64,000 nt of DNA, taken from positions 1 to 64,000 of the forward strand of contig NZ_REFZ01000011.1 in assembly GCF_003841465.1 (NCBI RefSeq), read 5' to 3'. Source of the DNA: Natrarchaeobius oligotrophus. Lineage in GTDB: Archaea > Halobacteriota > Halobacteria > Halobacteriales > Natrialbaceae. Position numbers and translations under genes: made by a program. Below, one piece after another: positions 1 through 64,000 of this stretch. Positions within the stretch are counted from its first letter, which is position 1; each line of letters starts with the position of its first letter. The notes below the pieces were generated by a model. It was not told the origin of the DNA. It worked only from the letters and a program-made list of their open reading frames with translations, and did no database searches.

Positions 1-2
1 AC

Positions 3-77
3 GAAGTCGAGGATATCGATCTCCATTCCAAGCTCGATTTCCTCGGCTTCGTCCTTCTAACCCGTGATGTCGGATGA
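3..77 (+). other. Possible 3' tail of an ORF truncated by the window edge
   Basis: Frame 3 is open from the first base and gives 24 residues ending in a hydrophobic stretch (KLDFLGFVLL) before TGA at 75-77. It could be the end of a gene that begins outside the window, possibly from a mobile element because the following 350 bp are relatively AT-rich. The stretch is too short to assign, and frame 1 is also open to base 60. Confidence 0.2.
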
Positions 78-246
78 TTAGATCGCTATTCAACAGAGCA
101 GTCTATCCAAGGCTCATCTTGCAGGGTCGCTGAACTCATTCCACCTCAGCGTTCACCCTGCTCTTTGGTATGCTAACTGTTCTATGACACCCTCAGAGGT
201 AAAGCGCGTACAGCGAGATAGCCGATATGGGTCACAACAAGCAGAA

Positions 247-297
247 ACGCTCTTGATGCGATGAAAGCCTGCTAAGGCCTCAGCGCATCAAGAGCGT
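247..297. repeat. Perfect 14-bp inverted repeat
   Basis: The arms ACGCTCTTGATGCG (247-260) and CGCATCAAGAGCGT (284-297) are perfect reverse complements around a 23-nt loop, and the loop contains a small GCCT/AGGC stem. It could be an intrinsic hairpin, the end of a mobile element or an RNA structure. It is not followed by a clear T-run, so a simple terminator is less likely. Confidence 0.7.
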
Positions 298-318
298 ATA
301 TCGTAGTGATTTGAAGAA

Positions 319-335
319 CGGGCTTGCAGAGCCCG
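319..335. repeat. Short hairpin upstream of metE
   Basis: CGGGCT (319-324) and AGCCCG (330-335) pair perfectly around the loop TGCAG. It lies about 80 bp upstream of the TATA element at 412-420, so it is probably outside the metE transcript and may belong to an upstream transcription unit. Confidence 0.5.
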
Positions 336-411
336 ACGTCCCGGACACAAATTGCATGTGAGTGTCGTTGCGAAACCTGCAAGAATTACTGCTGTGTATG
401 ATTCGGGATGG

Positions 412-420
412 AAAATATTA
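412..420 (+). promoter_or_regulatory. TATA element for the methionine synthase pair
   Basis: The AT-rich core AAAATATTA is centred about 33 bp upstream of the ATG at 450. That suits a very short or absent leader and argues for the start at 450 over the in-frame ATG at 408, which would lie upstream of the TATA element. Confidence 0.55.
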
Positions 421-449
421 AGCGTCGGTATAGCCTAGCTCGACGCACG

Positions 450-1454
450 ATGACTGAGTACGTTTCGACCACCCCGGGGCTCTTTCCGCTCCCGGACTGG
501 GCGAAAGACGACCTCTCGGACCTCAAAGGCCACCAGAAACACGACCTCATCAGCGGCGACGAGGACGAAGAGATCGCCGCCGTCTACGAGGACGCCCGCG
601 AGGAAGTGATCGAACTCCAGCGGGAGGCCGGCCTCGAGCGCGTCGCCGAAGGACAGCTTCGCTGGGACGACATGCTCGCACACCCGCTGGCCGTCCACGA
701 CGCCGTCGAGACGCGCGGTATCGTTCGCTACTACGACAACAACAACTTCTACCGCGAGCCCGTCGTCCGCGACGCTCTCGCGTTCTCCGGTGACGTGGCC
801 TCGGAACTCGAGTCCGCCGCCGAACTCGTCGACGACGGCGCGCTCCAGGCCGTCCTTCCCGGCCCGTACTCGCTCGCCGACCTCGCGACCGACGAACACT
901 ACGGCGACGACGCGGAGTTCCTCGCCGCCGTCGCCGAGTTCCTCGAGGGTGAACTCGAGGCGTTTCCGGAGATCGAAACGCTGTTTCTGCTCGAGCCGTC
1001 TCTCGTCGAGAACCCGCCGGGTGACGGCGAAGACGAGCGCGCGAGCCGCGCGATCGACCGCGTCGCGAGCGCGACCGACGCCGACGTCGTCGTCCAGCCT
1101 TACTGGGGCGCGCTTTCCGAGAAGGTCTATGCCCACCTGCTCGACGCCGACGTCGACGCGGTCGGCTTCGACTTCGTCGCGAACCAGGAGGACAACCTAT
1201 ACAACGTTCAGGAGTACGGCGCGACCGACGACGTCTCGCTCGGTCTCGCCGACGGACAGAGCACGCTCGTCGAGGACCCGGAAGCGATCCGCGACCGGGT
1301 CGACTGGGTGAGCGAACAGGTGCCGGTCTCGGAGTTCGAGACGGTTTACCTGACGACGAACACGGAGACGTTCTACCTGCCGTACGCGAAGTTCGAGGAG
1401 AAACTCGCCGTCATCGCGGAAGCCGCGGAACTCGCGGAGGTGAAAGCAGCATGA
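450..1454 (+). CDS. MetE-type methionine synthase, N-terminal-like partner protein
   Basis: This 334-residue protein is homologous to cobalamin-independent methionine synthase folds and is partnered with the zinc-bearing MetE protein that follows. Archaea commonly encode the two halves as separate adjacent genes. The sequence contains family-like stretches such as YYDNNNFYRE and LPGPYSLADL, but I do not see the His-x-Cys/Cys zinc set, so it is probably not the zinc-binding half. The gene overlaps the next one by 4 nt (ATGA), implying translational coupling and a complex. The start at 450 is chosen because of the TATA position; an in-frame ATG at 408 would add 14 basic residues unlike the rest. 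The methyl donor in archaea (methylcobamide protein or folate) cannot be read from sequence. Confidence 0.85.
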   Translation: MTEYVSTTPGLFPLPDWAKDDLSDLKGHQKHDLISGDEDEEIAAVYEDAREEVIELQREAGLERVAEGQLRWDDMLAHPLAVHDAVETRGIVRYYDNNNFYREPVVRDALAFSGDVASELESAAELVDDGALQAVLPGPYSLADLATDEHYGDDAEFLAAVAEFLEGELEAFPEIETLFLLEPSLVENPPGDGEDERASRAIDRVASATDADVVVQPYWGALSEKVYAHLLDADVDAVGFDFVANQEDNLYNVQEYGATDDVSLGLADGQSTLVEDPEAIRDRVDWVSEQVPVSEFETVYLTTNTETFYLPYAKFEEKLAVIAEAAELAEVKAA

Positions 1455-2527
1455 CCACGAACGAGAACAAAGATCAGTTCCGACCGGACGATCACGAGAA
1501 CGATCACTTCCTGCTGACGACCGTCGTCGGCAGCTACCCCAAGCCGAAGTGGCTTAACCGCGCGAAGGAACTCTACCAGGATCCCGACCACGAGTTCGAC
1601 GAAGACGACTGGCAGGAAGCCAAAGACGACGCCTCCCGCCTGATCACGAACGAACACGAGCGCGCGGGACTGGACGTCGTCGTCGACGGCGAGATGCGCC
1701 GCAACGAGATGGTCGAGTTCTTCGCCCACCGCATCGAGGGCTACGAGTTCAACGGCCCTGTCAAGGTCTGGGGTCACAACTACTTCGATAAACCTTCGGT
1801 GGTCTCGGAGGTCGAGTACACCGCCTCCTGGCTCGTCGACGAGTACGAGTTCACCGCGAGCGCGACCGACCGGCCTGTCAAGGTTCCGATCACCGGCCCG
1901 TACACGCTTGCGAGCTGGTCGTTCAACGAGGCCTACGAGGACGACGAGCAACTCGCCTACGACCTCGCCGACCTCGTGAACGAAGAGATCGAAAAGCTCG
2001 TCGACGCCGGCGCGCGCTACATTCAGATCGACGAACCCGCGCTCGCGACGACGCCGGACGACCACGCCATCGTCGGGGAAGCCCTGGAACACATCGTCGC
2101 CGACATTCCCGAGGAGGTCCGCATCGGTCTCCACGTCTGTTACGGTGACTACTCGAGGATCTACCCCGAAATTCTCGAGTTCCCCGTCGACGAGTTCGAC
2201 CTCGAACTCGCCAACGGCGACTACGATCAACTCGACGTCTTCAAAGACCCCGAGTTCACGAAAGACCTCGCGCTCGGCGTCACCGACGTCCACGTCGGCG
2301 AGGCCGAATCCGTCGAGCAGATCGAACGGAACATTCTGAAGGGACTCGAGGTCGTCCCGCCGGAGCAACTCGTGCTCTCGCCGGACTGCGGCGTGAAGTT
2401 GCTTCCCCGCGAAGTCGCCTACGGCAAGATGGCCAACATGGTCGAGGCCGCCCGCAACGTCGAGGCGAAACTCGACGCAGGCGAGATCGACGTCGACCGG
2501 GAGACGAGAGCGCCCGCCGACGACTAG
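1451..2527 (+). CDS. metE: Methionine synthase, zinc-binding MetE C-terminal-type protein
   Basis: This 358-residue protein corresponds to the catalytic C-terminal barrel of cobalamin-independent methionine synthase, which transfers a methyl group to homocysteine. The zinc ligands expected for the family are visible as His228 and Cys230 (LHVCYGD) and Cys313 (SPDCGVK). The N-terminal region carries the typical TTVVGSYPKP motif and IDEPAL lies mid-protein. It overlaps the upstream gene by 4 nt and is surely co-transcribed with it. No bacterial MetE N-terminal folate domain is fused, so the methyl donor may differ from the plant and bacterial enzymes. Confidence 0.92.
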   Translation: MTTNENKDQFRPDDHENDHFLLTTVVGSYPKPKWLNRAKELYQDPDHEFDEDDWQEAKDDASRLITNEHERAGLDVVVDGEMRRNEMVEFFAHRIEGYEFNGPVKVWGHNYFDKPSVVSEVEYTASWLVDEYEFTASATDRPVKVPITGPYTLASWSFNEAYEDDEQLAYDLADLVNEEIEKLVDAGARYIQIDEPALATTPDDHAIVGEALEHIVADIPEEVRIGLHVCYGDYSRIYPEILEFPVDEFDLELANGDYDQLDVFKDPEFTKDLALGVTDVHVGEAESVEQIERNILKGLEVVPPEQLVLSPDCGVKLLPREVAYGKMANMVEAARNVEAKLDAGEIDVDRETRAPADD

Positions 2528-2652
2528 ACGCGCTCGTGACGCCACGTTTTTCAGTCGCCGACGACGGAGAGTCGTAAACGCGCTCGAGTCCGTCGTCGAC
2601 GGCTGTTCGGCCTCGAGCGATTCTCGAGACGGCCTCCGCCGGGACCACAATG

Positions 2653-2660
2653 CATTATCG
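2653..2660 (+). promoter_or_regulatory. TATA element for the PfkB kinase gene
   Basis: CATTATCG is centred 26 bp upstream of the ATG at 2682, matching a leaderless haloarchaeal promoter and supporting that start. Confidence 0.5.
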
Positions 2661-2681
2661 ATTCGGAGGTGAACGGCCGGT

Positions 2682-3632
2682 ATGGGGTTCGACGTCCTCG
2701 TGGCTGGCGAGACGCTGATCGACTTCATTCCACAGCGCCGCGGCCCGACGGCGACCGTCGACGGGTTCGAGCGACGTCCGGGCGGTGCGCCGGCTAACGT
2801 CGCCGTTGGGCTTTCCCGCCTCGAGCACGTCCCGCTGTTCTGGACCCGCGTCGGCGACGATCCGTTCGGGCGGTACCTCCGGGACACCCTTGAGGAGAAC
2901 GACGTGTCCGACAAGTTCGTCGAGACCGATCCGAACGCGAAGACGTCGCTCGCGTTCGTCGAACACGACGAGCGAGGCGACCGAACGTTCACGTTCTACC
3001 GCGACGACACCGCGGACACTCGTCTCGAGCCTGGGCGGATCGACGACGCGACGCTCGCCGACCTCGAGTGGGTTCACGCCGGCGGCGTCACGCTCGCGAG
3101 CGGCCCCTCGCGCGAGGCGACGCTCGATCTGCTCGAGCGCGCGAGCGAGGCCGGCGCGACGACGTCGTTCGATCCGAACTTCAGACCCGAGCTGTGGCCC
3201 GACCGGGAGACGTTTCGATCCGTGACCCGCGAGGCGCTCGCGTTCGTCGACGTGCTGAAGACGACCGGCGAGGAGCTCGCGGCGCTCGGCTGTACGGAAG
3301 GCAGCCTCGAGTCGTCTGCACGCGCCGCCCTGCGGGCGGGGCCGGAGACCGCGTTCGTCACCCGCGGGGCCGAGGGCGCGCTGGCCGTGACGAGCCCCGA
3401 CGGCCGGTGGTCGACGACGGAGGCGACCCACCCGGGCTACGAGGTCGACGTCGTCGACGCGACGGGCGCGGGCGACGGCTTCGTCGCCGGCGCGATCGCG
3501 GCCGCCCTCGACGGTCGGAGCCTTTCGGACAGCCTCGCGTTCGCGAACGCCGTCGGAGCCGCCGCCACGACCGAACCAGGTGCGATGACCGCACTCCCCG
3601 ACAGCGGGGACGTCGAGTCGATGCTCGAGTGA
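2682..3632 (+). CDS. PfkB-family carbohydrate kinase
   Basis: This 316-residue sugar kinase uses ATP to phosphorylate a sugar hydroxyl. Both PfkB signatures are present: the N-terminal glycine motif (RRPGGAPANVAVGLS, about residues 30-44) and the C-terminal DATGAGDGF motif with catalytic Asp at about residue 265. The length is normal. The sequence resembles fructokinase or 2-keto-3-deoxygluconate kinase branches, and the exact sugar cannot be told. It heads a run of three sugar genes on the same strand (TIM-barrel epimerase, then Gfo/Idh/MocA dehydrogenase), each apparently with its own weak TATA element. Confidence 0.88.
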   Translation: MGFDVLVAGETLIDFIPQRRGPTATVDGFERRPGGAPANVAVGLSRLEHVPLFWTRVGDDPFGRYLRDTLEENDVSDKFVETDPNAKTSLAFVEHDERGDRTFTFYRDDTADTRLEPGRIDDATLADLEWVHAGGVTLASGPSREATLDLLERASEAGATTSFDPNFRPELWPDRETFRSVTREALAFVDVLKTTGEELAALGCTEGSLESSARAALRAGPETAFVTRGAEGALAVTSPDGRWSTTEATHPGYEVDVVDATGAGDGFVAGAIAAALDGRSLSDSLAFANAVGAAATTEPGAMTALPDSGDVESMLE

Positions 3633-3716
3633 CTCCGGTCCGCGTTCACGCCCGCCTGACCGTCGGCCGAACCGACGGAAGGAACCCCTTAGTCGATGGC
3701 TCGTGTAACCCGGTCC

Positions 3717-4685
3717 ATGGAGATCGGTGTCCACACGCCACCGCTTGCGGACGAATCGCTCGAAGGCGCGCTCGCGTACCTCTCGGAACTCGGCGTCGAC
3801 GCGGTCGAACCGGGTGTCGGCGGCCATCCCGGCGACGACCACCTCGTCCGCCGGGAGTACCTGGACGACGAAGCGGCTCAGGCCGAACTCCGCGAGTTGC
3901 TCGAGACCTACGACGTTCGGGTCAGCGCGCTCGCGACCCACAACAACCCGCTTCACCCCGACGACGATCGGGCCGAGCGCGCGGATACCGAACTCCGCGA
4001 AGCGATCGAACTCGCCGCCCAGCTCGAGGTCGGAATCGTCACCTGCTTTTCGGGGCTTCCGGCCGGCGGCCCGAACGACGAGGTGCCCAACTGGATCACG
4101 GCACCCTGGCCGCCCGAACACGCCGAGGCGCTCGAGTACCAGTGGCAGATCGCCCTCGAGTACTGGAACGACCTCGCGGCGTTCGCCGCTGACCACGACG
4201 TCGACGTCGCGATCGAGATGCACCCCAACATGCTGGTCTACGAGCCGAGCGGAATGGCACGGCTGCGCGAGGAGACCAACGAGCGGGTCGGCGCGAACTT
4301 CGATCCGTCACACCTCTACTGGCAGGGTATCTCCGTCACTGACGCGATCCGGTTTCTCGGCGAACGAAACGCGATCCACCACGTTCACGCCAAGGACACC
4401 CGGATGTACGACGAACAGGCCCGGCTGAAGGGCGTCCTCGACACGACCGCCTACGACGACGAGCCGAACCGGTCGTGGCTGTTCCGATCGGTCGGCTACG
4501 GCCACGACGAGTCTCACTGGAAGGAGATCGTCTCGACGCTCCGGATGGTCGGCTACGACGACGTCCTGAGCATCGAACACGAGGACTCGCTGACGAGTTC
4601 GCGGGAGGGCCTCGAGAAGGCAATCGAACTGCTCGAGCGGGCGGTGTTCCGGACCGAACCGGGCGAGGCGTACTGGGCGGAGTGA
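3717..4685 (+). CDS. Sugar phosphate isomerase/epimerase (AP endonuclease 2-like TIM barrel)
   Basis: The protein has 322 residues of the IolE/xylose-isomerase-like barrel superfamily. Visible hallmarks are MEIGVHTPPL at the start, VEPGVGGH, a metal-site glutamate in IEMHPNM, the FDPSHLYWQG strand, HVHAKDTRMY and a C-terminal SIEHEDSL with a conserved metal-binding Glu. Enzymes of this group isomerise or epimerise sugars or inosose-type compounds. The start at 3717 is preferred because family members begin with the MEIG-type strand; an upstream in-frame ATG at 3696 would add seven residues. It lies between a PfkB kinase and a Gfo/Idh/MocA dehydrogenase. The substrate is unknown. Confidence 0.85.
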   Translation: MEIGVHTPPLADESLEGALAYLSELGVDAVEPGVGGHPGDDHLVRREYLDDEAAQAELRELLETYDVRVSALATHNNPLHPDDDRAERADTELREAIELAAQLEVGIVTCFSGLPAGGPNDEVPNWITAPWPPEHAEALEYQWQIALEYWNDLAAFAADHDVDVAIEMHPNMLVYEPSGMARLREETNERVGANFDPSHLYWQGISVTDAIRFLGERNAIHHVHAKDTRMYDEQARLKGVLDTTAYDDEPNRSWLFRSVGYGHDESHWKEIVSTLRMVGYDDVLSIEHEDSLTSSREGLEKAIELLERAVFRTEPGEAYWAE

Positions 4686-4756
4686 CCGCCGTCGGCGGTC
4701 GCGTTCGCGCCTGCTCCCCGTGGTACTATGTCGGTCGCTGTTGGGAGTGTCTACGT

Positions 4757-5941
4757 ATGACGCTGTCAGTCGGCGTTCTCGGCTACCGGTTCATGGGAAA
4801 GGCGCATGCGAACGCGATGGCGCGGCTGCCGATGTTCTTTCCGGACGCGCCGGACGTAGAGCGGAGCGTGCTCGTCGGTCGCGACGAGGGCGCGCTGTCG
4901 GATGCGGCCGACCGCCTCGGGTTCGATTCGATCTCGACAGACTGGGAGGCGGTCGTCGACGACGTCGACGTCTTCTACAACCTCGGGCCGAACCACGTCC
5001 ACGCCGAGCCGTCGATCGCCGCCCTCGAGGCGGGGACGCCGGTGTTCTGCGAGAAGCCGCTCGCGCCGACGCTCGAGGAGGCGGAACGGATGGTCGAGGC
5101 GTCTCGCGAGGCCGGCGACGACGTTCCCGCGGGCTGTGCGTTCAACTACCGTTTCGTCCCCGCGATCCGGTACGCGAAGGGACTGCTCGAGGCGGGCGAA
5201 CTCGGCGAGGTTCACCACGTCCGCGGACGGTACCTGCAGGACTGGCTGGTCGATCCCGACGCGCCGTGGTCCTGGCGCAACGACGAGCAACTCGCCGGCT
5301 CCGGCGCGCTCGGCGACCTGGGTTCTCACACGGTGGATCTCGTCCGGTTTCTGGTCGGAAGCGACGATCTGGCCGGCGGGATCGACCGCGTCAGCGGCCA
5401 GCTCCGGACGTTCGTCGAGGAGCGGCCGGTGGAGGGGAGCGAGGGTTCAGCGGAGCCTCGAGAGGACGAAGACGACGGATCCGTCGAGCGCGACGAGAGG
5501 CGTCCCGTCACCGTCGACGACGCGTACTCCGCACAGATCGCGTTCGAGAGCGGCGCGATGGGGACGCTCGAGGCCTCCCGGTTCGCGGCGGGACACAAAA
5601 ACGATCACGCGATCGAGATACACGGCTCCGAGGGGAGCCTGCGGTTCTCGCTCGAGCGGTTGAACGAACTCGAGGTGCTCCGGGGCGACGACCGGGGCTA
5701 CGAGACGATCCTGGTCACCGACGAGGACGATCCTTACGTCGATCGCTGGTGGCCGCCCGGTCACGTGCTCGGCTGGGAGCACACGTTCGTCCACGAGAAC
5801 TACGAGTTCCTGCGCGCCGTCGCCGGCGACCGCGAGGACGGCCGATTTCGGCCGAACTTCGAGGACGGACTCGCCGCCCAGCGCGTCCTCGCGGCGATCG
5901 AGGAGAGCGACGAACGTGGCGAGTGGGTCGAAACGGAGTGA
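4757..5941 (+). CDS. Gfo/Idh/MocA-family NAD(P)-dependent oxidoreductase
   Basis: This 394-residue dehydrogenase acts on sugars or polyols. Its Rossmann motif is GVLGYRFMGKAH at residues about 5-16 (a slightly atypical dinucleotide loop). The family EKP motif (FCEKPLAPT, Lys near residue 99) and the GxGALGDLGSHTVDL region follow, with the catalytic Asp/His in the latter. An acidic, Ser/Glu-rich insertion around residues 220-255 is typical of haloarchaeal surface loops. The open frame extends far upstream, but the start is placed at 4757 where the Rossmann strand begins, 30 bp after a TATA-like GTACTATG. With the two genes before it, it forms an oxidise/isomerise/phosphorylate sugar module. 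Confidence 0.88.
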   Translation: MTLSVGVLGYRFMGKAHANAMARLPMFFPDAPDVERSVLVGRDEGALSDAADRLGFDSISTDWEAVVDDVDVFYNLGPNHVHAEPSIAALEAGTPVFCEKPLAPTLEEAERMVEASREAGDDVPAGCAFNYRFVPAIRYAKGLLEAGELGEVHHVRGRYLQDWLVDPDAPWSWRNDEQLAGSGALGDLGSHTVDLVRFLVGSDDLAGGIDRVSGQLRTFVEERPVEGSEGSAEPREDEDDGSVERDERRPVTVDDAYSAQIAFESGAMGTLEASRFAAGHKNDHAIEIHGSEGSLRFSLERLNELEVLRGDDRGYETILVTDEDDPYVDRWWPPGHVLGWEHTFVHENYEFLRAVAGDREDGRFRPNFEDGLAAQRVLAAIEESDERGEWVETE

Positions 5942-6046
5942 GGCGGATCGCCGTCCCGACGTTCCGTGCACCCGTAGAGGAGTCCAGTTGCACGGATCCG
6001 GTTACACGGGCGATGACGGACGGGGGCCGTGTGAGCGACTCGCCGG

Positions 6047-6307
6047 TCAGGACGACTCGAGCCTGACGACGGTGTGAATCTCGTCGTAGCGAACGCTTCC
6101 CTCGGAGAGCGGCTGTCCGTCGAGTTCGAGGTACCCGGGCTCGATACCGGTGACTTCGCCGGTGATCTCCGGGTCGCCGCTGCCGGTGCGCTCGGCTTCG
6201 CGAATCTCGACTCTGTCACCGACGTCGACGTGCTCCTGGACGAGTTCCGCCGCGCGCGTGCCGTCGGCGTCCTGGGGGATCGTGAGTTCGGTCATGTCGG
6301 ACGACAC
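6047..6307 (-). CDS. Small conserved haloarchaeal protein of unknown function
   Basis: This is an 86-residue acidic protein without cysteines, membrane segments or a signal peptide. It has a beta-rich look (VGDRVEIREAER, ITGEVTGIEPGYLELDG, IHTVVRLESS), reminiscent of small SH3/OB-like barrels, but I recognise no family. An alternative start is four codons downstream (MTELT, 6295). It is divergent from the alpha/beta hydrolase gene. Codon use and acidity match the genome, and this supports a real gene. Confidence 0.7.
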   Translation of the reverse strand: MSSDMTELTIPQDADGTRAAELVQEHVDVGDRVEIREAERTGSGDPEITGEVTGIEPGYLELDGQPLSEGSVRYDEIHTVVRLESS

Positions 6308-6417
6308 GGACGCGAACGGGGTAAGCGCCCTCGCGTCAGGTGACGGGCGCTTTTATACCGGTGTGGCGCGGAACTGGCGTTCTCGCCGGAACGAAACGAC
6401 CGGCCGCACTTGCGAGG

Positions 6418-6427
6418 AAATTACATC
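6418..6427 (+). promoter_or_regulatory. TATA-like element for the alpha/beta hydrolase gene
   Basis: AAATTACATC is centred about 27-28 bp upstream of the ATG at 6451. It supports that start over the in-frame ATG at 6340, which lies upstream of it. Confidence 0.45.
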
Positions 6428-6450
6428 TCGGTCGACGTGAATGTCGACGC

Positions 6451-7281
6451 ATGACCTGCGACGCGAGGTACTGGGGAAAACCGAAGACCCTCACGAGACG
6501 CGGTTCGTTGTTGCACTACTGGGTGTGCGGCCCGAACGACGCCCCGCTGGTCGTACTGACCCACGGCGCGTCGATGGACCACCGGCTGTTCGACGCACAA
6601 CTCGGTGCGCTGCTCGAAGCGGGGTACCGCGTGCTGGGCTGGGACGTTCGCGGTCACGGTTATTCGAAACCGATCGGATCGGCGTGTCGCGTCCCCGTCG
6701 TCGTCGAGGATCTGATCGCGATTCTCGACCGACTCGAAGCGTCCGAGGTCGTCGTCGTCGGCCAGTCGTTCGGCGGATACGTCTCCCAGGAGCTCCTGTT
6801 TCGGTATCCCGATCGGGTGACGGCCATCTGCGTGGTCGGCGCGACCGATCTCACCCAACTGCCCTCGAGACTCGAATACGTCGCGCTTCGGCTCTCCCCG
6901 TCTCTGTTTCGGATCTGGCCGGACCGACATCTTCGACGGCTCGTCGCCGACCGGACCGCCGAGACGGAGTCCGCAAAACGCTACGCCCACGCAGCGACCT
7001 GTCAGCTATCGAAACGCGAGTTCGTCGCGGTCTGGAAGGCGGTCGCGACCGCCCTTCACGCGGAGCCCGGATACGTCATCGATCGTCCGCTGTTGCTGGT
7101 ACACGGCGAGCACGACGCGACCGGGACCATCGCGAGGGACGCCCCGTCGTGGGCCGACCGGGTGCCGAACTGTCGGTACGAGGTGATTCCGAACGCCGGG
7201 CACAACGCGAATCAGGACAATCCGGAGGCGTTCAACCGCGTTCTCCTCGAGTTCCTCGACCTGCACGCACCGACGCGGTAG
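6451..7281 (+). CDS. Alpha/beta hydrolase
   Basis: This 276-residue serine hydrolase has the full triad: nucleophile Ser106 in GQSFGG, Asp222 in HGEHDATG and His251 in NAGHNANQ. The oxyanion region LTHGASMDHR and the WDVRGHGYS strand are typical of soluble esterases, C-C hydrolases and haloperoxidase-like enzymes. No signal peptide is present, so it is probably cytoplasmic. The substrate cannot be predicted. It ends one base before the stop codon of a convergent 31-codon membrane ORF. Confidence 0.88.
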   Translation: MTCDARYWGKPKTLTRRGSLLHYWVCGPNDAPLVVLTHGASMDHRLFDAQLGALLEAGYRVLGWDVRGHGYSKPIGSACRVPVVVEDLIAILDRLEASEVVVVGQSFGGYVSQELLFRYPDRVTAICVVGATDLTQLPSRLEYVALRLSPSLFRIWPDRHLRRLVADRTAETESAKRYAHAATCQLSKREFVAVWKAVATALHAEPGYVIDRPLLLVHGEHDATGTIARDAPSWADRVPNCRYEVIPNAGHNANQDNPEAFNRVLLEFLDLHAPTR

Positions 7282-7282
7282 C

Positions 7283-7378
7283 TCACGCTTCCCACTGCGT
7301 CGAGATGTACAGCAGCGCGATCAGACAGAGGACGACGATCACGAACAGTGCGATCGTCATGAGCCGTATCGGAACCAT
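7283..7378 (-). CDS. Possible 31-residue single-span membrane protein
   Basis: On the minus strand ATG at 7376-7378 opens 31 codons ending TGA at 7283-7285. The product starts MVPIRLMTIALF, runs through about 19 uninterrupted hydrophobic residues (LFVIVVLCLIALLYI) and ends with the short polar tail STQWEA. The compact, clean membrane helix with a basic residue only on the N-terminal side is unlike the Arg-rich shadow frames of this GC-rich DNA. It is convergent with the hydrolase gene and its stop lies only one base from the hydrolase stop. No homologue is recognised. Confidence 0.45.
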   Translation of the reverse strand: MVPIRLMTIALFVIVVLCLIALLYISTQWEA

Positions 7379-7494
7379 GCCGGACGTTCGAACGCGGTCA
7401 GGAAGTCGGTACCGGTTTTCGAGTGATCCGATGCGGCGTTTCGCCGCGTGAACGTCCACTACCGTTTTTGTACGAACCGGCCGAACCGTCGACG

Positions 7495-8721
7495 ATGAAA
7501 GTCATCAAGGACAGCGTGCACGACCACATTCAGATCGACGGCGTCGCGCGCGACCTCCTCGATACGCCCGAACTCCAGCGCCTCCGGCGGATCAACCAGC
7601 TCGGCACCGTCTCGCTCGTGTATCCGTCGGCCAACCACACCCGCTTCGAGCACAGTCTCGGCGTCTATCACCTGGCCTGCGAGGCCCTCGAGGGGCTCGG
7701 TGTCGAGGGAAAACGCGCGGACCGCGTCGAAGCGGCCGCGTTGCTCCACGACGTCGGACACGGGCCGTTCAGTCACAACCTCGAGGCACTGACCCACCGC
7801 CGGACGGGACGGTATCACGACGACGTTCACGACCTCCTGGCGGACGGCGAGGTCGGAGCCGTGCTTCGCGATCACGACCTCGAGCCGGAGACGATCGCGG
7901 ATCTCGTCGCCGGAGAGGGCCGGTTCGGCCAGATCGTCTCCGGGGAACTCGACGTCGACCGCATGGATTACCTCGTTCGGGACGCACACCACACCGGCGT
8001 GCCGTACGGAACGATCGATCACGGGCGTCTCGTCCGGGAGCTAACGTTCGTCGACGGGGAACTCGCCCTCGCGGAGGGGAACGTCCAGTCGGCCGAGAGT
8101 CTGCTCGTCGCGCGGGCGCTGATGAATCCGACGGTCTACAGCCACAGCGTCGCCCGCATCAGCAAAGCGATGCTCCGACGGGCGACAGAGCGGCTCCTCG
8201 AGTCGACCGACGTCGACGCACACACGCTCCAGCGCATGGACGATGCGGACCTGATCGCGCGACTGCGGTCGACCGAAGAGACGACCGAGTTTTCCCGCCG
8301 GCTCGATCACCGGGATCTGTTCAAGCGCGCCGTCTGGGCGGAAATCGACGACGTTCCGGGCGGAATCATCGAATCCGACCACGAGACGATCCGGGAGTTC
8401 GAACGCGAGATCGCGACGGACGCCGGCGTCGATCCGGAGTGCGTGATCCTCGACGTGCCGAGGCGACCGTCGATGACGGAGTCCACCTCCCGCGTCGTGG
8501 TCAACGGCGACGTGCGACGACTCGAACAGCAGTCGCCGCTCGTCGGGGCGCTTCGTGCGGCACAGTACTCGCAGTGGCGACTCGGCGTCTACTCACCGCC
8601 GGGGATGCTCGAGGCGGTCGGGCGGTCTGCGGTCTCGGTGCTCGGTCTGGACATCGACGGCGCGTTGGTCAGCGAGGTTCGCGACGGCCTCGATGCGACG
8701 CTCGATCAGTTTCTCGAGTAG
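7495..8721 (+). CDS. HD-domain metal-dependent phosphohydrolase (SAMHD1/dGTPase-like)
   Basis: This 408-residue HD-superfamily hydrolase most likely acts on nucleotides. Metal ligands are visible as His53 (RFEHSLG), His85-Asp86 (LLHDVGHGPFSH) and an Asp near 153-155 in DVDRMDYL; the following DAHHTGVPYG is highly typical of the dNTPase-like subgroup. Length is normal. The start at 7495 is chosen because MKVIKDSVHD is the characteristic beginning of the family and a T-rich TATA-like element lies about 29 bp upstream; the frame is open 24 codons further up. It is probably cytoplasmic. dNTP triphosphohydrolase activity is inference. Confidence 0.88.
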   Translation: MKVIKDSVHDHIQIDGVARDLLDTPELQRLRRINQLGTVSLVYPSANHTRFEHSLGVYHLACEALEGLGVEGKRADRVEAAALLHDVGHGPFSHNLEALTHRRTGRYHDDVHDLLADGEVGAVLRDHDLEPETIADLVAGEGRFGQIVSGELDVDRMDYLVRDAHHTGVPYGTIDHGRLVRELTFVDGELALAEGNVQSAESLLVARALMNPTVYSHSVARISKAMLRRATERLLESTDVDAHTLQRMDDADLIARLRSTEETTEFSRRLDHRDLFKRAVWAEIDDVPGGIIESDHETIREFEREIATDAGVDPECVILDVPRRPSMTESTSRVVVNGDVRRLEQQSPLVGALRAAQYSQWRLGVYSPPGMLEAVGRSAVSVLGLDIDGALVSEVRDGLDATLDQFLE

Positions 8722-9162
8722 CCTCCGTGGTTCAATCAGTGGATGCTGTCGAGAGAGTATCGATTCTTCACCTCCACACCTCTTGACACGGCCGGCCGCA
8801 GATGCGGACCGGAGGTGAGAGCGGGCGATCGGAAACTGACCGGCGCTCGCTTCGAGCAAATAACGCCACACTTTCGTCCGAAGGTTTTCGAGGTGATTAG
8901 CTGCGGAAACAACAATTAAGCGAAGTTTGATGCAATAGATGATGATCTGATTTCCGGATTACTTGCCACTAGTCAATCGAAACCGAATGAAAGTGACTAT
9001 ATAGCAATATTGAAATATATTCTGGAGTATGTACTCGTAACAATTGTATATTAGTAAATTTTCTCCTCTATACTCGCACCAGGGCAAATTTTTTCAATAT
9101 TAGGTGGAATAGTTGCACTCGATACAAACATACATATGGAATGAGCACAGTTACACATAAGC
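8722..9162. other. AT-rich regulatory region before the Urt/Liv-type transporter operon
   Basis: No gene is seen. From about 8890 the sequence becomes strikingly AT-rich for this genome. It contains an inverted pair of 9-mers, AATATTGAA at 9006-9014 and TTCAATATT at 9093-9101, whose starts are 87 bp apart (about eight helical turns). The TATA element of the operon lies at 9131-9138. The arrangement looks like a regulated promoter with distal protein sites, perhaps for the Lrp/AsnC protein encoded at the other end of the operon. Confidence 0.45.
9131..9138 (+). promoter_or_regulatory. TATA element for the ABC importer operon
   Basis: TACATATG is centred about 28 bp upstream of the ATG at 9163, consistent with a leaderless transcript that starts the five-gene transporter operon. 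Confidence 0.5.
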
Positions 9163-10515
9163 ATGGGTGCACGCAAATCCACTGATCGATCTGGACAGAC
9201 GACCCCGAACGCCCACGGTAGCGGGAAGAATTCACGACGACGATTCCTCAAAGCAGCTGGCGGACTGGGTAGTGCTGCGGGTCTCTCCGCGCTAGCGGGC
9301 TGCATTGGTTCGCTCGGATCGGACGATGAGACGATCAGGATCGGCACGCTCTACGATAACAGTGGCGAACTGGGCTTTACCGGCGAAGGCAAAGACGCCG
9401 TGACCGAGATGTTTCTCGAGGAACAGGACTACGAACTGCTCGGTCGCGAAGTCGAACTGATCTCGTACGATCCTGCCGGTGACAACACCCAGTACCAAAA
9501 TCTCACCCGGAGGATCATTCAGGAAGACGAGGTGGACATGCTCTTCGGAGCACTTCTCAGTTCGAATCGCGAGGCGATGCGTCCGATAGTAAACGAGAAC
9601 AAACAGCTGTACAGTTACAACGACTGGTACGAGGGCGGCGTCTGCGATCAGTTTACGTTCATCAATACGACGCTTTCGTCTCAACAACGGCCGATGATCG
9701 AGTTCATGATCGATAATTTTGGGCCTGATTACTACGCGATCGTTGCCGATTACAACTACGGGACGATCAGCAACCAGTACGCACGGTTCTACGCGGAAGA
9801 GTACGGCGGTCAACCGGTCGGCGAAGAGTTCGTTCCATTGGGTGTCGACGAGTTCGGATCAACGATTAACGACATACAGCAGGCTGATCCGGACTGGATT
9901 CTGAGCCTGACGATCGGCGCACCGCAGGCCAGCTTCTTCGAGCAGGCCGAGGCTGCAGGGCTCGACGTTCCGTACGGTTCGATGTCCAACATCGCCGGGA
10001 CGTACGAACACAAGACGTTCGAACCGCCCGTGATGACGGACACGTACTCCTGTTTCTCGTACTTCGAGGAGATACCCACGGAACGAAACCAGGAGTTCGT
10101 CGAGAAGTTCAAATCGGAGTATCCCGATTTCGACTACGTTTTCCTGTCGATCGTCGACGCCTACACGGCGTTGCAACTCTACTGGGAAGCCGTCGAACTC
10201 GCAGGAACGGTCGATCAGGAGGAAGTCGCGGCCGCCTACGAAAGTGGAGACATCTCCGTCGAAGCTCCGTCGGGGACGGTTGCTATGGACCCGGAAACCC
10301 ACCACGCAACGCAGGACATGTGGCTCGCTCACGTCGACGAGAGTCACGAGGTGCAGTTCTTGGACGTGGACGGAAATCCGACCGACGAACCGATCTCGGA
10401 ACAGGTCGGAACGAGCGACTGGTTCGCAAGCGAGTGTCAACTTGCCAGTGAAAGCACCTGGGACGATCCGATCACTGAGCAATACATTCCCGAGGAAGGG
10501 GACCTAACCGAGTGA
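9163..10515 (+). CDS. ABC transporter substrate-binding protein, urea/amide (UrtA/AmiC) type
   Basis: This 450-residue extracytoplasmic binding protein begins a five-gene importer operon. A twin-arginine signal (SRRRFLKAAGG, residues 24-34) runs into the lipobox LAGC with Cys47, so it is a Tat-exported lipoprotein. The mature part begins IRIGTLYDNSGELGF, typical of branched-chain/urea/amide receptors, and the stretch YEGGVCDQFTFINTT is more like UrtA/AmiC receptors than leucine-binding proteins. Ligands in that group are urea, short amides and related molecules. The substrate here is unknown, but the co-located amidase and aminotransferase suggest an amide or beta-amino compound. Confidence 0.88.
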   Translation: MGARKSTDRSGQTTPNAHGSGKNSRRRFLKAAGGLGSAAGLSALAGCIGSLGSDDETIRIGTLYDNSGELGFTGEGKDAVTEMFLEEQDYELLGREVELISYDPAGDNTQYQNLTRRIIQEDEVDMLFGALLSSNREAMRPIVNENKQLYSYNDWYEGGVCDQFTFINTTLSSQQRPMIEFMIDNFGPDYYAIVADYNYGTISNQYARFYAEEYGGQPVGEEFVPLGVDEFGSTINDIQQADPDWILSLTIGAPQASFFEQAEAAGLDVPYGSMSNIAGTYEHKTFEPPVMTDTYSCFSYFEEIPTERNQEFVEKFKSEYPDFDYVFLSIVDAYTALQLYWEAVELAGTVDQEEVAAAYESGDISVEAPSGTVAMDPETHHATQDMWLAHVDESHEVQFLDVDGNPTDEPISEQVGTSDWFASECQLASESTWDDPITEQYIPEEGDLTE

Positions 10516-10525
10516 GAAGCTAGCA

Positions 10526-11386
10526 ATGTCCCTCATCGAGAGCCTATTCGGATTTCTGATATTAGCGCTGTCTCACTTCGGGAAACTGGCGCTGATAGCG
10601 CTGGGTCTGGCCGTGATATTCGGAATCATGGGTATTATCAACTTCGCCCACGGGGAGTTCATTCTCGTCGGGGCGTACACGACGGCTATGGGATATCACG
10701 CCGGGTTTCCATTGCTCCTTGCGATCTTCGTCGGCGGTCTTGCAGCTGGAATTTTCGGGCTCATCGTCGAGCGACTGATAATCCAGCACCTGTACGATCG
10801 GTTGATCGAGACGCTCGTCGCAACCTGGGGAGTGAGCCTGATCGTCATCCAACTGGTCCGAATCCAGTTTGGCGGAACGTTCGCCGGTATCCACACTCCG
10901 TTAGGGTCGATACAGTACGGTGCATTCAGCGCCTCGACGTACCGTATCGCGCTTGCCGGTGCAGCGATCGTCCTCTTTGCGAGCACGTACGCAATCTTCA
11001 TGTACACGCGTTACGGCTTGCACTCGCGCGCCGCAATGCAAAACAAAGAGATGGCACAGTGTCTCGGTATCCCGACGAAACGGGTGTACATGAAGACGTT
11101 TTTCTTCGGATCCGTGTTGTCCGGAATCGCCGGAGGGCTCATCGCTCCAACGGTTTCGCTCACTCCCGATATGGGAACCAACGTACTCGTCGAAGCGTTC
11201 GTGACCGTAATCGTCGGAGGAGCAAACGTCATCGTCGGAACCTCCCTCGCCGCGCTATCGTTGGGAATAATCCAGGCACCCGCATCGATGCTGTTCGGCA
11301 CGCTCGGCGGATATCTGGCGCTGCTGATAACGACGGTACTGCTCATCAGAGTGCTACCGGAAGGACTCACTGGCGTCGTAGAGTGA
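10526..11386 (+). CDS. Branched-chain/urea-type ABC transporter permease (LivH/UrtB type)
   Basis: This 286-residue membrane permease has about eight hydrophobic segments. The first of the two LivH/LivM-type subunits is recognisable by IMGIINFAHGEFILVGAY near residues 32-50 and by the inner-membrane coupling region MQNKEMAQCLGIPTKRVY. It begins 10 bp after the binding protein gene and is followed within 25 bp by the second permease, so it belongs to a single operon. It would form the heterodimeric channel with the next gene product. Confidence 0.88.
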   Translation: MSLIESLFGFLILALSHFGKLALIALGLAVIFGIMGIINFAHGEFILVGAYTTAMGYHAGFPLLLAIFVGGLAAGIFGLIVERLIIQHLYDRLIETLVATWGVSLIVIQLVRIQFGGTFAGIHTPLGSIQYGAFSASTYRIALAGAAIVLFASTYAIFMYTRYGLHSRAAMQNKEMAQCLGIPTKRVYMKTFFFGSVLSGIAGGLIAPTVSLTPDMGTNVLVEAFVTVIVGGANVIVGTSLAALSLGIIQAPASMLFGTLGGYLALLITTVLLIRVLPEGLTGVVE

Positions 11387-11409
11387 ACACCACATGCTAC
11401 ATACGAACA

Positions 11410-12546
11410 ATGGACGAATCTGAGCACGCTACTGAGGAATCGTCGAACCCACACCACTGGTTCAGTCACCTTCTGGACCGATTTGACGAGTTTCACGCTC
11501 GTTTTGAAGGGCCAAACACTATCGGAAACAATCGAACGTTCTGGGCGGTTTTCTGGGGTATTTTTGCGATATTGTTGGTGTATCCGATGATAGTTAATAC
11601 GTTCGTATTGAAGACGAATACGAGCTTCTTCATCTGGGTTATTCTCGCACTGAGTCTCTCCATCGTCTGGGGGTATTCGGGTATCTTTAATTTCGGTCAG
11701 ATGGCGACGTTCGGACTGGGTGGCTACGCCTACGGCGTCGTTGCGATTAACTTGACGGAGATGATCGGAGGCACCGTTCTCGCGCTTCTGATCGGTGTCG
11801 TACTCCCGGCAGTGGTGATGGCAGCACTCGGATACTTTATGTTCTACGGACAGGTCAGCGGGCTGTACGTCGCTATCATCACCCTCGTCGTCACGCTAAT
11901 GTTCAATCTATTACTGACCAGAACGTCTGGAACGACGATCGGCGATGCCCAGCTTGGCGGACTCAACGGAATGTCGGGCATACCGACGCTCGAGCTGGAC
12001 GTAGTCGCGTTCTCATTCGATCTCACACCCGTCTCCGAATACTATCTGGTACTGGCTCTGATGATCGCTGTATATCTTGGCTTGCGATACACGGTCAACT
12101 CGTACTACGGGTACGTGATGATCGCGATACGCGAGGACGAACGGCGAACTCAAATGTTCGGATACGATATCCGAAAGTTGAAAACTGCACTCTTCAGCGC
12201 CGGAGCGGCGTTAGGTGGCTTGGCCGGAGTCCTCTACGTCTCCTGGAGCGGGTTTATCGATCCGACGATGTTCGGCCTCGTTTCGGCATCCTTACCGATC
12301 ATCTGGGTAACCGTCGGTGGCCGCGGCACGCTACTTGGCTCCGGTATCGCCGCCTACCTGCTCCAGTACACGTCGAACGAACTGGGTGCGATGGGGACCG
12401 GTTACTCATTTATCTTCCTCGGCATCCTGTTCATCCTCGTGATCCTCTTTTTCCCCAGTGGAATCGTTCCTGCGCTACGCGACCGGTGGGTCGCGTGGTC
12501 GACCACTCGAAAACAATCGGGTAGCGTCCAAGAGGGTAATTCATGA
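11410..12546 (+). CDS. Branched-chain/urea-type ABC transporter permease (LivM/UrtC type)
   Basis: This 378-residue second permease has a charged, His/Glu-rich cytoplasmic N-terminus of about 45 residues followed by about ten membrane spans. The LivM signatures are GYSGIFNFGQMATFGLGGYAYG and the coupling motif IREDERRTQMFGYD. The frame is open about 117 codons further upstream, but that stretch overlaps the previous gene and is Arg-rich. The ATG at 11410 lies just after the previous stop and is the sensible start. It overlaps the ATPase gene that follows by 4 nt. Confidence 0.88.
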   Translation: MDESEHATEESSNPHHWFSHLLDRFDEFHARFEGPNTIGNNRTFWAVFWGIFAILLVYPMIVNTFVLKTNTSFFIWVILALSLSIVWGYSGIFNFGQMATFGLGGYAYGVVAINLTEMIGGTVLALLIGVVLPAVVMAALGYFMFYGQVSGLYVAIITLVVTLMFNLLLTRTSGTTIGDAQLGGLNGMSGIPTLELDVVAFSFDLTPVSEYYLVLALMIAVYLGLRYTVNSYYGYVMIAIREDERRTQMFGYDIRKLKTALFSAGAALGGLAGVLYVSWSGFIDPTMFGLVSASLPIIWVTVGGRGTLLGSGIAAYLLQYTSNELGAMGTGYSFIFLGILFILVILFFPSGIVPALRDRWVAWSTTRKQSGSVQEGNS

Positions 12547-13307
12547 GATCAAAACAGGGTACGAACGACGGACCGAAGACGAACGAAGCACTTCTGAGCG
12601 CCAGTGGACTAACCAAACGATTCGGCGGACTGACCGCCGTCAACGACGTGGACTTTCGACTTCCAAAGGGACAGATACGCTGTCTCATCGGACCCAACGG
12701 TGCGGGAAAAAGCACGTTCCTGAAACTGCTTACAGGATTTCATACGCCTACCGACGGGACGATCTACTACAAAGGAGAGGATATAACCTCGTCTCACCCA
12801 CACATACGCGCCAAAAGCGGGATAAGCTTTAAATTCCAAAAGTTAAGCACGTATCAAGACCTGACGGTCGAACAGAATCTCCGAATTCCGACCCAGCTCT
12901 ACACCGACGGAGATCAGTTAGACGAGCACATCGACGAACTGCTCGAGTTAGTCGAGTTAACCGACAAGCGGTCGATGCCCGTGACGAATCTCTCTCACGG
13001 CGAACAACAGTGGCTCGAGATCGCGATGACGATGGGGGTCGAACCCGAGTTGTTACTGCTAGACGAGCCAACCGCCGGGATGACGATCGACGAAACGGAG
13101 AAAACCGCTGGGTTGGTCCGGGATCTCATCGACGAAGACGTGACGGTACTGATCGTCGAACACGACATCAACTTCGTCAGAGGAATCTCAGACATGGTCA
13201 CTGTCATGCACAACGGACAAATTTTTGCAGAAGGAAGCGTCGAAGAGATCGTTACCCACGAGGGGGTCAAAAAAATATATCTCGGTAAAAGCGTGGAGGG
13301 AGACTAA
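12543..13307 (+). CDS. ABC transporter ATP-binding protein (LivG/UrtD type)
   Basis: This 254-residue ATPase powers the importer. Walker A is GPNGAGKST (about residues 50-58), the ABC signature is LSHGEQQWLEIA and Walker B is LLLLDEPTAG, with the switch histidine in IVEHD. The signature form SHGEQQWLE is closer to UrtD (SHGxKQWLEI) than to LivG (SYGxQRRLEI), again pointing to the urea/amide-type subgroup. It overlaps its neighbours by 4 nt and 1 nt. Confidence 0.88.
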   Translation: MRSKQGTNDGPKTNEALLSASGLTKRFGGLTAVNDVDFRLPKGQIRCLIGPNGAGKSTFLKLLTGFHTPTDGTIYYKGEDITSSHPHIRAKSGISFKFQKLSTYQDLTVEQNLRIPTQLYTDGDQLDEHIDELLELVELTDKRSMPVTNLSHGEQQWLEIAMTMGVEPELLLLDEPTAGMTIDETEKTAGLVRDLIDEDVTVLIVEHDINFVRGISDMVTVMHNGQIFAEGSVEEIVTHEGVKKIYLGKSVEGD

Positions 13308-14008
13308 TGGTACTTTCGACGATGAATCTCGATTCTGGGTACGGACAGACGCCGGTATTACACGACGTATCGATCGAAATCGGGGATCAGGAGATCGTCT
13401 CGCTGATCGGACGCAACGGCGTCGGAAAATCGACGCTTATCAAAACACTTATCGGTCTCGTCGAACCGTCGAGCGGCGAGATCGAATTCGAGGGCGAATG
13501 TATCACGGAATTGCCGCCTGATCGGCGCGCGAAAGCCGGTATCGGGTACGTTCCACAGGGCAGGGAGATCTTTCCGCGCCTGACGGTCGAGGAAAACCTC
13601 CGTACCGGGACGATGATCAATGAAAATCACGCCGACCCCCTCTACGACGAAGTCTACGAGTACTTTCCCCGGTTGAAAGAGCGAACGACCCAGAAGGCCG
13701 GAACGATGAGCGGTGGCGAACAGCAGATGCTCGCGATTGGGCGTGCGCTCGTCGGTAATCCGAAACTCCTCCTCCTCGATGAGCTATCCGAGGGTGTCCA
13801 GCCGAACATCGTCGAGCAGATCGGTACCATTCTCAAGGAGATCAACGACGATCTCGGGATGACGATCTTTTTCACTGAACAAAATATCGACTTCACGATC
13901 AATACGACCGAGCGGTGTTACGTAATGGAAAAAGGGAGTATCGTCGACGAGTTGGGCCCCGATGAACTCGACGATTCGGACGTCATCCAGCAGCATCTGA
14001 CCATTTAA
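13307..14008 (+). CDS. ABC transporter ATP-binding protein (LivF/UrtE type)
   Basis: This 233-residue ATPase is the second nucleotide-binding subunit of the importer. It shows Walker A GRNGVGKST, the typical LivF/UrtE stretch GYVPQGREIFPRLTVEENL, the ABC signature MSGGEQQMLAIGRAL and Walker B LLLLDELSEG. In Walker B the usual Pro of DEP is replaced by Leu (DEL), with the catalytic Glu retained; the same DELSEG/DEPSEG-type variation is known in this subgroup. It shares one base with the preceding gene and ends the operon. Confidence 0.88.
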   Translation: MVLSTMNLDSGYGQTPVLHDVSIEIGDQEIVSLIGRNGVGKSTLIKTLIGLVEPSSGEIEFEGECITELPPDRRAKAGIGYVPQGREIFPRLTVEENLRTGTMINENHADPLYDEVYEYFPRLKERTTQKAGTMSGGEQQMLAIGRALVGNPKLLLLDELSEGVQPNIVEQIGTILKEINDDLGMTIFFTEQNIDFTINTTERCYVMEKGSIVDELGPDELDDSDVIQQHLTI

Positions 14009-14176
14009 CTTTTGCAGGCTACGCCTTCGTCCTCGAGGAGCGAACCGCGTCAGCGGTGAGCGAGTAGGGTGGGTAGTTCACTCGTCGTATCCATCGACTT
14101 CTCAGAATCGAATCGCGGTGGACCAGTTCGGCAATGCGGACGTCCCTAATCGATGCTCACCCGAAAACCGCGATCA

Positions 14177-14671
14177 TCAGTCGAGTATTTCTTCGACCAT
14201 CTCCTCGGACATGTCTGCGAGAATGCTGTTTCCCGTTTTGATCTCTTTGATGACGAACCGCGACGACGTTTCGTTGACGCCATCGATCTCGACGATGTTG
14301 TCGATGAGCGACTGCATCTGATCGTGATTCTGAACGCGGGAAATGACGATGAAATCGACGTCTCCCATCATGTAGTACACTTCGTTGACGCCATCGATGG
14401 CCGATAACGTTTCACCGATGTCCTTTGCGTATCCACTCTCGTGTGAGACCGTAACGTCGGTGAACAGAAGCATGTTCAGATCGAGCACACGAGGATCGAT
14501 ATCCGCGGAAATTTTCGTGATTATCTCGCTCTCTTTTAACTTTTTCACCCGGTAGTGGATCGCCGATTTCGAAAGGTCGAGTTCTTTTGACAGATCCTCC
14601 AAGTTTTTCTCCGACGATTCCTCGAGCTGCCTGAGAATTTCGATATCCGTCTCGTCGAGATCTACATCCAT
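14177..14671 (-). CDS. Lrp/AsnC-family transcriptional regulator
   Basis: This 164-residue regulator has an N-terminal winged helix (DETDIEILRQL, then LSKSAIHYRVKKL as recognition helix, residues about 3-55) and a C-terminal RAM/AsnC ligand-binding domain (GVNEVYYMMGDVDFIV). Such proteins sense amino acids and act as dimers or octamers on AT-rich sites. It is convergent with the transporter operon and upstream of the aminotransferase gene on the same strand, which suggests it controls this island. The start at 14671 gives the standard family beginning; the frame is open 23 codons further. TTAAGTATTT at 14701-14710 is the likely promoter. Confidence 0.85.
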   Translation of the reverse strand: MDVDLDETDIEILRQLEESSEKNLEDLSKELDLSKSAIHYRVKKLKESEIITKISADIDPRVLDLNMLLFTDVTVSHESGYAKDIGETLSAIDGVNEVYYMMGDVDFIVISRVQNHDQMQSLIDNIVEIDGVNETSSRFVIKEIKTGNSILADMSEEMVEEILD

Positions 14672-14766
14672 ATTGTTCTCTCTAGCTACTAAGAAGACAG
14701 TTAAGTATTTCTGCCTTTTCCCGACCGGGAAGACGCTCACGACGTGCTGTCAGTAGCGAGGTTTGC

Positions 14767-16143
14767 TTACTGGTCCATCGCTTCGTCCGAAACCTCGAGT
14801 GCGTCGTCGAGGACGGAGATTGCTTCGTCGATATCCGATTCGGTGATCGGAAGCGGCGGTGCGATGATCAGTGTGTTGATCATGCTCGCAACGTAGACGC
14901 CACCGTCGGCAGCTGCGGCCGTGACGTCGTCGACGATGGTATTCCCCCTGGAGATCTTGTCCAACCGGGATCCAAACGGAACCCGCTCGCCTTCGCGTTT
15001 CGTCAACTCGATTCCGCGGAAGAGACCGACGCCGCGAGTGTCGCCGACGCTCGGATGATCCGCGGCAAGCTCGTCGAGGCGATCTCCGAGATACGAACCG
15101 ACCTCGCGTGCGTGTTCGATGAGGTTTTCCTCCTGATAGGTTTCGATCGCGGCGAGCCCTGCAGCGCACGAGACGGGATGACCCGCGTACGTGTGGCCGT
15201 GACAGAACATTTCGTCCTCGAAGTGATTTGCGATCTCGGGTGTGACGATCGTTGCACCCAACGGCGCGTACGCGCTCGAGAGGCCTTTCGCCATCGTCAT
15301 GATGTCAGGCTTGACGTCGAAGACGTCACATCCGAACCACTCGCCCGCTCGGCCGAAGCCGGCCATCACCTCGTCGCAGATGAGCAACGCATCGTGGTCG
15401 TGAGCGATCTCTTTGAGTCGGGGAAGGTACTCTCTGGGCGGGACGAGGATGCCGTTGGAGCCGACGATCGGCTCGACGAGTACCGCCGCGACGGTATCCC
15501 CCTCGAGCATGAGCATCTCGTCGATGTACTCGAGGCTCTCCATCGGATCCAGCGTGGAACCGTACGCGTATGGATCGGGGGCTTTGATGGTCCCCGGGAT
15601 GCCCGGTTCGGCTTTCAGCCGTCGCGGGTCTCCGGTTACGCTGATCGAACCGTAGGTCGCACCGTGATACGAGCGGTATCTGGAGACGATCTTTTGTTTT
15701 CCGGTGTACATTCGAGCGATTTTGATCGCGGCTTCGACGGCTTCGGTTCCGCTCGTCGAAAAGAACGTCCTCGAGAGGTCACCAGGCGTTACTTCGGCGA
15801 GTTTTTCCCCTAGCTTAGCGCGCGCCTCCGTTGCGTAGCCGGGGGCGAAGTACGCACCGTCCCGCGCTTGCTCGGCGATTGCGTCCGCGACGGCATCGGC
15901 AGAATGACCGAGGTTCGAACACATCAACTGTGCTGAAAAATCGATCCACTCGTTACCGCGTGCATCTCGAAAGCGGACGCCGCCGGCTCCCGTGACTTCG
16001 GTCGGCTCAACTTCGCTTTGATACGACCAGGTTCCGAATACGTACTCCTTGTCGAGCCGTTCGACGTCGGTTCGTCCGTCGCCAGTTTCCTCCTGTGACA
16101 GTTCGTCTGGCATCCTTCCCTGATCTTCGAATTCACCATTCAT
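14767..16143 (-). CDS. Class III (omega) PLP aminotransferase, beta-alanine/taurine--pyruvate type
   Basis: This 458-residue fold-type I aminotransferase has its PLP lysine at Lys286 in TMAKGLSSAY, preceded by the cofactor Asp in ICDEVMAGFGR. STSGTEAVEAAIKIAR and YRSYHGATYGS form the cofactor phosphate region. Members move amino groups from omega-amino compounds (beta-alanine, taurine, GABA, putrescine) to pyruvate or 2-oxoglutarate. Its divergent neighbour is a methylmalonate/malonate semialdehyde dehydrogenase, the usual partner of beta-alanine or 3-aminoisobutyrate aminotransferases, so a beta-amino acid is the best guess. Taurine is an alternative. Confidence 0.85.
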   Translation of the reverse strand: MNGEFEDQGRMPDELSQEETGDGRTDVERLDKEYVFGTWSYQSEVEPTEVTGAGGVRFRDARGNEWIDFSAQLMCSNLGHSADAVADAIAEQARDGAYFAPGYATEARAKLGEKLAEVTPGDLSRTFFSTSGTEAVEAAIKIARMYTGKQKIVSRYRSYHGATYGSISVTGDPRRLKAEPGIPGTIKAPDPYAYGSTLDPMESLEYIDEMLMLEGDTVAAVLVEPIVGSNGILVPPREYLPRLKEIAHDHDALLICDEVMAGFGRAGEWFGCDVFDVKPDIMTMAKGLSSAYAPLGATIVTPEIANHFEDEMFCHGHTYAGHPVSCAAGLAAIETYQEENLIEHAREVGSYLGDRLDELAADHPSVGDTRGVGLFRGIELTKREGERVPFGSRLDKISRGNTIVDDVTAAAADGGVYVASMINTLIIAPPLPITESDIDEAISVLDDALEVSDEAMDQ

Positions 16144-16288
16144 TAATCTTTCCCGAAATAGGTTTTTTCACGTTATAGATCCTGGATGGAACAGGCTTAA
16201 TAGAATATTATTTGGCCTACTCGGTTAACTGTTGTAAAATATACTCTCAGTTCGAAGCCTTTATTTCCACCGTGGTAATACTCCTCGT
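16144..16288. promoter_or_regulatory. Divergent promoter between aminotransferase and dehydrogenase genes
   Basis: This 145-bp AT-rich spacer holds promoters for both genes. TTTATTT at 16260-16266 lies 26 bp before the ATG at 16289. On the other strand an AT-rich CTATAACG element lies near 16175. Between them is TATTATTTG (16206-16214), whose reverse complement CAAATAATA recurs upstream of the amidase gene at 19517-19525. Co-regulation of the two genes is likely. Confidence 0.5.
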
Positions 16289-17770
16289 ATGGTCGAGCTA
16301 GCGTCACTTGGTCGAACAGGTACGGTTCGAAACTACGTCGGTGGAGAGTGGACCACCCCGGACGGCGGCGAAGAACTATCGACGATCAACCCCGCGACTG
16401 GTGAGGAGTTGGCGACGGTTCCGTTCAGTTCCGGCGAGGACGTCGACGACGCCGTTCGTACTGCGAACGAGGCGTTCCGTGAGTGGTCGGAGTTACCCGT
16501 CGAAGAACGAATCCAACCGCTGTTTCGACTGAAATCGTTGCTCGAGGAGCACCACGACGAACTCGCGGAGCTCCTCGTTCGGGATCACGGTAAAACGAAA
16601 GCCGAAGCGCTCGGTGAGCTCCGACGCGGAATCGAGAACGTCGAGGTCGCCTGTGGAATTCCGTCGATGATGCAAAGCGGGACGCTGTTGAACGCAGCCC
16701 CGGACATCGACGAGAGCGCCGTCCGAAAACCGTTGGGTGCGTTCGCGGCTATCACGCCGTTTAATTTCCCGGGCATGATTCCGCTGTGGTTTCTCCCGTA
16801 CGCGGTTGCGACTGGCAACAGTTTCATCCTCAAACCGAGCGAGCAGGATCCACTGGTCCCACAGCGACTGTTCGAACTGATCGACGAAGCGGGCTTTCCC
16901 GACGGCGTCGTTCAGCTGGTCAACGGCGGAAAGGATACCGTCAACGCGCTGTTGGATCACGAGGGTGTCGAAGGAATCTCGTTCGTTGGTTCGACGCCGA
17001 TCGCGAAGCTCGTGTACGAACGCGCCGCTGCAAATGGGAAACGCGTACAGGCTCAGGGCGGTGCGAAAAACCACATCATCGTGACCGAGACCGCCGACCT
17101 CGAGTTCGCCGCCGAACAGACTGTCTCCTCTGCGTGTGCTTGCGCCGGAGAGCGCTGTCTCGCGAACGACGTGGTCCTGATCGAAGAATCGGTGTACGAC
17201 GAATTCAGCGAACTCGTCGTTGCGAAGGCCGACGAACAGATCGTCGGTTACGGGTTGGACGAGGAAACCGACATCGGCTCGCTCATCAGCGAAGATCACG
17301 AGGCCACGGTTCGAAACTACGTTCAAACCGGCGTCGAGGAAGGCGCGACGGTGCTTCGAGACGGTCGCGACGTGACCGTCGAGGGATACGAAGACGGTAA
17401 CTTCCTCGGTCCGACCGTCTTCGGCGACGTCGCCGAGGACATGGTGATCTCACGGGAGGAGATCTTCGGGCCCGTGCTCGCGCTCGACTCGGTTCCCTCG
17501 CTCGAGGACGCGATCGAACGCATGAACGGGAGTCGCTTCGGCAACGCGGCCAGCCTCTTCACCGGACGGGGAGCCGACGCCCGGCGCTTTCGCCACGACG
17601 CCGAGATCGGAAACATCGGAGTCAACGTGGGGACGTCGGCACCGATGGCGTTTTTCCACTTCGGCGGCTGGAAGGATTCGTTCTTCGGCGACCTGCACGC
17701 CCAGGGCGAGGATATGATCCAGTTCTACACGGACAAAGCGATCTACATCGAACGCTGGCCTGACGCCTAG
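16289..17770 (+). CDS. mmsA: CoA-acylating methylmalonate/malonate semialdehyde dehydrogenase
   Basis: This 493-residue aldehyde dehydrogenase is of the MMSDH subfamily, which converts (methyl)malonate semialdehyde plus CoA and NAD to propionyl- or acetyl-CoA with loss of CO2. Diagnostic features are PFNFPGMIPLWFLP, QAQGGAKNH (replacing the usual ELGGK with its general-base Glu) and the catalytic cysteine Cys290 in GERC. Length is normal. It is divergent from the omega-aminotransferase, so the two probably act in sequence: amine to semialdehyde to acyl-CoA. Propionyl-CoA could feed the methylmalonyl-CoA mutase encoded at 27.9 kb, although it is not linked. Confidence 0.9.
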   Translation: MVELASLGRTGTVRNYVGGEWTTPDGGEELSTINPATGEELATVPFSSGEDVDDAVRTANEAFREWSELPVEERIQPLFRLKSLLEEHHDELAELLVRDHGKTKAEALGELRRGIENVEVACGIPSMMQSGTLLNAAPDIDESAVRKPLGAFAAITPFNFPGMIPLWFLPYAVATGNSFILKPSEQDPLVPQRLFELIDEAGFPDGVVQLVNGGKDTVNALLDHEGVEGISFVGSTPIAKLVYERAAANGKRVQAQGGAKNHIIVTETADLEFAAEQTVSSACACAGERCLANDVVLIEESVYDEFSELVVAKADEQIVGYGLDEETDIGSLISEDHEATVRNYVQTGVEEGATVLRDGRDVTVEGYEDGNFLGPTVFGDVAEDMVISREEIFGPVLALDSVPSLEDAIERMNGSRFGNAASLFTGRGADARRFRHDAEIGNIGVNVGTSAPMAFFHFGGWKDSFFGDLHAQGEDMIQFYTDKAIYIERWPDA

Positions 17771-17986
17771 GCAGGACATCGACCGGCAGAACCGATCGTA
17801 GCCGATGAGTTGACCGGTCCTTCGACGCCGACGAACGGTTCCAGAACATCGCCACCACCACGGTTCCGATCGACGATTCTCGAAGACGACGCGTAAACGT
17901 GGTCGCGACGGAAAACGAGACGAACGTCGACGACCGTACCGTGAGAAGGGGCAGCGAGTGCTGTCGGCGATCACACTCGAAACGAT

Positions 17987-19417
17987 TTACGGCGTGGAGA
18001 TCCGCTCGATCGCGGATCCGATTCGGGCTGCGATCGGATCGTCGTTCCACCCGGCGACGACCTGCAAACCGATCGGACGTCCGCCCACCCGGCCGGCCGG
18101 AATCGAAATGGCGGGATGGCCGGTGAGATTGAACGGTCCGGTGTTTGCTTCCGTCTCGAGGAGGTCGTCGATGGTGTCGACATCGCCGAGTTCGGGTGCC
18201 GGCGTCGGCGTCGTCGGGGTGATCAACGCGTCGTAGGTTTCGAACAGCGATCGGATCGTTCGGACGAAATCGCGACGAGCGTTCTGTGCGGCGACGTACT
18301 GTTTTCCCTCGGTCGCGTTCAACAGCTGTGCGTTGATGACGAGACTCTTCGCGAGATGTTCGCCGTAATCACCGCTTGAAACGAACTCCGAGACGACTCG
18401 TCGCCACCCTTCGCTGTACCCCGTTCCGGCACCGTAGACGTGACCGTTGTTCAAAAGCAGCGTCGCGAACTCGCAGCTTTCGATGGTGGTCAGCGCGTAG
18501 ATGATCTCCGAATAGCCCGGAACGGAGACGGAATCGACCGTGCATCCGTGTTCGCTCAGTTTCTCCGCTGCGTTGCGCACCGTTTCGGCGACGGGTGCCG
18601 TCGACAGATCGAACGCTTCCGCGACGAGACCGACGTTCAGTTCGGATACGGATTTTCCGACGCCGTCAGCGACGGACGGGCCCGACGACCGCGCGTACGT
18701 CGAGGGATCGTTGACGTCGACGCCGGTCATGCTGTCGACGACGCGAGCGGCCGTTTCGACGGAATCGGCGAGCGTTCCGATGTGATCGAACGACGGAGCG
18801 AGGTCGACGAATCCGAACCGGGACACCGAACGATACGTCGGCTTGAATCCGACGGTACCACAGAACGATGCGGGGATTCGAACGCTCCCGCCGGTGTCGG
18901 TTCCGAGCGCCGCGTCGACGAGTCCAGCCGCAACCGCAGCTCCACTGCCGGAAGAGGAACCGCCAGCGACGCACCCTTCGGCTTCGGGGTTGACTGCGGC
19001 TCCGAAATCGCACGTCTCCCCGGTCGTGAAATACGCCAATTTATCCATGTTGGTCGTGCCGACGATGGTCGCTCCGTCGTCGAGCAACTTCGCCGTCGCC
19101 GTCGCGTTGTACGGCGGAGTGAACTCGATCGATCGGGACCCACAGTGCATCGGCACGCCCGCGACGGCGATGTTGTCTTTCACGGCGACCTCGAGATCGT
19201 GGAGGGGGCCGTCTCCCGATTCGTACTCGAACTGATAGCGGAACGCGTCGTACTCGTCAGCTCCGGTGGTGATCCCTTTTGCCAACTCGTTATCCGGGTC
19301 CGCAGGCTCGAACACGTCGAGGGTCTCCCGAAACGCTTCGGCTTCTGCTTCCAGTTCGTTCGCCCGGTCGTCCGCCAGCTCGATTCCGAACTGAGTGGCT
19401 ATTTCGTCTATGCTCAT
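17987..19417 (-). CDS. Amidase signature-family amidase
   Basis: This 476-residue amidase has the Ser-cisSer-Lys catalytic triad: Lys80 (VAVKDNI), cis-Ser154/155 (AGGSSSGSG) and nucleophile Ser178 (GTDTGGSVR). The family hydrolyses aliphatic or aromatic amides, carbamoyl compounds and ureido-type substrates. The absence of GatB/GatC neighbours argues against a GatA role. It lies beside the urea/amide-type importer, aminotransferase and semialdehyde dehydrogenase, so it may open the imported amide. ATG at 19417 is taken as the start; a GTG four codons upstream (19429) lies exactly 26 bp from the TATA element and could be a leaderless start. Confidence 0.87.
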   Translation of the reverse strand: MSIDEIATQFGIELADDRANELEAEAEAFRETLDVFEPADPDNELAKGITTGADEYDAFRYQFEYESGDGPLHDLEVAVKDNIAVAGVPMHCGSRSIEFTPPYNATATAKLLDDGATIVGTTNMDKLAYFTTGETCDFGAAVNPEAEGCVAGGSSSGSGAAVAAGLVDAALGTDTGGSVRIPASFCGTVGFKPTYRSVSRFGFVDLAPSFDHIGTLADSVETAARVVDSMTGVDVNDPSTYARSSGPSVADGVGKSVSELNVGLVAEAFDLSTAPVAETVRNAAEKLSEHGCTVDSVSVPGYSEIIYALTTIESCEFATLLLNNGHVYGAGTGYSEGWRRVVSEFVSSGDYGEHLAKSLVINAQLLNATEGKQYVAAQNARRDFVRTIRSLFETYDALITPTTPTPAPELGDVDTIDDLLETEANTGPFNLTGHPAISIPAGRVGGRPIGLQVVAGWNDDPIAARIGSAIERISTP

Positions 19418-19450
19418 TTCGACGCACACTAGCAGAGTAACGGGTTTTGA

Positions 19451-19460
19451 ATAGTATAAT
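19451..19460 (-). promoter_or_regulatory. TATA element for the amidase gene
   Basis: Read on the minus strand this is ATTATACTAT, one of the best TATA boxes in the window. It is centred about 26 bp from GTG 19429 and 38 bp from ATG 19417. Confidence 0.55.
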
Positions 19461-19599
19461 AGTGAGGTTTCCGCATTCGATCTCGTATTCCTCGAAAAAG
19501 ACCCAAGTGACTAAATCAAATAATACTTTGGTAATAGACTAATTCCGAAACGTGATCGTCCCGACGAATGACGACGGCCGACTTTGTGTACCGCCGGCA

Positions 19600-20220
19600 C
19601 TAACACTCACAACCGCCCTGCTCGAGGAGGTCCCGGATCGTGTACTGCTGTCTGCAGTCCTTGCACGTCACCGTGACGTTGACCAGAACGTCGAACTCGC
19701 CGACGTCCAGGACGTCGTTTCGGTCGAGCTGGGCGACCGTGTCCTCCGTAACGGCGGCGGTTCTGTTGCGCAGCGCGCCGAGTTTGTCCCTGCTGCGTTC
19801 GAGACGTTCCTCGTCGCTGGGGGAGTCGAGCGACGCCTCGAGGCAGTTCGTCAGGTGGTTGTAAACGGTCTGGTGGGAGACGAAATCACCCTCGATCTCG
19901 TCGACCGGCACCGAGTCGCGCTCGAGTTCCTTTCGCGTCTGAACGCGCGTCCCGCTGCTGACGTCCTCGCCGGTCAACAAGCGGTAGGTGTTTTCGATCT
20001 CGCCGTCTTTGTACTGCAAACCGGCGTCGTCGAGTGCAGCCTGGAGGACGCGCTGGTTGACGTGCTCCGCGAGGTCGCGCGTGCTGTATCGTTCGTCGGT
20101 TCTATCCGTCCAGTAACGGACGAGTTCGTCGTCGAGGCCGTCGAGGTCGTACCGACTGCCGATGCGTCCGACCTTGCATCCGCAGCTCACGCCGGCCTCT
20201 TCCGTACTAGATTCGCTCAC
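19600..20220 (-). CDS. RdfA-like (rod-determining factor) haloarchaeal protein
   Basis: This 206-residue acidic protein has Cys pairs at both ends: Cys13/Cys15 (CGCK) near the N-terminus, Cys186/Cys189 (CKDC) and the terminal Cys204/Cys206 (CEC). This suggests one or two zinc knuckles. The middle carries an HTH-like helical region (YSTRDLAEHVNQRVL) and the motif DFVSHQTVYNHLT. The pattern CGCKVGRI...LDGLDDELVRYW matches what I recall of the haloarchaeal RdfA family, linked to rod-shape control in Haloferax. Many haloarchaea carry several paralogues, so a role in cell shape is uncertain. The TATA element GTAAAAAAC at 20244-20252 lies 28 bp upstream of the start. Confidence 0.65.
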   Translation of the reverse strand: MSESSTEEAGVSCGCKVGRIGSRYDLDGLDDELVRYWTDRTDERYSTRDLAEHVNQRVLQAALDDAGLQYKDGEIENTYRLLTGEDVSSGTRVQTRKELERDSVPVDEIEGDFVSHQTVYNHLTNCLEASLDSPSDEERLERSRDKLGALRNRTAAVTEDTVAQLDRNDVLDVGEFDVLVNVTVTCKDCRQQYTIRDLLEQGGCEC

Positions 20221-20480
20221 TGGCTCAGCATAGCCGGTTCGGCGTAAAAAACGTTCCGGAGTGGCGAACCTTTACAAAAATACGCCCGTAATTATCCGTC
20301 GTCGGCCGATTCGAGAGGGTATCGCCGGAGCGATGCGTCGCGACGCTCGAATCGGCGGATCGCGTTCTCCGGAACTGACGTCCAGCGGCCGGGATCGCCA
20401 GCCAGTGAAGAATAGTCAAACATCATATGATTATGTGAACACAAAGGTACTGAACACATATATTAAAAACATCACTTTTG
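20221..20480. other. Intergenic stretch, no gene seen
   Basis: It contains the promoter of the RdfA-like gene (20244-20252, minus strand). Toward 20405-20480 it becomes AT-rich, including the self-complementary ATCATATGAT. I see no coding signal. Confidence 0.4.
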
Positions 20481-20937
20481 TCAATTCAACGGCGTTCGAG
20501 GCTGCCGGGAGATACCGTCGGCCTCCTCGTTTGCGGCGGTTTCAACCTCGTCGGACGTGTCGACCGCGACGCCGCCTCCGATCGTCCGTTTCGCCGGGGC
20601 GGTCACAGCCCCGTAGCGAAGCGAGTCGCGGAAAGAGGAGACGAGGTCGTCCCAGACGAACGCGCCTCCTGTGTCGATCGGACCGACCGTCTCGGTTTCG
20701 ATCGCTGGCCGTTCGATCCGCTCTTCGTCGCGTGGGGCAATCGTGCCTCCGATTTCACGGCGGGCGGAAAGAGCGCCCGGTACGTCTCGCGGGTGATTTC
20801 CAGCGTCCGGCGCTTCGGTGGATCGTTGAGATCGAAGCCGGCCGTCGTTCCGGCGTCGACGAGTCGCTCGAGGACCGTTCCGCGTCGTCGCCGCCAGGGT
20901 CCCGAAGGGTGCGAGCGTAGTCCCGCTCGCGAAACAC
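20481..20937 (-). pseudogene. Frame-disrupted gene of unknown family (two apparent 1-base deletions)
   Basis: Three consecutive minus-strand segments in different frames together read like one acidic haloarchaeal protein. Segment 1 (20937 to about 20875, GTG start) gives FRERDYARTLRDPGGDDAER. Segment 2 (20875 to about 20756) gives VLERLVDAGTTAGFDLNDPP and TLEITRETYRALFPPAV. Segment 3 (20756 to 20481) gives EIGGTIAPRDEERIERPAIE and GPIDTGGAFVWDDLVSS onward to the stop. Both junctions need exactly one extra G (CGGTC to CGGGTC; GTGAA to GTGGAA) to restore a protein of about 152 residues. The cause is either gene decay or G-run sequencing errors. The family is not recognised. Confidence 0.5.
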
Positions 20938-21076
20938 GCAGCGGCGTCGGACGGAGGGGCGGACTCGAGGAAGGAGAGTCCCCGGCGGTGTCCGTCGGCC
21001 CTGGCGGCGCGTTCGTCGTCCGATGAACCCGCACGTTTATCGTACGAAGACGAGATAATACGTGTAGAGAGAATCA

Positions 21077-23230
21077 GTGACTCGCGTCCGCGATCCACGA
21101 ACCCCCGTCGTCGTGTTGCACGTCGACGACGACGAGAGCCTCGCTGAGCTAACCGCGACGTTTCTCGAGCGAGAAGCGGAGCGAATCGACGTTATCACGG
21201 CCACCAGCGCCGAGGAGGGCCTCGAGTTGCTCGGCGAGCGACCGATCGACTGCGTCGTCAGCGATTACGACATGCCCGAGACGAACGGCCTCGAGTTCCT
21301 CGAGGTCGTCCGGCGGGATCACGAGAGTCTCCCGTTCATCCTGTTTACGGGGAAAGGGAGCGAAGAGATCGCGTCGGAAGCGATCTCACACGGCGTCACC
21401 GACTACCTCCAGAAGGAAGGGGGGACCGAACAGTACACGATTCTGGCCAACCGCGTGCTGAACGCGGTCGAGACGACGACGGCGCAGCGCCAGCAGCGAC
21501 GACAGCTCGACGCGATTCAGACGGCCAGGGAGGGGATCAGCATTCTCGACGAGGACGGACGGTTCGTCTTCGTCAACGATGCGTACGCGTCGATGTACGG
21601 CTACGAACCGGACGAGATGATCGGCCGCTCCTGGGAGATCACGTACCCCGAGGACGGAGTCGAGTTCGCGCGGGAGACGATCCTTCCCGAAGTGGGCGAA
21701 ACCGGGTACTGGCACGGCGAAACACAGGGACTGCGCTCGGACGGAACGACGTTCGTCGAAGATCACGTCGTCTCCTCGGCGGAGGACGGCGAACTCGTCT
21801 GCACCGTCCGCGACGTTACCGACGAGAAAGAGCGGAAAGTCGAACTCAGGGAGCTCGATCAGTTTCGACAGGCCATCATCGAGAGTGCGAACGTGTGGAT
21901 AAACGTTCTCGACGACTCGGGGAACGTCGTCGTCTGGAACGAAGCTGCCGCGGAGATCAGCGGCTATTCCGCCGAGGAGGTGGTCGGACACGACGAGATC
22001 TGGGAGCGGCTCTATCCCGACGAGGAGTACCGAAACGACATCCTCGAGCACGTCGGCAGTATCCTGCGCGACGAGAAGGCGGTCGAGGAGTTCGAAACCA
22101 CGATCCGAACCAAAAGCGGCGAGAATCGACTCATCTCGTGGCACTCGCAGGCGTTAATGGACGAATCCGGTCGAGTGGAGGGATCGGTCGCGATCGGCCG
22201 GGATATCACGGATCAGTACAGGGCGAAACGACGCTACCGGACGCTCATCGAGAATCTTCCGGGAATCGTCTACCGCGCGGAGATCGATTCTTCCTGGCCC
22301 TTCGAGTTCGTCCACGGACAGGCGGAGTCGATAACCGGGTACACGACCGACGAACTGCGAGAAGGCGTCTCGTGGGGCGACGACGTCGTCCACCCCGACG
22401 ATCGAGACCGGATCTACGAGGAGGTCCGATCGGCCGTCGAGCGGGAGCGTCCGTTCGAACTCACCTACCGAATCCGGACGAAAGACGGCGAACCGTGCTG
22501 GGTGTGGGAGCAGGGGCAACGGGTCGACGACGACCTCGTCGAGGGTCTCATCACGGACGTCACCGATCGGAAAGAGCGCGAACAGCAACTGAACGAACAG
22601 AACAGGCGACTCGAGGAGTTCGCGTCCGTCGTCTCACACGATCTCCGGAACCCGTTGAACGTGGCGACCGGGCGGCTGGAACTGGCACGAGAGCGCCACG
22701 AGAGCGAGCATCTCGATGCGATCGCCAGTTCGCTCTCGCGAATGGAACGCATCATCGACAGTATGCTCTGGTTGACCCGCGAGGAGCGGGAGATCGGCGC
22801 CCGATCGCGGGTCGTACTCGACGCGGTCGTCTCGCGGGCGTGGGATCACGTCGCGACCGGCGACGCGACGCTCGAAACGGAGATGACCGACGAATCGATC
22901 GTCGCCGACGAAACCCGCCTCCTGCAGCTGTTCGAGAACCTGTTTCGAAACGCCGTCGAACACGGCGGCGAGACCGTGACGGTTCGCGTCGGGACGCTGT
23001 CCGATCGCCCAGGGTTCTACGTCGAGGACGACGGACCGGGGATTCCGCCGGAGAGACGCGATCGCGTCTTCGAGGCGGGGTACTCGACAGCGCGACGGGG
23101 GACCGGGTTTGGACTGCGAATCGTCAAGGGGATCGTCGACGGTCACGGCTGGGAGATTTCCGTTACCGCCGGTATCGACGGCGGAACGCGCTTCGAGATC
23201 GTCGACGTTGAGGACACGTCCCACCAGTAG
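21077..23230 (+). CDS. Response regulator-PAS hybrid sensor histidine kinase
   Basis: This 717-residue soluble signalling protein has no membrane span. Domain order: receiver domain (about 10-125, phospho-acceptor Asp63 in SDYDMP, preceded by the DDD acidic pocket), three PAS/PAC domains (about 140-260, 265-385, 388-505), HisKA with His521 in SHDLRNPL, and HATPase with N box (FENLFRNAVEHGG), G1 (DDGPGIP) and G2 (GTGFGLRIV). This architecture is very common in haloarchaea, where the input is often redox or light. The start is GTG at 21077; no later Met could be used without losing the receiver domain. No cognate output gene is adjacent. Confidence 0.9.
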   Translation: MTRVRDPRTPVVVLHVDDDESLAELTATFLEREAERIDVITATSAEEGLELLGERPIDCVVSDYDMPETNGLEFLEVVRRDHESLPFILFTGKGSEEIASEAISHGVTDYLQKEGGTEQYTILANRVLNAVETTTAQRQQRRQLDAIQTAREGISILDEDGRFVFVNDAYASMYGYEPDEMIGRSWEITYPEDGVEFARETILPEVGETGYWHGETQGLRSDGTTFVEDHVVSSAEDGELVCTVRDVTDEKERKVELRELDQFRQAIIESANVWINVLDDSGNVVVWNEAAAEISGYSAEEVVGHDEIWERLYPDEEYRNDILEHVGSILRDEKAVEEFETTIRTKSGENRLISWHSQALMDESGRVEGSVAIGRDITDQYRAKRRYRTLIENLPGIVYRAEIDSSWPFEFVHGQAESITGYTTDELREGVSWGDDVVHPDDRDRIYEEVRSAVERERPFELTYRIRTKDGEPCWVWEQGQRVDDDLVEGLITDVTDRKEREQQLNEQNRRLEEFASVVSHDLRNPLNVATGRLELARERHESEHLDAIASSLSRMERIIDSMLWLTREEREIGARSRVVLDAVVSRAWDHVATGDATLETEMTDESIVADETRLLQLFENLFRNAVEHGGETVTVRVGTLSDRPGFYVEDDGPGIPPERRDRVFEAGYSTARRGTGFGLRIVKGIVDGHGWEISVTAGIDGGTRFEIVDVEDTSHQ

Positions 23231-23374
23231 CTCGTTGCACTACTGGCGTTCGGTGAGCGCCGCGAACCCACGATCGTGACGGTCCAACACGTCACCTACG
23301 CGGCTACCAGTCTCGCGAATCGGTTTCGGACGACGTCCGACCACGTTCGCGACGATTGGCGAGTCCTCGACCCT

Positions 23375-23394
23375 ATCTGAATCCGAATTCAGAT
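23375..23394. promoter_or_regulatory. Palindromic operator upstream of the arsenic operon
   Basis: ATCTGAAT and ATTCAGAT are perfect inverted arms around CCGA. It lies immediately upstream of the TATA element (23403-23410) of the arsR gene and resembles ArsR-type operators, which are TGAA/TTCA palindromes. It is presumed to bind the ArsR protein encoded directly downstream. Confidence 0.6.
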
Positions 23395-23402
23395 CGACAA
23401 CA

Positions 23403-23410
23403 CTATATGA
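23403..23410 (+). promoter_or_regulatory. TATA element of the arsenic operon
   Basis: CTATATGA is centred about 26 bp upstream of ATG 23433, supporting a leaderless start there. It sits between, and touches, two operator-like palindromes, so a bound repressor would block TBP. Confidence 0.6.
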
Positions 23411-23421
23411 ATTTGGCTTCA
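23408..23421. promoter_or_regulatory. Second operator-like TGAAT...TTCA site overlapping the TATA element
   Basis: TGAATTTGGCTTCA repeats the layout of the core of the first palindrome (TGAATCCGAATTCA, 23378-23391) with its start exactly 30 bp further on, about three helical turns. Two repressor dimers could bind the same face of the DNA. Confidence 0.5.
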
Positions 23422-23432
23422 AGTGGGTGTCG

Positions 23433-23828
23433 ATGGCAGAGACGCGAACCCGTCTTCGACGCTTACTGGCGGAGAAACTGGACGATTGTCGCGAATCGGA
23501 CGTGGAACAGCGACTCGAGGAGTTGGCGTCGGTGACCGACGCGACGTTCGACGACGATCCAGTTCGCCCCGTCTTTGCCGCGCTCGGAAACCGGACCCGG
23601 TATCGGCTCGCACGAACGCTCGCCGTCACGGACGACGAACTCTGCGTCTGCGAACTCGAACCGGTCGTCGACGTAAGCGAAAGTGCGGTCAGTCACGCGC
23701 TGTCGGATCTCGTCGACGCGGGACTCGCGACCCGCCGAAAAGCGGGGAACTGGCGGTACTACGACGCGACCCCGCTCGCGAAGTCGCTGTTCGAAACGGC
23801 CGAGCGCGAGGTGAGCGAGCGTGAGTGA
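23433..23828 (+). CDS. arsR: ArsR-family transcriptional repressor
   Basis: This 131-residue winged-helix regulator has its HTH in VSESAVSHALSDLVDAGLATRRK and a beta-wing in NWRYYDATP. The metal-sensing motif ELCVCEL places two Cys (CxC) at the start of the recognition-domain helix alpha3, as in the ELCVCDL arsenite site of classical ArsR, so it likely senses As(III)/Sb(III). The start at 23433 is chosen from the TATA position; GTG 23427 is an alternative. It overlaps the ACR3 pump gene by 8 nt and is preceded by two palindromic operators, so autoregulation is likely. Confidence 0.9.
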   Translation: MAETRTRLRRLLAEKLDDCRESDVEQRLEELASVTDATFDDDPVRPVFAALGNRTRYRLARTLAVTDDELCVCELEPVVDVSESAVSHALSDLVDAGLATRRKAGNWRYYDATPLAKSLFETAEREVSERE

Positions 23829-24999
23829 CCTCGAGCACGAACACGGTCCCGACTGCGGGTGTCCCGACTGCGGTGATCCCCGCTCGATGGACTTCCTCGA
23901 TAAGTACCTCACCGTCTGGATCTTCCTCGCGATGGGCGTCGGCGTCGGGCTCGGATACGTCTCGCCCGGTATCGTCGAGCCGATCCAGCGGTACTACCTC
24001 GTCGAGATCGGGCTGATCGCGATGATGTACCCCCCGCTGGCGAAGGTCAACTACGGACAGTTGCCACGGGTGTTCAGCGCGTGGCGCGTGCTCAGCCTGA
24101 GCCTGGTCCAGAACTGGGTGATCGGCCCCACGCTGATGTTCGCCCTCGCGGTGGTCTTTTTCAGCGGCCTCGTTTCACCGTTTCCCGCCCGACCGGAGTA
24201 CTTCCTCGGGTTGATCTTCATCGGGATGGCTCGCTGTATCGCGATGGTGCTCGTCTGGAACGATCTCGCCGACGGCTCGAGCGAGTACGCCGCGGGACTG
24301 GTCGCGTTCAACAGCGTCTTCCAGATCGTCACCTACGGAGTGTACGTCTGGTTCTTCGCGCTGTTTCTGCCGCCGCTGCTCGGCATGGACGCCCTGGTCG
24401 CGGGCATCGGGGCGTTCGAGATCACCGTCGGGCAGGTGTTCTGGGCGATCGCCATCTTCCTCGGGATTCCGTTCGCCGGCGGGATTCTCACCCGCCTCGG
24501 TGGAGTGCATGCCAAGGGCGAAGAGTGGTACGAAGAGCGGTTCGTCCCGACGATCAGTCCCGTCACGCTGATCGCCCTCCTCTTTACGGTGATCGTGATG
24601 TTCGCAACGCAGGGTGAGAACATCCTCGCCCGGCCGACGGACGTCCTCTGGATCGCGGTGCCGCTTACGATCTACTTCGTCGTGATGTTCCTCGTGAGCT
24701 TCGCGATGGGGCGGGGGATCGGCGCTGACTACTCGACGACCACCGCGATCGGCTTTACCGCCGCCTCGAACAACTTCGAACTCGCGATCGCCGTCGCCGT
24801 CGCCGTCTTCGGCGTCGGCTCCGGCGTCGCCTTCGCCACCGTCGTCGGCCCGCTGATCGAGGTGCCAGTTCTGCTGGCGCTCGTCAACGTGGCCGTCTAC
24901 TTCCAGCGGCGGTTCGACTGGGCCGGCTACGACACCGATCGACTCGAGTCGACGCCGCCGTCCGAGGAGCCGACCGCCTCCGAACCGAACGACGACTGA
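23821..24999 (+). CDS. acr3: ACR3-family arsenite efflux permease
   Basis: This 392-residue membrane protein has about ten spans and exports arsenite. The ACR3 hallmark is the conserved cysteine in GMARCIAMVLVWNDLADG of membrane segment 4; YPPLAKVNY and AASNNFELAIAVA are also typical. With the GTG start at 23821 (overlapping arsR by 8 nt) the protein has an unusual N-terminal His/Cys stretch, HEHGPDCGCPDCGD, that could bind metal. A shorter version starting at ATG 23887 (MDFLDKY) would lack it. It is co-transcribed with arsR and, after 14 bp, with the Usp-ArsC fusion gene. Confidence 0.92.
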   Translation: MSDLEHEHGPDCGCPDCGDPRSMDFLDKYLTVWIFLAMGVGVGLGYVSPGIVEPIQRYYLVEIGLIAMMYPPLAKVNYGQLPRVFSAWRVLSLSLVQNWVIGPTLMFALAVVFFSGLVSPFPARPEYFLGLIFIGMARCIAMVLVWNDLADGSSEYAAGLVAFNSVFQIVTYGVYVWFFALFLPPLLGMDALVAGIGAFEITVGQVFWAIAIFLGIPFAGGILTRLGGVHAKGEEWYEERFVPTISPVTLIALLFTVIVMFATQGENILARPTDVLWIAVPLTIYFVVMFLVSFAMGRGIGADYSTTTAIGFTAASNNFELAIAVAVAVFGVGSGVAFATVVGPLIEVPVLLALVNVAVYFQRRFDWAGYDTDRLESTPPSEEPTASEPNDD

Positions 25000-25013
25000 C
25001 CACTCCCCAGACG

Positions 25014-26366
25014 ATGACACTCGACACACTGTTGATTCCGACCGATGGAAGCGACCCGGCCGAAAACGCCGCACGACGCGGGTTCGACCTCGCCAGCTCG
25101 CTTGACGCGAACGTACACGTGCTCTCGGTAGCGGACAGTTCCGTCGCGACTGGCGCGGGCTATTCGGGCGATTCACCGTCGATTCGCAATCGACTCCGCG
25201 AACGGGCGGAGGTTCGAGCCGCGTCCCTCCGGGACGACGCTATCGAGCGCGGCCTCGACGCGACGGCCGCGGTCCGGGACGGAATCCCGGCCGACGAAAT
25301 CGTCGACTACGCCGACGAACGCACGATCGACGCGATCGTCGTCGGAACGTCCGGACGTGGTGGCGTCGCACGCGCGATCGTCGGCAGCGTCGCCGACAAG
25401 GTCGTTCGAACCGCATCCGTCCCGGTCGTGACGATCACGTCGTCAGCGGCCGACAGGGCCGAACGCGCGACGGGAATCGATTCGATCCTCCTTCCAACCG
25501 ACGGGAGCGAGGCGGCCACGGAAGCGCTCGAGCGAGGTCGCTCGCTCGCGGCGCAGCTCGAAGCCACCGTTCACCTCCTCTCGGTGGTCGACGACGACCT
25601 CGCAAACGCCCTCGGCGACGCCTCGGGAGACGACGTCGGTTCCGAAACCGACCGACGTGCGTCGGCGCAGTCGCACCTCGAGGGAATCGCGGCGGACGTC
25701 CGATCCCGCGGTCTCGAGGCCGTCACGGCGACGACGAAGGGACGCCCGTCCGAGGAGATCGTCGAGTACGCCGACGAGAACGGCGTCGACGTGATCGCGA
25801 TGGGAACGCACGGGCGTGGCGGATTCGAACGACTGCTCGTCGGAAGCGTGACCGATCGAGTAATTCGTACGGCGTCCGTTCCCGTCTTCACAGTTCGACC
25901 GAACGCAGCGAACGCCGAGGATTCTGGGACGAGGGCCGAAACCGAACCGACGCAACTCGCGTTCGTCTGCGTCCAGAACGCGGGTCGGTCGCAGATGGCG
26001 TACGCCTTCGCTCGTCGGGAACTCGAGGCCCGGAATCTCGCGGACGACGTCGACCTCGTAACCGGCGGGACGGACCCTGCCGACCGGATCCATCCCGTCG
26101 TCGTCGAATCGATGCGAGCCGTCGGAATCGACGTTTCGGACCGGTCGCCCCGAGAGGTGACGGTCGACGAGAGACGGAGGAGCGACTACGTCGTCACGAT
26201 GGGCTGTTCGGACGCGGACGCGTGTCCAGCCGGGTGGCCAGGAGAGAGCCGCGACTGGGAAATTGCCGATCCGGACGGCCGTTCACCAGAGGAGGTCGCC
26301 GAGATCCGCGACGAGATCGAACGACGAGTGAACGATCTGCTCGACGAACTGTCTCGCGACGCGTGA
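25014..26366 (+). CDS. Usp-Usp-arsenate reductase (LMW phosphatase-type) fusion protein
   Basis: This 450-residue protein has three domains. Residues about 1-143 and 152-293 are universal stress protein domains, each with the ATP-binding loop G-x2-G-x9-G-S (GTSGRGG...VGS and GTHGRGG...VGS). Residues about 316-450 form a low-molecular-weight phosphatase-type arsenate reductase with the P-loop CVQNAGR (Cys319, Arg325; CX5R) and two further cysteines, Cys398 and Cys404 in MGCSDADAC, equivalent to the resolving pair of thioredoxin-linked ArsC. It follows acr3 by 14 bp, so arsenate would be reduced here and exported by ACR3. The function of the Usp domains is unknown. The reading frame is continuous with no internal shift. 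Confidence 0.88.
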   Translation: MTLDTLLIPTDGSDPAENAARRGFDLASSLDANVHVLSVADSSVATGAGYSGDSPSIRNRLRERAEVRAASLRDDAIERGLDATAAVRDGIPADEIVDYADERTIDAIVVGTSGRGGVARAIVGSVADKVVRTASVPVVTITSSAADRAERATGIDSILLPTDGSEAATEALERGRSLAAQLEATVHLLSVVDDDLANALGDASGDDVGSETDRRASAQSHLEGIAADVRSRGLEAVTATTKGRPSEEIVEYADENGVDVIAMGTHGRGGFERLLVGSVTDRVIRTASVPVFTVRPNAANAEDSGTRAETEPTQLAFVCVQNAGRSQMAYAFARRELEARNLADDVDLVTGGTDPADRIHPVVVESMRAVGIDVSDRSPREVTVDERRRSDYVVTMGCSDADACPAGWPGESRDWEIADPDGRSPEEVAEIRDEIERRVNDLLDELSRDA

Positions 26367-26629
26367 GCGAGCGGGCCGCTGATACGGCCTGTTGACGTCG
26401 GTACCGATGCAACCGCGACCGCTGGGTGGCGGCGGTAACCGATTACGGCAGCCGCCCGACGATTCGTCGGACAGACGAGCCGGCGGGTTGGGTACGGACG
26501 ATCGACGAGCCGACGGGTTGTACGACCGACCATCTGCCAGGTACTGTACGGATCGCACGAATCGATCCGTGGCGGTTTCGTTCCCGAGCGTCCGTCGATT
26601 CGAACGACCGTCGTCGGGTTCCGTCGCTA

Positions 26630-26636
26630 TCTTTAC
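26630..26636 (+). promoter_or_regulatory. TATA element for the acyl-CoA dehydrogenase gene
   Basis: TCTTTAC is centred 28 bp upstream of ATG 26661. The preceding 250 bp (26367-26620) hold no gene that I can support. Confidence 0.4.
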
Positions 26637-26660
26637 GGACTCGGTCGGTGTACCGACGCC

Positions 26661-27785
26661 ATGGAACTCTCAGACGAACAAGAACTCGTTCGGGAGACGG
26701 TCCGGTCGTTCGTCGACGACGAGGTGAAACCGGTCGTCGACGAGGCGGACGCGAACCAGGAGTTTCCGGAGGACGTCTGGGACGGCCTGGCCGAACTCGG
26801 GTTGACCGGACTGACGGTCCCCGAGTCGTTCGGCGGCTTCGACGCCGACCGAGTGACCGAAAGTCTCGTCAACGAGGAACTCGCGTACGGTCACCTCTCC
26901 GTTGCGACGGCGCTTTCCGTTCACTGCCTCGCGACTGCTTGCATCCGCGAGTTCGGCTCGGACGAACACAGAGCGGAGTGGTTGCCGAAGATGGCCGAGG
27001 GTCGGCCGATCGGCGCGTTCGCGCTGTCGGAGGCCGACGCGGGATCGAACCCGGCCGAGATGAGCACGCGGGCGCGTCTCGAGGGAGACGAGTACGTGAT
27101 CGACGGCCAGAAACAATGGATCACCAACGGCGAGCGCTGTGGCGTGGTCGTGCTGTTCGCCAAGACCGACCGCGACGACCGCGAGACGATCACGCAGTTT
27201 CTGGTTCCCAAAGGCGCCGACGGACTCGAGGTCGGCAAGAAAGAGGACAAACTGGGTCTGCGGGCGAGCGATACGACGACGCTGCGTTTCGAGGGGGTTC
27301 GAATTCCGGAGTCGAACCGATTGACACCGGTCGGTGAGGGGCTGAAGGCGGCGTTTTCGACGCTGACGGGCGGACGGATCGCGATCGCGAGCCAGGCGGT
27401 CGGACTCGCACGGGCTGCGCTCGACGACGCGATCGAGTACGCGAACGAGCGCGAGCAGTTCGGCCGCCCGATCGCCGACCACCAGGCGATCGGACACAAA
27501 CTCGCGGACGCGGCGACGAACGTTCGGGCAGCGCGGCTGCTCACGCGCGACGCCGCCAGGAAAAACGACGACGGCGTCGATCCGGTGGCCGCGAGCATGG
27601 CGAAGTACTTCGCGAGCGAGACGGCCGTCGCGGTGGCCAACGAGGCGGTCCAGATCCACGGCGGCTACGGCTACACGACCGACTTCGACGTCGAACGCTA
27701 CTACCGCGACGCGAAGATCACCACCATCTACGAGGGAACCTCCGAGATTCAGAAGAACATCATCGCCCGGGAACTGACGGAGTGA
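26661..27785 (+). CDS. Acyl-CoA dehydrogenase
   Basis: This 374-residue FAD enzyme performs the first step of acyl-CoA beta-oxidation. Family signatures are [13 protein letters not shown] (FAD/substrate site), WITNGERC and [22 protein letters not shown]. The catalytic base is the Glu of [11 protein letters not shown] near the C-terminus, the position used by short- and medium-chain enzymes. Length is normal and complete. It is transcribed alone, 80 bp upstream of the methylmalonyl-CoA mutase subunit gene on the same strand. Substrate chain length is not predictable. Confidence 0.92.
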
Positions 27786-27834
27786 CGGAGCCTTCGCTCG
27801 GAATCGCGTTCGTTTCCCGTGAACTGACAACAAG

Positions 27835-27842
27835 ACTTTAGA
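27835..27842 (+). promoter_or_regulatory. TATA element for the mutase gene
   Basis: ACTTTAGA is centred 27-28 bp upstream of ATG 27866, so the mutase gene probably has its own promoter even though it follows the acyl-CoA dehydrogenase closely. Confidence 0.45.
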
Positions 27843-27865
27843 GCGGTCGCGGCGATATTTGCGAT

Positions 27866-29566
27866 ATGTTCGACGAGGACGACCTCGAGGGGATTCGAGA
27901 CGGTCGGCGGCGCTGGGAGACGGACACCCTCGAGCCGACGCTCGAACGCCACGGCGAGCGCAAAGACCGGTTCGCCACGGTGTCGAACCACGAGGTCGAC
28001 CGACTCTACACGCCCGAGGACGTCGCGGACCTCCAGTACGAGGAAGATCTCGGCTTTCCCGGCGAGCCGCCGTACACCCGCGGGCCGTACCCGACGATGT
28101 ACCGCGGTCGCCCCTGGACGATGCGCCAGTTCGCGGGGTTCGGAACCGCGGAGGAAACCAACGAACGGTTTCACTACCTCATCGAGGAGGGCCAGACCGG
28201 GCTATCGACCGCCTTCGACATGCCGTCGCTGATGGGGATCGACTCGGATCACCGGATGAGCGAAGGCGAGGTCGGAAAGGAGGGCGTCGCCGTCGACACG
28301 TTGCGGGACATGGAGATCCTGTTCGACGGCATCGACGTCGGGGAGGTGTCGACCTCGTTTACGATCAATCCGTCCGCGCCGGTCATCTACGCGATGTACG
28401 TCGCCCTGGCCGACCAGCAGGGCGTCCCTCGGGACGAGATCAGGGGCACCCTCCAGAACGACATGCTCAAGGAGTTCATCGCCCAGAAGGAGTGGGTGAT
28501 TCCGCCCGAACCCTCGCTCAAGGTCGTCACGGACACCATCGAGTTCGCCGCCGACGAGACGCCGAAGTTCCACCCGGTCTCGATCTCCGGCTATCACATC
28601 CGGGAAGCCGGTTCGACGGCCGCTCAGGAGGCGGCGTTCACGCTCGCCGACGGCTTCGCCTACGTCGAGGACTGTCTCGACCGCGGGCTCGCGGTCGACA
28701 AGTTCGCTCCCTTGCTGTCGTTTTTCTTCAACTCGCACAACTCCATCTTCGAGGAGATCGCGAAGTTTCGAGCGGCGAGACGGGTGTACGCCCGGATCAT
28801 GGAGGATCGCTACGACGCGTCGGCTCCGGAGTCGAAGCGGATGAAGTTCCACACCCAGACCGCCGGCCAGTCGCTGACCGCCCAGCAGCCGCTGAACAAC
28901 GTCGTTCGGGTCACCATCCAGGCGCTAGCCGCGGTTCTGGGCGGAACCCAATCGTTACACACCAACAGCTTCGACGAGGCGCTCGCGCTCCCGACCGAGG
29001 AGGCGGTCCGAGTCGCACTGCGAACCCAGCAGATCATCGCGGAAGAGTCCGGCGCGGCGGATATCGTCGATCCGATGGGCGGGAGCTTCGCGATCGAGGC
29101 GCTGACGAACGAGATGGAAGCGCTGATCCTGGAGTACCTCGCGGAGATCGAAGAGATGGGCGACGGCTCGATTCGCGACGGCGTGCTCGAGGGAATCGAC
29201 CGGGGCTACTTCCACCGCGAGATTCAGGACGCGAGCTACGAGTACCAGCGCCGGGTCGAACGCGGCGAGGAGGTCGTCGTCGGCGTCAACGAGTATACGA
29301 TCGAGGAGGACACCGCACCGGAGACCCTCGAAATCGACGAGACGACCCGCGATCGACAGCTCGAGCGCCTCGAGACGGTCAAAGTCGACCGCGACGACGA
29401 GGCCGTCGACGCGACGCTTGCGGCGCTCTCGAGTGCCATCTCTTCCGGCGAGAACGTCATGCCGTACGTGATCGACGCCGTGAAAGCCTACGCGACGATG
29501 GGAGAGATCATGCAGGTGTTCGAGGACCACCACGGCGCGTATCAGGAAGAGCTCAGTCCAGTCTAG
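27866..29566 (+). CDS. Methylmalonyl-CoA mutase-type acyl-CoA mutase, large subunit
   Basis: This 566-residue substrate-binding TIM-barrel subunit matches the MCM family (RGPYPTMYRGRPWTMRQFAG, STAFDMPSLMGIDSDHR, HTQTAGQSLTAQQP, NSFDEALALPTEEA, ADIVDPMGGSF). The C-terminus ends without the DxHxxG...SxL cobalamin-binding domain, so the B12 subunit must be a separate protein, as is usual in archaea; it is not in this window. The enzyme interconverts methylmalonyl-CoA and succinyl-CoA or a related branched acyl-CoA. The upstream acyl-CoA dehydrogenase suggests acyl-CoA catabolism. Confidence 0.9.
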   Translation: MFDEDDLEGIRDGRRRWETDTLEPTLERHGERKDRFATVSNHEVDRLYTPEDVADLQYEEDLGFPGEPPYTRGPYPTMYRGRPWTMRQFAGFGTAEETNERFHYLIEEGQTGLSTAFDMPSLMGIDSDHRMSEGEVGKEGVAVDTLRDMEILFDGIDVGEVSTSFTINPSAPVIYAMYVALADQQGVPRDEIRGTLQNDMLKEFIAQKEWVIPPEPSLKVVTDTIEFAADETPKFHPVSISGYHIREAGSTAAQEAAFTLADGFAYVEDCLDRGLAVDKFAPLLSFFFNSHNSIFEEIAKFRAARRVYARIMEDRYDASAPESKRMKFHTQTAGQSLTAQQPLNNVVRVTIQALAAVLGGTQSLHTNSFDEALALPTEEAVRVALRTQQIIAEESGAADIVDPMGGSFAIEALTNEMEALILEYLAEIEEMGDGSIRDGVLEGIDRGYFHREIQDASYEYQRRVERGEEVVVGVNEYTIEEDTAPETLEIDETTRDRQLERLETVKVDRDDEAVDATLAALSSAISSGENVMPYVIDAVKAYATMGEIMQVFEDHHGAYQEELSPV

Positions 29567-29674
29567 TACCGGCTTACACCTTCCGGGCAAGCCCCGAAGT
29601 ACGACGGCGCCCAACGGGCCGGTAGTGACGGCCGTCGAATCGCCTCGGCGGTCGATCCGTCACCAGGTGTGTCC

Positions 29675-30640
29675 ATGACTGACATCGGCTACCACGCGTC
29701 TCACGAGCAGTTCGCGCCGTCGGAACTCCTCGAGTACGTCGAACTCGCGGACGAGCGGGGGTTCGACGACGTCCTGGCGTCGGACCACTTCCACCCCTGG
29801 AGCGAGCGCCAGGGCGAGTCCGGGTTCGTCTGGTCCTGGCTCGGCTCGGCGCTGGAAGCGACGTCTTTGCGGTTCGGCACGGTCAACGCGCCGGGCTATC
29901 GGTACCATCCCGCGATCGTCGCGCAAGCTGCGGCGACGCTCCGGGAGACGTATCCGAAACGGTTCTGGCTCTCGATCGGAAGCGGTCAGCTACTCAACGA
30001 GGGGATCACGGGCACCGACTGGCCCGTCAAGGCGGAGCGAAACGCTCGCCTCGCGGAGTCAGCCGACGTGATCCGGCGTCTCTGGGACGGCGAGGACGTC
30101 ACCCACCACGGACGGATCACCGTCGAGCGGGCGACGCTCTACACCCGCCCCGAGACGTCGCCGCCGTTGATCGGGGCGGCGCTCTCGGCCGAGACCGCGG
30201 ACTGGCTCGGCCGCAGTGAGTGGGCCGACGGCATGATCACGATCGCGACGCCGGACCGCGAACGGCTCGCGAACCGCGTCCGGTCGTTCCGAGCGCACGC
30301 GCCCGACGCGCCGGTCTACCTCAAAGTGCAGCTCTCCTACGCCGACGACGAGGAGTCGGCGCTCGAGGGCGCGTACGACCAGTGGCGCACGAACTGCGTA
30401 CCCGGCCCGGTCACCCAGGAACTTCGCACGGCCGAGCAGTACGACGAACTCGGCGAGGGGGTCGGCCGGGAGCAGGTCCGAGAGAACGTCCGCGTCTCGG
30501 CCGATCTCGACCGACACCTCGAGTGGCTTCGCGACGACCTCTCGCTCGACGTCGACAAACTCATCTTGCACAACGTCAACCGCGACCAGACGACGTTTCT
30601 CGAGGCGTTCGGCGAAACGGTGCTGCCGGCGCTCGAGTGA
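29675..30640 (+). CDS. LLM-class flavin/F420-dependent oxidoreductase
   Basis: This 321-residue luciferase-like monooxygenase-fold barrel begins TDIGYHASHEQFAPSELL. ASDHFHPW, the GTVNAPGYRYHPAIVAQAAAT stretch and FWLSIGSGQLLNEG are typical of the F420-using subgroup that includes F420-dependent glucose-6-phosphate dehydrogenase-like enzymes. Haloarchaea make F420, so an F420 cofactor is plausible. The substrate is unknown. The start ATG at 29675 follows a GTG at 29669 that is also possible. It stands alone between the mutase gene and a convergent membrane protein gene. Confidence 0.82.
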   Translation: MTDIGYHASHEQFAPSELLEYVELADERGFDDVLASDHFHPWSERQGESGFVWSWLGSALEATSLRFGTVNAPGYRYHPAIVAQAAATLRETYPKRFWLSIGSGQLLNEGITGTDWPVKAERNARLAESADVIRRLWDGEDVTHHGRITVERATLYTRPETSPPLIGAALSAETADWLGRSEWADGMITIATPDRERLANRVRSFRAHAPDAPVYLKVQLSYADDEESALEGAYDQWRTNCVPGPVTQELRTAEQYDELGEGVGREQVRENVRVSADLDRHLEWLRDDLSLDVDKLILHNVNRDQTTFLEAFGETVLPALE

Positions 30641-30730
30641 GCTGCGAGTGAAAGAACGCGGCGACCTCGAGCGAGACGCCGGCGGTGTGTGGGGAGCCGA
30701 ACGGCCGCTCAGATCGACACTGATCCCGGC

Positions 30731-31231
30731 TCAGATCCGTCGAGGGGCGGTGCCGATCTCGAAGATTTCCTCGTGGAGGCTCTCCGCGAGGTGGTCCAGA
30801 TCGTCCTCGGCTTCACCGGCGTCCATCGAGTCGCCGACGCCGTTCCACTCGACGGACAGCCGCGCGACCGGAATCAGCGCGACGCCGCCGACGGTGACGT
30901 CTTCCCCCTCGGTAGTGTGGATCGTCCACGCGGTTCGCATCCCGTCCGACGAGCGCGTCACGTCCTCGACGGCGACGCCGGCGTCGACCCACCGTTCGAC
31001 GATGCCGTCGGTGATCCGTCGCAGCTTCCGTTCGCCGAGGACGTGAACGGCGACGCCGCCTGCGGCCAGGAGCACGAACGCGACGACGGCGAACGAAATC
31101 CCGCCGTACGGTACGTTCAGCGACGCCGCCAGCGCTGCCGTTACGCCGACGAGACCGAGAATTCTGAGATCGAACGCGCTCGGTACCGTCCCGTTCCACC
31201 GCGACTGCCGTGCCGCCCGCTCGAGTTGCAT
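30731..31231 (-). CDS. Uncharacterised membrane-anchored protein
   Basis: This 166-residue protein has two adjacent hydrophobic segments (LGLVGVTAALAASLNV and AVVAFVLLAAGGVAVHVLG, about residues 25-63). They are followed by a soluble acidic domain of about 100 residues with alternating strands (GMRTAWTIHTTEGEDVTVGG) and an acidic C-terminal helix rich in Asp/Glu/His. No enzyme motif is visible. Upstream on the same strand, GTATAAAG at 31286-31293 is a good TATA box about 58 bp before the start, implying a leader of about 30 nt. Function unknown. Confidence 0.7.
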   Translation of the reverse strand: MQLERAARQSRWNGTVPSAFDLRILGLVGVTAALAASLNVPYGGISFAVVAFVLLAAGGVAVHVLGERKLRRITDGIVERWVDAGVAVEDVTRSSDGMRTAWTIHTTEGEDVTVGGVALIPVARLSVEWNGVGDSMDAGEAEDDLDHLAESLHEEIFEIGTAPRRI

Positions 31232-31285
31232 GTCTCGACACTGCAACGGCGGGCGGGTAGTCGTTGGCCTGTCCAGTTGTGGGCT

Positions 31286-31293
31286 TTATACGC
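31286..31293 (-). promoter_or_regulatory. TATA element for the membrane-anchored protein gene
   Basis: On the minus strand this reads GTATAAAG and would place the transcript start near 31263, giving a leader of roughly 30 nt before the ATG at 31231. Confidence 0.4.
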
Positions 31294-31333
31294 GAGTGAT
31301 CGACGTCACCGTCGAGCGATCCGAGAGAGCCGA

Positions 31334-32488
31334 TCAGTCGTAATCGAGCAGCTCCTCGTCGCCGTGTGCGGATCGGAGTTCGGCCAGATACTCGCGCTGA
31401 GCCTCGAGCCGGGGGGTCGGCCGGTCGTACGTGTGCTCGAACATCTCCCGCGGCTCGGGGTCGACCGCCTCCGCTTGCTCGACCAGCGCCTCGAGGGTCG
31501 CTTCGATCTCCGATTCGATCGATTCGATGCGTTCGTCGTCGAGGATCCATCGCTCTCGGAGGTAGGCCTCGAAGCGCTCGATGGGGTCGCGCTCGCGCCA
31601 CCGTTCGACCTCGTCGTCGTCCCGGTAGACGGTCGGATCGTCGGCCGTCGTGTGCGCGCCGTAGCGGTACTGGACTGCCTCGATCAGCGTCGGGCGCGAG
31701 CGAGCCGGACCGGGGTCGAGCGCTTTCGCTCGGGCGGCCTCCGTGACGACGTACGTCGCGAGCGGGTCCATGCCGTCGACTTGCACGCCGTCGAAGCCGT
31801 ACGCCGCCGCCTTCTGGGCGTACGTCTCGCTTGCGGTCTGGCGATCCGACGGAACCGAGATCGCCCACTGGTTGTTGTTACAGAAAAACAGCGTCGGCGT
31901 ATCGAAGACGCCGGCGAAGTTCATCGCCTCGTGAAAGTCTCCCTCGGAGGTCGAGCCGTCGCCGAAGTGGACGGTCGTCACCGATCGGTCTCCCTTCAGT
32001 TTGCTCGCCCACGACCAGCCGACGGCGTGGGGGATGTGTGCGCCGATCGAGATATTGAGCGGAAACACGTTCAGATCCGCGATGGCGGCGTTCCCGTCCT
32101 CGTGGCCCATCCAGTAGAGGAGGTACTCCCAGGGGAGGTCGCGGGCGACGACTGCACCGTGTTCGCGGTACTGATACGAGATCGTATCCCGATCGGCGAG
32201 CGCGTACGTCGAGCCGATCTGTGATCCCTCCTGGCCGGCGAGCGACGCGTACGTCCCCATACGTCCCTGGCGCTGGAGGCTGATCATCCGCTCGTCGAAC
32301 CGCCGAGAAAACCGCATGTCCCGGTACATCGAGCGCAGCGTCTCCGGCTCGAGGTCTGGTTCGAGTTCCGGCGCGACGACGGTTCCGTCGGCGTCGAGTA
32401 CCTGCACGCGATCGTCGGGCGCACGCTCGAGGAGGTCGCCCGCGAGCACGTCTCCTGTCATGGCTGGACCGTCGGGCCGACGGAACAT
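31334..32488 (-). CDS. Thiamine-dependent 2-oxoacid dehydrogenase E1 alpha subunit
   Basis: This 384-residue E1-alpha belongs to the pyruvate/branched-chain 2-oxoacid dehydrogenase family. The thiamine diphosphate motif runs from GDGSTSEGDFHEAMNFA to the NNNQWAIS end, preceded by the substrate region YREHGAV and followed by YRYGAHTTADDP. Such subunits work with E1-beta, a lipoyl E2 and dihydrolipoamide dehydrogenase. None of E1-beta or E2 is adjacent, so this is an orphan copy. The start at 32488 (MFRRPDG) lies 27 bp from a TATA-like GTTTTAGG; the frame is open to 32569 and another ATG exists at 32461. Confidence 0.87.
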   Translation of the reverse strand: MFRRPDGPAMTGDVLAGDLLERAPDDRVQVLDADGTVVAPELEPDLEPETLRSMYRDMRFSRRFDERMISLQRQGRMGTYASLAGQEGSQIGSTYALADRDTISYQYREHGAVVARDLPWEYLLYWMGHEDGNAAIADLNVFPLNISIGAHIPHAVGWSWASKLKGDRSVTTVHFGDGSTSEGDFHEAMNFAGVFDTPTLFFCNNNQWAISVPSDRQTASETYAQKAAAYGFDGVQVDGMDPLATYVVTEAARAKALDPGPARSRPTLIEAVQYRYGAHTTADDPTVYRDDDEVERWRERDPIERFEAYLRERWILDDERIESIESEIEATLEALVEQAEAVDPEPREMFEHTYDRPTPRLEAQREYLAELRSAHGDEELLDYD

Positions 32489-32510
32489 AACAGTAGCTGT
32501 ACCAGTGGCA

Positions 32511-32518
32511 CCTAAAAC
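32511..32518. promoter_or_regulatory. Shared TATA-like element serving two divergent leaderless genes
   Basis: CCTAAAAC (GTTTTAGG on the other strand) is centred about 27 bp from the minus-strand ATG at 32488 and about 28 bp from the plus-strand ATG at 32543. It is the only AT-rich element in the 54-bp spacer, so one element may drive both the E1-alpha gene and the small zinc protein gene. Confidence 0.5.
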
Positions 32519-32542
32519 GGGAATCGATGAAGCCGGGGACGT

Positions 32543-32788
32543 ATGGCTCGAGCGGTCGCCGTTCGACACGGGATGGATCGAGCGTACGCCGGCGACGAAC
32601 GGTGGGGGTGGTGCTGTCCGCGCTGTGACAGGGACGTGATCGTCAGCGACGATCCGGCGTCGGAGACCTTCCGGTGGGAGTGTCCGACGGAGGGCTGTCG
32701 AGCGGTCGGCTTCGGGTTTCGGTCCCGCCGACGGGCGAGGATCGCGCTACGGGAGTACCGCGAGCGATATCGGAACGTCTACCGTTGA
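32543..32788 (+). CDS. Small zinc-ribbon protein
   Basis: This 81-residue protein contains CCPRCDRD (CxxC) and, 22 residues later, CPTEGC (CxxxxC), a plausible four-Cys zinc ribbon at about residues 25-53. An Arg-rich C-terminal helix (RSRRRARIALREYRERYRN) could bind nucleic acid. No catalytic motif is present. ATG 32543 fits the shared TATA element; ATG 32573 is an alternative that would remove the first ten residues. Haloarchaea encode many such small zinc proteins of unknown role. Confidence 0.65.
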   Translation: MARAVAVRHGMDRAYAGDERWGWCCPRCDRDVIVSDDPASETFRWECPTEGCRAVGFGFRSRRRARIALREYRERYRNVYR

Positions 32789-32835
32789 TGCGGGGCGTCT
32801 CCCGTCGTGTGGGTGGGGCGTCCGGGTCGGCGGCG

Positions 32836-34419
32836 TCAGCCGCTCGTCGGTCGGGCCCCGTCGTCCGGGACCGAACCGGATCCCTCGCCCCCTTCGATGA
32901 CGTAGCGCTGGCCGAGCATCGGATCCAGCAGGTCGTCGACGCCCCCGCGGTCGTCTCGCAGAACCGGCGCGTCGTCCGCGTCCGGTTCCTGCATGTAGTT
33001 GTCGACGGCGTGCTCGAGGTCGACGTCGATCCGATCGGCATCGTTCCGGTGGGCGAGCTCGGCCGGACTGAAGTCGGTCTCTTCGTTCGTCGCGACGACC
33101 TGGACGTTCTGTACCGCACTGGAGTCGGAGGTACGGAAGCTGTAGACGTCGGGGAAGACGGCGTCCATCGTCTCGTACTGGGCGCGGTAGAACTCGGAGC
33201 CGGGTCCGCTCGGCGAGGAGATGACGTTCGCGTGGAGGACGCCGTCGTCGCTCAGCCGCTCGGAGACGAGTTCCATGAACTCGACGGTCGTCAGGTGAAA
33301 CGGCACCTGGTCCCGTTTGTACGCGTCGAGGACGATCACGTCGTACGTCTCGTCAGTGTCGCGGAGAAACTGCCTCCCGTCGGTCGTGTGGACGGTCACC
33401 TCGTCCCGGTCGAGGTCGAAGTACTCCTCGGCGGCCGCGGTCACTTCGGGGTCGATCTCGACGACGTCGACGGTGGCGTCGTACCGCTGTGTGAAGTCCT
33501 GCGGACCGGTGTATCCGCCGCCGCCGACGAACAGCACCCGATCGACGTCGTCGACGTCGTCAGCCATCAACATCGGCAGGTGAAAGTACTCCGTGTAGGC
33601 GAAAACGTGTCTGTTCGGATCGTCCAGGTCGATCGCGCTGTGGCGTGCACCGTCCAGGTACATCGTCCGAACGTCGCCGTCGTCGACGATCTCGAGGTGC
33701 TGGTGAGGGGTTCCCGACTCGTAGACGACCTCGCCGCGGTAGTCGAGTACGGCTGGCCCGCCGCCGGCGGCGACGACGAGCACGACGGCGACGGCGACGC
33801 TCGCGACCGCGGAGCGACGCGGAACGCGGGGTGCCGTGAGACCGATTCCCGTAGCGACCAGCAGGAAGCCGAACAGGAGTCCGATCTCCTCGACCGTCAG
33901 CGCGGGGATGAGCACGAACGTCGTCGCCCCGGAGCCGACGATGCTGCCGATGGTTCCGAGCGCGTAGACGTGTCCGGACGCTTCGCCGGTTCCCTCCTTG
34001 GTCGAGAGCTCCGCCGCGTACGGGCTGATGAATCCGAGGAGGTACGTCGGCGGGCCGAACAGGACGACGACCGCGGGAACCGATGCGTACCGCGGGGGAA
34101 TCGCGAGCGTCGACGTGTACGCGAGCAACAGGTCGCCGGCGTAGATCACGACTGCGACGTAGACGGCCGTCGCGAGCATGATCCAGCTCATCTGACGGCT
34201 GGTCGCCTCCGCGGCGCGCTTTCCTCCCTGCCAGTAACCCAGGCTCAAGGCGACGAGAAAGACAGTGAGAATGCTTCCGACCGTGTAGATGTGGCTCCCG
34301 AACTGGGGTGCGACGACCCTGACGGCCAGGATCTCGAGACCCATACTCGTTACGCCGGAGACGAACACGGCGAGTTCCGGTTTGGTGGGCCGATACGACG
34401 CGAACGACCACCCGTCCAT
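32836..34419 (-). CDS. Membrane-fused spermidine synthase-like protein
   Basis: This 527-residue protein joins about seven to eight membrane spans (residues about 10-220; MGLEILAVRVVAPQFG, LTVFLVALSLGYWQGGK) to a Rossmann-fold aminopropyltransferase-like domain. The second domain keeps the methyl/aminopropyl-donor motif VLFVGGGGYTGPQDF, the acidic VDVVEIDPEV, the DGR loop and the catalytic-region Asp in IVLDAYKRDQVPFHLTT. Such MFS-like fused forms are frequent in archaea and some bacteria and their substrate is mostly untested. The start at 34419 (MDGWSFASYRP) is chosen because the upstream open stretch is Arg-rich and unlike a membrane protein N-terminus. Confidence 0.85.
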   Translation of the reverse strand: MDGWSFASYRPTKPELAVFVSGVTSMGLEILAVRVVAPQFGSHIYTVGSILTVFLVALSLGYWQGGKRAAEATSRQMSWIMLATAVYVAVVIYAGDLLLAYTSTLAIPPRYASVPAVVVLFGPPTYLLGFISPYAAELSTKEGTGEASGHVYALGTIGSIVGSGATTFVLIPALTVEEIGLLFGFLLVATGIGLTAPRVPRRSAVASVAVAVVLVVAAGGGPAVLDYRGEVVYESGTPHQHLEIVDDGDVRTMYLDGARHSAIDLDDPNRHVFAYTEYFHLPMLMADDVDDVDRVLFVGGGGYTGPQDFTQRYDATVDVVEIDPEVTAAAEEYFDLDRDEVTVHTTDGRQFLRDTDETYDVIVLDAYKRDQVPFHLTTVEFMELVSERLSDDGVLHANVISSPSGPGSEFYRAQYETMDAVFPDVYSFRTSDSSAVQNVQVVATNEETDFSPAELAHRNDADRIDVDLEHAVDNYMQEPDADDAPVLRDDRGGVDDLLDPMLGQRYVIEGGEGSGSVPDDGARPTSG

Positions 34420-34927
34420 ACCCTGACCAGTCGATTCCGCGTTGAGTACTTGTCGTTCGAGTCGGGGGTGGACGACGAACTGCGCGACCTCGAAAATCAC
34501 GAGCGCGACGGTGGCAACGTTTACCGGACGCAGTTTCCGACACCGACGAACGAACACGCCCACACGATCGGTCACCCAAACGGCGTCGAGAGGTTCACGT
34601 CGAACGCGAGTGCGACCAGCGGATCCCCCTCCGAGGACGCGAGTCCCTCCCGGAATCTCGTCGATCGGTCGTCGTCCGTTCGACACGTCGTCGTTTCCGT
34701 TTGTTGGGACGAGCAATAAGAATGATGGATAATCGAAAGGATAGAGAACACAACGGCATGATTATGTATTTGGAAGTCAGTACCTTTTGAAGAGACGGAC
34801 TCCGTCTTCAGCTTCGATACAGTACCGGTGGCTATTCTGGCAAATACGATCAAATAACTGGAGATAAAGAAATTATTTGGCGAAAATATTCAACTCATCC
34901 ACTTTAATTCGTCTTCCTCGGGCCAGG

Positions 34928-34957
34928 TGTTCGACACGATGTACGTCGTGTCGAACA
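34928..34957. repeat. Perfect 12-bp inverted repeat
   Basis: TGTTCGACACGA (34928-34939) and TCGTGTCGAACA (34946-34957) pair perfectly around TGTACG. An A-rich tract follows on the plus strand, so on the minus strand a T-rich tract precedes it; the layout does not fit a plus-strand terminator. Confidence 0.65.
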
Positions 34958-35055
34958 GAAAAGAAAACCATCAAATAGATGATTTGACTTGTTATGATTG
35001 GAGTATTGTGCGATTTCGTATGATATGGGGCTAGTTTCGCGATTTCACCGAGCGT

Positions 35056-35078
35056 TCGGTCGACGACGGGTCGACCGA
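35056..35078. repeat. Perfect 9-bp inverted repeat
   Basis: TCGGTCGAC (35056-35064) and GTCGACCGA (35070-35078) flank a GACGG loop, giving a stable GC-rich hairpin inside the AT-rich intergenic region. Confidence 0.6.
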
Positions 35079-35674
35079 GCAGGGCCGAGCCATCCCTAAC
35101 GACCGCGTTTGTTACCTGCAGCAATCACGTTACAAACGTACTGTTGTATAAATTGAATATCTATTTTGTGACTATACGAACGTCTAGCACGGCCACGTAT
35201 CCCGATTCGGACGTATCGACGTACTAATTGACACCACTACACATTCCGAGACCGATGGCCGAGTGCAACCGTCGGCCAGACGGGTACTGTACGGATTTGT
35301 TAGAGGACATGTTCAGTTCCCGGTTCTGGGAAATTGATTGATTCTCGCGTTTATTGCCCGTCTGCTGTAAACGGGCGCATATCACCCGCCAACACCGTAA
35401 ACGGATCGTGCAAGCCACATTGACGACGTCAGAAACAGACGGATAGGTTCGTGTCGTTGTCTTCACGGATACGTGAATCCGGTCGATCGTTCGAACTCGG
35501 ACAGCTGGGTGCGATGCAGATCGCCGATCCCTCTGCAAGGGAAACGACCAAGACGCTATTGAATCGAAACTATGGATCCCCATTGTGGGAACTGAGAAAT
35601 AGTTCGTTTCCCATTTCTCACTCGAACCAATTGAAGATCAGTACACTTTACCCCCACTGAGATTTCTATCTTTA

Positions 35675-35695
35675 ATTATATTCCAGGAATATAAT
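35675..35695. repeat. Perfect 21-bp AT-rich palindrome
   Basis: ATTATATTCC and GGAATATAAT are exact reverse complements around a single A. No loop is available for a good hairpin, so it looks more like a protein-binding dyad than an RNA structure. It lies 180 bp beyond the end of the dpp-type operon. Confidence 0.6.
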
Positions 35696-35874
35696 AACTC
35701 CAAAGAGAAATGTTACTCCGATTTTGGTCCGGTCGAAGCGCACTCGGATAGATTTTCCAGCCTGGGAAAGAACGTCGAAGACGACAGCGGCACTCGACAC
35801 ATCACGCGTAGTGCAGAATCACGGGTGAGAACGTCGGTACGGGCTGCGATTCGAAAAGCGTCGTGAAAACCGAG

Positions 35875-36891
35875 TTATTCGCGGATAGTCTGCATCTGCT
35901 CTTCGTCGTACAGAATGCACCGTGCTTGCTGGTCGTCTCCCGTCTCGTACATGGGCGGTTCCTCGACGGTACACTCGTCAGTCGCCTCCGGACACCGAGG
36001 TGCGAATCGACAGCCGGGAGGCAGGTTCACCGGATCGGGGATGTCGCCTTTCAACTCGACCGCCTCGCGTTCGTCGTCGGGATCGATCGTCGGCGTCGAG
36101 CCGACCAGCGCCTTCGTGTACGGATGTTGTGGGTCGTTGATGACCTGCGTCGCCGGCCCGACCTCGACGAGTTTCCCGAGATACATGATTCCGATGCGAT
36201 CGCACATGTGTTTCAACAGCGAGAGGTCGTGGCTGATGTAGAGGATCGAAATGTTGAGTTCGTCTTGCAGCCGATCGAGCAGGTCGAGAATGCTGGCGCG
36301 AACGCTCACGTCAAGCATGCTCGCCGGTTCGTCCGCGAGGATGAACGACGGCTCGAGAATGATCGCACGCGCGATGCTCACGCGCTGGCGCTCCCCGCCG
36401 CTGAGTTCGGAGGGGTACTCGTGCATGTAGGCTTCCGCGGGATTCAGCCCGACGCTCTCGATGGTCTCGATGACCCTGGTCTCGCGTTCTTCCTCCGATC
36501 CGATGTCGTGAACGTCGAGCGGTTCTTTCACCCAGTCGAAGACGCGATAGCGCGGGTTGATCGATTCGTACGGATTTTGCTGGATGATCTGCGCCTCGGT
36601 ACGAAAGTTCATCTCGTCGCGCACCGCCGGATCGGTGATCTCTCGTCCGTCGAACGAGACGGTACCAGACGTCGGCTCGTGGAGGTGGAGTAACGACTTC
36701 CCACAGGTCGTCTTTCCACACCCGCTCTCGCCGGCCAGACCGAACGATTCGCCCTCTTCGATCTCGAACGAAACGCCGTCGACGGCTTTCACGTACTCGA
36801 TTTCACCCCACCCGAAGAGGCGGGTGAACATGTCCTCGTTCGACTTGAAGTGTTTCTTCAGATCGTCGACTTCGATTTTCGGACTAGTCAT
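35875..36891 (-). CDS. Oligopeptide-type ABC transporter ATPase (DppF/OppF type)
   Basis: This 338-residue ATPase is the last gene of a four-gene minus-strand operon. Walker A is GESGCGKTT, the ABC signature LSGGERQRVSIARA and Walker B FILADEPASM, where Met replaces the commoner Leu/Ala after the Ser. The C-terminal oligopeptide-transporter domain has the Cys-rich CRFAPRCPEATDEC iron-sulfur-like motif with a later Cys (ARCIL). It overlaps the DppD-type gene by 8 nt. Such transporters carry peptides but in haloarchaea often sugars, and the nearby FGGY kinase favours a carbohydrate. Confidence 0.88.
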   Translation of the reverse strand: MTSPKIEVDDLKKHFKSNEDMFTRLFGWGEIEYVKAVDGVSFEIEEGESFGLAGESGCGKTTCGKSLLHLHEPTSGTVSFDGREITDPAVRDEMNFRTEAQIIQQNPYESINPRYRVFDWVKEPLDVHDIGSEEERETRVIETIESVGLNPAEAYMHEYPSELSGGERQRVSIARAIILEPSFILADEPASMLDVSVRASILDLLDRLQDELNISILYISHDLSLLKHMCDRIGIMYLGKLVEVGPATQVINDPQHPYTKALVGSTPTIDPDDEREAVELKGDIPDPVNLPPGCRFAPRCPEATDECTVEEPPMYETGDDQQARCILYDEEQMQTIRE

Positions 36892-37930
36892 CGGCTTCCT
36901 CCGCCACCTGTTGGGGTTCGGTTTCGAGGTCCATCCAGGTTTCTTTGCGTTTGGCTTCCTCGGTCAGTAGTTCCTGTTCGTCCGCTCTGTGACACTCGAC
37001 GACGTGTCCGTCGCCGTACTCCTCCGGTTCGGGCGTGACGTCCCAGCACTCGTCGGTGGCGAAGGGACATCGTGGCGCGAACCCACACCCTTCCGGCGGC
37101 TCGACGAGATCCGGCGGCGTTCCGGGAATCGAGATCAGGTCCTGATCGTCCTCTTCGATGTCGGGGAACGCGTTGCGGAGGCCGAGCGTGTACGGATGGC
37201 GCGGCTCTTTGATGATCGTCTCGACGTCGGCGTGTTCGACGACGCGACCCCCGTACATGACGGCGATCTCGTCGCAGATGTCGGAGACGACCGAAATATC
37301 GTGCGTGATGAGGATCACGCTACTTTCGATCTCTTGCTGGAGGTCTCGAAGCGTCTGTAAGATCCGGTCCTGGATCACGACGTCGAGCGCAGTCGTGGGC
37401 TCGTCGGCGATGATGAGCGACGGATCGAGCGCGAGCGCGAGCGCGATCATCGCCCGCTGGGCCATTCCGCCCGAGAACTGGTGGGGATAGTCGTCGATCC
37501 GGCCGGGATCGATACCGAGCTGTTCGAACAGCGCTCGAGCCCGCTCTCGAGCCTCGCCCTTCGAGACGTCCTCGTGCGTTCGGATCGCCTGAACGATCTG
37601 GTTCCCGACGGTGTAGACGGGATCGAACCCGTTCATCGCGTTCTGGGGAACCATCGAGATCTCGTCCCAGCGGATCTCCGTTCGGAACTCCCTGTCGCTC
37701 AGCTCCGTCAGGTCGGTTTCCTTGTACTCGATGGCACCCTCCGGAACGTGGCCGTTTTTCGCCAGCAGCCGGATGATCGCCTTCGCGAGCGTCGACTTTC
37801 CGGAGCCGCTTTCGCCGATGAGACCCAGTATCTTGTTCTCCTCGAGGGAGATACTGACGCCGTTGACGGCGTGGACGGACCCGTCGCCTTCCATCTCGTA
37901 TTCTACGTGAACGTCGGTTAGCTCTAACAT
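36884..37930 (-). CDS. Oligopeptide-type ABC transporter ATPase (DppD/OppD type)
   Basis: This 348-residue ATPase shows Walker A GESGSGKST, the signature FSGGMAQRAMIALALA, Walker [13 protein letters not shown] and the C-terminal four-Cys motif CGFAPRCPFATDEC...VVECH. The signature Gln-Arg pair is preceded by Ala rather than the usual Arg/Lys (GGMAQR for GGMRQR), a common variant. The start at 37930 (MLELTDVHVEY) is family-typical and sits 5 bp after the permease gene stop; the longer open frame upstream overlaps that permease. Confidence 0.88.
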   Translation of the reverse strand: MLELTDVHVEYEMEGDGSVHAVNGVSISLEENKILGLIGESGSGKSTLAKAIIRLLAKNGHVPEGAIEYKETDLTELSDREFRTEIRWDEISMVPQNAMNGFDPVYTVGNQIVQAIRTHEDVSKGEARERARALFEQLGIDPGRIDDYPHQFSGGMAQRAMIALALALDPSLIIADEPTTALDVVIQDRILQTLRDLQQEIESSVILITHDISVVSDICDEIAVMYGGRVVEHADVETIIKEPRHPYTLGLRNAFPDIEEDDQDLISIPGTPPDLVEPPEGCGFAPRCPFATDECWDVTPEPEEYGDGHVVECHRADEQELLTEEAKRKETWMDLETEPQQVAEEADD

Positions 37931-37935
37931 TGGTA

Positions 37936-38865
37936 TCAGTGTCGAATTTCGGGGTTCGTTATCTCCTCGAGCGTTCGACCGATGAAGAACACCGACGAGA
38001 CGAGCAGCATGATGCACACTCCTGCCGGCAGGACCCACCACCAGGCATCACGAATCGCGCCGTGCGTGTACGCCTGGTACATCATCCGACCCCAGGAGTA
38101 GACGTTGGGGTCGCCGAATCCGAGGAACGCGATGCTCGCCTCGTACATGATCGCGTACGCGACCGCAAACGCCATGTAGAGGACGGTCAGCGGGAGCACG
38201 TTCGGGAATACGTGCCGATAGAGGATTCGGAAGTCGCTCGCACCGATCGCCCTCGCGGACTCCACGTACGGTCGTTGTTTCTGTGATAGCACTTCGGAGC
38301 GAACGACACGCGCCGAGTCGCGCCACAGGATCGCGGCGATGACCAGCATGATGTTGACGATGTTCGCACCGAAGATGAACACGAGCACGATCACGAACGG
38401 GAGGAACGGAAGCCCGTACGCGATGTCGACGATGCGCATCAGGATGTCGTCCACCCAGCCGCCGTAGTAGGCGCTGATGAGGCCGACGTTCGTTCCGATG
38501 AAGACGGCGATGAACGCCGCGAGGAATCCGACGAACACGGAGACGCGAGCGCTCACGAGCAGTTGCGAGAGAACGTCCTGTCCGTGGTGTGTCGTCCCGA
38601 GGAGGTGATCCGTAGACGGCGCGTCCAGCCGGGCCAGCGAGCCGTCGTCTCGTCGGTGACGAGCCCCCGGACTGTACGGCGCGATGATCGGGGCGAAGAT
38701 CGCGATGAAGACGAACGCCGCGAGCACGACGATGCCGAACTGTCCGAGCCGGTCCGACCGGTACAGTTCGTAGGCGGTCGAGACGCCGTCTTTGATCTGA
38801 CTGAACACGCGACTCGAGGTCAGCTTCGATTCGACGTTGGCTGGAAGGTGTTTTTTCACACTCAT
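37936..38865 (-). CDS. Oligopeptide-type ABC transporter permease (DppC type)
   Basis: This 309-residue permease has a hydrophilic N-terminus of about 40 residues and six membrane spans. DppC hallmarks are HLLGTTHHGQDVLSQLLVSA and the coupling helix YVESARAIGASDFRILYRHVFPN. It is separated by 1 bp from the DppB-type gene upstream and 5 bp from the ATPase downstream. It forms the channel with the DppB-type subunit. Confidence 0.9.
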   Translation of the reverse strand: MSVKKHLPANVESKLTSSRVFSQIKDGVSTAYELYRSDRLGQFGIVVLAAFVFIAIFAPIIAPYSPGARHRRDDGSLARLDAPSTDHLLGTTHHGQDVLSQLLVSARVSVFVGFLAAFIAVFIGTNVGLISAYYGGWVDDILMRIVDIAYGLPFLPFVIVLVFIFGANIVNIMLVIAAILWRDSARVVRSEVLSQKQRPYVESARAIGASDFRILYRHVFPNVLPLTVLYMAFAVAYAIMYEASIAFLGFGDPNVYSWGRMMYQAYTHGAIRDAWWWVLPAGVCIMLLVSSVFFIGRTLEEITNPEIRH

Positions 38866-38866
38866 A

Positions 38867-39844
38867 TTAATCGTACCTCACTCGTGGATCGAGATAGACG
38901 TACGCGAGGTCCGCCACGAAGTTCATCCAGATCACGAGACTTCCCATGAGGAAGAAGATGGCCTGGGCGAGCGGATAGTCGTTGTAGGTGACCGATTCGA
39001 CCATCTCCCGGCCCATTCCCGGCCAGCTGAAGACGGTTTCGATGACGAGCGATCCGCCGATCGACATGCCCACGACCAGCGCGACGACGGTCGTCATCGG
39101 GAGGATCGAGTTCCGGGCAGCGTGTTTGTAGAGGATGATGTACTCGGGAATGCCCTCCGCTTTCTTTATCTGGATGAAATCGGAGTTGAGCACGTTGATC
39201 ATACTACTGCGCATGAGCAGCGTCGGCGTCGCCATGTAGTAGATGACGCCGGTCAACACCGGAAGCACGAGGTGGTAGGCGACGCCCCAGTTTAGATACC
39301 TGCCGAGGAACGTCTCGTACTCGGTTCCGGGCGGGCGTATTCCGCCGGACGGGAACCATCCCAGATAGAACGTAAACACCATGAGCAGGAGGATGCCGAT
39401 CCAGAACTCAGGGGAGGACCGAGCGATCAGCGTCACGACGATACCGGTTTTCTCCTTGCGGGTGCCGCGCACCCAGCCGATGAAGGCCCCCACGGTCACG
39501 CCGATCAGGTACGCGATGGCGAACGCGAGTCCCATCAGGATGATCGTGTTGAAAAATCGAACGACGAGAACGTCCCAGACGGGCACGCCGTGGCGAAACG
39601 ATTGGCCGAGGTCGCCGGTGAGGTACTGCGTCATGTACTCGACGTACTGGATGTGTAACGGTTGATCCAGACCGTGACGAGCAAGTATCGCTTCGCGTTC
39701 CTCCGCACTGAGTCCTTCCTGGAGGTACATCGACGTCGGATCGCCGGGCGCGAGCCGAAAGACGACGAACAGGAGAGTCAGAAACGCCCAGTAGGTGACG
39801 ATCAGTTGGCCGATACGGCGGACGACGTATTTTTTGAGGCTCAT
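38867..39844 (-). CDS. Oligopeptide-type ABC transporter permease (DppB type)
   Basis: This 325-residue, first gene of the operon has six spans. The N-terminal KYVVRRIGQLIVTYWAFL anchor, the long loop containing PLHIQYVEYMTQYLTGDLGQS and the coupling helix IQIKKAEGIPEYIILYKHAARNS identify DppB. No substrate-binding protein gene precedes it. The nearest unpaired one is the unusual protein at 42919-44646 on the opposite strand, which may be the partner. Confidence 0.9.
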   Translation of the reverse strand: MSLKKYVVRRIGQLIVTYWAFLTLLFVVFRLAPGDPTSMYLQEGLSAEEREAILARHGLDQPLHIQYVEYMTQYLTGDLGQSFRHGVPVWDVLVVRFFNTIILMGLAFAIAYLIGVTVGAFIGWVRGTRKEKTGIVVTLIARSSPEFWIGILLLMVFTFYLGWFPSGGIRPPGTEYETFLGRYLNWGVAYHLVLPVLTGVIYYMATPTLLMRSSMINVLNSDFIQIKKAEGIPEYIILYKHAARNSILPMTTVVALVVGMSIGGSLVIETVFSWPGMGREMVESVTYNDYPLAQAIFFLMGSLVIWMNFVADLAYVYLDPRVRYD

Positions 39845-39917
39845 TTTTGCGTGCTGGTCAGCTGTGCGGACGAATCGGGATGTTCGTATTCATCGTGTAC
39901 CACTCCGACGTAACAGG

Positions 39918-39949
39918 GGTGTCAATAGACTGCATTCTATTCCCACACC
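39918..39949. promoter_or_regulatory. Candidate operator upstream of the dpp-type operon
   Basis: AATAGA (39924-39929) and TCTATT (39936-39941) form an inverted repeat around CTGCAT, and are flanked by outer arms GGTGT (39918-39922) and ACACC (39945-39949). It lies 75-105 bp upstream of the DppB start at 39844. The rest of 39845-40103 holds no gene I can support. Confidence 0.4.
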
Positions 39950-40103
39950 ATAGCGTTTTCTAAACCAAACCACTTATACTATGCGTCTCGAGGCGATTCT
40001 TCGGAACCGAACACGGCGCCAGCGGGGAGAAAGCGACGCGTCAGGGAGACGGTGTGAACGGCCGATCGGCCAGCACGTCGCCGCTCGAGTGATCGGGTCG
40101 ACG

Positions 40104-41558
40104 TTACGCGATCTCCGCGACGGTTCGCTCGAGAGCGTCGTCCCACTCCGACGTGTTTCGCGGCTCGTAGTAGTCGAAGTCGACGTTCTCGTCGACGATC
40201 TCGCGTCCCTCCTCGTACGATTCGATCTCGCCGCTCGCGTTACACTGCGACAGCAGATTCCCGATCGCCGTCGCCTCGGTCGGGCCGGCTTTGACCTCGA
40301 GACCCGTCGCCGACGCGACCAGCTGACAGAACAGCTCGTTTTCCACGCCGCCACCGACGAGGTGGAGCCGATCCGTGTACGTCTCGGCGGCGGCCATCAG
40401 CCGCTCGAGGACGAGCGCGGTTCGGATCGCGAGGCTCTCGAGCAGACACCGGGTGATCTCGCCTTCGGTCTCCGGAACCGGCTGGTCCGTGTCGGCGCAG
40501 TAGGTTTCGATCGCTTCGACGACGCCGCCTTCGGCCTGTGCCTCGAAGAATAGACCGTCGAGCGGATCGACGATCGACCGGAACGGCTCTGCGTCGCGCG
40601 CCCCGGCGATCAACTCGTCGTACCCGTAGCGGCCACCGGTCTGGCACCAGGTGTCGCGGCAGTGCTCGAGGAGGCTGAACCCTGGCATGTTACGGATGTA
40701 CCGGATCCGTCCACCGACGCTCAGTTCGTTCGACGAGGGTACGTCGAACGCGGCGTCGTCGATCACCGGCTCGGCCAGTTCGAGGCCGGGGATGAACCAC
40801 GAGCCGGTACAGAGGAAGCCGGGACTTCCGGGTTCGAACGGGATCGCCGCCATCGCGGCCGACGTGTCGTGACTCGGTGCGAGATAAATGTCCGTTTCCC
40901 CGGAAAACGATTCGGACAGCGACGGATCCACCGATCCGATTTGGGTGCCGGCGTCTGCCAATTCGGGAAGGACGTCGGTCGGGAGGTCGAGTTCCGAAAG
41001 CAGGTCAGTCGCCCACTCTCCCGTCCGAATATCCATCGCCCGAAGCGTCACGCCGAAGCTCGTCTCGCCGACGGGCTCCGCTCCGAGCTTCCAGGAGAGC
41101 AACTGGGGAAGCATCACCAGCTCGTCCGCCCGTTCGAACGACTCCGGATCCTCGTGGAACTGGTAGTAGTACGAGTTCGGAACGCCGTGGTGGCCGGTTC
41201 TGCGAAAGATTTCCCGCCGCGGGACGCGCTCGAGCAGTTCGTCCTCTTTCGAGTACAGCGACTGATCCAGGTAACAGTACGGATCCGACTGTAATTCGCC
41301 GTCCTCGAGGAGGCCGAAGTCGCCGGCCGTCGTGTCGATCGCGATCGACGACACCGATCCAGCTTCCTCGATCACTGACTCGAGTCCGGCCACGATCTCT
41401 GCCGTGAGATACTCGACGTCCCAGATCAACCGTCCGTCGACCTCCGTCGGGCTCGTCTCGAACCGATAGGCCTCGGTCACGTCCAGTTCGCCGCCGAGGC
41501 GTCCGTGATAGATTTTTCCGGTACTCGATCCGATGTCGATCGCGACACGGCTGGACAT
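40104..41558 (-). CDS. FGGY-family carbohydrate kinase, rhamnulokinase-like
   Basis: This 484-residue sugar kinase begins SSRVAIDIGSSTGKIYHG, the ATP phosphate-1 motif of FGGY kinases. IAIDTTAGDFGLL and the following DPYCYLD resemble the RhaB substrate region, although the usual DSWGVDFG is changed to DTTAGDFG with the catalytic-region Asp retained. LHLVGGGVENELFCQLVASA is the adenosine-binding motif and TEATAIGNLL the C-terminal signature. It presumably phosphorylates a ketose such as a 6-deoxyhexulose. The start at 41558 lies 26 bp from TATA-like GTTATAGA (41581-41588). The nearby aldolase, triosephosphate-isomerase-like and aldehyde dehydrogenase genes could complete the pathway. Confidence 0.82.
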   Translation of the reverse strand: MSSRVAIDIGSSTGKIYHGRLGGELDVTEAYRFETSPTEVDGRLIWDVEYLTAEIVAGLESVIEEAGSVSSIAIDTTAGDFGLLEDGELQSDPYCYLDQSLYSKEDELLERVPRREIFRRTGHHGVPNSYYYQFHEDPESFERADELVMLPQLLSWKLGAEPVGETSFGVTLRAMDIRTGEWATDLLSELDLPTDVLPELADAGTQIGSVDPSLSESFSGETDIYLAPSHDTSAAMAAIPFEPGSPGFLCTGSWFIPGLELAEPVIDDAAFDVPSSNELSVGGRIRYIRNMPGFSLLEHCRDTWCQTGGRYGYDELIAGARDAEPFRSIVDPLDGLFFEAQAEGGVVEAIETYCADTDQPVPETEGEITRCLLESLAIRTALVLERLMAAAETYTDRLHLVGGGVENELFCQLVASATGLEVKAGPTEATAIGNLLSQCNASGEIESYEEGREIVDENVDFDYYEPRNTSEWDDALERTVAEIA

Positions 41559-41580
41559 GGCTCGAAGCAGGGAGGGAAGG

Positions 41581-41588
41581 TCTATAAC
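41581..41588 (-). promoter_or_regulatory. TATA element for the FGGY kinase gene
   Basis: GTTATAGA on the minus strand is centred about 26 bp upstream of ATG 41558. Confidence 0.45.
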
Positions 41589-41625
41589 TATTCCCATTAC
41601 CGCCGAAACGAGGGCGAGCGAACGG

Positions 41626-42051
41626 TTACTCGAGGATCGTCACCCGGACCGTCCGCGTCGACGGGCCGTCGAGGTCGAAAAAGAGCACGTCCTCCCACCG
41701 TCCCAGCTGCATCGTTCCGTCCTCGAGCACCGCGAGAACCGGCGTGTGGACCATCGACGTGATGATGTGGGCGTGGGCGTTGGGTTGCGTTTCGGTCGCG
41801 ACGTGGTGTCGGTCGTGGAGGTAGCCGTCTTCCGGCGGTACGTACGCCGCGAAGAAGTCGATGATGTCCTGGGTCAGACGCTTTTCGTACTCGTTCGTGA
41901 ACAGCGCCACCGTGGTGTGGGGCGTCGAGACGAACACCAGCCCGTCGCTGGCGTCCGACTCGTCGATCACTCCTTCGACTCGATCCGTGATCCTGCGGAG
42001 TTCGGCCCTGTCGTCGGTCGATACCTCGAACGAGTAGGTGTCGAGTTCCAT
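41626..42051 (-). CDS. YjbQ/UPF0047-family protein
   Basis: This 141-residue protein belongs to the conserved YjbQ family: VSTPHTTVALFTNEY, LHDRHHVATETQPNAHAHI and LGRWEDVLFFDLDGPSTR are all typical. The clustered histidines form the conserved metal/active-site pocket. Some family members have weak thiamin-phosphate synthase activity in complementation tests, but the physiological role is unsettled. A TATA-like CTTATTAGG (42074-42082, minus strand) is centred 27 bp upstream of the start. It is 67 bp upstream of the kinase gene on the same strand and may be unrelated to it. Confidence 0.85.
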   Translation of the reverse strand: MELDTYSFEVSTDDRAELRRITDRVEGVIDESDASDGLVFVSTPHTTVALFTNEYEKRLTQDIIDFFAAYVPPEDGYLHDRHHVATETQPNAHAHIITSMVHTPVLAVLEDGTMQLGRWEDVLFFDLDGPSTRTVRVTILE

Positions 42052-42180
42052 AGTGTGTGGATTTCCGACGAAACCTAATAAGTGACGATGGTGCTCGCGT
42101 TTCGAACCGCCGCGCTCGCGACGCCCTCGGGTGGTCGCCCGCGGTACTATTATGTACTAGGTTGCCTAACGTTCTCGAGT

Positions 42181-42675
42181 ATGACCGAATCTGAGCCGTA
42201 TCCACGAAGTCTCGGCCACATCGGAATCACCGTCGACGACATCGACGCCGGCGTCGAATGGTACGAGGACGTCCTCGGATTTACCCACGTGATGGGACCG
42301 GAGAAAGTGTACGCGAACGAGGGTCACTTCGGAAAGCTCGTCGCGGACGGAATGAGCGGCTTCGAGTGGATGAAGATCGCGCACATGGCCACCGGAAACC
42401 ACGTCGGCGTCGAACTCTTCGAGTACGATACGACGGACGGGGAGTCCGATCCCGACGTGATGCAGCCCGGACTCAATCACATCTGCGTACAGGATCCGAA
42501 CATCGAAGAACTCGCCACCAGAATCGACGAGACCGGCGGCAACCAAATAAAGGACATCTGGAAGGTCTATCCCGACGAGGAGTACGAGATGACCTACTGC
42601 GAGGATCCGTTCGGAAACTACATCGAGATCCACACGCACGGGTACGAGCACGGCCACGCGAACATGACGTACTGA
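42181..42675 (+). CDS. VOC-superfamily (glyoxalase/dioxygenase-like) protein
   Basis: This 164-residue protein has two beta-alpha-beta-beta-beta modules. The metal ligands expected in the fold are visible: His in LGHIGITVDD, a Glu in GVELFEY, His in LNHICVQDPN and Glu in GNYIEIHTHG. The C-terminal FGNYIEIHTHGYEHGHANM adds several His residues. It may be a lyase, isomerase or extradiol-type enzyme; the family does not predict the substrate. The start at 42181 (MTESEPYPRS) is about 31 bp after ACTATTAT. It lies between the kinase and the unusual binding protein gene and could process a sugar-derived aldehyde. Confidence 0.8.
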   Translation: MTESEPYPRSLGHIGITVDDIDAGVEWYEDVLGFTHVMGPEKVYANEGHFGKLVADGMSGFEWMKIAHMATGNHVGVELFEYDTTDGESDPDVMQPGLNHICVQDPNIEELATRIDETGGNQIKDIWKVYPDEEYEMTYCEDPFGNYIEIHTHGYEHGHANMTY

Positions 42676-42885
42676 ACGGAGCTACCGCCCGCTACGATCG
42701 GACTGACCGCCGTTTTCTCGACGGCGGATTCCCGCCAGGCGACCCCGGACGGATCTCGGCGGGCCGATTTCCTCGTTTCGATACCCGAAGGGAGATTCCG
42801 GACCGCCGGTCGCGTGAAACCCGTCACCGATGGCACTCGCAAACAGTATATGAACCGAAGTAAGTAATGGAATTTTTACAATAGA

Positions 42886-42893
42886 TTTAAATA
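42886..42893 (+). promoter_or_regulatory. TATA element for the permuted binding protein gene
   Basis: TTTAAATA is centred about 29 bp upstream of ATG 42919. The spacer 42676-42918 otherwise shows no gene. Confidence 0.5.
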
Positions 42894-42918
42894 ATTGTGT
42901 GCTTTTGATCAGATAGAC

Positions 42919-44646
42919 ATGCGGAAGAGTAACAGCGATGGGAAGAGTGTTGTTGGTGCGAGTCGTCGATCGGTGCTCAAGGCTGCGGGTGCATCGGGCG
43001 TTGCAGTCAGTCTCGCCGGCTGTACCGGGTTTTTGGGGGGCGAAGACGGCGACGCTCCGGTCACGGAGTACGGCGTCGAACTGACCGACGATCCGGCCGG
43101 CGAGCCGTGGGAGGAAATCGACTACCTGACGACGCCGGAAGACGTCAGTCCGATCCGGTACACGTACGCGAACCTCCACGCGGAGTACCTCGAGGAACTC
43201 GGCTTCGACGTCTCCGTTCGCGCGCCGAGCATCCCCCAGTACGTCGACGACGGCTTCGTCCACCGCGACTTCGATATCTACGTCGTTCGACAGCTGGACG
43301 GCTGGGATCCCGACCGGTACCTCCACGACGCGTTCCACTCGTCCGCCCTCGCGGAGGGTGAGGTGAACATTTCGGGCTACGACAACCCCGAGTACGACGA
43401 GATGGTCGAACAACAGCGACGGGAAACCGACTTCGAGGCCCGCCGCGACCTCGTCTTCGAGATGCAAGAGCAGCTGATGGAAGAGCAGATCATCTCGCCG
43501 ATCCTCGTCCAGAACCGCGTCATGGCGTACAACTCGGATCGGTACCAGAACGCCTACTCGGGTCCCGAGGAGGGTCTCGGACGGTTCTGGAACTTCCTCA
43601 ACATCGAGCCGACCGACGAGGGCGACGAGACGCTCGTCTTCTCGCAGATCAGCGACGTGAACACGCTGAACCCGCTCAGCCCGGAGCGCGTTCGCGTCGA
43701 GCGCGGGATCATCAAGCTCATGTACGACCGGCTGATGCGGATCCCGGAGGACGAAGTCGTCCCGCAGCCGTGGATGGCCGAATCCGTCGACCAGGAGGAC
43801 GAGACGACGGTCGTCGTCACGCTGCGAGACGATCTGCAGTGGCACGACGGAGAGGACGTCACGGCCGAGGACGTCCGGTTCACGTTCGAGTACGGTCAGG
43901 AGCACTCCTCGACGATCGAAAGCCAGCTCGAGCCGTTGGACAGCATCGACGTCGAAGACGACCTCACCGTCGTTTTCAACTTCGACGAGCCGATGGCGAC
44001 GTTCGAGACGTTCCTCGCCGGACGAAACGGATCGATCCTGCCCGAGCACGTCTGGTCGGATTACCCCGACGCCCTCGACGTGGAGACGGTCGGCGAGTTC
44101 ACGAACACGGACGATCCAGTCGGCAGCGGTCCGTTCCAGCTGACGAGCTTCGAGGGCGGCGAAGAGCTCTCGCTCGAGCGCTTCGACGGCTACTTCGAGC
44201 AGCCGAACGTCGACGAAGTGATCAGGATCGAGTCCGCCGACACCCGAGGCATGGTGAACGCCCTCGAGGACGGAACGTCCGACATGGTTCCCTGGGAGCT
44301 CGCGCCCGAGGACATCGAGCGCTTCGACGACGGCGACGAGTTCGAGACCGTCGACGCGTTCATGACCTCGATCCACTACGCGTGTTACAACATGCGCCGC
44401 CACCCCTACGACAGCACGGAGGTTCGGCGCGGACTGGCATACGCCATCCCCAAGCAGGAAGCCGTCGAAATCGCGACGGCCGGAACCGCGGAAGTGATCC
44501 AGGCGCCGATCTCCCCCGCGCTCGAGGAGTGGTACAACGACGACGTCGAACACTTCAACCTGGATCTGGAAGCCGCCGCCCAGGAACTCGAAGCCGCCGG
44601 CTGTGAGTGGGACCAGGACGGTCGCATCCACATGCCGCCGCAGTAA
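42919..44646 (+). CDS. Family-5 ABC substrate-binding protein with apparently circularly permuted domain order
   Basis: This 575-residue Tat lipoprotein has SRRSVLKAAGASG at residues 15-27 and lipobox LAGC with Cys35. Residues about 51-230 look like the C-terminal third of a DppA/OppA-type protein: a new strand after a lobe crossover, then WDPDRYLHDAFHSS, SGYDNPEYDEMVEQQRRETD, RRDLVFEMQEQLMEEQIISP and a closing VMAYNSDRYQN. From about residue 236 the canonical N-terminus follows: TLVFSQISDVNTLNPLSP, YDRLM, PWMAESV, LRDDLQWHDGEDVTAEDV. It continues through lobe II and stops at DLEAAAQELEAAGCEWDQDG, where the normal protein would continue into the part found here at the N-terminus. The frame is uninterrupted. 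It probably partners the dpp-type transporter at 35.9-39.8 kb. Confidence 0.85.
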   Translation: MRKSNSDGKSVVGASRRSVLKAAGASGVAVSLAGCTGFLGGEDGDAPVTEYGVELTDDPAGEPWEEIDYLTTPEDVSPIRYTYANLHAEYLEELGFDVSVRAPSIPQYVDDGFVHRDFDIYVVRQLDGWDPDRYLHDAFHSSALAEGEVNISGYDNPEYDEMVEQQRRETDFEARRDLVFEMQEQLMEEQIISPILVQNRVMAYNSDRYQNAYSGPEEGLGRFWNFLNIEPTDEGDETLVFSQISDVNTLNPLSPERVRVERGIIKLMYDRLMRIPEDEVVPQPWMAESVDQEDETTVVVTLRDDLQWHDGEDVTAEDVRFTFEYGQEHSSTIESQLEPLDSIDVEDDLTVVFNFDEPMATFETFLAGRNGSILPEHVWSDYPDALDVETVGEFTNTDDPVGSGPFQLTSFEGGEELSLERFDGYFEQPNVDEVIRIESADTRGMVNALEDGTSDMVPWELAPEDIERFDDGDEFETVDAFMTSIHYACYNMRRHPYDSTEVRRGLAYAIPKQEAVEIATAGTAEVIQAPISPALEEWYNDDVEHFNLDLEAAAQELEAAGCEWDQDGRIHMPPQ

Positions 44647-44896
44647 GTACCGCGCTGGCAGCTACCGCCCCCGTTTCTACCGCGTCCCGCTTCGAACGCG
44701 CCGTCTCGACCGTCGGACGCCGCGTTCGACTCTCTTCGCTCTCGAGCGGCCGCTTTCGCGAGGTCGTCGGCTCGCCGGCTCGGTGCTCGATCGCCGTCGA
44801 ATCCGTGATCGGAGCAGGCGACGGTTTCGTTCGCCGATACACGCGGGAACTGAACGGATACGCTGACGTCGCTCGAGCGAGAGCTACCGATAGACG
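44647..44896. other. Intergenic stretch, no gene seen
   Basis: These 250 GC-rich bp lie between the binding protein and the M20 hydrolase genes. The open frames in it are Arg-rich shadows. I find no clear TATA element before the hydrolase start at 44897. Confidence 0.35.
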
Positions 44897-46189
44897 ATGT
44901 CAGAACCCGCCGCATCGGAACTGATCGAGTTGCGTCGACGGCTCCACGCGTATCCGGAACCGTCGTGGTGTGAGTTCTACACGACGAGCAGGCTGGCGGA
45001 TCGCGTCGAAGAGATCGGCGTCGACGAGGTGATCGTCGGCCGAGGGGCGATCGATCCGGACGAACGTCTGGGCGTTCCCGACGACTCGAAACTGGAGCGG
45101 TGGTACGACCGCGCCGTCGAGAACGGTGCACGTGCCGACCACCTCGAGTCGATGGACGGCGGAACGACCGGATTGGTCGCGATCCTCGACCGGGGTCCGG
45201 GCCCCGTCGTCGGCCTTCGCGTCGATATCGACGCCCTGCCGTTCGAGGAGTCGACCGAACCGGATCACGAGCCGGCGGCCGAGGGATTTCGATCGGAGAA
45301 CCCGGGCGTGATGCACGCCTGCGGTCACGACGCGCACACGGCGATCGGAATCGGCGTCCTCGAATCGCTCGCCGACGCGGCGTTTTCGGGGACGCTCAAG
45401 GTCTTCTTCCAGCCCGCCGAGGAAGTTCTCGGCGGCGGACGCGCGATGGCCGCGACGGACCACGTCGACGACCTCGACGCGTTTTTCGCCGTCCACGTCG
45501 GGTTGGGCCATCCGACCGGAACGGTCGTCGCGGGAAGCACCAAACCGCTCGCACTCCGGCAGTCGCGGGCGACGTTCGCCGGCGAGTCCGCACACGCCGG
45601 TCTGGCTCCGAACGAGGGACGAAACGCGATGCAGGCGATGGCGACGGCGATCCAGAACGTCCACGCGATACCCCGGCACGCGGACGGACTGACGCGGGTG
45701 AACGTCGGCAGCGCGCGGGCGGGGACCGCCTCGAACGTCGTCGCCGACGAGGCGACGCTCGAACTCGAAGTCCGGGCCGGCACGAACGACGTTCTCGAGT
45801 ACATGTCGACGCACGTCGACCGGATCCTCCGGGCGGCCGGGGAGATGCACGACTGCGAACTCGAGACCGAGGTGACCGGTCGGGCACCGCGCGTCGACAG
45901 CGACCCCGAACTCGCCGGTCTGGTCGAGACGGTCGCACAACGGACGCCGGGCGTGGACTCGATCGAATCGCACGCACCATTCGGCGCGAGCGAGGACGCG
46001 ACGTACTTCATGCGACGTGTCTCCGATCGCGGTGGCCACGCGACCTACGTCGTCGTGGGGACCGACCATCCGAGCGGTCATCACACGCCGGGGTTCGACG
46101 TCGACGAACGGAGCATCGAAATCGCGACGACGCTGTTGAGTGACGCGATCGGGGACGTTCTCTCGGAGGTCGCGTATACCAGCCACTGA
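44897..46189 (+). CDS. M20-family amidohydrolase, AbgA-like
   Basis: This 430-residue dinuclear-zinc peptidase/amidohydrolase starts with IELRRRLHAYPEPSWCEFYTT, a signature of the aminobenzoyl-glutamate utilisation protein A branch. The insertion carrying RWYDRAVENGARADHLESMDGG is also AbgA-typical. Metal-binding MHACGHDAHTAIG, FQPAEEV with the catalytic Glu and the final HHTPGFDVDE with the last His ligand are intact. AbgA-type enzymes cleave N-acyl or p-aminobenzoyl-glutamate-like amides. No AbgB gene is adjacent. It is cytoplasmic and follows a binding protein gene on the same strand, so its substrate may be imported by that system. Confidence 0.85.
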   Translation: MSEPAASELIELRRRLHAYPEPSWCEFYTTSRLADRVEEIGVDEVIVGRGAIDPDERLGVPDDSKLERWYDRAVENGARADHLESMDGGTTGLVAILDRGPGPVVGLRVDIDALPFEESTEPDHEPAAEGFRSENPGVMHACGHDAHTAIGIGVLESLADAAFSGTLKVFFQPAEEVLGGGRAMAATDHVDDLDAFFAVHVGLGHPTGTVVAGSTKPLALRQSRATFAGESAHAGLAPNEGRNAMQAMATAIQNVHAIPRHADGLTRVNVGSARAGTASNVVADEATLELEVRAGTNDVLEYMSTHVDRILRAAGEMHDCELETEVTGRAPRVDSDPELAGLVETVAQRTPGVDSIESHAPFGASEDATYFMRRVSDRGGHATYVVVGTDHPSGHHTPGFDVDERSIEIATTLLSDAIGDVLSEVAYTSH

Positions 46190-46648
46190 AAATCAATGCA
46201 CATCAGATCGCAAGAAGGCTGTGCGATCAGTGTGTAAATCGTTTCAGTTGTCACTAAAGTACGGCCGCGCTTTCGACGAGATCCATCGTTCACAGCAATT
46301 GAGAAGAGTTGAATTCTATCTCGAATTTGAGTGAATCGGTCGATCGTCGTTCGGAGTCGATCGGAATCGTCGACAGAACTTTCAGCTGCTGAACGCTCCG
46401 AAACAGGGATACTTTCGGTCGATCAGTAGTTGGTGTTTCGGACGAGGACGAATCAGACTGGTGCTGGAGAGAGGGAGACGACGGTTCGAACGGAATGAGA
46501 ACACGTCCTCAGCTCGTTTAGCGTCGCGGTTCGTCGAACGAACTCGACGTCTTGGAATCGAATACATACTAGCCGCCGGATAACACCGACCTTCACCTAC
46601 CGAACGCCCGACAAATGTTTTTTAGGACAGGAACGCCTCGGTCGAGAC
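46190..46648. other. 460-bp intergenic region, no gene seen
   Basis: The region is moderately AT-rich with no credible ORF. It ends with the T-rich TATA element TTTTTTAG (46617-46625), centred about 28 bp before the GTG at 46649. I see no strong palindrome. Confidence 0.4.
46617..46625 (+). promoter_or_regulatory. TATA-like element for the TIM-like isomerase gene
   Basis: GTTTTTTAG is centred about 28 bp upstream of the GTG at 46649, which supports a leaderless GTG start. Confidence 0.45.
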
Positions 46649-47329
46649 GTGAATCACACGTATCCGTACTTCGGCGTCAACTTCAAGGTGTACCCAAAGA
46701 CGATCGGAGAGCAGGGACTCGAGCTGGCGAAAACCGTCGAACGAGTGCAGGACGAAACCGGCGCGAACTTCGTGGTCACGCCGCAGATCCCCGACGTCAG
46801 GATGGTCGCGGCGGAAACCGACGTGACGGTTTCGTCGCCGCACGTCGACGCCGCCTCGCCCGGCCGCGGTATCGGGAAGGTCCTCCCGGAGACGCTCGCC
46901 GACGCCGGCGTCGCGGGAGCGACGATCAACCACGCCGAGAACCGGGACACGCTCACCGACATCGCGAAGAAGATCGACCGTTGCGCGGAGGCCGGCGTCG
47001 ACAGCGCGATCTGCGTCGACAGCATCGAGATGGGACGTGCCGTCGCCACGCTCGACCCCGACGCGCTCATCTACGAGAAGCCGGAAGACATCTCGACGGA
47101 TCGCGCGATCACCACGACCCACCCCGAACGCGTCGAGCGATTCGTCGAGATGGTCGACGAGACCAACCCGCGGACGAAGGTGCTCGTCGGCGGCGGGATC
47201 CGAACCGCCGAGCACGTTCGAGCGGCGTTCGAACTCGGCGCAGACGCGACCGGCGCTGCCTCCGCGATCTCGACGGCCGACGATCCGTACGAGCGGCTGA
47301 CGGAGATCGCCGCGGCGATGCCCGAGTAA
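46649..47329 (+). CDS. Divergent triosephosphate isomerase-like protein
   Basis: This 226-residue TIM barrel has the size of archaeal triosephosphate isomerases. The catalytic residues line up: Asn11/Lys13 in VNFKVYP, His95 in TINHAENRD and Glu143 in IYEKPEDIS. The phosphate loop VGGGI and the GADATGAASAI strand are present. However, the active-site neighbourhoods differ from canonical archaeal enzymes (INHAENR for NHSExR, YEKPEDISTD for VEPPELIGTG). This suggests a paralogue acting on another sugar phosphate, or a specialised triosephosphate isomerase serving the local pathway. The start is GTG at 46649. Confidence 0.78.
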   Translation: MNHTYPYFGVNFKVYPKTIGEQGLELAKTVERVQDETGANFVVTPQIPDVRMVAAETDVTVSSPHVDAASPGRGIGKVLPETLADAGVAGATINHAENRDTLTDIAKKIDRCAEAGVDSAICVDSIEMGRAVATLDPDALIYEKPEDISTDRAITTTHPERVERFVEMVDETNPRTKVLVGGGIRTAEHVRAAFELGADATGAASAISTADDPYERLTEIAAAMPE

Positions 47330-47425
47330 CCGAGGTTTCACGATCTCGGCGCTCGCGTACAGAACGCTCGAGCGTCGGAGCGAACCGAGAACAACGGTGA
47401 GGACGGATTCGAGACGCCTAAGACG

Positions 47426-49576
47426 TCAGTCCGAATCGACCCGCTCGCCACCGCCGGAGTCGGCCCGTTCGACGCCGTCCGCTCGCAGATCCTCCCGCAA
47501 TTTGCGCTGTCTTTCGATGACGTCCGAAACGTCCGCCTCCTTGTCCGCCATCACGCCCTCGTCGAACAGGAGACACGAGACGAGGTGTCCGTCGTCGAGC
47601 GCTTTCGACTCCGGCGGCGTTCGTTCGCACTCCGGCATCGCGTGAGGACACCGGCTGTGGAACCGGCAGCCGGACGGCGGGTCGGCGGGATCGGGAAAGT
47701 CACCCTCCGGTTCGATTCGCGTGCTCTCTTTTCCGGGGACCGGCCTCGGAATTGACGAGAGCAACACCTCCGTGTACGGGTGGTACGGCGGATTGAACAG
47801 TTGATCGACCGTTCCGATCTCGACGATCTCGCCGAGATACATCACGGCGATCCGATCCGAGATGTGCTGGACGACGTTCAGGTCGTGTGCGATAAACAGG
47901 TACGACAGGTCGTACTCCTCTTGAATGTCCATCAGGAGGTTGAGAATCTTCGCCTGGATGCTGACGTCGAGGGCGCTGACTGGTTCGTCCGCGATGATGA
48001 AATCGGGCTCGACGGCGAGGGCCCTCGCGATCCCGATGCGCTGTTTCTGGCCGCCGCTGAACTCGTGTGGGTACCGGTCGAGATGACTCTCGTTGAGTCC
48101 CACCTCGTCCAGGAGTTCCCGGACCCGGGCCTTCTTTTCGGCCTCGTCGTCGACGAGGCCGTGAATCTCGAGCGGGCGGCCGACGATCTGCTCGATCGTC
48201 TTCCGGGGGTTGAGACTCGAGAACGGATCCTGAAAGATCACCTGAATGTTCGAGCGCTCGGTTTTGAGCTGGCGCTTGTTCATCTCGGTCAGGTCGTTGC
48301 CGGCGTAGAGAATTCGTCCGTCGTCGGGTTCGTGGAGGTGCGCGAGCGTCTTTCCGAGCGTCGACTTTCCACACCCGCTCTCGCCGACGAGACCGAGCGT
48401 CTCCCCGCGTCCGATCGACAGGTCGACGTCGTCGACGGCGCGGATGTACTCGCCGCGTCCCAGCAACTCGTCGATCCAGCCCGAGGAGGTCGAAAAGTAC
48501 TTTTTGACGCCCTCGGCCTCGAGCAGCGGATCGGCGGATTCGCCGGTCCGATCGACGGACGCCGACTCGCTTTCGGTCGTCTCCGAGAACTCCGGTCGCA
48601 ACTCGAGTTCGTCGGCCCGGATACACGCCGTCGCGTGCTCCTCGCCGACGCCGCCGAGCGGCGGTTCCTCCGTTCGACACTGCGGTTCGTCGTAGGGACA
48701 GCGCGGGTGGAACGAACAGCCGGTCGGCGTCTCGATCAGGTCGGGCATCTGTCCCCGGATCGTCGGGAGCCGGTCGCGCGGATCGTCGATCTTGGGAATC
48801 GCCTCGAGCAGCCCCTTCGTGTAGGGGTGGTTCGTGTTCCGGAAGATGTCCTCGACCGGACCCGTTTCGACGAGTTTGCCGGCGTACATCACGCCGAGGC
48901 GATCGCACATCTGAGCGACGACTCCCATGTTGTGGGTGATGAGCTGAACGGCGATGTCGCGTTCGCGCTGGAGTTCGCGCAGCAAGCTCAGGATCTCCGC
49001 CTGAATGGTGACGTCGAGTGCGGTCGTGGGCTCGTCGGCGATGATCAGGTCCGGCTCACAGGAGATGGCCATGGCGATCATGACGCGCTGGCGCATCCCG
49101 CCGCTGAGCTGGTGGGGGAAGTGGTGGACGCGCTCTTCGGCGTTCGGAATCCCGACTCGATCCAGGAGATCGATCGTTCGCTCGAGCGCCTCCTCGTCGG
49201 TCGCGTCGGTGTGGTTCTGGATGACGTCGCCGATCTGCGTCCCGACGGTGAACGACGGGTTGAGCGCGCTGAGCGCGTCCTGGAAGATGACCGCGATGTC
49301 GTTTCCGCGAACCGACCGGAGCTCGTCGTCCGACAGCGAAAGCATGTCCCGGCCGTCGAAGTAAATTTCGCCGTCGGTGATCCGGCCGGGGGACTGGACG
49401 AGATCGAGGATCGACAGTCCGGTGACCGACTTCCCGGCACCGCTTTCACCGACCACGCCGAACACCTCTCCCGGGTAAACGTCGTAGCTGACGCCGTCGA
49501 CCGCGTGAACGACGCCGTCCTCGGTCCGAAACTCGGTGTGTAGATCCCGGACGCGAAGCAATGGCTCCGAACTCAT
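47426..49576 (-). CDS. Fused DppD-DppF-type double ATPase of an oligopeptide-type ABC transporter
   Basis: This 716-residue protein contains both nucleotide-binding subunits in one chain. Domain 1 (about 1-335) has [35 protein letters not shown] and the Cys motif [14 protein letters not shown]. After an acidic Ser/Glu-rich linker (about 336-360), domain 2 (about 361-690) has [34 protein letters not shown] and [14 protein letters not shown]. In domain 1 the Walker A Ser is followed by Val where Thr is usual in other copies. The other system in this window encodes the two ATPases separately. It overlaps the DppC-type permease gene by 4 nt. Confidence 0.9.
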
Positions 49577-50481
49577 AGTCCACCCGTCGTGTCGGTATCC
49601 ACGTCAGTCTTCGGATCGAGCGCGTCGCGCAGTCCGACGCCAAGGAACGTGAGACCGAGCACCGTGCTCATGATCGCCAGTCCCGGGAAGATGCTGATCC
49701 ACGGCGCAGTCTGGAGGTTCCGTTGGCCTTCGCTGATCATCACGCCCCACGTCGGCGTCGGCGGCTGGGCACTCAATCCGAGGTACGACAGCCCCGCCTC
49801 CGCGAGGATGGAGAACGCGAAGATGATCGTGGCCTGGACCATGACCGCAGAGACCATGTTCGGCAGCATCTCCCGGAACATGATGTTGAACGAGTGTTCG
49901 CCGTAGGACTTCGCCGCGAGAACGTACTCCTCCTCTCTCACCGAAATCGCGCTCCCCCTCGTGATACGGGTCATGATGGGTGCGAACGCGATACCCAGCG
50001 CGAGAATGATCTGGTTCAGGCCGGGACCGAGGATCGCGACGACGATCAACCCGAGCAGGATGTTCGGAAACGCGAAAAAGACGTCTACGGTTCGGCTGAT
50101 CGCTTCGTCGACCCACGACCGGTAATAGCCGGCGACCAGTCCGGTGACGACGCCAGTGACCGTCGCGATCGTCACGACCGCCGCGGCAACCTGGAGGCTG
50201 ATTCGGGTTCCGTACAGCACGCGCGAGAAGACGTCGCGTCCGTACCGATCCGTCCCGAACGGATGTTCCAGGGTCGGCGCCATCAGGCGGCGCGCTCCGT
50301 CGGTCGAACCGGGGTCGTGTGGCATGAGTAACGGGGCGAGGATGGCGACGACGAGGTAGATGAGAGAGAAGTACAACCCGACCATGGCCAGCTTGTTCCG
50401 CTTGAATCGGGCGTAAATCCGACGATATCGGGCGTTTTTGTCCAGGTAGCCCTGTATGTACCCGCCGACGAACGGTATCAT
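49573..50481 (-). CDS. Oligopeptide-type ABC transporter permease (DppC type)
   Basis: This 302-residue permease has six spans and a 25-residue basic N-terminus (RRIYARFKRNKLAM). HPFGTDRYGRDVFSRVLYGT and the coupling segment YVLAAKSYGEHSFNIMFREMLPN mark it as DppC. It is first in a minus-strand pair with the fused ATPase and divergent from the DppB-type permease gene, an unusual split of a normally co-directional operon. Confidence 0.9.
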   Translation of the reverse strand: MIPFVGGYIQGYLDKNARYRRIYARFKRNKLAMVGLYFSLIYLVVAILAPLLMPHDPGSTDGARRLMAPTLEHPFGTDRYGRDVFSRVLYGTRISLQVAAAVVTIATVTGVVTGLVAGYYRSWVDEAISRTVDVFFAFPNILLGLIVVAILGPGLNQIILALGIAFAPIMTRITRGSAISVREEEYVLAAKSYGEHSFNIMFREMLPNMVSAVMVQATIIFAFSILAEAGLSYLGLSAQPPTPTWGVMISEGQRNLQTAPWISIFPGLAIMSTVLGLTFLGVGLRDALDPKTDVDTDTTGGL

Positions 50482-50572
50482 AGACGAAGTATGAAAATAG
50501 AGGGAGATATGTCTTTTGGAGGAGCCGACATCCCTAGACTTATCGTCTCCTGGTGTGATGCTACCACGTCAG
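50482..50572. promoter_or_regulatory. Divergent promoter between the two permease genes
   Basis: The spacer separates DppC (minus) and DppB (plus). AT-rich elements are CTATTTTC on the minus strand near 50503 and ACTTATCG on the plus strand near 50541. Joint control of both transcription units from here is likely. Confidence 0.45.
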
Positions 50573-51520
50573 ATGAGTTGGACACAGTATGCGATAAAAC
50601 GGACCCTCTCCAGCGTTTTCGTCCTGTTTGGGGCATCTGTCGTCATCTTCTCGATCGTGCGGTTGATCCCCGGCGATCCGGCGCAAGTGTTGCTCGGGGA
50701 CACCGCTCGAGAGCAGCAACTCGAGGTCGTCCGTCGCGAACTCGGCCTTCACCGTCCCGTCTGGGAACAGTATTTCATCTGGCTATCGGACGTGCTGACG
50801 CTCGATCTGGGGCGGAGTTACATGAACAACCAGTTGATCACCGAGTTGCTCGCGATCCGGTACCCGCGCTCGCTGCAACTCGCGGTACTCACGATGATCC
50901 TCGCGACCGCGATCGGCGTTCCGCTGGCCATCTGGGGGGCGAGCAACCGCAACACGTCGAAGGACTACGTCGCGCTGTTTTTCTCCCAGTTCGGCGTCTC
51001 CATTCCGAGTTTCTTCCTCGGCGTCGTCCTCATCCTGCTGTTTGCGAATCTCATCCCCATCTTCCCGCCGTCGGGCTATCACTCCTTTTTCGATCATCCG
51101 CTGGCGAACTTCGTTCACCTCGTTCTTCCCGTCGTAACGCTCACCGTGATCAACGCGGCGATCATCACGCGCTACCTCCGCTCTGAGATGCTCGAGAATC
51201 TCAACTCCGAGTACGTCCAGACGGCGCGAGCGTACGGCCACTCCGAGCGGCGCATCGTGTTGAAGTACGTCGCGAAGAACGCGCTGATCCCGACGATCAC
51301 GGTGATCGGCATCCAGTTCGGCGGCATCATCGGCGGCGTCGTCATCATCGAGGAGGTGTTCTCGTACCCCGGTATCGGGCTGTTGTTGCTCGATTCGATC
51401 CTGCGTCGGGACTACCCCGTGATTCAAATGTCGCTGCTCGCCATCGCCGCCACGTTCATCGTCGTCAACCTGATCGTCGACCTCGTGTACGGCTATCTCG
51501 ATCCGCGGATCAGACACTGA
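50573..51520 (+). CDS. Oligopeptide-type ABC transporter permease (DppB type)
   Basis: This 315-residue permease has six spans. MSWTQYAIKRTLSSVFVLFG is the usual N-terminal anchor, PGDPAQVLLGDTAREQQL the conserved external loop, and YVQTARAYGHSERRIVLKYVAKN the coupling helix. An upstream ATG at 50558 would add five residues. It is divergent from DppC and the ATPase, and 148 bp upstream of the binding protein gene on the same strand. Confidence 0.9.
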   Translation: MSWTQYAIKRTLSSVFVLFGASVVIFSIVRLIPGDPAQVLLGDTAREQQLEVVRRELGLHRPVWEQYFIWLSDVLTLDLGRSYMNNQLITELLAIRYPRSLQLAVLTMILATAIGVPLAIWGASNRNTSKDYVALFFSQFGVSIPSFFLGVVLILLFANLIPIFPPSGYHSFFDHPLANFVHLVLPVVTLTVINAAIITRYLRSEMLENLNSEYVQTARAYGHSERRIVLKYVAKNALIPTITVIGIQFGGIIGGVVIIEEVFSYPGIGLLLLDSILRRDYPVIQMSLLAIAATFIVVNLIVDLVYGYLDPRIRH

Positions 51521-51637
51521 CCGGCGCTCGGTATCGGCCGGTTCGTTCGGACGATTTTTTCGACGGCTCCTTTCACGCAATCTCGATCGACGGGGAAGGC
51601 TAATTTTCGCCTCTCGAGGGGCGAATCGGACAGGTAC

Positions 51638-51644
51638 ACTTATT
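51638..51644 (+). promoter_or_regulatory. TATA element for the canonical binding protein gene
   Basis: ACTTATT is centred about 28 bp upstream of ATG 51669 and supports that start over GTG 51645. Confidence 0.45.
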
Positions 51645-51668
51645 GTGAACGTCTCGCATTTTCACCTA

Positions 51669-53291
51669 ATGGCGACTAACCGTCGTTCCGACCGCGAGGT
51701 CACAGAACTGAACAGGAGACAGGCACTCACACTGCTCGGTGGAGCGGGGAGTGCGGCGATGCTGGCAGGTTGTCAGGATATCGGCGACGACGACGGCGAC
51801 GGATCGACGCTTCACGTGCAACTCGGCGGATCGCTCGACTCGCTCGATCCCCAGCTGGCAGGCCTGCGAAACACGCAGGTCGTCGTGAACAGGGTGGTCG
51901 AAAAGCTGTTCGAGCCCGACCTCGAGATGGAGATGCAGCCGGTACTCGCAGAAGAGTACGAGCTGACGGACGACGGCGGTTCCGTGATCATCCAGCTTCG
52001 CGAAGGCGTCCAGTTCCACCCGCCGTACGAGCGCGAGATGGTCGCCGAGGACGTGGTCTACAACTTCGATCGCGTGTCGGACCCGGATACGGGGTCGCCC
52101 CGCCAGGACAACTTCGACAACCTCGAGGACTGGTACGCGGAAGGCGACCACGAGCTTCGAATCGACTTCGAAGAGCCGGAACCCGCACTGGAAGCGACGC
52201 TCGCGAACACCGGCATGCACATCCTCTCGCCGGACGCCCTCGAGGAAGAAGGTGACGCCTCGAGCCATCCGGTCGGGACCGGCCCGTTCGCGTTCGAGGA
52301 GTGGGTCACCCGAGACTACATCCATCTCGTCGCACACGACGAATACTGGGTCGACGGCGTTCCCGGCGTCGAAGAAGTGTACTTCAGGCCGATCGAAGAG
52401 CCGGCGACGGCGATCACCGAGATTCAGGAGGGCGAAATCGAGATGCTCCACGACGTGCCGCTGGACAACGTCGGACAGCTCGAGGACGACGACGACGTCG
52501 AGGTACAGTTCGTCGAAGCGCCGGACCTGCGGTTCCGGATGATGGTCAACGCCTCCGACAACGAAATCGACGGCCGCGCACCCGGCGCACCTACCCAGAG
52601 CCAGAACATCCGTCAGGCGATCGCGGAGGCGATCGACCAGGAGGACTTCGTCGAGATCGCAGCGGGCGGCCACGCCGAGGTCGGTCAGACCGTCTATCCG
52701 GAGGACAACGTCTGGGGCGTCGACTACCAGCCGTTCAGCGTCAACGCCGACCCCGACCGCGCGCGGGAGCTGATCGAGGAATCCGAGTTCGACGAACCCG
52801 TCGAGCTCACCATGATCTCCGCGTCGGACGAAGACGACCTGCGAACGCTCGGTCAGCTGGCACAGGACCAGCTGAACGACGCCGGATTCGAGGTCGACCT
52901 CGAGGAGATGGAGATCGCCTCGTGGGTCGAGCGGTTGAACGCCTTCGAGTGGGACATCACGCCGAACCACGGCTCGCACAGCCCGGACCCCGCGCTCAAA
53001 CGGTTCGAGCGGATGTTCTGGACCGACGAGGAGAACGTCCCGTACTACGACAGCCCCGACTCGAACGCAGATCGCGTCTTCGAGATCTTCGAGGAGGACA
53101 GCACCGACCTCTCACAGGAGGAACGCTACGAGCTGTACGCGGAGTTCCAGCGGCTCCTCTGTGACGACGCGGTGTACCTCATCTGCTGTCACCCGCAGAA
53201 CGCTCACGCGCTTCGGACGTACGTCGAGGACTTCGAAATCCACCCGATGGACATGTACTTCCCCGTGCACAACGCTCGACTCGAACACTAA
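51669..53291 (+). CDS. Family-5 ABC substrate-binding protein (canonical order)
   Basis: This 540-residue Tat lipoprotein has NRRQALTLLGGAGS at residues 15-28 and Cys35 in LAGC. The order is canonical: LHVQLGGSLDSLDPQLAG, then LFEPDL, VLAEEYELTDDGG, LREGVQFHPP; lobe II with HPVGTGPFAFEEWV and MLHDVPLDNVG; and the return strand ELTMISASDEDDLRTLG leading to the C-terminal lobe I segment. It serves the divergent DppB/DppC/fused-ATPase transporter. It is the natural reference for the permuted protein at 42919. Confidence 0.9.
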   Translation: MATNRRSDREVTELNRRQALTLLGGAGSAAMLAGCQDIGDDDGDGSTLHVQLGGSLDSLDPQLAGLRNTQVVVNRVVEKLFEPDLEMEMQPVLAEEYELTDDGGSVIIQLREGVQFHPPYEREMVAEDVVYNFDRVSDPDTGSPRQDNFDNLEDWYAEGDHELRIDFEEPEPALEATLANTGMHILSPDALEEEGDASSHPVGTGPFAFEEWVTRDYIHLVAHDEYWVDGVPGVEEVYFRPIEEPATAITEIQEGEIEMLHDVPLDNVGQLEDDDDVEVQFVEAPDLRFRMMVNASDNEIDGRAPGAPTQSQNIRQAIAEAIDQEDFVEIAAGGHAEVGQTVYPEDNVWGVDYQPFSVNADPDRARELIEESEFDEPVELTMISASDEDDLRTLGQLAQDQLNDAGFEVDLEEMEIASWVERLNAFEWDITPNHGSHSPDPALKRFERMFWTDEENVPYYDSPDSNADRVFEIFEEDSTDLSQEERYELYAEFQRLLCDDAVYLICCHPQNAHALRTYVEDFEIHPMDMYFPVHNARLEH

Positions 53292-53403
53292 CCGCCGTAA
53301 GTGACGGAGCGTCGATCGACGACGAACCGTCACGAAAGCTGACCGGCACCGAGCCGCGATCGAAAACTGCTCGGCACCGAGTCGCGATCGGTTCACCGAC
53401 CTT

Positions 53404-54231
53404 CTACTCGTTCCAGGGTGCGAACTCGAAGTCGATGATCCGACGTTCCCGGTCGATGGCGTCGATCCGCTCGACGTCCTCGGGATCGAGTTCCAGGTTC
53501 GTCGCCTCGAAGTTCTCGCGAAGGTGCGCCTCGCTCGAGGCTTTCGGGACCGGCACGATCTTCTCGCGCTGGATCAGCCAGGCGAGGCTTACCTGCTCCG
53601 GAGTCGCGTCGTGTTTCTCCGCGACCGAACGAAGCTCCGGTACGTCGCCGGCCGACCCGCGGACGAGCGGCGAGTAGCCGACGAGATAGTGGTCGTGCTC
53701 GCGGGCGTACTCCTGGAGTTCGCGCTGCTGGAACAACGGGTGTAACTCGACCTGGTGGGCGAATATCGGCGGATCGAGCAACGCTCGCGCCTCGTCGAGC
53801 AGTTCCGGGGTGAAGTTGCTCACGCCGACGTTCGCGACGACGCCGTCCTCGTGCAGTTCGTTGAACGCCCGCAGCGTCTCCTCGGGGTCGTACGTGCCGG
53901 CCGGCCAGTGGACGTAGAGGAGGTCGAGTCGATCGACGCCGAGGTCGTCGAGGCTCGTCTCGACCGAGTCGAGGACCTCCTCGTACGACGCTCGCTGGTA
54001 GTGGACTTTCGTCGCGACGAACAGCTCCGATCGAGGGACGTCGGATCGCTCGATCGCCTCGCCGACGGCGGCCTCGGTGCCGTAGATCTGTGCCGTGTCG
54101 ACGTGGCGATAGCCGATCTCGAGTGCGGTCATGGCGGTTTCGACGGCCGTGTCGTGGTCGACCTCGAAGTCCTCCTCGAGCGCGGTGTTCTGGTCCGTTC
54201 CGAGTCCGATCGGCGGAAGTGTGCTGGTCAT
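53404..54231 (-). CDS. Aldo/keto reductase
   Basis: This 275-residue NADPH-dependent reductase of the AKR5-like group has the catalytic tetrad Asp45, Tyr50, Lys75 and His108, in GYRHVDTAQIYGTE, VATKVHY and LLYVHWP. The NADP-binding end is IVPVPKASSEAHLRENFEA. Typical substrates are 2,5-diketogluconate, methylglyoxal and other short aldehydes. It is upstream, on the same strand, of no other gene but downstream of the class I aldolase and aldehyde dehydrogenase genes, so it could reduce the aldehyde product of the aldolase. Confidence 0.87.
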   Translation of the reverse strand: MTSTLPPIGLGTDQNTALEEDFEVDHDTAVETAMTALEIGYRHVDTAQIYGTEAAVGEAIERSDVPRSELFVATKVHYQRASYEEVLDSVETSLDDLGVDRLDLLYVHWPAGTYDPEETLRAFNELHEDGVVANVGVSNFTPELLDEARALLDPPIFAHQVELHPLFQQRELQEYAREHDHYLVGYSPLVRGSAGDVPELRSVAEKHDATPEQVSLAWLIQREKIVPVPKASSEAHLRENFEATNLELDPEDVERIDAIDRERRIIDFEFAPWNE

Positions 54232-54325
54232 TGTCGGATGCTCGAGTACGCAGAGAACGCCCCGATACCAGAAGATTGTGGTTTCTCGCGGTCGTCGCGA
54301 TCGGGGTCCCGGTCGTCGTCGGAGG

Positions 54326-55114
54326 TTACCGGAGCCGTTCTTCGGCTTCTTCGACCGACGCGTCCTCGTGAACGATCGCGCCGATCGCGTCGATCATGCC
54401 GGCCGGGTCGTCGTGTTTCCAGATCGTTCGACCGAACATGACGCCGTTGACCCCGGCGTCCATCCCCCCTCGCACCATCTCGAGGACGGCCGCGTCGTCT
54501 CGAGCCGGACCGCCCGCGATGTACATCGGCAGCGGGGCGTTCTCCGCGATCGGCGCGAACGACTCGAGATCGCCCGTGTACGGACTCTTCAGGATGTCCG
54601 CTCCGACCTCGAAGCCGATCCGGTTTGCGTGTGCCAGGTACTCCGCGTCGAGTTCGTCCTCGGCGCGCTGGCCCCACAGCGTGGGCTCGACGACCGACGT
54701 GATCCCGTACTCGCGGGCCGTCTCCGAGACGCGGCTGACGAGTTTCAGGTTCTCCGCGAGGACGTCGGGGTCCTCCCGCCCGAACACGAGCGCGGTTTTG
54801 ATCGCGTCGACGCCGACGCGAGCGGCCTCCTCGACGCTGAACGCCTGGTGGTGGATCTCGGCGTTCTCCCGTTCACCCGGCAACGTCGAGTCCATGGGCT
54901 GATCGACGGTGCCGATCGTAACGAGGTCGGATCGCGCAGAGAGCGTCGGCTCGAACCGCCGGAGGAACGGCACGCCCGCCAGAATGCCGTCCGGATTCCC
55001 CTCGAGAATCGTCTGCAGCGTCGCTTCCGGATCCTCGAACCCCTCGAGCCGGCCGTGGCTCAGTCCGTGGTCGATCGCGACGATAACGGCGTTTCCGGAG
55101 CTGGTTGGCAACAT
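54326..55114 (-). CDS. DhnA-type class I aldolase
   Basis: This 262-residue barrel belongs to the DhnA/archaeal class I fructose-bisphosphate aldolase family. AIDHGLSHG is the family start motif, VDAIKTALVF follows, and the candidate Schiff-base lysine is Lys176 in GADILKSPYT. The phosphate site lies in YIAGGPARDD and GVNGVMFGRTIW. Besides FBP aldolase, this family includes ADH synthase and LsrF. The gene sits 66 bp downstream of an aldehyde dehydrogenase gene on the same strand, so cleavage of a ketose phosphate to a short aldehyde is plausible. It lacks the N-terminal extension of typical archaeal FBP aldolases. Confidence 0.82.
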   Translation of the reverse strand: MLPTSSGNAVIVAIDHGLSHGRLEGFEDPEATLQTILEGNPDGILAGVPFLRRFEPTLSARSDLVTIGTVDQPMDSTLPGERENAEIHHQAFSVEEAARVGVDAIKTALVFGREDPDVLAENLKLVSRVSETAREYGITSVVEPTLWGQRAEDELDAEYLAHANRIGFEVGADILKSPYTGDLESFAPIAENAPLPMYIAGGPARDDAAVLEMVRGGMDAGVNGVMFGRTIWKHDDPAGMIDAIGAIVHEDASVEEAEERLR

Positions 55115-55180
55115 GGGTTTCGGTTCGTTCTGTTCGCCGTGACGACGAAAAAGGTTCCGGTGCGACTCCCGCGACCGATC

Positions 55181-56704
55181 TCAGACCGGCTCGTCGCCCA
55201 CGTTGATCGTCTTCGTCTGCGTGTACGCCTGCAGCGTCTCGAGGGCCCGCTCGCGGCCGATTCCGGACTGCTTGTAGCCGCCGAAGGGCATCCCCTGCGG
55301 GAAGTCGTTGTACTGGTTGATCCAGACGGTTCCGGCCTGGAGGTCCTTCGCGGCCTTTTGTGCGTCGGTGACGTCCGACGCGATGACGCCGGCCGCGAGC
55401 CCGTGGTCGACGTCGTTGGCGAGTTCGATCATCTCGTCGTACTCCGACCAGGAGAACGCCCTGAGCACGGGGCCGAAGATCTCGTCCTGGACGGCCGGGT
55501 GGTCGTGATCGATCTCGTTGATGACCGTCGGCAAGACGAAGTGACCGTCGCCGAGCGCGTCGTCGTCGGGTTTCGTCCCGCCCGTGACGACGTTCGCGTC
55601 GTCGTCGGTCGCCTTCCCGATGTACTCGAGCGAGCGCTCACACTGGGCGGCGCTCACCTTCGGGCCGATGACCGTCGACTCCTTCAGCGGATCGCCGGGG
55701 GCGTACTCCTCGGCGACCTCGGAGAGCGCCTCGAGCACCTCGGATTCGATCTCCTCGTGGACGAACAGTCGGCTTCCGGCACAGCAGTTTTCGCCCGCGC
55801 TGGTAAAGATCGCTCCGGCGGTAATCTCCGCCGCGCGCTCCGGATCGGCGTCGGGGAAGACGATCACCGGACTGTTGCCGCCCAGCTCGAGCGAGATGTC
55901 GGTGACGTTCTCCGCGGCGCTTTTCATGACCGATTTGCCGACCTCGGTGGAGCCGGTGAACGCGACCTTGTCGACGCCGGGGTGGCCCGTGATCGCCGAG
56001 CCGGCCGGCTCGCCGAAGCCGGTGACGACGTTGACGACGCCGTCGGGGAGGAGGTCCTCGATCTCCTCCAGGAACGCGAGAATCGACAGCGGGGTCTGTT
56101 CGGCCGGCTTGATGACGACGGTGTTGCCGGCGGCGAGCGCGGGCGCGAGCTTCCAGGAGGCCTGGGCGATCGGGTAGTTCCAGGGGATGATCGCGCCGAC
56201 GACGCCGTGTGGCTCGCGGACGGTCATGACGGTCTTGTCGCCCTCGCTCGGAATCGTCGTCCCGTGGTTGGCCTGGGCCACGCCGGCGAAGTACCGATAC
56301 TGTTCGACGGTCCGGTCCATGTCCCAGTGGGCGTCGCCGATCGGCATACCGTTGTTGAGCGTCTCGATCGTCGCGAGCCGATCCGCGGCCGCCTCGATGC
56401 GGTCGGCGATCTCGTTGAGGATGTCGCGGCGCTCGATCGCGGTCGAGTCCGACCAGGTCTCCTCGTAGGCGCGCCGGACCGCCGCCACCGCCTCGTCGAC
56501 GTCGGCCTCGCCGCCTTCGGGGACCGCCGCGATCGGCTCCCCCGTGGTCGGGTTGTGCGTTTCGAACTCCGCGCCCGACTCGGCCGTCACCCACTCGCCG
56601 TCGATGAACATCCGCGGCGTCCAGTCGAGATACTCGCTTTCCGCTTTCTCGTGGCGTGCGAGAACGTCGGCTTTCGTCTCGCCGGTTGTGTTGTCCGAAG
56701 ACAT
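55181..56704 (-). CDS. NAD(P)-dependent aldehyde dehydrogenase
   Basis: This 507-residue non-acylating aldehyde dehydrogenase has the general-base Glu in SLELGGNSPV, catalytic Cys in SAGENCCAGSRLFV, the cofactor region PWNYPIAQASWKLAPALAAGN in two parts (WNYP and KPAEQTP) and EEIFGP-equivalent DEIFGPV. A family of betaine/phenylacetaldehyde/lactaldehyde dehydrogenases share this pattern, so the substrate is uncertain. AAATAAC (56730-56736) is a TATA element 28 bp upstream. It is followed by the class I aldolase and aldo/keto reductase genes, suggesting it oxidises the aldolase product. Confidence 0.88.
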   Translation of the reverse strand: MSSDNTTGETKADVLARHEKAESEYLDWTPRMFIDGEWVTAESGAEFETHNPTTGEPIAAVPEGGEADVDEAVAAVRRAYEETWSDSTAIERRDILNEIADRIEAAADRLATIETLNNGMPIGDAHWDMDRTVEQYRYFAGVAQANHGTTIPSEGDKTVMTVREPHGVVGAIIPWNYPIAQASWKLAPALAAGNTVVIKPAEQTPLSILAFLEEIEDLLPDGVVNVVTGFGEPAGSAITGHPGVDKVAFTGSTEVGKSVMKSAAENVTDISLELGGNSPVIVFPDADPERAAEITAGAIFTSAGENCCAGSRLFVHEEIESEVLEALSEVAEEYAPGDPLKESTVIGPKVSAAQCERSLEYIGKATDDDANVVTGGTKPDDDALGDGHFVLPTVINEIDHDHPAVQDEIFGPVLRAFSWSEYDEMIELANDVDHGLAAGVIASDVTDAQKAAKDLQAGTVWINQYNDFPQGMPFGGYKQSGIGRERALETLQAYTQTKTINVGDEPV

Positions 56705-56729
56705 AGGCCAGGATAGACAGCAAACTCAC

Positions 56730-56736
56730 AAATAAC
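56730..56736 (-). promoter_or_regulatory. TATA element for the aldehyde dehydrogenase gene
   Basis: Read on the minus strand this is GTTATTT, centred about 28 bp upstream of the ATG at 56704. Confidence 0.45.
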
Positions 56737-56816
56737 TTGCCCCGGGCGGGCCGTCGATCCACGGTTCGCGGTGAAACCAGCCGCCGGTTCGGCGGGCACC
56801 CGCCGACGGGCGAGCG

Positions 56817-58067
56817 CTACTCGTAGATCGGGTTGTCCGCACAGAGCTCGTCGATCTCCGCCGAGACGGTCGACGCGAGTTCCTCGTCGTCCGGCCGGTC
56901 GAGTAGATCGACGATGCGGTCGGCGACGGTTTCGATCTCGTCCGGTCCGAAGCCGCGCGTCGTCGCCGCCGCCGTCCCGACGCGAATCCCGCTGGTGACG
57001 AACGGCGAACGCGTCTCGCCCGGCACGGTGTTTTTGTTGACGGTGATCCCCACCGACTCGAGGATCGATTCGGCGTCGTCGCCGGTCAGGTCGGGGTGGG
57101 AGTCGCGGAGATCGACGAGCACGAGGTGTTTGTCGGTCCCGCCGCTGACGACGCCGAGCCCGCGGTCGATGAACGTCTCGGCCATCAGCGTCGCGTTCTC
57201 GACGACCCGTTCGGCGTACGCCTCGAACTCGGGCTCGAGGGCCTCCCCGAAACCGACGGCTTTCCCCGCGACGTTGTGCATCAGCGGGCCGCCCTGTCCG
57301 CCGGGAAAGATCGCGCTGTCGACGTCGTCGGCGTGCTCCTCGTCGGTCATGATGATCCCGCCGCGGCCGGCGCGGATCGTCTTGTGGGTCGAGCCGGTGA
57401 CGAAGTCGGCGCTACCGACGGGGTTCGCGTGGACCCCCGCCGCGATCAATCCCGTGACGTGGGCGACGTCGGCCAGGTGGAAGGCGTCGACGTCGGCGGC
57501 GATCTCGCCGATGCGGTCGTACTCGAACTCGCGGGGATACGCGGAGGCACCACTGACGATCATCGCGGGCTCGCACTCCGCGGCCAGCTCCGCCAGTTCG
57601 TCGTAGTCGACGTACCCCGTCTCGGGGTCGACGCCGTACTGCGTCACGTCGTACAGCTGCCCCGAGAAGTTGACGTGGTGGCCGTGGCTGAGGTGACCGC
57701 CGTGGGTGAGATCGAGCGAGAGGATGGTGTCGCCGGGCTCGAGCGTCGCGAAGTAGACGCCCATGTTCGCCTGCGTGCCGCTGTGGGGCTGGACGTTGAC
57801 GTGATCGGCACCGAACAGCGCCTTCGCCCGCTCGATGGCGAGTTCCTCGACCCGGTCGACGTGCTCGCAGCCACCGTAGTACCGCGCGCCGGGGTATCCT
57901 TCCGCGTACTTGTTCGTGAGGACGCTCCCCTGTGCCTCGAGGACGGCCCGCGAGACGTGGTTTTCGGAGGCGATCAGGTCGAGATCGCTCTCCTGGCGGC
58001 GTCGCTCGGCCTCGATCGCTTCGTGTACGTCCGGGTCGACGGTCGCAAGCGCATCGCTATTCGGCAT
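56817..58067 (-). CDS. glyA: Serine hydroxymethyltransferase
   Basis: This 416-residue PLP enzyme interconverts serine and glycine using tetrahydrofolate or a pterin analogue. The PLP lysine is Lys229 in VTGSTHKTIRAG. LIASENHVSRAVLEAQGS, TNKYAEGYPGARYYGGCEHVD split over two motifs (NKYAEGYPG, YYGGCEHVD) and VQPHSGTQANMGVY are standard. Length is normal. The minus-strand TATA CATATG at 58093-58098 lies 28 bp from the start. It neighbours the glycine cleavage genes but has its own promoter. Confidence 0.95.
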   Translation of the reverse strand: MPNSDALATVDPDVHEAIEAERRRQESDLDLIASENHVSRAVLEAQGSVLTNKYAEGYPGARYYGGCEHVDRVEELAIERAKALFGADHVNVQPHSGTQANMGVYFATLEPGDTILSLDLTHGGHLSHGHHVNFSGQLYDVTQYGVDPETGYVDYDELAELAAECEPAMIVSGASAYPREFEYDRIGEIAADVDAFHLADVAHVTGLIAAGVHANPVGSADFVTGSTHKTIRAGRGGIIMTDEEHADDVDSAIFPGGQGGPLMHNVAGKAVGFGEALEPEFEAYAERVVENATLMAETFIDRGLGVVSGGTDKHLVLVDLRDSHPDLTGDDAESILESVGITVNKNTVPGETRSPFVTSGIRVGTAAATTRGFGPDEIETVADRIVDLLDRPDDEELASTVSAEIDELCADNPIYE

Positions 58068-58092
58068 ACTGCTATCCGATGTGGTGAGAGAA

Positions 58093-58098
58093 CATATG
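58093..58098 (-). promoter_or_regulatory. TATA element for glyA
   Basis: CATATG is centred about 28 bp upstream of the glyA start (58067). Confidence 0.45.
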
Positions 58099-58161
58099 CC
58101 TTGCGCCGATCCCCGAGACGCGAGATGCCATGTGGAGAGCGCAACCCGCGGGAACAGAACG

Positions 58162-58169
58162 CATATACG
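58162..58169 (+). promoter_or_regulatory. TATA element for the RidA gene
   Basis: CATATACG is centred 28 bp upstream of ATG 58194. Confidence 0.45.
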
Positions 58170-58193
58170 TCAGTCGATCGTACCGTTCCGGCG

Positions 58194-58574
58194 ATGACGC
58201 GAATCATCTCCACGGACGAAGCGCCGGCGGCGGTCGGCGCGTACAGCCAGGGAACGACCGACGGCGACCTCGTGTTCACTGCGGGCCAGATTCCGGCGAC
58301 GACGGACGGCGAGATCCTCGCCGACGCGCCGATCGGCGAGCAGACCGAACGGGCACTCGAGAACGTGACGGCGGTGCTCGAGTCGGAGGGGGTCGGACTC
58401 GGAGACGTGCTGAAAGTGACCGTCTTCCTCGACGACATCGACGACTTCGAGGCGATGAACGAGGTGTACGCCGACTACTTCGACGACGAGCCGCCGGCCA
58501 GGAGCGCCCTCGAGGTCGCGAACCTCCCCAAGGGCGTCGGGATCGAGATCGAAGCAATCGCCTCGACGCGGTAG
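58194..58574 (+). CDS. ridA: RidA/YjgF-family 2-iminobutanoate/2-iminopropanoate deaminase
   Basis: This 126-residue trimeric deaminase removes reactive enamines/imines made by PLP enzymes. The family signatures APAAVGAYSQG, VFTAGQIPATTDG and the C-terminal PPARSALEVANLPKGVGIEIEAIA are intact, including the active-site Arg in PARSALEV and the final Glu. A long open frame extends upstream but overlaps glyA antisense. The start at 58194 matches the TATA element and family length. It is divergent from the PLP enzyme gene glyA. Confidence 0.93.
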   Translation: MTRIISTDEAPAAVGAYSQGTTDGDLVFTAGQIPATTDGEILADAPIGEQTERALENVTAVLESEGVGLGDVLKVTVFLDDIDDFEAMNEVYADYFDDEPPARSALEVANLPKGVGIEIEAIASTR

Positions 58575-58678
58575 CGTCGGCCCTGTTTTCCGTTCGGAGA
58601 GGCCGTCGTGAATCACGGGCCAGCGCACCCACATCCGAGTCGCGGTTGCGCCGGCATATCGGTACGACACGCCCCCTC

Positions 58679-60115
58679 TCAGTAGGTGTGGATCGCGTCC
58701 CCGGTCGCGTCCAGGGCGGCCTCTTCGACCGCCTCGGCGAGGGTCGGGTGCGCCTGGATCGTTCCGACGATGTCGTCGACGGTGAGGTCGTTTGCCACCG
58801 CCACACTGACCGTCGCGATCAGCTCCGAAGCCTCCCGGCCGACGACCTGTCCGCCGAGCACCCGTCCCGACGGCTCGTCCGCGACGAGCGAGACGAACCC
58901 CTCGCTCGCGTTCGCCGTCAGCGCGCGTCCGTTGGCTCGTAGCGGGAATCTTCCGACGACGGGGTCGTACCCCTCCGCTTCGGCCGCGTCGGCCGTGAGA
59001 CCGACCGTCGCGATCTCCGGATCAGTGAAGACGACAGCGGGGACGCCAGCGCGACCGGTCGACGATTCCGCGGCGACCGACTCCGCGACGCGCTTTCCCT
59101 CCTCGCTCGCCGCGTGCGCGAGCAGCGGCTCGCCGGCCGCGTCGCCGACCGCGAAGATCCGCTCGTTGGACGTCTCGAGCCGATCGTTCGTCTCGACGAA
59201 CCCGTTCGAATCGACGTCGACGCCGGCGTTCTCGAGTTCCAGCGAGTCGGTCACCGGCTCGCGACCGACCGCGACCAGCACCGCGTCCGCGGTGACCGAC
59301 TCGAGTCGGTCGTCGCCCGCGTCCGGTCGGTCGCCCGTCGGCTCGAGTTCCACGGTCGCGACACCGTCGGCGGTTTCGGTCCAGTCGGCTGCGACGTGAT
59401 CGAACGCGAAGTCGATGCCGAGGTCGGCGGCCGTTCGGTAAACGGGCTCGACGAGGTCGTCGTCGTAGCCCGGGAGGATGCCGTCTAACGCTTCGACGAC
59501 CGTCACGCGGGCGCCGAGTTTGGCGAACGCGGTCGACAGCTCCATCCCGATGTAGCCCGCGCCGACGACGAGCAATCGCTCCGGCAGTTCCTCCAGCTCG
59601 AGCGCCCGCCGCGCATCGAGTATCGGACCGTCTCCGTACGCGAACCCGGGCAGCTCGATCGGCCGACTCCCGGTCGCGACGACCGCTCGTTCGAACCCGA
59701 TCCGTCGCTCGTCGGAGCCGTCCCGGACGGCGACCGTCCCCTCGTCCTCGAACGTCGCCTCTCCTTCGACGAGCGCGACGCCGTTTCGTTCACACAGCAG
59801 TTCGATCCCCCTCGTGAGCCGGCGAACGACGCGGTCTTTCCACCGTCGTATCTCGCCGAACTCGACGCTGACGTCCGCGTGGACGCCGATCTCGTGGGCA
59901 GTTCGCGCCTCGTGGGCGACCTCGGCCGCGTGAATGAGCGCCTTCGACGGGATGCAGCCGTGGTTGAGGCACGTTCCGCCGAACCCGCTTCGTTCGACGA
60001 GCGTCACGTCGACGCCGAGCTGTGCCGCCCGGATCGCGGCGACGTAGCCGGCCGGCCCCGCGCCGACGACGAGCAGTTCCGTTTCGCCTGTCGTACTCGA
60101 GTGATCTTCGGTCAT
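58679..60115 (-). CDS. lpdA: Dihydrolipoyl dehydrogenase
   Basis: This 478-residue flavoprotein disulfide reductase re-oxidises the lipoyl arm. FAD motif VVGAGPAGYVAAIRAAQ, redox disulfide Cys49/Cys54 (GGTCLNHGC), the NAD motif VVGAGYIGMELS, the second FAD motif ERIFAVGDA, and C-terminal HAHPTL-type region (QAHPTLAEA) with the catalytic His-Glu pair (Gln replaces the first His of HAHPT) are all present. The frame is open to 60157, but MTEDHSS at 60115 gives the normal length. It lies 100 bp downstream of gcvPB on the same strand and is probably the L-protein of the glycine cleavage system. Confidence 0.92.
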   Translation of the reverse strand: MTEDHSSTTGETELLVVGAGPAGYVAAIRAAQLGVDVTLVERSGFGGTCLNHGCIPSKALIHAAEVAHEARTAHEIGVHADVSVEFGEIRRWKDRVVRRLTRGIELLCERNGVALVEGEATFEDEGTVAVRDGSDERRIGFERAVVATGSRPIELPGFAYGDGPILDARRALELEELPERLLVVGAGYIGMELSTAFAKLGARVTVVEALDGILPGYDDDLVEPVYRTAADLGIDFAFDHVAADWTETADGVATVELEPTGDRPDAGDDRLESVTADAVLVAVGREPVTDSLELENAGVDVDSNGFVETNDRLETSNERIFAVGDAAGEPLLAHAASEEGKRVAESVAAESSTGRAGVPAVVFTDPEIATVGLTADAAEAEGYDPVVGRFPLRANGRALTANASEGFVSLVADEPSGRVLGGQVVGREASELIATVSVAVANDLTVDDIVGTIQAHPTLAEAVEEAALDATGDAIHTY

Positions 60116-60214
60116 GAATCTGTAGTCTTCGTTCCGTCCTGTGTCCGTACTCGGCATTGGTCGTGAGGCGATACTGGTGCGGTCTCGCGAGCGCGACGGT
60201 GGGACGCTACCGCC

Positions 60215-61645
60215 TCACGACTCGTCCAGCTGCTGCCAGGAGAGTCGCGGATTTCGCGCCGCGCTCGTCTGATCGATTCGACTCGCCGAGGTCTCGCTCG
60301 GGGCCGCCTCGAGGTCGGACGCGGCGTCCGCCGTGACGGCGTTGAACGCCGCCGCGAGCTGATCGAGCGATGACTTGCTTTCGGCCTCCGTCGGTTCGGT
60401 CATGAGTGCCTCGGAGACGTTCTCGGGCCACTTCGTCGTCGGCGGGTGGACGCCGTAATCGAGCATCCGCTTTGCGAAGTCGGCGGCGTCTCGCTCGCCC
60501 GCGCTGGCGACGAACTCGTGGTGGAACGGTTCGAACGGAACCTCGAGGTCGATCTGTGAGGCGAGATAGTTCGCGTTGAGCACCGCTTTGGCGCTCGCGT
60601 CGCGAAGGCCGTCGCCGCCCAGACGTTCGATGTACGCGTAGGCTTTGAGCAAGACGAGCCAGTTGCCCATCGCGCCGTGGACCTTCCCGATCGAGCGCTC
60701 TGGTTCGAACAGTTCGAACTCGCCGTTGGTCTCCCGAACCTGTGGCGACGGGAGGAATTCGGCGAGCTCCTCGGTGACGCCGACGGGGCCGGCTCCGGGT
60801 CCGCCGCCGCCGTGGGGCGTCGCGAACGTCTTGTGGACGTTGTAGTGCATGATGTCGAAGCCCATGTCGCCGGGACGCGCCCGTCCGAGTAGCGCGTTCA
60901 GGTTCGCGCCGTCGTAGTAGAGCAGCCCGCCCGCGTCGTGGATGATCGTGGCGATCTCCTCGATGTTGCGCTCGAACAGCCCCAGCGTGTTGGGGTTGGT
61001 GAGCATCAGCGCGGCGGTCGTGTCGCCGACGGCGGCCTCGAGCCCCTCGACGTCGACACGGCCGTCGTCGGTCTCGGGCAGTTCGACGACGTCGTACCCC
61101 CCGAGCGCCGCGGTCGCGAAGTTGGTCCCGTGGGCGCTCGTCGGGACGATCACTTCGGTGCGCTGGTCGCCCTCGCCGTTGGCCTCGTGGTAGGCCTTCG
61201 CGATGAGAATTCCGGTAAACTCGCCGGCGGCACCCGCGGGCGGCTGGAGCGTGACGGCGTCCATTCCGCCGATCCGTCCGAGGTAGTCCTGAAGCCCGTG
61301 GTAGATTTCGAGCGTTCCCTGGACGCTCTCGGCGTCCCGGTCCGGGTGAACCGACGCCGACGGGAGCGCGGCGACGTCCTCGGTGAACTTCGGGTTGTAC
61401 TTCATCGTACACGACCCGAGGGGATAGGGACCGCTGTCGATTCCGTAGTTCATCTGCGAGAGCCGGGTGTAGTGGCGGGCCAGTTCCGGCTCGGAGAGTT
61501 CCGGCAACTCGAGTTCGTCCCGCGTGAGGTCGTCCGGGAGCCCGGCGTCGGGAACCTCGACGGTTTCGAGGCTCCGTTCCGACAGCAGCGGTTCGTAGCC
61601 GTCCGATTCGCCGTCGTTCCAGACCGTCTGCGTGTATCGTTGCAT
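60215..61645 (-). CDS. gcvPB: Glycine dehydrogenase (decarboxylating) subunit 2, P-protein beta half
   Basis: This 476-residue PLP-carrying half of the split P-protein has its cofactor lysine in HYNVHKTFATPHGGGGPG. QPPAGAAGEFTGILIAKAYH and VPTSAHGTNFATAALGGYDVV are family-typical. It shares one base with the stop of gcvPA (TGATG arrangement on the minus strand), so the two are translationally coupled and form the alpha2beta2 enzyme. The C-terminal acidic Ser/Glu tail is longer than in bacterial GcvPB. Confidence 0.95.
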   Translation of the reverse strand: MQRYTQTVWNDGESDGYEPLLSERSLETVEVPDAGLPDDLTRDELELPELSEPELARHYTRLSQMNYGIDSGPYPLGSCTMKYNPKFTEDVAALPSASVHPDRDAESVQGTLEIYHGLQDYLGRIGGMDAVTLQPPAGAAGEFTGILIAKAYHEANGEGDQRTEVIVPTSAHGTNFATAALGGYDVVELPETDDGRVDVEGLEAAVGDTTAALMLTNPNTLGLFERNIEEIATIIHDAGGLLYYDGANLNALLGRARPGDMGFDIMHYNVHKTFATPHGGGGPGAGPVGVTEELAEFLPSPQVRETNGEFELFEPERSIGKVHGAMGNWLVLLKAYAYIERLGGDGLRDASAKAVLNANYLASQIDLEVPFEPFHHEFVASAGERDAADFAKRMLDYGVHPPTTKWPENVSEALMTEPTEAESKSSLDQLAAAFNAVTADAASDLEAAPSETSASRIDQTSAARNPRLSWQQLDES

Positions 61646-63021
61646 CAGTTCATCACCCCCTCGACGGCGTCGACGAGATCGTCGATTCGGTGTTCGTTGA
61701 CGTCGGTGACACAGAGTTGCACCGTCTCCTCGTCGACGGCGTGGATCGCGAAGCCGTCGTCGTTCAGCGCGGCGACGACCGCTTCGGCGTCGGCGTCGAC
61801 GCGAGCCCGGAACTCCCTGAAGTGATACCGGTTACGAACCGGCGCGGAGACGCCGTCGATCTCGTCCAGACGCGCTGCCGTCCGCTCGGGCAGTTCGCGA
61901 CACGTCGTGGCGAGCGAGACGAGTCCCGACGGACCGAGCGAGGCGGCGTGAATCGCCGTTCGCAACGCGACCCACGCCTGGTTCGTACAGATGTTGCTCG
62001 TCGCCCGCTCGCGGCGGATGTGTTGCTCGCGGGTCTGCAACGTCAGGGTGAACGCGCGGTTCCCGTCCGCGTCCTCGCTCGCACCGACCAGTCGTCCCGG
62101 TACCTGCCGGAGGTACTCCTCCCGGCACGCGAACAGTCCGAGCCCCATCCCGTAGCTCGCGGGGAGGCCGAGCACGCTCGCGTCGCCGATCACGACGTCG
62201 ACGCCGACCGACGCCGGCGAGCGCAACAGCGACAGCGCGACCGGATCCGATCCGAGACAGAACATCGCGTCGTGATCGTCGACGAGCGCGCCGATCTCCT
62301 CGAGGTGTTCTTCGAGGAGTCCCTCGGTCGTCGGACTCTCGAGGTAGGCCATCACGACGTCGTCGTCGATCGCACGCTCGACGGCGTCGGGCGTCGTCAC
62401 GCCGTCGTCCGCGGGAACCGTCTCGACGCTGAGGTCGGCTCCGTCGACGTAGTTCTCGAGGACGTCTCGACGCTCCGGCCGAAGGTACTCGGGCACCAGA
62501 ACGCGGGATCCGCTGGTTCCCCGGACCCGCGCGGCGAGCGTCGCCGCCTCGCCGAGTGCAGTCGCCGCGTCGTACATCGAGCAGTTCGCGATCTCGAGAC
62601 CGGTCAACTCGACGAGCATCGACTGGTACTCGAACAGCGCCTGCAGGAACCCCTGCGTGACCTCCGGCTGGTACTGCGTGTAGGACGTGATGAACTCGGA
62701 TCGCAGCGAGATGTGATCGACGATCGACGGAACGTGGTGGGAGTAGTGACCGCGGCCGAGGAACTCGGTCGCGTCGTCGTTTCGCGCGAGGGTCTCGCGC
62801 AGCCGTCGCTCGACAACCTGTTCCGAGCCACCGTCGATGTCGAACGAGCCGTCGAACCGGATCGACTCGCCGATGTCGAACAGCTCGTCGACGTCGTCCG
62901 CGTCGATCGCCTCGAGCATCGTCTCGACCTCGTCGGCGGTGTGGGGCGCGTACGGCGTCCCCCGAGGGTCGGCGTTCTGTTCGTCGCGGTCGGTTATCGA
63001 GAGTTCGGGATTTCCGCTCAT
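61645..63021 (-). CDS. gcvPA: Glycine dehydrogenase (decarboxylating) subunit 1, P-protein alpha half
   Basis: This 458-residue partner subunit of the split P-protein is recognised by [18 protein letters not shown], the tandem [22 protein letters not shown] region ([11 protein letters not shown]), [15 protein letters not shown] and [20 protein letters not shown] (in two parts). Length is normal. It follows gcvH by 6 bp and precedes gcvPB with a 1-nt overlap, within the gcvT-gcvH-gcvPA-gcvPB operon. Confidence 0.95.
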
Positions 63022-63027
63022 CGTCGG

Positions 63028-63402
63028 TTAGATTCGTTCGGCGTATTCGTCCGCGTCGAGCAGGTGGTCGGGCTCGTCGGACGACTCGAGTTCGATCAAC
63101 CAGCCGTCGTCGAACGGGCTTTCGTTGACCAGCTCGGGCCGGTCGCGAAGCGCCTCGTTCACCTCGACGACGGTCCCCGAGATCGGGGCGTAAACGTCCG
63201 AGACGGCCTTGATGCTCTCGACGAGCCCGAACGCGTCGTCGCGCTCGAGCGTCTCTCCTTCCGCCGGGAGTTCGACGAAGACGATGTCGCCGAGTTCGTC
63301 CTGTGCGAAGTCCGTGATACCGACGCGGACGACGCCGTCTCGCCTGTCGATCCACTCGTGCGATTCCGCGTACGACAATCCGTCCGGGATAGCAAATTCC
63401 AT
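63028..63402 (-). CDS. gcvH: Glycine cleavage system H protein
   Basis: This 124-residue lipoyl carrier has its lipoylation lysine at Lys65 in [13 protein letters not shown], the canonical context. [33 protein letters not shown], seen as HEWIDR and [11 protein letters not shown], is typical. It shuttles the aminomethyl group between P, T and L proteins. It starts 2 bp after gcvT, and gcvPA starts 6 bp after it. Confidence 0.96.
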
Positions 63403-63404
63403 AG

Positions 63405-64000
63405 TTACTCCGTCACCGTCTCTTGTTCGAGCGATTCGAGGAACCGCTGATTGATAACCGTTGCGTCCACGGTCCGGTTTCGGACCTCGACGTCGATCGT
63501 CGTTCCCTCCTCGGCGTACGCCGAGTCGACGTATCCGAGCGCGATCGCCACCCCGAACGTGGGGCTCATCGTGCCGCTCGTGACGTGACCGATCCGCTCG
63601 CCGTCCGCGAGGATCGGGTAACCGTGACGGGCGATGCCGCGGCCGTCGATCCGGATTCCGACCAGCTCCTCGTCGAATCCCTCGTCCTCGAGATCGCCGA
63701 GCGCCTCCTGGCCGACGAACGCCGGCTTCGAGAGGTCCACGACGAACCCGAGGCCGGCCTCGAACGGCGTCCGTGGCTCCTCGTCGGGATCGAAGTCCTG
63801 ACCCGAAAGCAGCAAGCCGGCCTCGAGTCGGAGCGTGTCCCGCGCGCCGAGTCCGCAGGGCTGGACGCCGTCGAAGGCGGCCCAGACCGCGTCCGAATCT
63901 TCGGCGGGGAAGAAGATCTCGACGCCGTCTTCGCCGGTGTATCCGGTTCTGGCGACGAGGCAGTCGACGTCGGCGATCTCGGTTCGCGTGGACGAGAACC
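63405..64000 (-). CDS. gcvT: Glycine cleavage system T protein (aminomethyltransferase), 5' part outside the window
   Basis: The C-terminal 197 codons are present; the start lies beyond base 64000. The reading frame from the edge gives [35 protein letters not shown] and [20 protein letters not shown], the last being the folate-binding GcvT signature, then FVGQEAL and [13 protein letters not shown]. It transfers the methylene group from the aminomethyl-lipoyl H protein to a tetrahydropterin. It is the first known gene of the gcv operon here. Confidence 0.94.

Follow-up and report, generated by a model that had tools for sequence, protein, structure and literature searches.

The gene at 42919-44646 of the window, by which we mean the whole 64,000-nucleotide stretch of Natrarchaeobius oligotrophus DNA analysed here, raises the question of whether a substrate-binding protein (SBP) can carry the two arms of its fold in reversed order and still serve an importer. 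Few proteins in microbiology have been studied as thoroughly as the ABC binding proteins, and members of cluster C, the DppA/OppA type, have to our knowledge been assumed to have one common chain order. The first-pass annotation of the locus proposed a natural circular permutation, and our analysis supports this reading: the gene is confirmed to encode an SBP_bac_5 protein in which the canonical C-terminal third lies ahead of the N-terminal two-thirds. With a probability of roughly 90%, we consider the product to be a lipid-anchored, naturally permuted cluster C (SBP_bac_5) SBP that is predicted to feed solute to an OppBCDF importer encoded from 39844 down to 35875.

The reading frame lies on the + strand and, as originally annotated, is open throughout, from the ATG at 42919 to the TAA at 44644-44646. 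The encoded chain runs from a signal with lipobox (Cys35) through the canonical C-arm and a short junction to the canonical N-arm. The Tat/lipobox call stands as far as the sequence pattern goes, in that a twin-arginine-type signal and lipobox (SRRSVLKAAG...LAGC; 42919-43023) are recognizable, although the Pfam TAT_signal score of 15.4 bits falls below the cut-off of 22.7. Residues 36-61 (43024-43101) form a linker from the lipid anchor to the fold's new N-terminus, delimited by sequence and by low pLDDT over residues 1-44 of the predicted structure. There follow the canonical C-terminal arm, placed first (residues ~62-232, 43102-43614; located by an HMM of canonical proteins only and by the match to AppA, 1xoc), the junction between the old C-terminus and the old N-terminus (residues ~233-234, 43615-43620; a few-residue gap between HMM hits, with pLDDT in agreement), and the canonical N-terminal arm (residues ~235-567, 43621-44619; PF00496 positions 2-285 and the same HMM). 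The switch had been placed at about residue 231-236, which is correct to within a few residues. The chain ends in a loop after the helix DLEAAAQELEAAGC, with the new C-terminus (GRIHMPPQ) and stop codon occupying 44620-44646; its C-terminal end reads GCEWDQDGRIHMPPQ. An internal comparison is available on the same strand, where the SBP_bac_5 protein encoded at 51669-53291 matches Pfam positions 1-353 of 368 in a single stretch and thus has the canonical order ascribed to it.

The homology of the front portion to the C-terminal third of DppA/OppA-type proteins is the point on which a permutation would stand or fall. In the native chain, Pfam PF00496 scores 199.8 bits (gathering score 32.4) with positions 2-285 at residues 282-569, and the first 236 residues alone give a weak match, positions 291-364 at residues 70-142; when the chain is re-ordered to canonical, a single match to positions 2-364 of 368 scores 209.7 bits. 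The comparison HMM, for which no proteins but those of canonical order were used (E. coli DppA, OppA, NikA and GsiB with haloarchaeal and other bacterial proteins), finds the C-arm as HMM 334-467 at ORF positions 78-215 with 75.5 bits and the N-arm as HMM 5-328 at ORF positions 243-572 with 250.9 bits, the ORF numbering here being the protein numbering plus 8. The re-ordered chain matches in one piece, HMM 7-467, with 332 bits, in keeping with the annotation's remark that the protein stops where a canonical chain would continue into the stretch found at its front. This behavior is general: the C-arms of all permuted ORFs (138 records, of which a few are duplicate copies) score 34.6-99.2 bits with a median of 74, compared with a maximum of 7.9 bits among 690 shuffled C-arms, and 136 of the 138 re-ordered chains form a single domain over more than 400 of the 488 HMM positions.

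Profile-profile alignment likewise returns two swapped pieces, one per arm, with E values of 1.2e-62 and 1.6e-20. Searched against the PDB as a single sequence, the protein matches DppA, AppA, Lmo0135 and others in two separate stretches whose order is swapped, and a profile made with 32 relatives gives the same result; for AppA (1xoc), profile positions 220-543 align to 23-345 and positions 48-187 to 359-495, the latter with an i-E of 3e-17. Among the PDB matches listed, no chain was colinear with the permuted order. The PDB profile search, the profile-profile alignment and the canonical-only HMM together rule out a non-homologous N-terminal domain, including for the N-terminal ~180 residues on which one of the annotation's refutation tests was to bear. 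Hence, homology extends over the whole two-lobed fold of the SBP_bac_5/cluster C family, C-terminal third included, and is accompanied by an export signal and lipobox by pattern; what departs from the family is the N-to-C order, since the C-arm precedes the N-arm. The NCBIfam equivalogs (NikA, DppA, Opp4A and others) did not reach their cut-offs, the best being 147.7 bits against 600 for Opp5A_nikA.

Structure prediction suggests that the swapped arms constitute one confidently predicted protein. An AlphaFold2 model based on a 32-row alignment has a mean pLDDT of 85.4 and a pTM of 0.83, and in the 10-residue blocks where the old termini meet (residues 221-240) pLDDT is 91-92. Searched with Foldseek, this model matches SBP_bac_5 structures with a sequential TM of ~0.5 over ~355 columns, the value expected of a permuted chain under an order-dependent method, with which a single arm at most can align.

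As long as this reading was based on one sequence, and that from a draft genome of 69 contigs, it was reasonable to ask whether an assembly error or a one-off rearrangement had produced the unusual order. Two congeneric genomes, however, share both the chain order and the gene order (94% and 84% identity), excluding an error at the junction, and all 80 loci returned by an independent scan of GTDB species genomes are permuted; the chance that the arrangement is an artifact of this genome is now negligible. Furthermore, 46 of 61 related genomes contain a match that is colinear through most of both arms (hand count), and the genome from which the window comes encodes several permuted paralogues alongside canonical SBPs. 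The 80 loci come from haloarchaea and from Pseudomonadota (for example Halomonas socia, Natronospirillum operosum, Stappia indica and Paracoccus), Bacillota (Oceanobacillus halotolerans, Evansella halocellulosilytica and Natroniella sulfidigena), Actinomycetota (Enemella evansiae) and further bacterial phyla, with Spirochaetota, Chloroflexota, Deinococcota, Atribacterota and Thermodesulfobacteriota represented by metagenome bins only. The chain order is conserved in more than 100 genes. To profile tools these proteins appear as no more than partial SBP_bac_5 matches or as matches in two pieces, and plasmid copies among the matches listed are annotated merely as 'ABC transporter substrate-binding protein'. 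The permuted SBPs thus form a large multi-phylum class that has apparently gone undescribed.

It is also worth considering how such a chain could have arisen. Plausibly, a tandem duplication of one ancestral gene was followed by loss of the ends, so that the old N- and C-termini, neighbors in the canonical fold, would have become joined by a few residues. A second copy of either arm was sought in 127 permuted ORF records, both as a duplicated intermediate and as an extra C-arm left hidden as a remnant of duplication, and none was found. This result could also be expected had the arms come from two different SBP genes by fission and fusion, and the tandem SBP genes of haloarchaea could recombine; yet the two arms add up to precisely one whole fold, with hardly anything, if anything, missing or in excess where the chain was cut, and we regard a two-gene fusion as rather unlikely compared with permutation of a single gene. 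In the divergent permuted SBPs L029 and L030 the arms overlap by ~20 canonical positions at the breakpoint, and a short overlap is seen in some Bacillota members as well. These overlaps could be duplication remnants or, equally, the two strands of a loop hairpin; because they fit a loop hairpin suggested by the NikA sequence, we do not claim them as remnants.

The window also encodes the inferred partners of the permuted SBP, all on the - strand: an OppB-type permease (38867-39844; family match, permease clade and adjacency), an OppC-type permease (37936-38865; family match and synteny), an OppD-type ATPase (36884-37927; family match and synteny) and an OppF-type ATPase (35875-36891; ABC_tran and oligo_HPY domains). 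The SBP gene and this oppBCDF operon are divergent and ~3 kb apart, separated by genes for a VOC protein, a UPF0047/YjbQ protein and an FGGY kinase, and the layout is conserved in two congeners. Because oppBCDF and the SBP gene are not transcribed together in this genus, we pair them by their proximity, by synteny and by the clade of the permease. Elsewhere the linkage is tighter: 68 of the 80 loci have an OppB/OppC-type permease on the SBP's own strand no more than 5 kb away, mostly directly downstream of the SBP and followed by ATPase genes, so that proteins of the same order do occur beside permease operons, where the annotation had suggested looking. In a tree of OppB-type permeases, 67 of the 68 from permuted loci, the window's OppB among them, fall into one clade with a support of 100 (hereafter the clade of class A, the window protein's class), and the single exception, L082_737, probably comes from a neighboring operon. 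The window's DppB (50516-51520, + strand), which adjoins the canonical SBP at 51669-53291, lies outside this clade among the permeases of canonical proteins. The permuted class therefore has its own membrane permease clade. Sampling from the permease side in haloarchaea gives a similar picture, as in 61 relatives all 28 of the best OppB hits (at least 38% identity) are no more than 3.4 kb from a permuted-type SBP colinear with that of the window and, over all hits, 31 of 38 are.

Separate transcription could also mean that the permuted protein is an orphan sensor or receptor and not the binding protein of an importer. Consistent with this, several Natrialbaceae loci (L109, L111, L113, L116, L119, L121, L124 and L129) hold tandem pairs of permuted SBPs with no OppB/OppC within 5 kb, which are apparently orphans. 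Nonetheless, the same-strand permeases at 68 of 80 loci, together with an oppBCDF operon in the window that has no other SBP gene, make a sensor role improbable. Most likely, judging from homology and linkage, the permuted SBP would bind an extracellular solute between its two lobes, in the usual cleft, and pass it on to the divergently encoded OppBCDF.

Several features of these operons stand apart from the question of pairing. The canonical Dpp system of the window (47426-53291) is split over both strands, with DppB and the SBP on the + strand, while the - strand encodes DppC and an ATPase of 716 aa in which two domains are fused; the congener L182 has this layout too. In Halomonas socia, the OppC-type permease beside the permuted SBP (L062:7584-9317) has ~290 extra residues between the first membrane segment and the permease core; the insert has a repetitive look and by eye resembles propeller-type repeats, and the only Pfam families assigned are OppC_N and BPD_transp_1. 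A similar spacing from the B to the C permease gene, ~2 kb, is seen in ~20 bacterial loci (L060, L063, L064, L067, L070 and others). In the same Halomonas species, a gene for a binding protein of the DctP family (TRAP-type) is situated upstream of the operon with the permuted SBP (L062:1763-4585 for this side observation), and a GntR/FCD regulator gene separates the two.

Neighboring genes point in two directions as to the solute and do not fix it. An FGGY-family carbohydrate kinase gene (40104-41597, - strand; domain match) lies upstream of oppBCDF on the same strand, in a position kept in two congeners, and suggests a sugar substrate. Downstream of the permuted SBP is a gene for an M20 peptidase/amidohydrolase-type enzyme (44897-46189, + strand; domain match), its position likewise kept in two congeners, and the M20, M29, creatininase and amidohydrolase genes that neighbor permuted loci suggest amide-type substrates. 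Of the ligand residues of DppA, R383 (mature 355) is conserved neither in the permuted SBPs nor in NikA, OppA and GsiB, and around D436 (mature 408) the alignment has too many gaps to be of use.

The location of the cut has implications for how the protein is held at the membrane. In canonical cluster C proteins both termini are in domain I and the chain crosses the hinge twice. When the HMM arm ends are converted to DppA numbering, the class A cut corresponds to about mature residues 341-353, a segment that we take to be part of domain III, the second lobe. Two connecting strands have been described for cluster C proteins, and R355 of DppA, near the class A cut, has been assigned to domain I (PMC8566422). 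If the cut does lie in domain III, the new termini would have arisen in a loop at the surface of the second lobe, and the lipid anchor of the haloarchaeal and Bacillota members would be on the lobe opposite to that of canonical proteins; the adaptation of the permeases is then probably matched to the relocated tether. A lipobox pattern is present in most haloarchaeal relatives. Many Gram-negative members (Proteobacteria, Spirochaetota) have plain signal peptides without a lipobox, and we rejected tether relocation as a general cause of the permutation on these grounds.

Comparison of the breakpoints reveals two classes. In class A the cut falls at about canonical HMM 328-340, after a helix with the pattern DxxxAxxxLxxAGY. 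In class B (L036 and L161-L169; n=10, all haloarchaeal) it falls at about 305-320, ~20 residues earlier, preceding this helix, which therefore sits at the N-terminus. Each class is a single group in a 90-row tree of re-ordered SBPs (SH-aLRT 97 for A and 100 for B), in which class B groups with the canonical haloarchaeal proteins L033 and L173 (SH-aLRT 96). DppB, DppC and ATPase genes adjoin the SBP in all 10 class B operons. The permeases of these operons make up a clade of their own (100), which is nested with canonical-associated permeases in a 14-row set (95) and stands apart from the class A clade. Structure prediction for class B (pLDDT 51, 10 sequences) was too poor for use. It is conceivable that one permutation gave rise to both classes and that the breakpoint later shifted across the one helix, and the AU test, run on an SBP tree of 38 rows, fails to reject a joint clade of A and B (p=0.50). 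However, the two breakpoints flank that helix, which would still call for a second rearrangement, and both the permeases of class B and its place in the SBP tree point away from class A; we think a single origin doubtful. The differing breakpoints and permease lineages make two independent permutations the likeliest account, and permutation in cluster C has probably arisen two or more times, a point that the protein tree does not decide by itself. We lean, with some reserve, towards a fuller picture in which two independent permutations flank one second-lobe helix and one of them gave rise to an importer class that spans several phyla and is inherited along with a permease clade of its own, its SBP possibly held or docked in reverse.

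It is informative to set these proteins against known systems. The permuted SBP resembles AppA, DppA, OppA and NikA (cluster C, PF00496) in both arms and in its Opp/Dpp operon partners; it differs from them in its permuted chain order, in having its termini in the loop after the DxxxAxxxLxxAGY helix and in its distinct permease clade. The nearest parallel comes from Treponema pallidum, whose TpMglB-2 (Tp0684) is likewise an ABC binding protein with a natural permutation and for which the designation 'Type Ic / Cluster Bc' was proposed; it was reported to bind D-glucose with a change of shape, its permuted part has little sequence similarity (13% identity), and the authors discuss a link with membrane tethering (PMC4990184). 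The feature common to both is the circularly permuted chain: TpMglB-2 has a cluster B sugar-binding fold and another breakpoint, whereas the window protein matches cluster C in sequence and Foldseek searches and has two clearly homologous arms. CIRPIN found natural circular permutations computationally in SCOPe and AlphaFold clusters, and its text makes no mention of solute-, substrate- or periplasmic binding proteins or of ABC transporters (PMC12667903). The openly licensed literature that we searched contained no report of a permuted SBP_bac_5 protein.

With its altered chain order and its own permeases, a class spread over several phyla amounts to a natural experiment that can tell which properties of the chain matter in folding, in closure of the hinge and in docking. 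Class B, with its other breakpoint, would show that the fold tolerates repeated permutation in one region.
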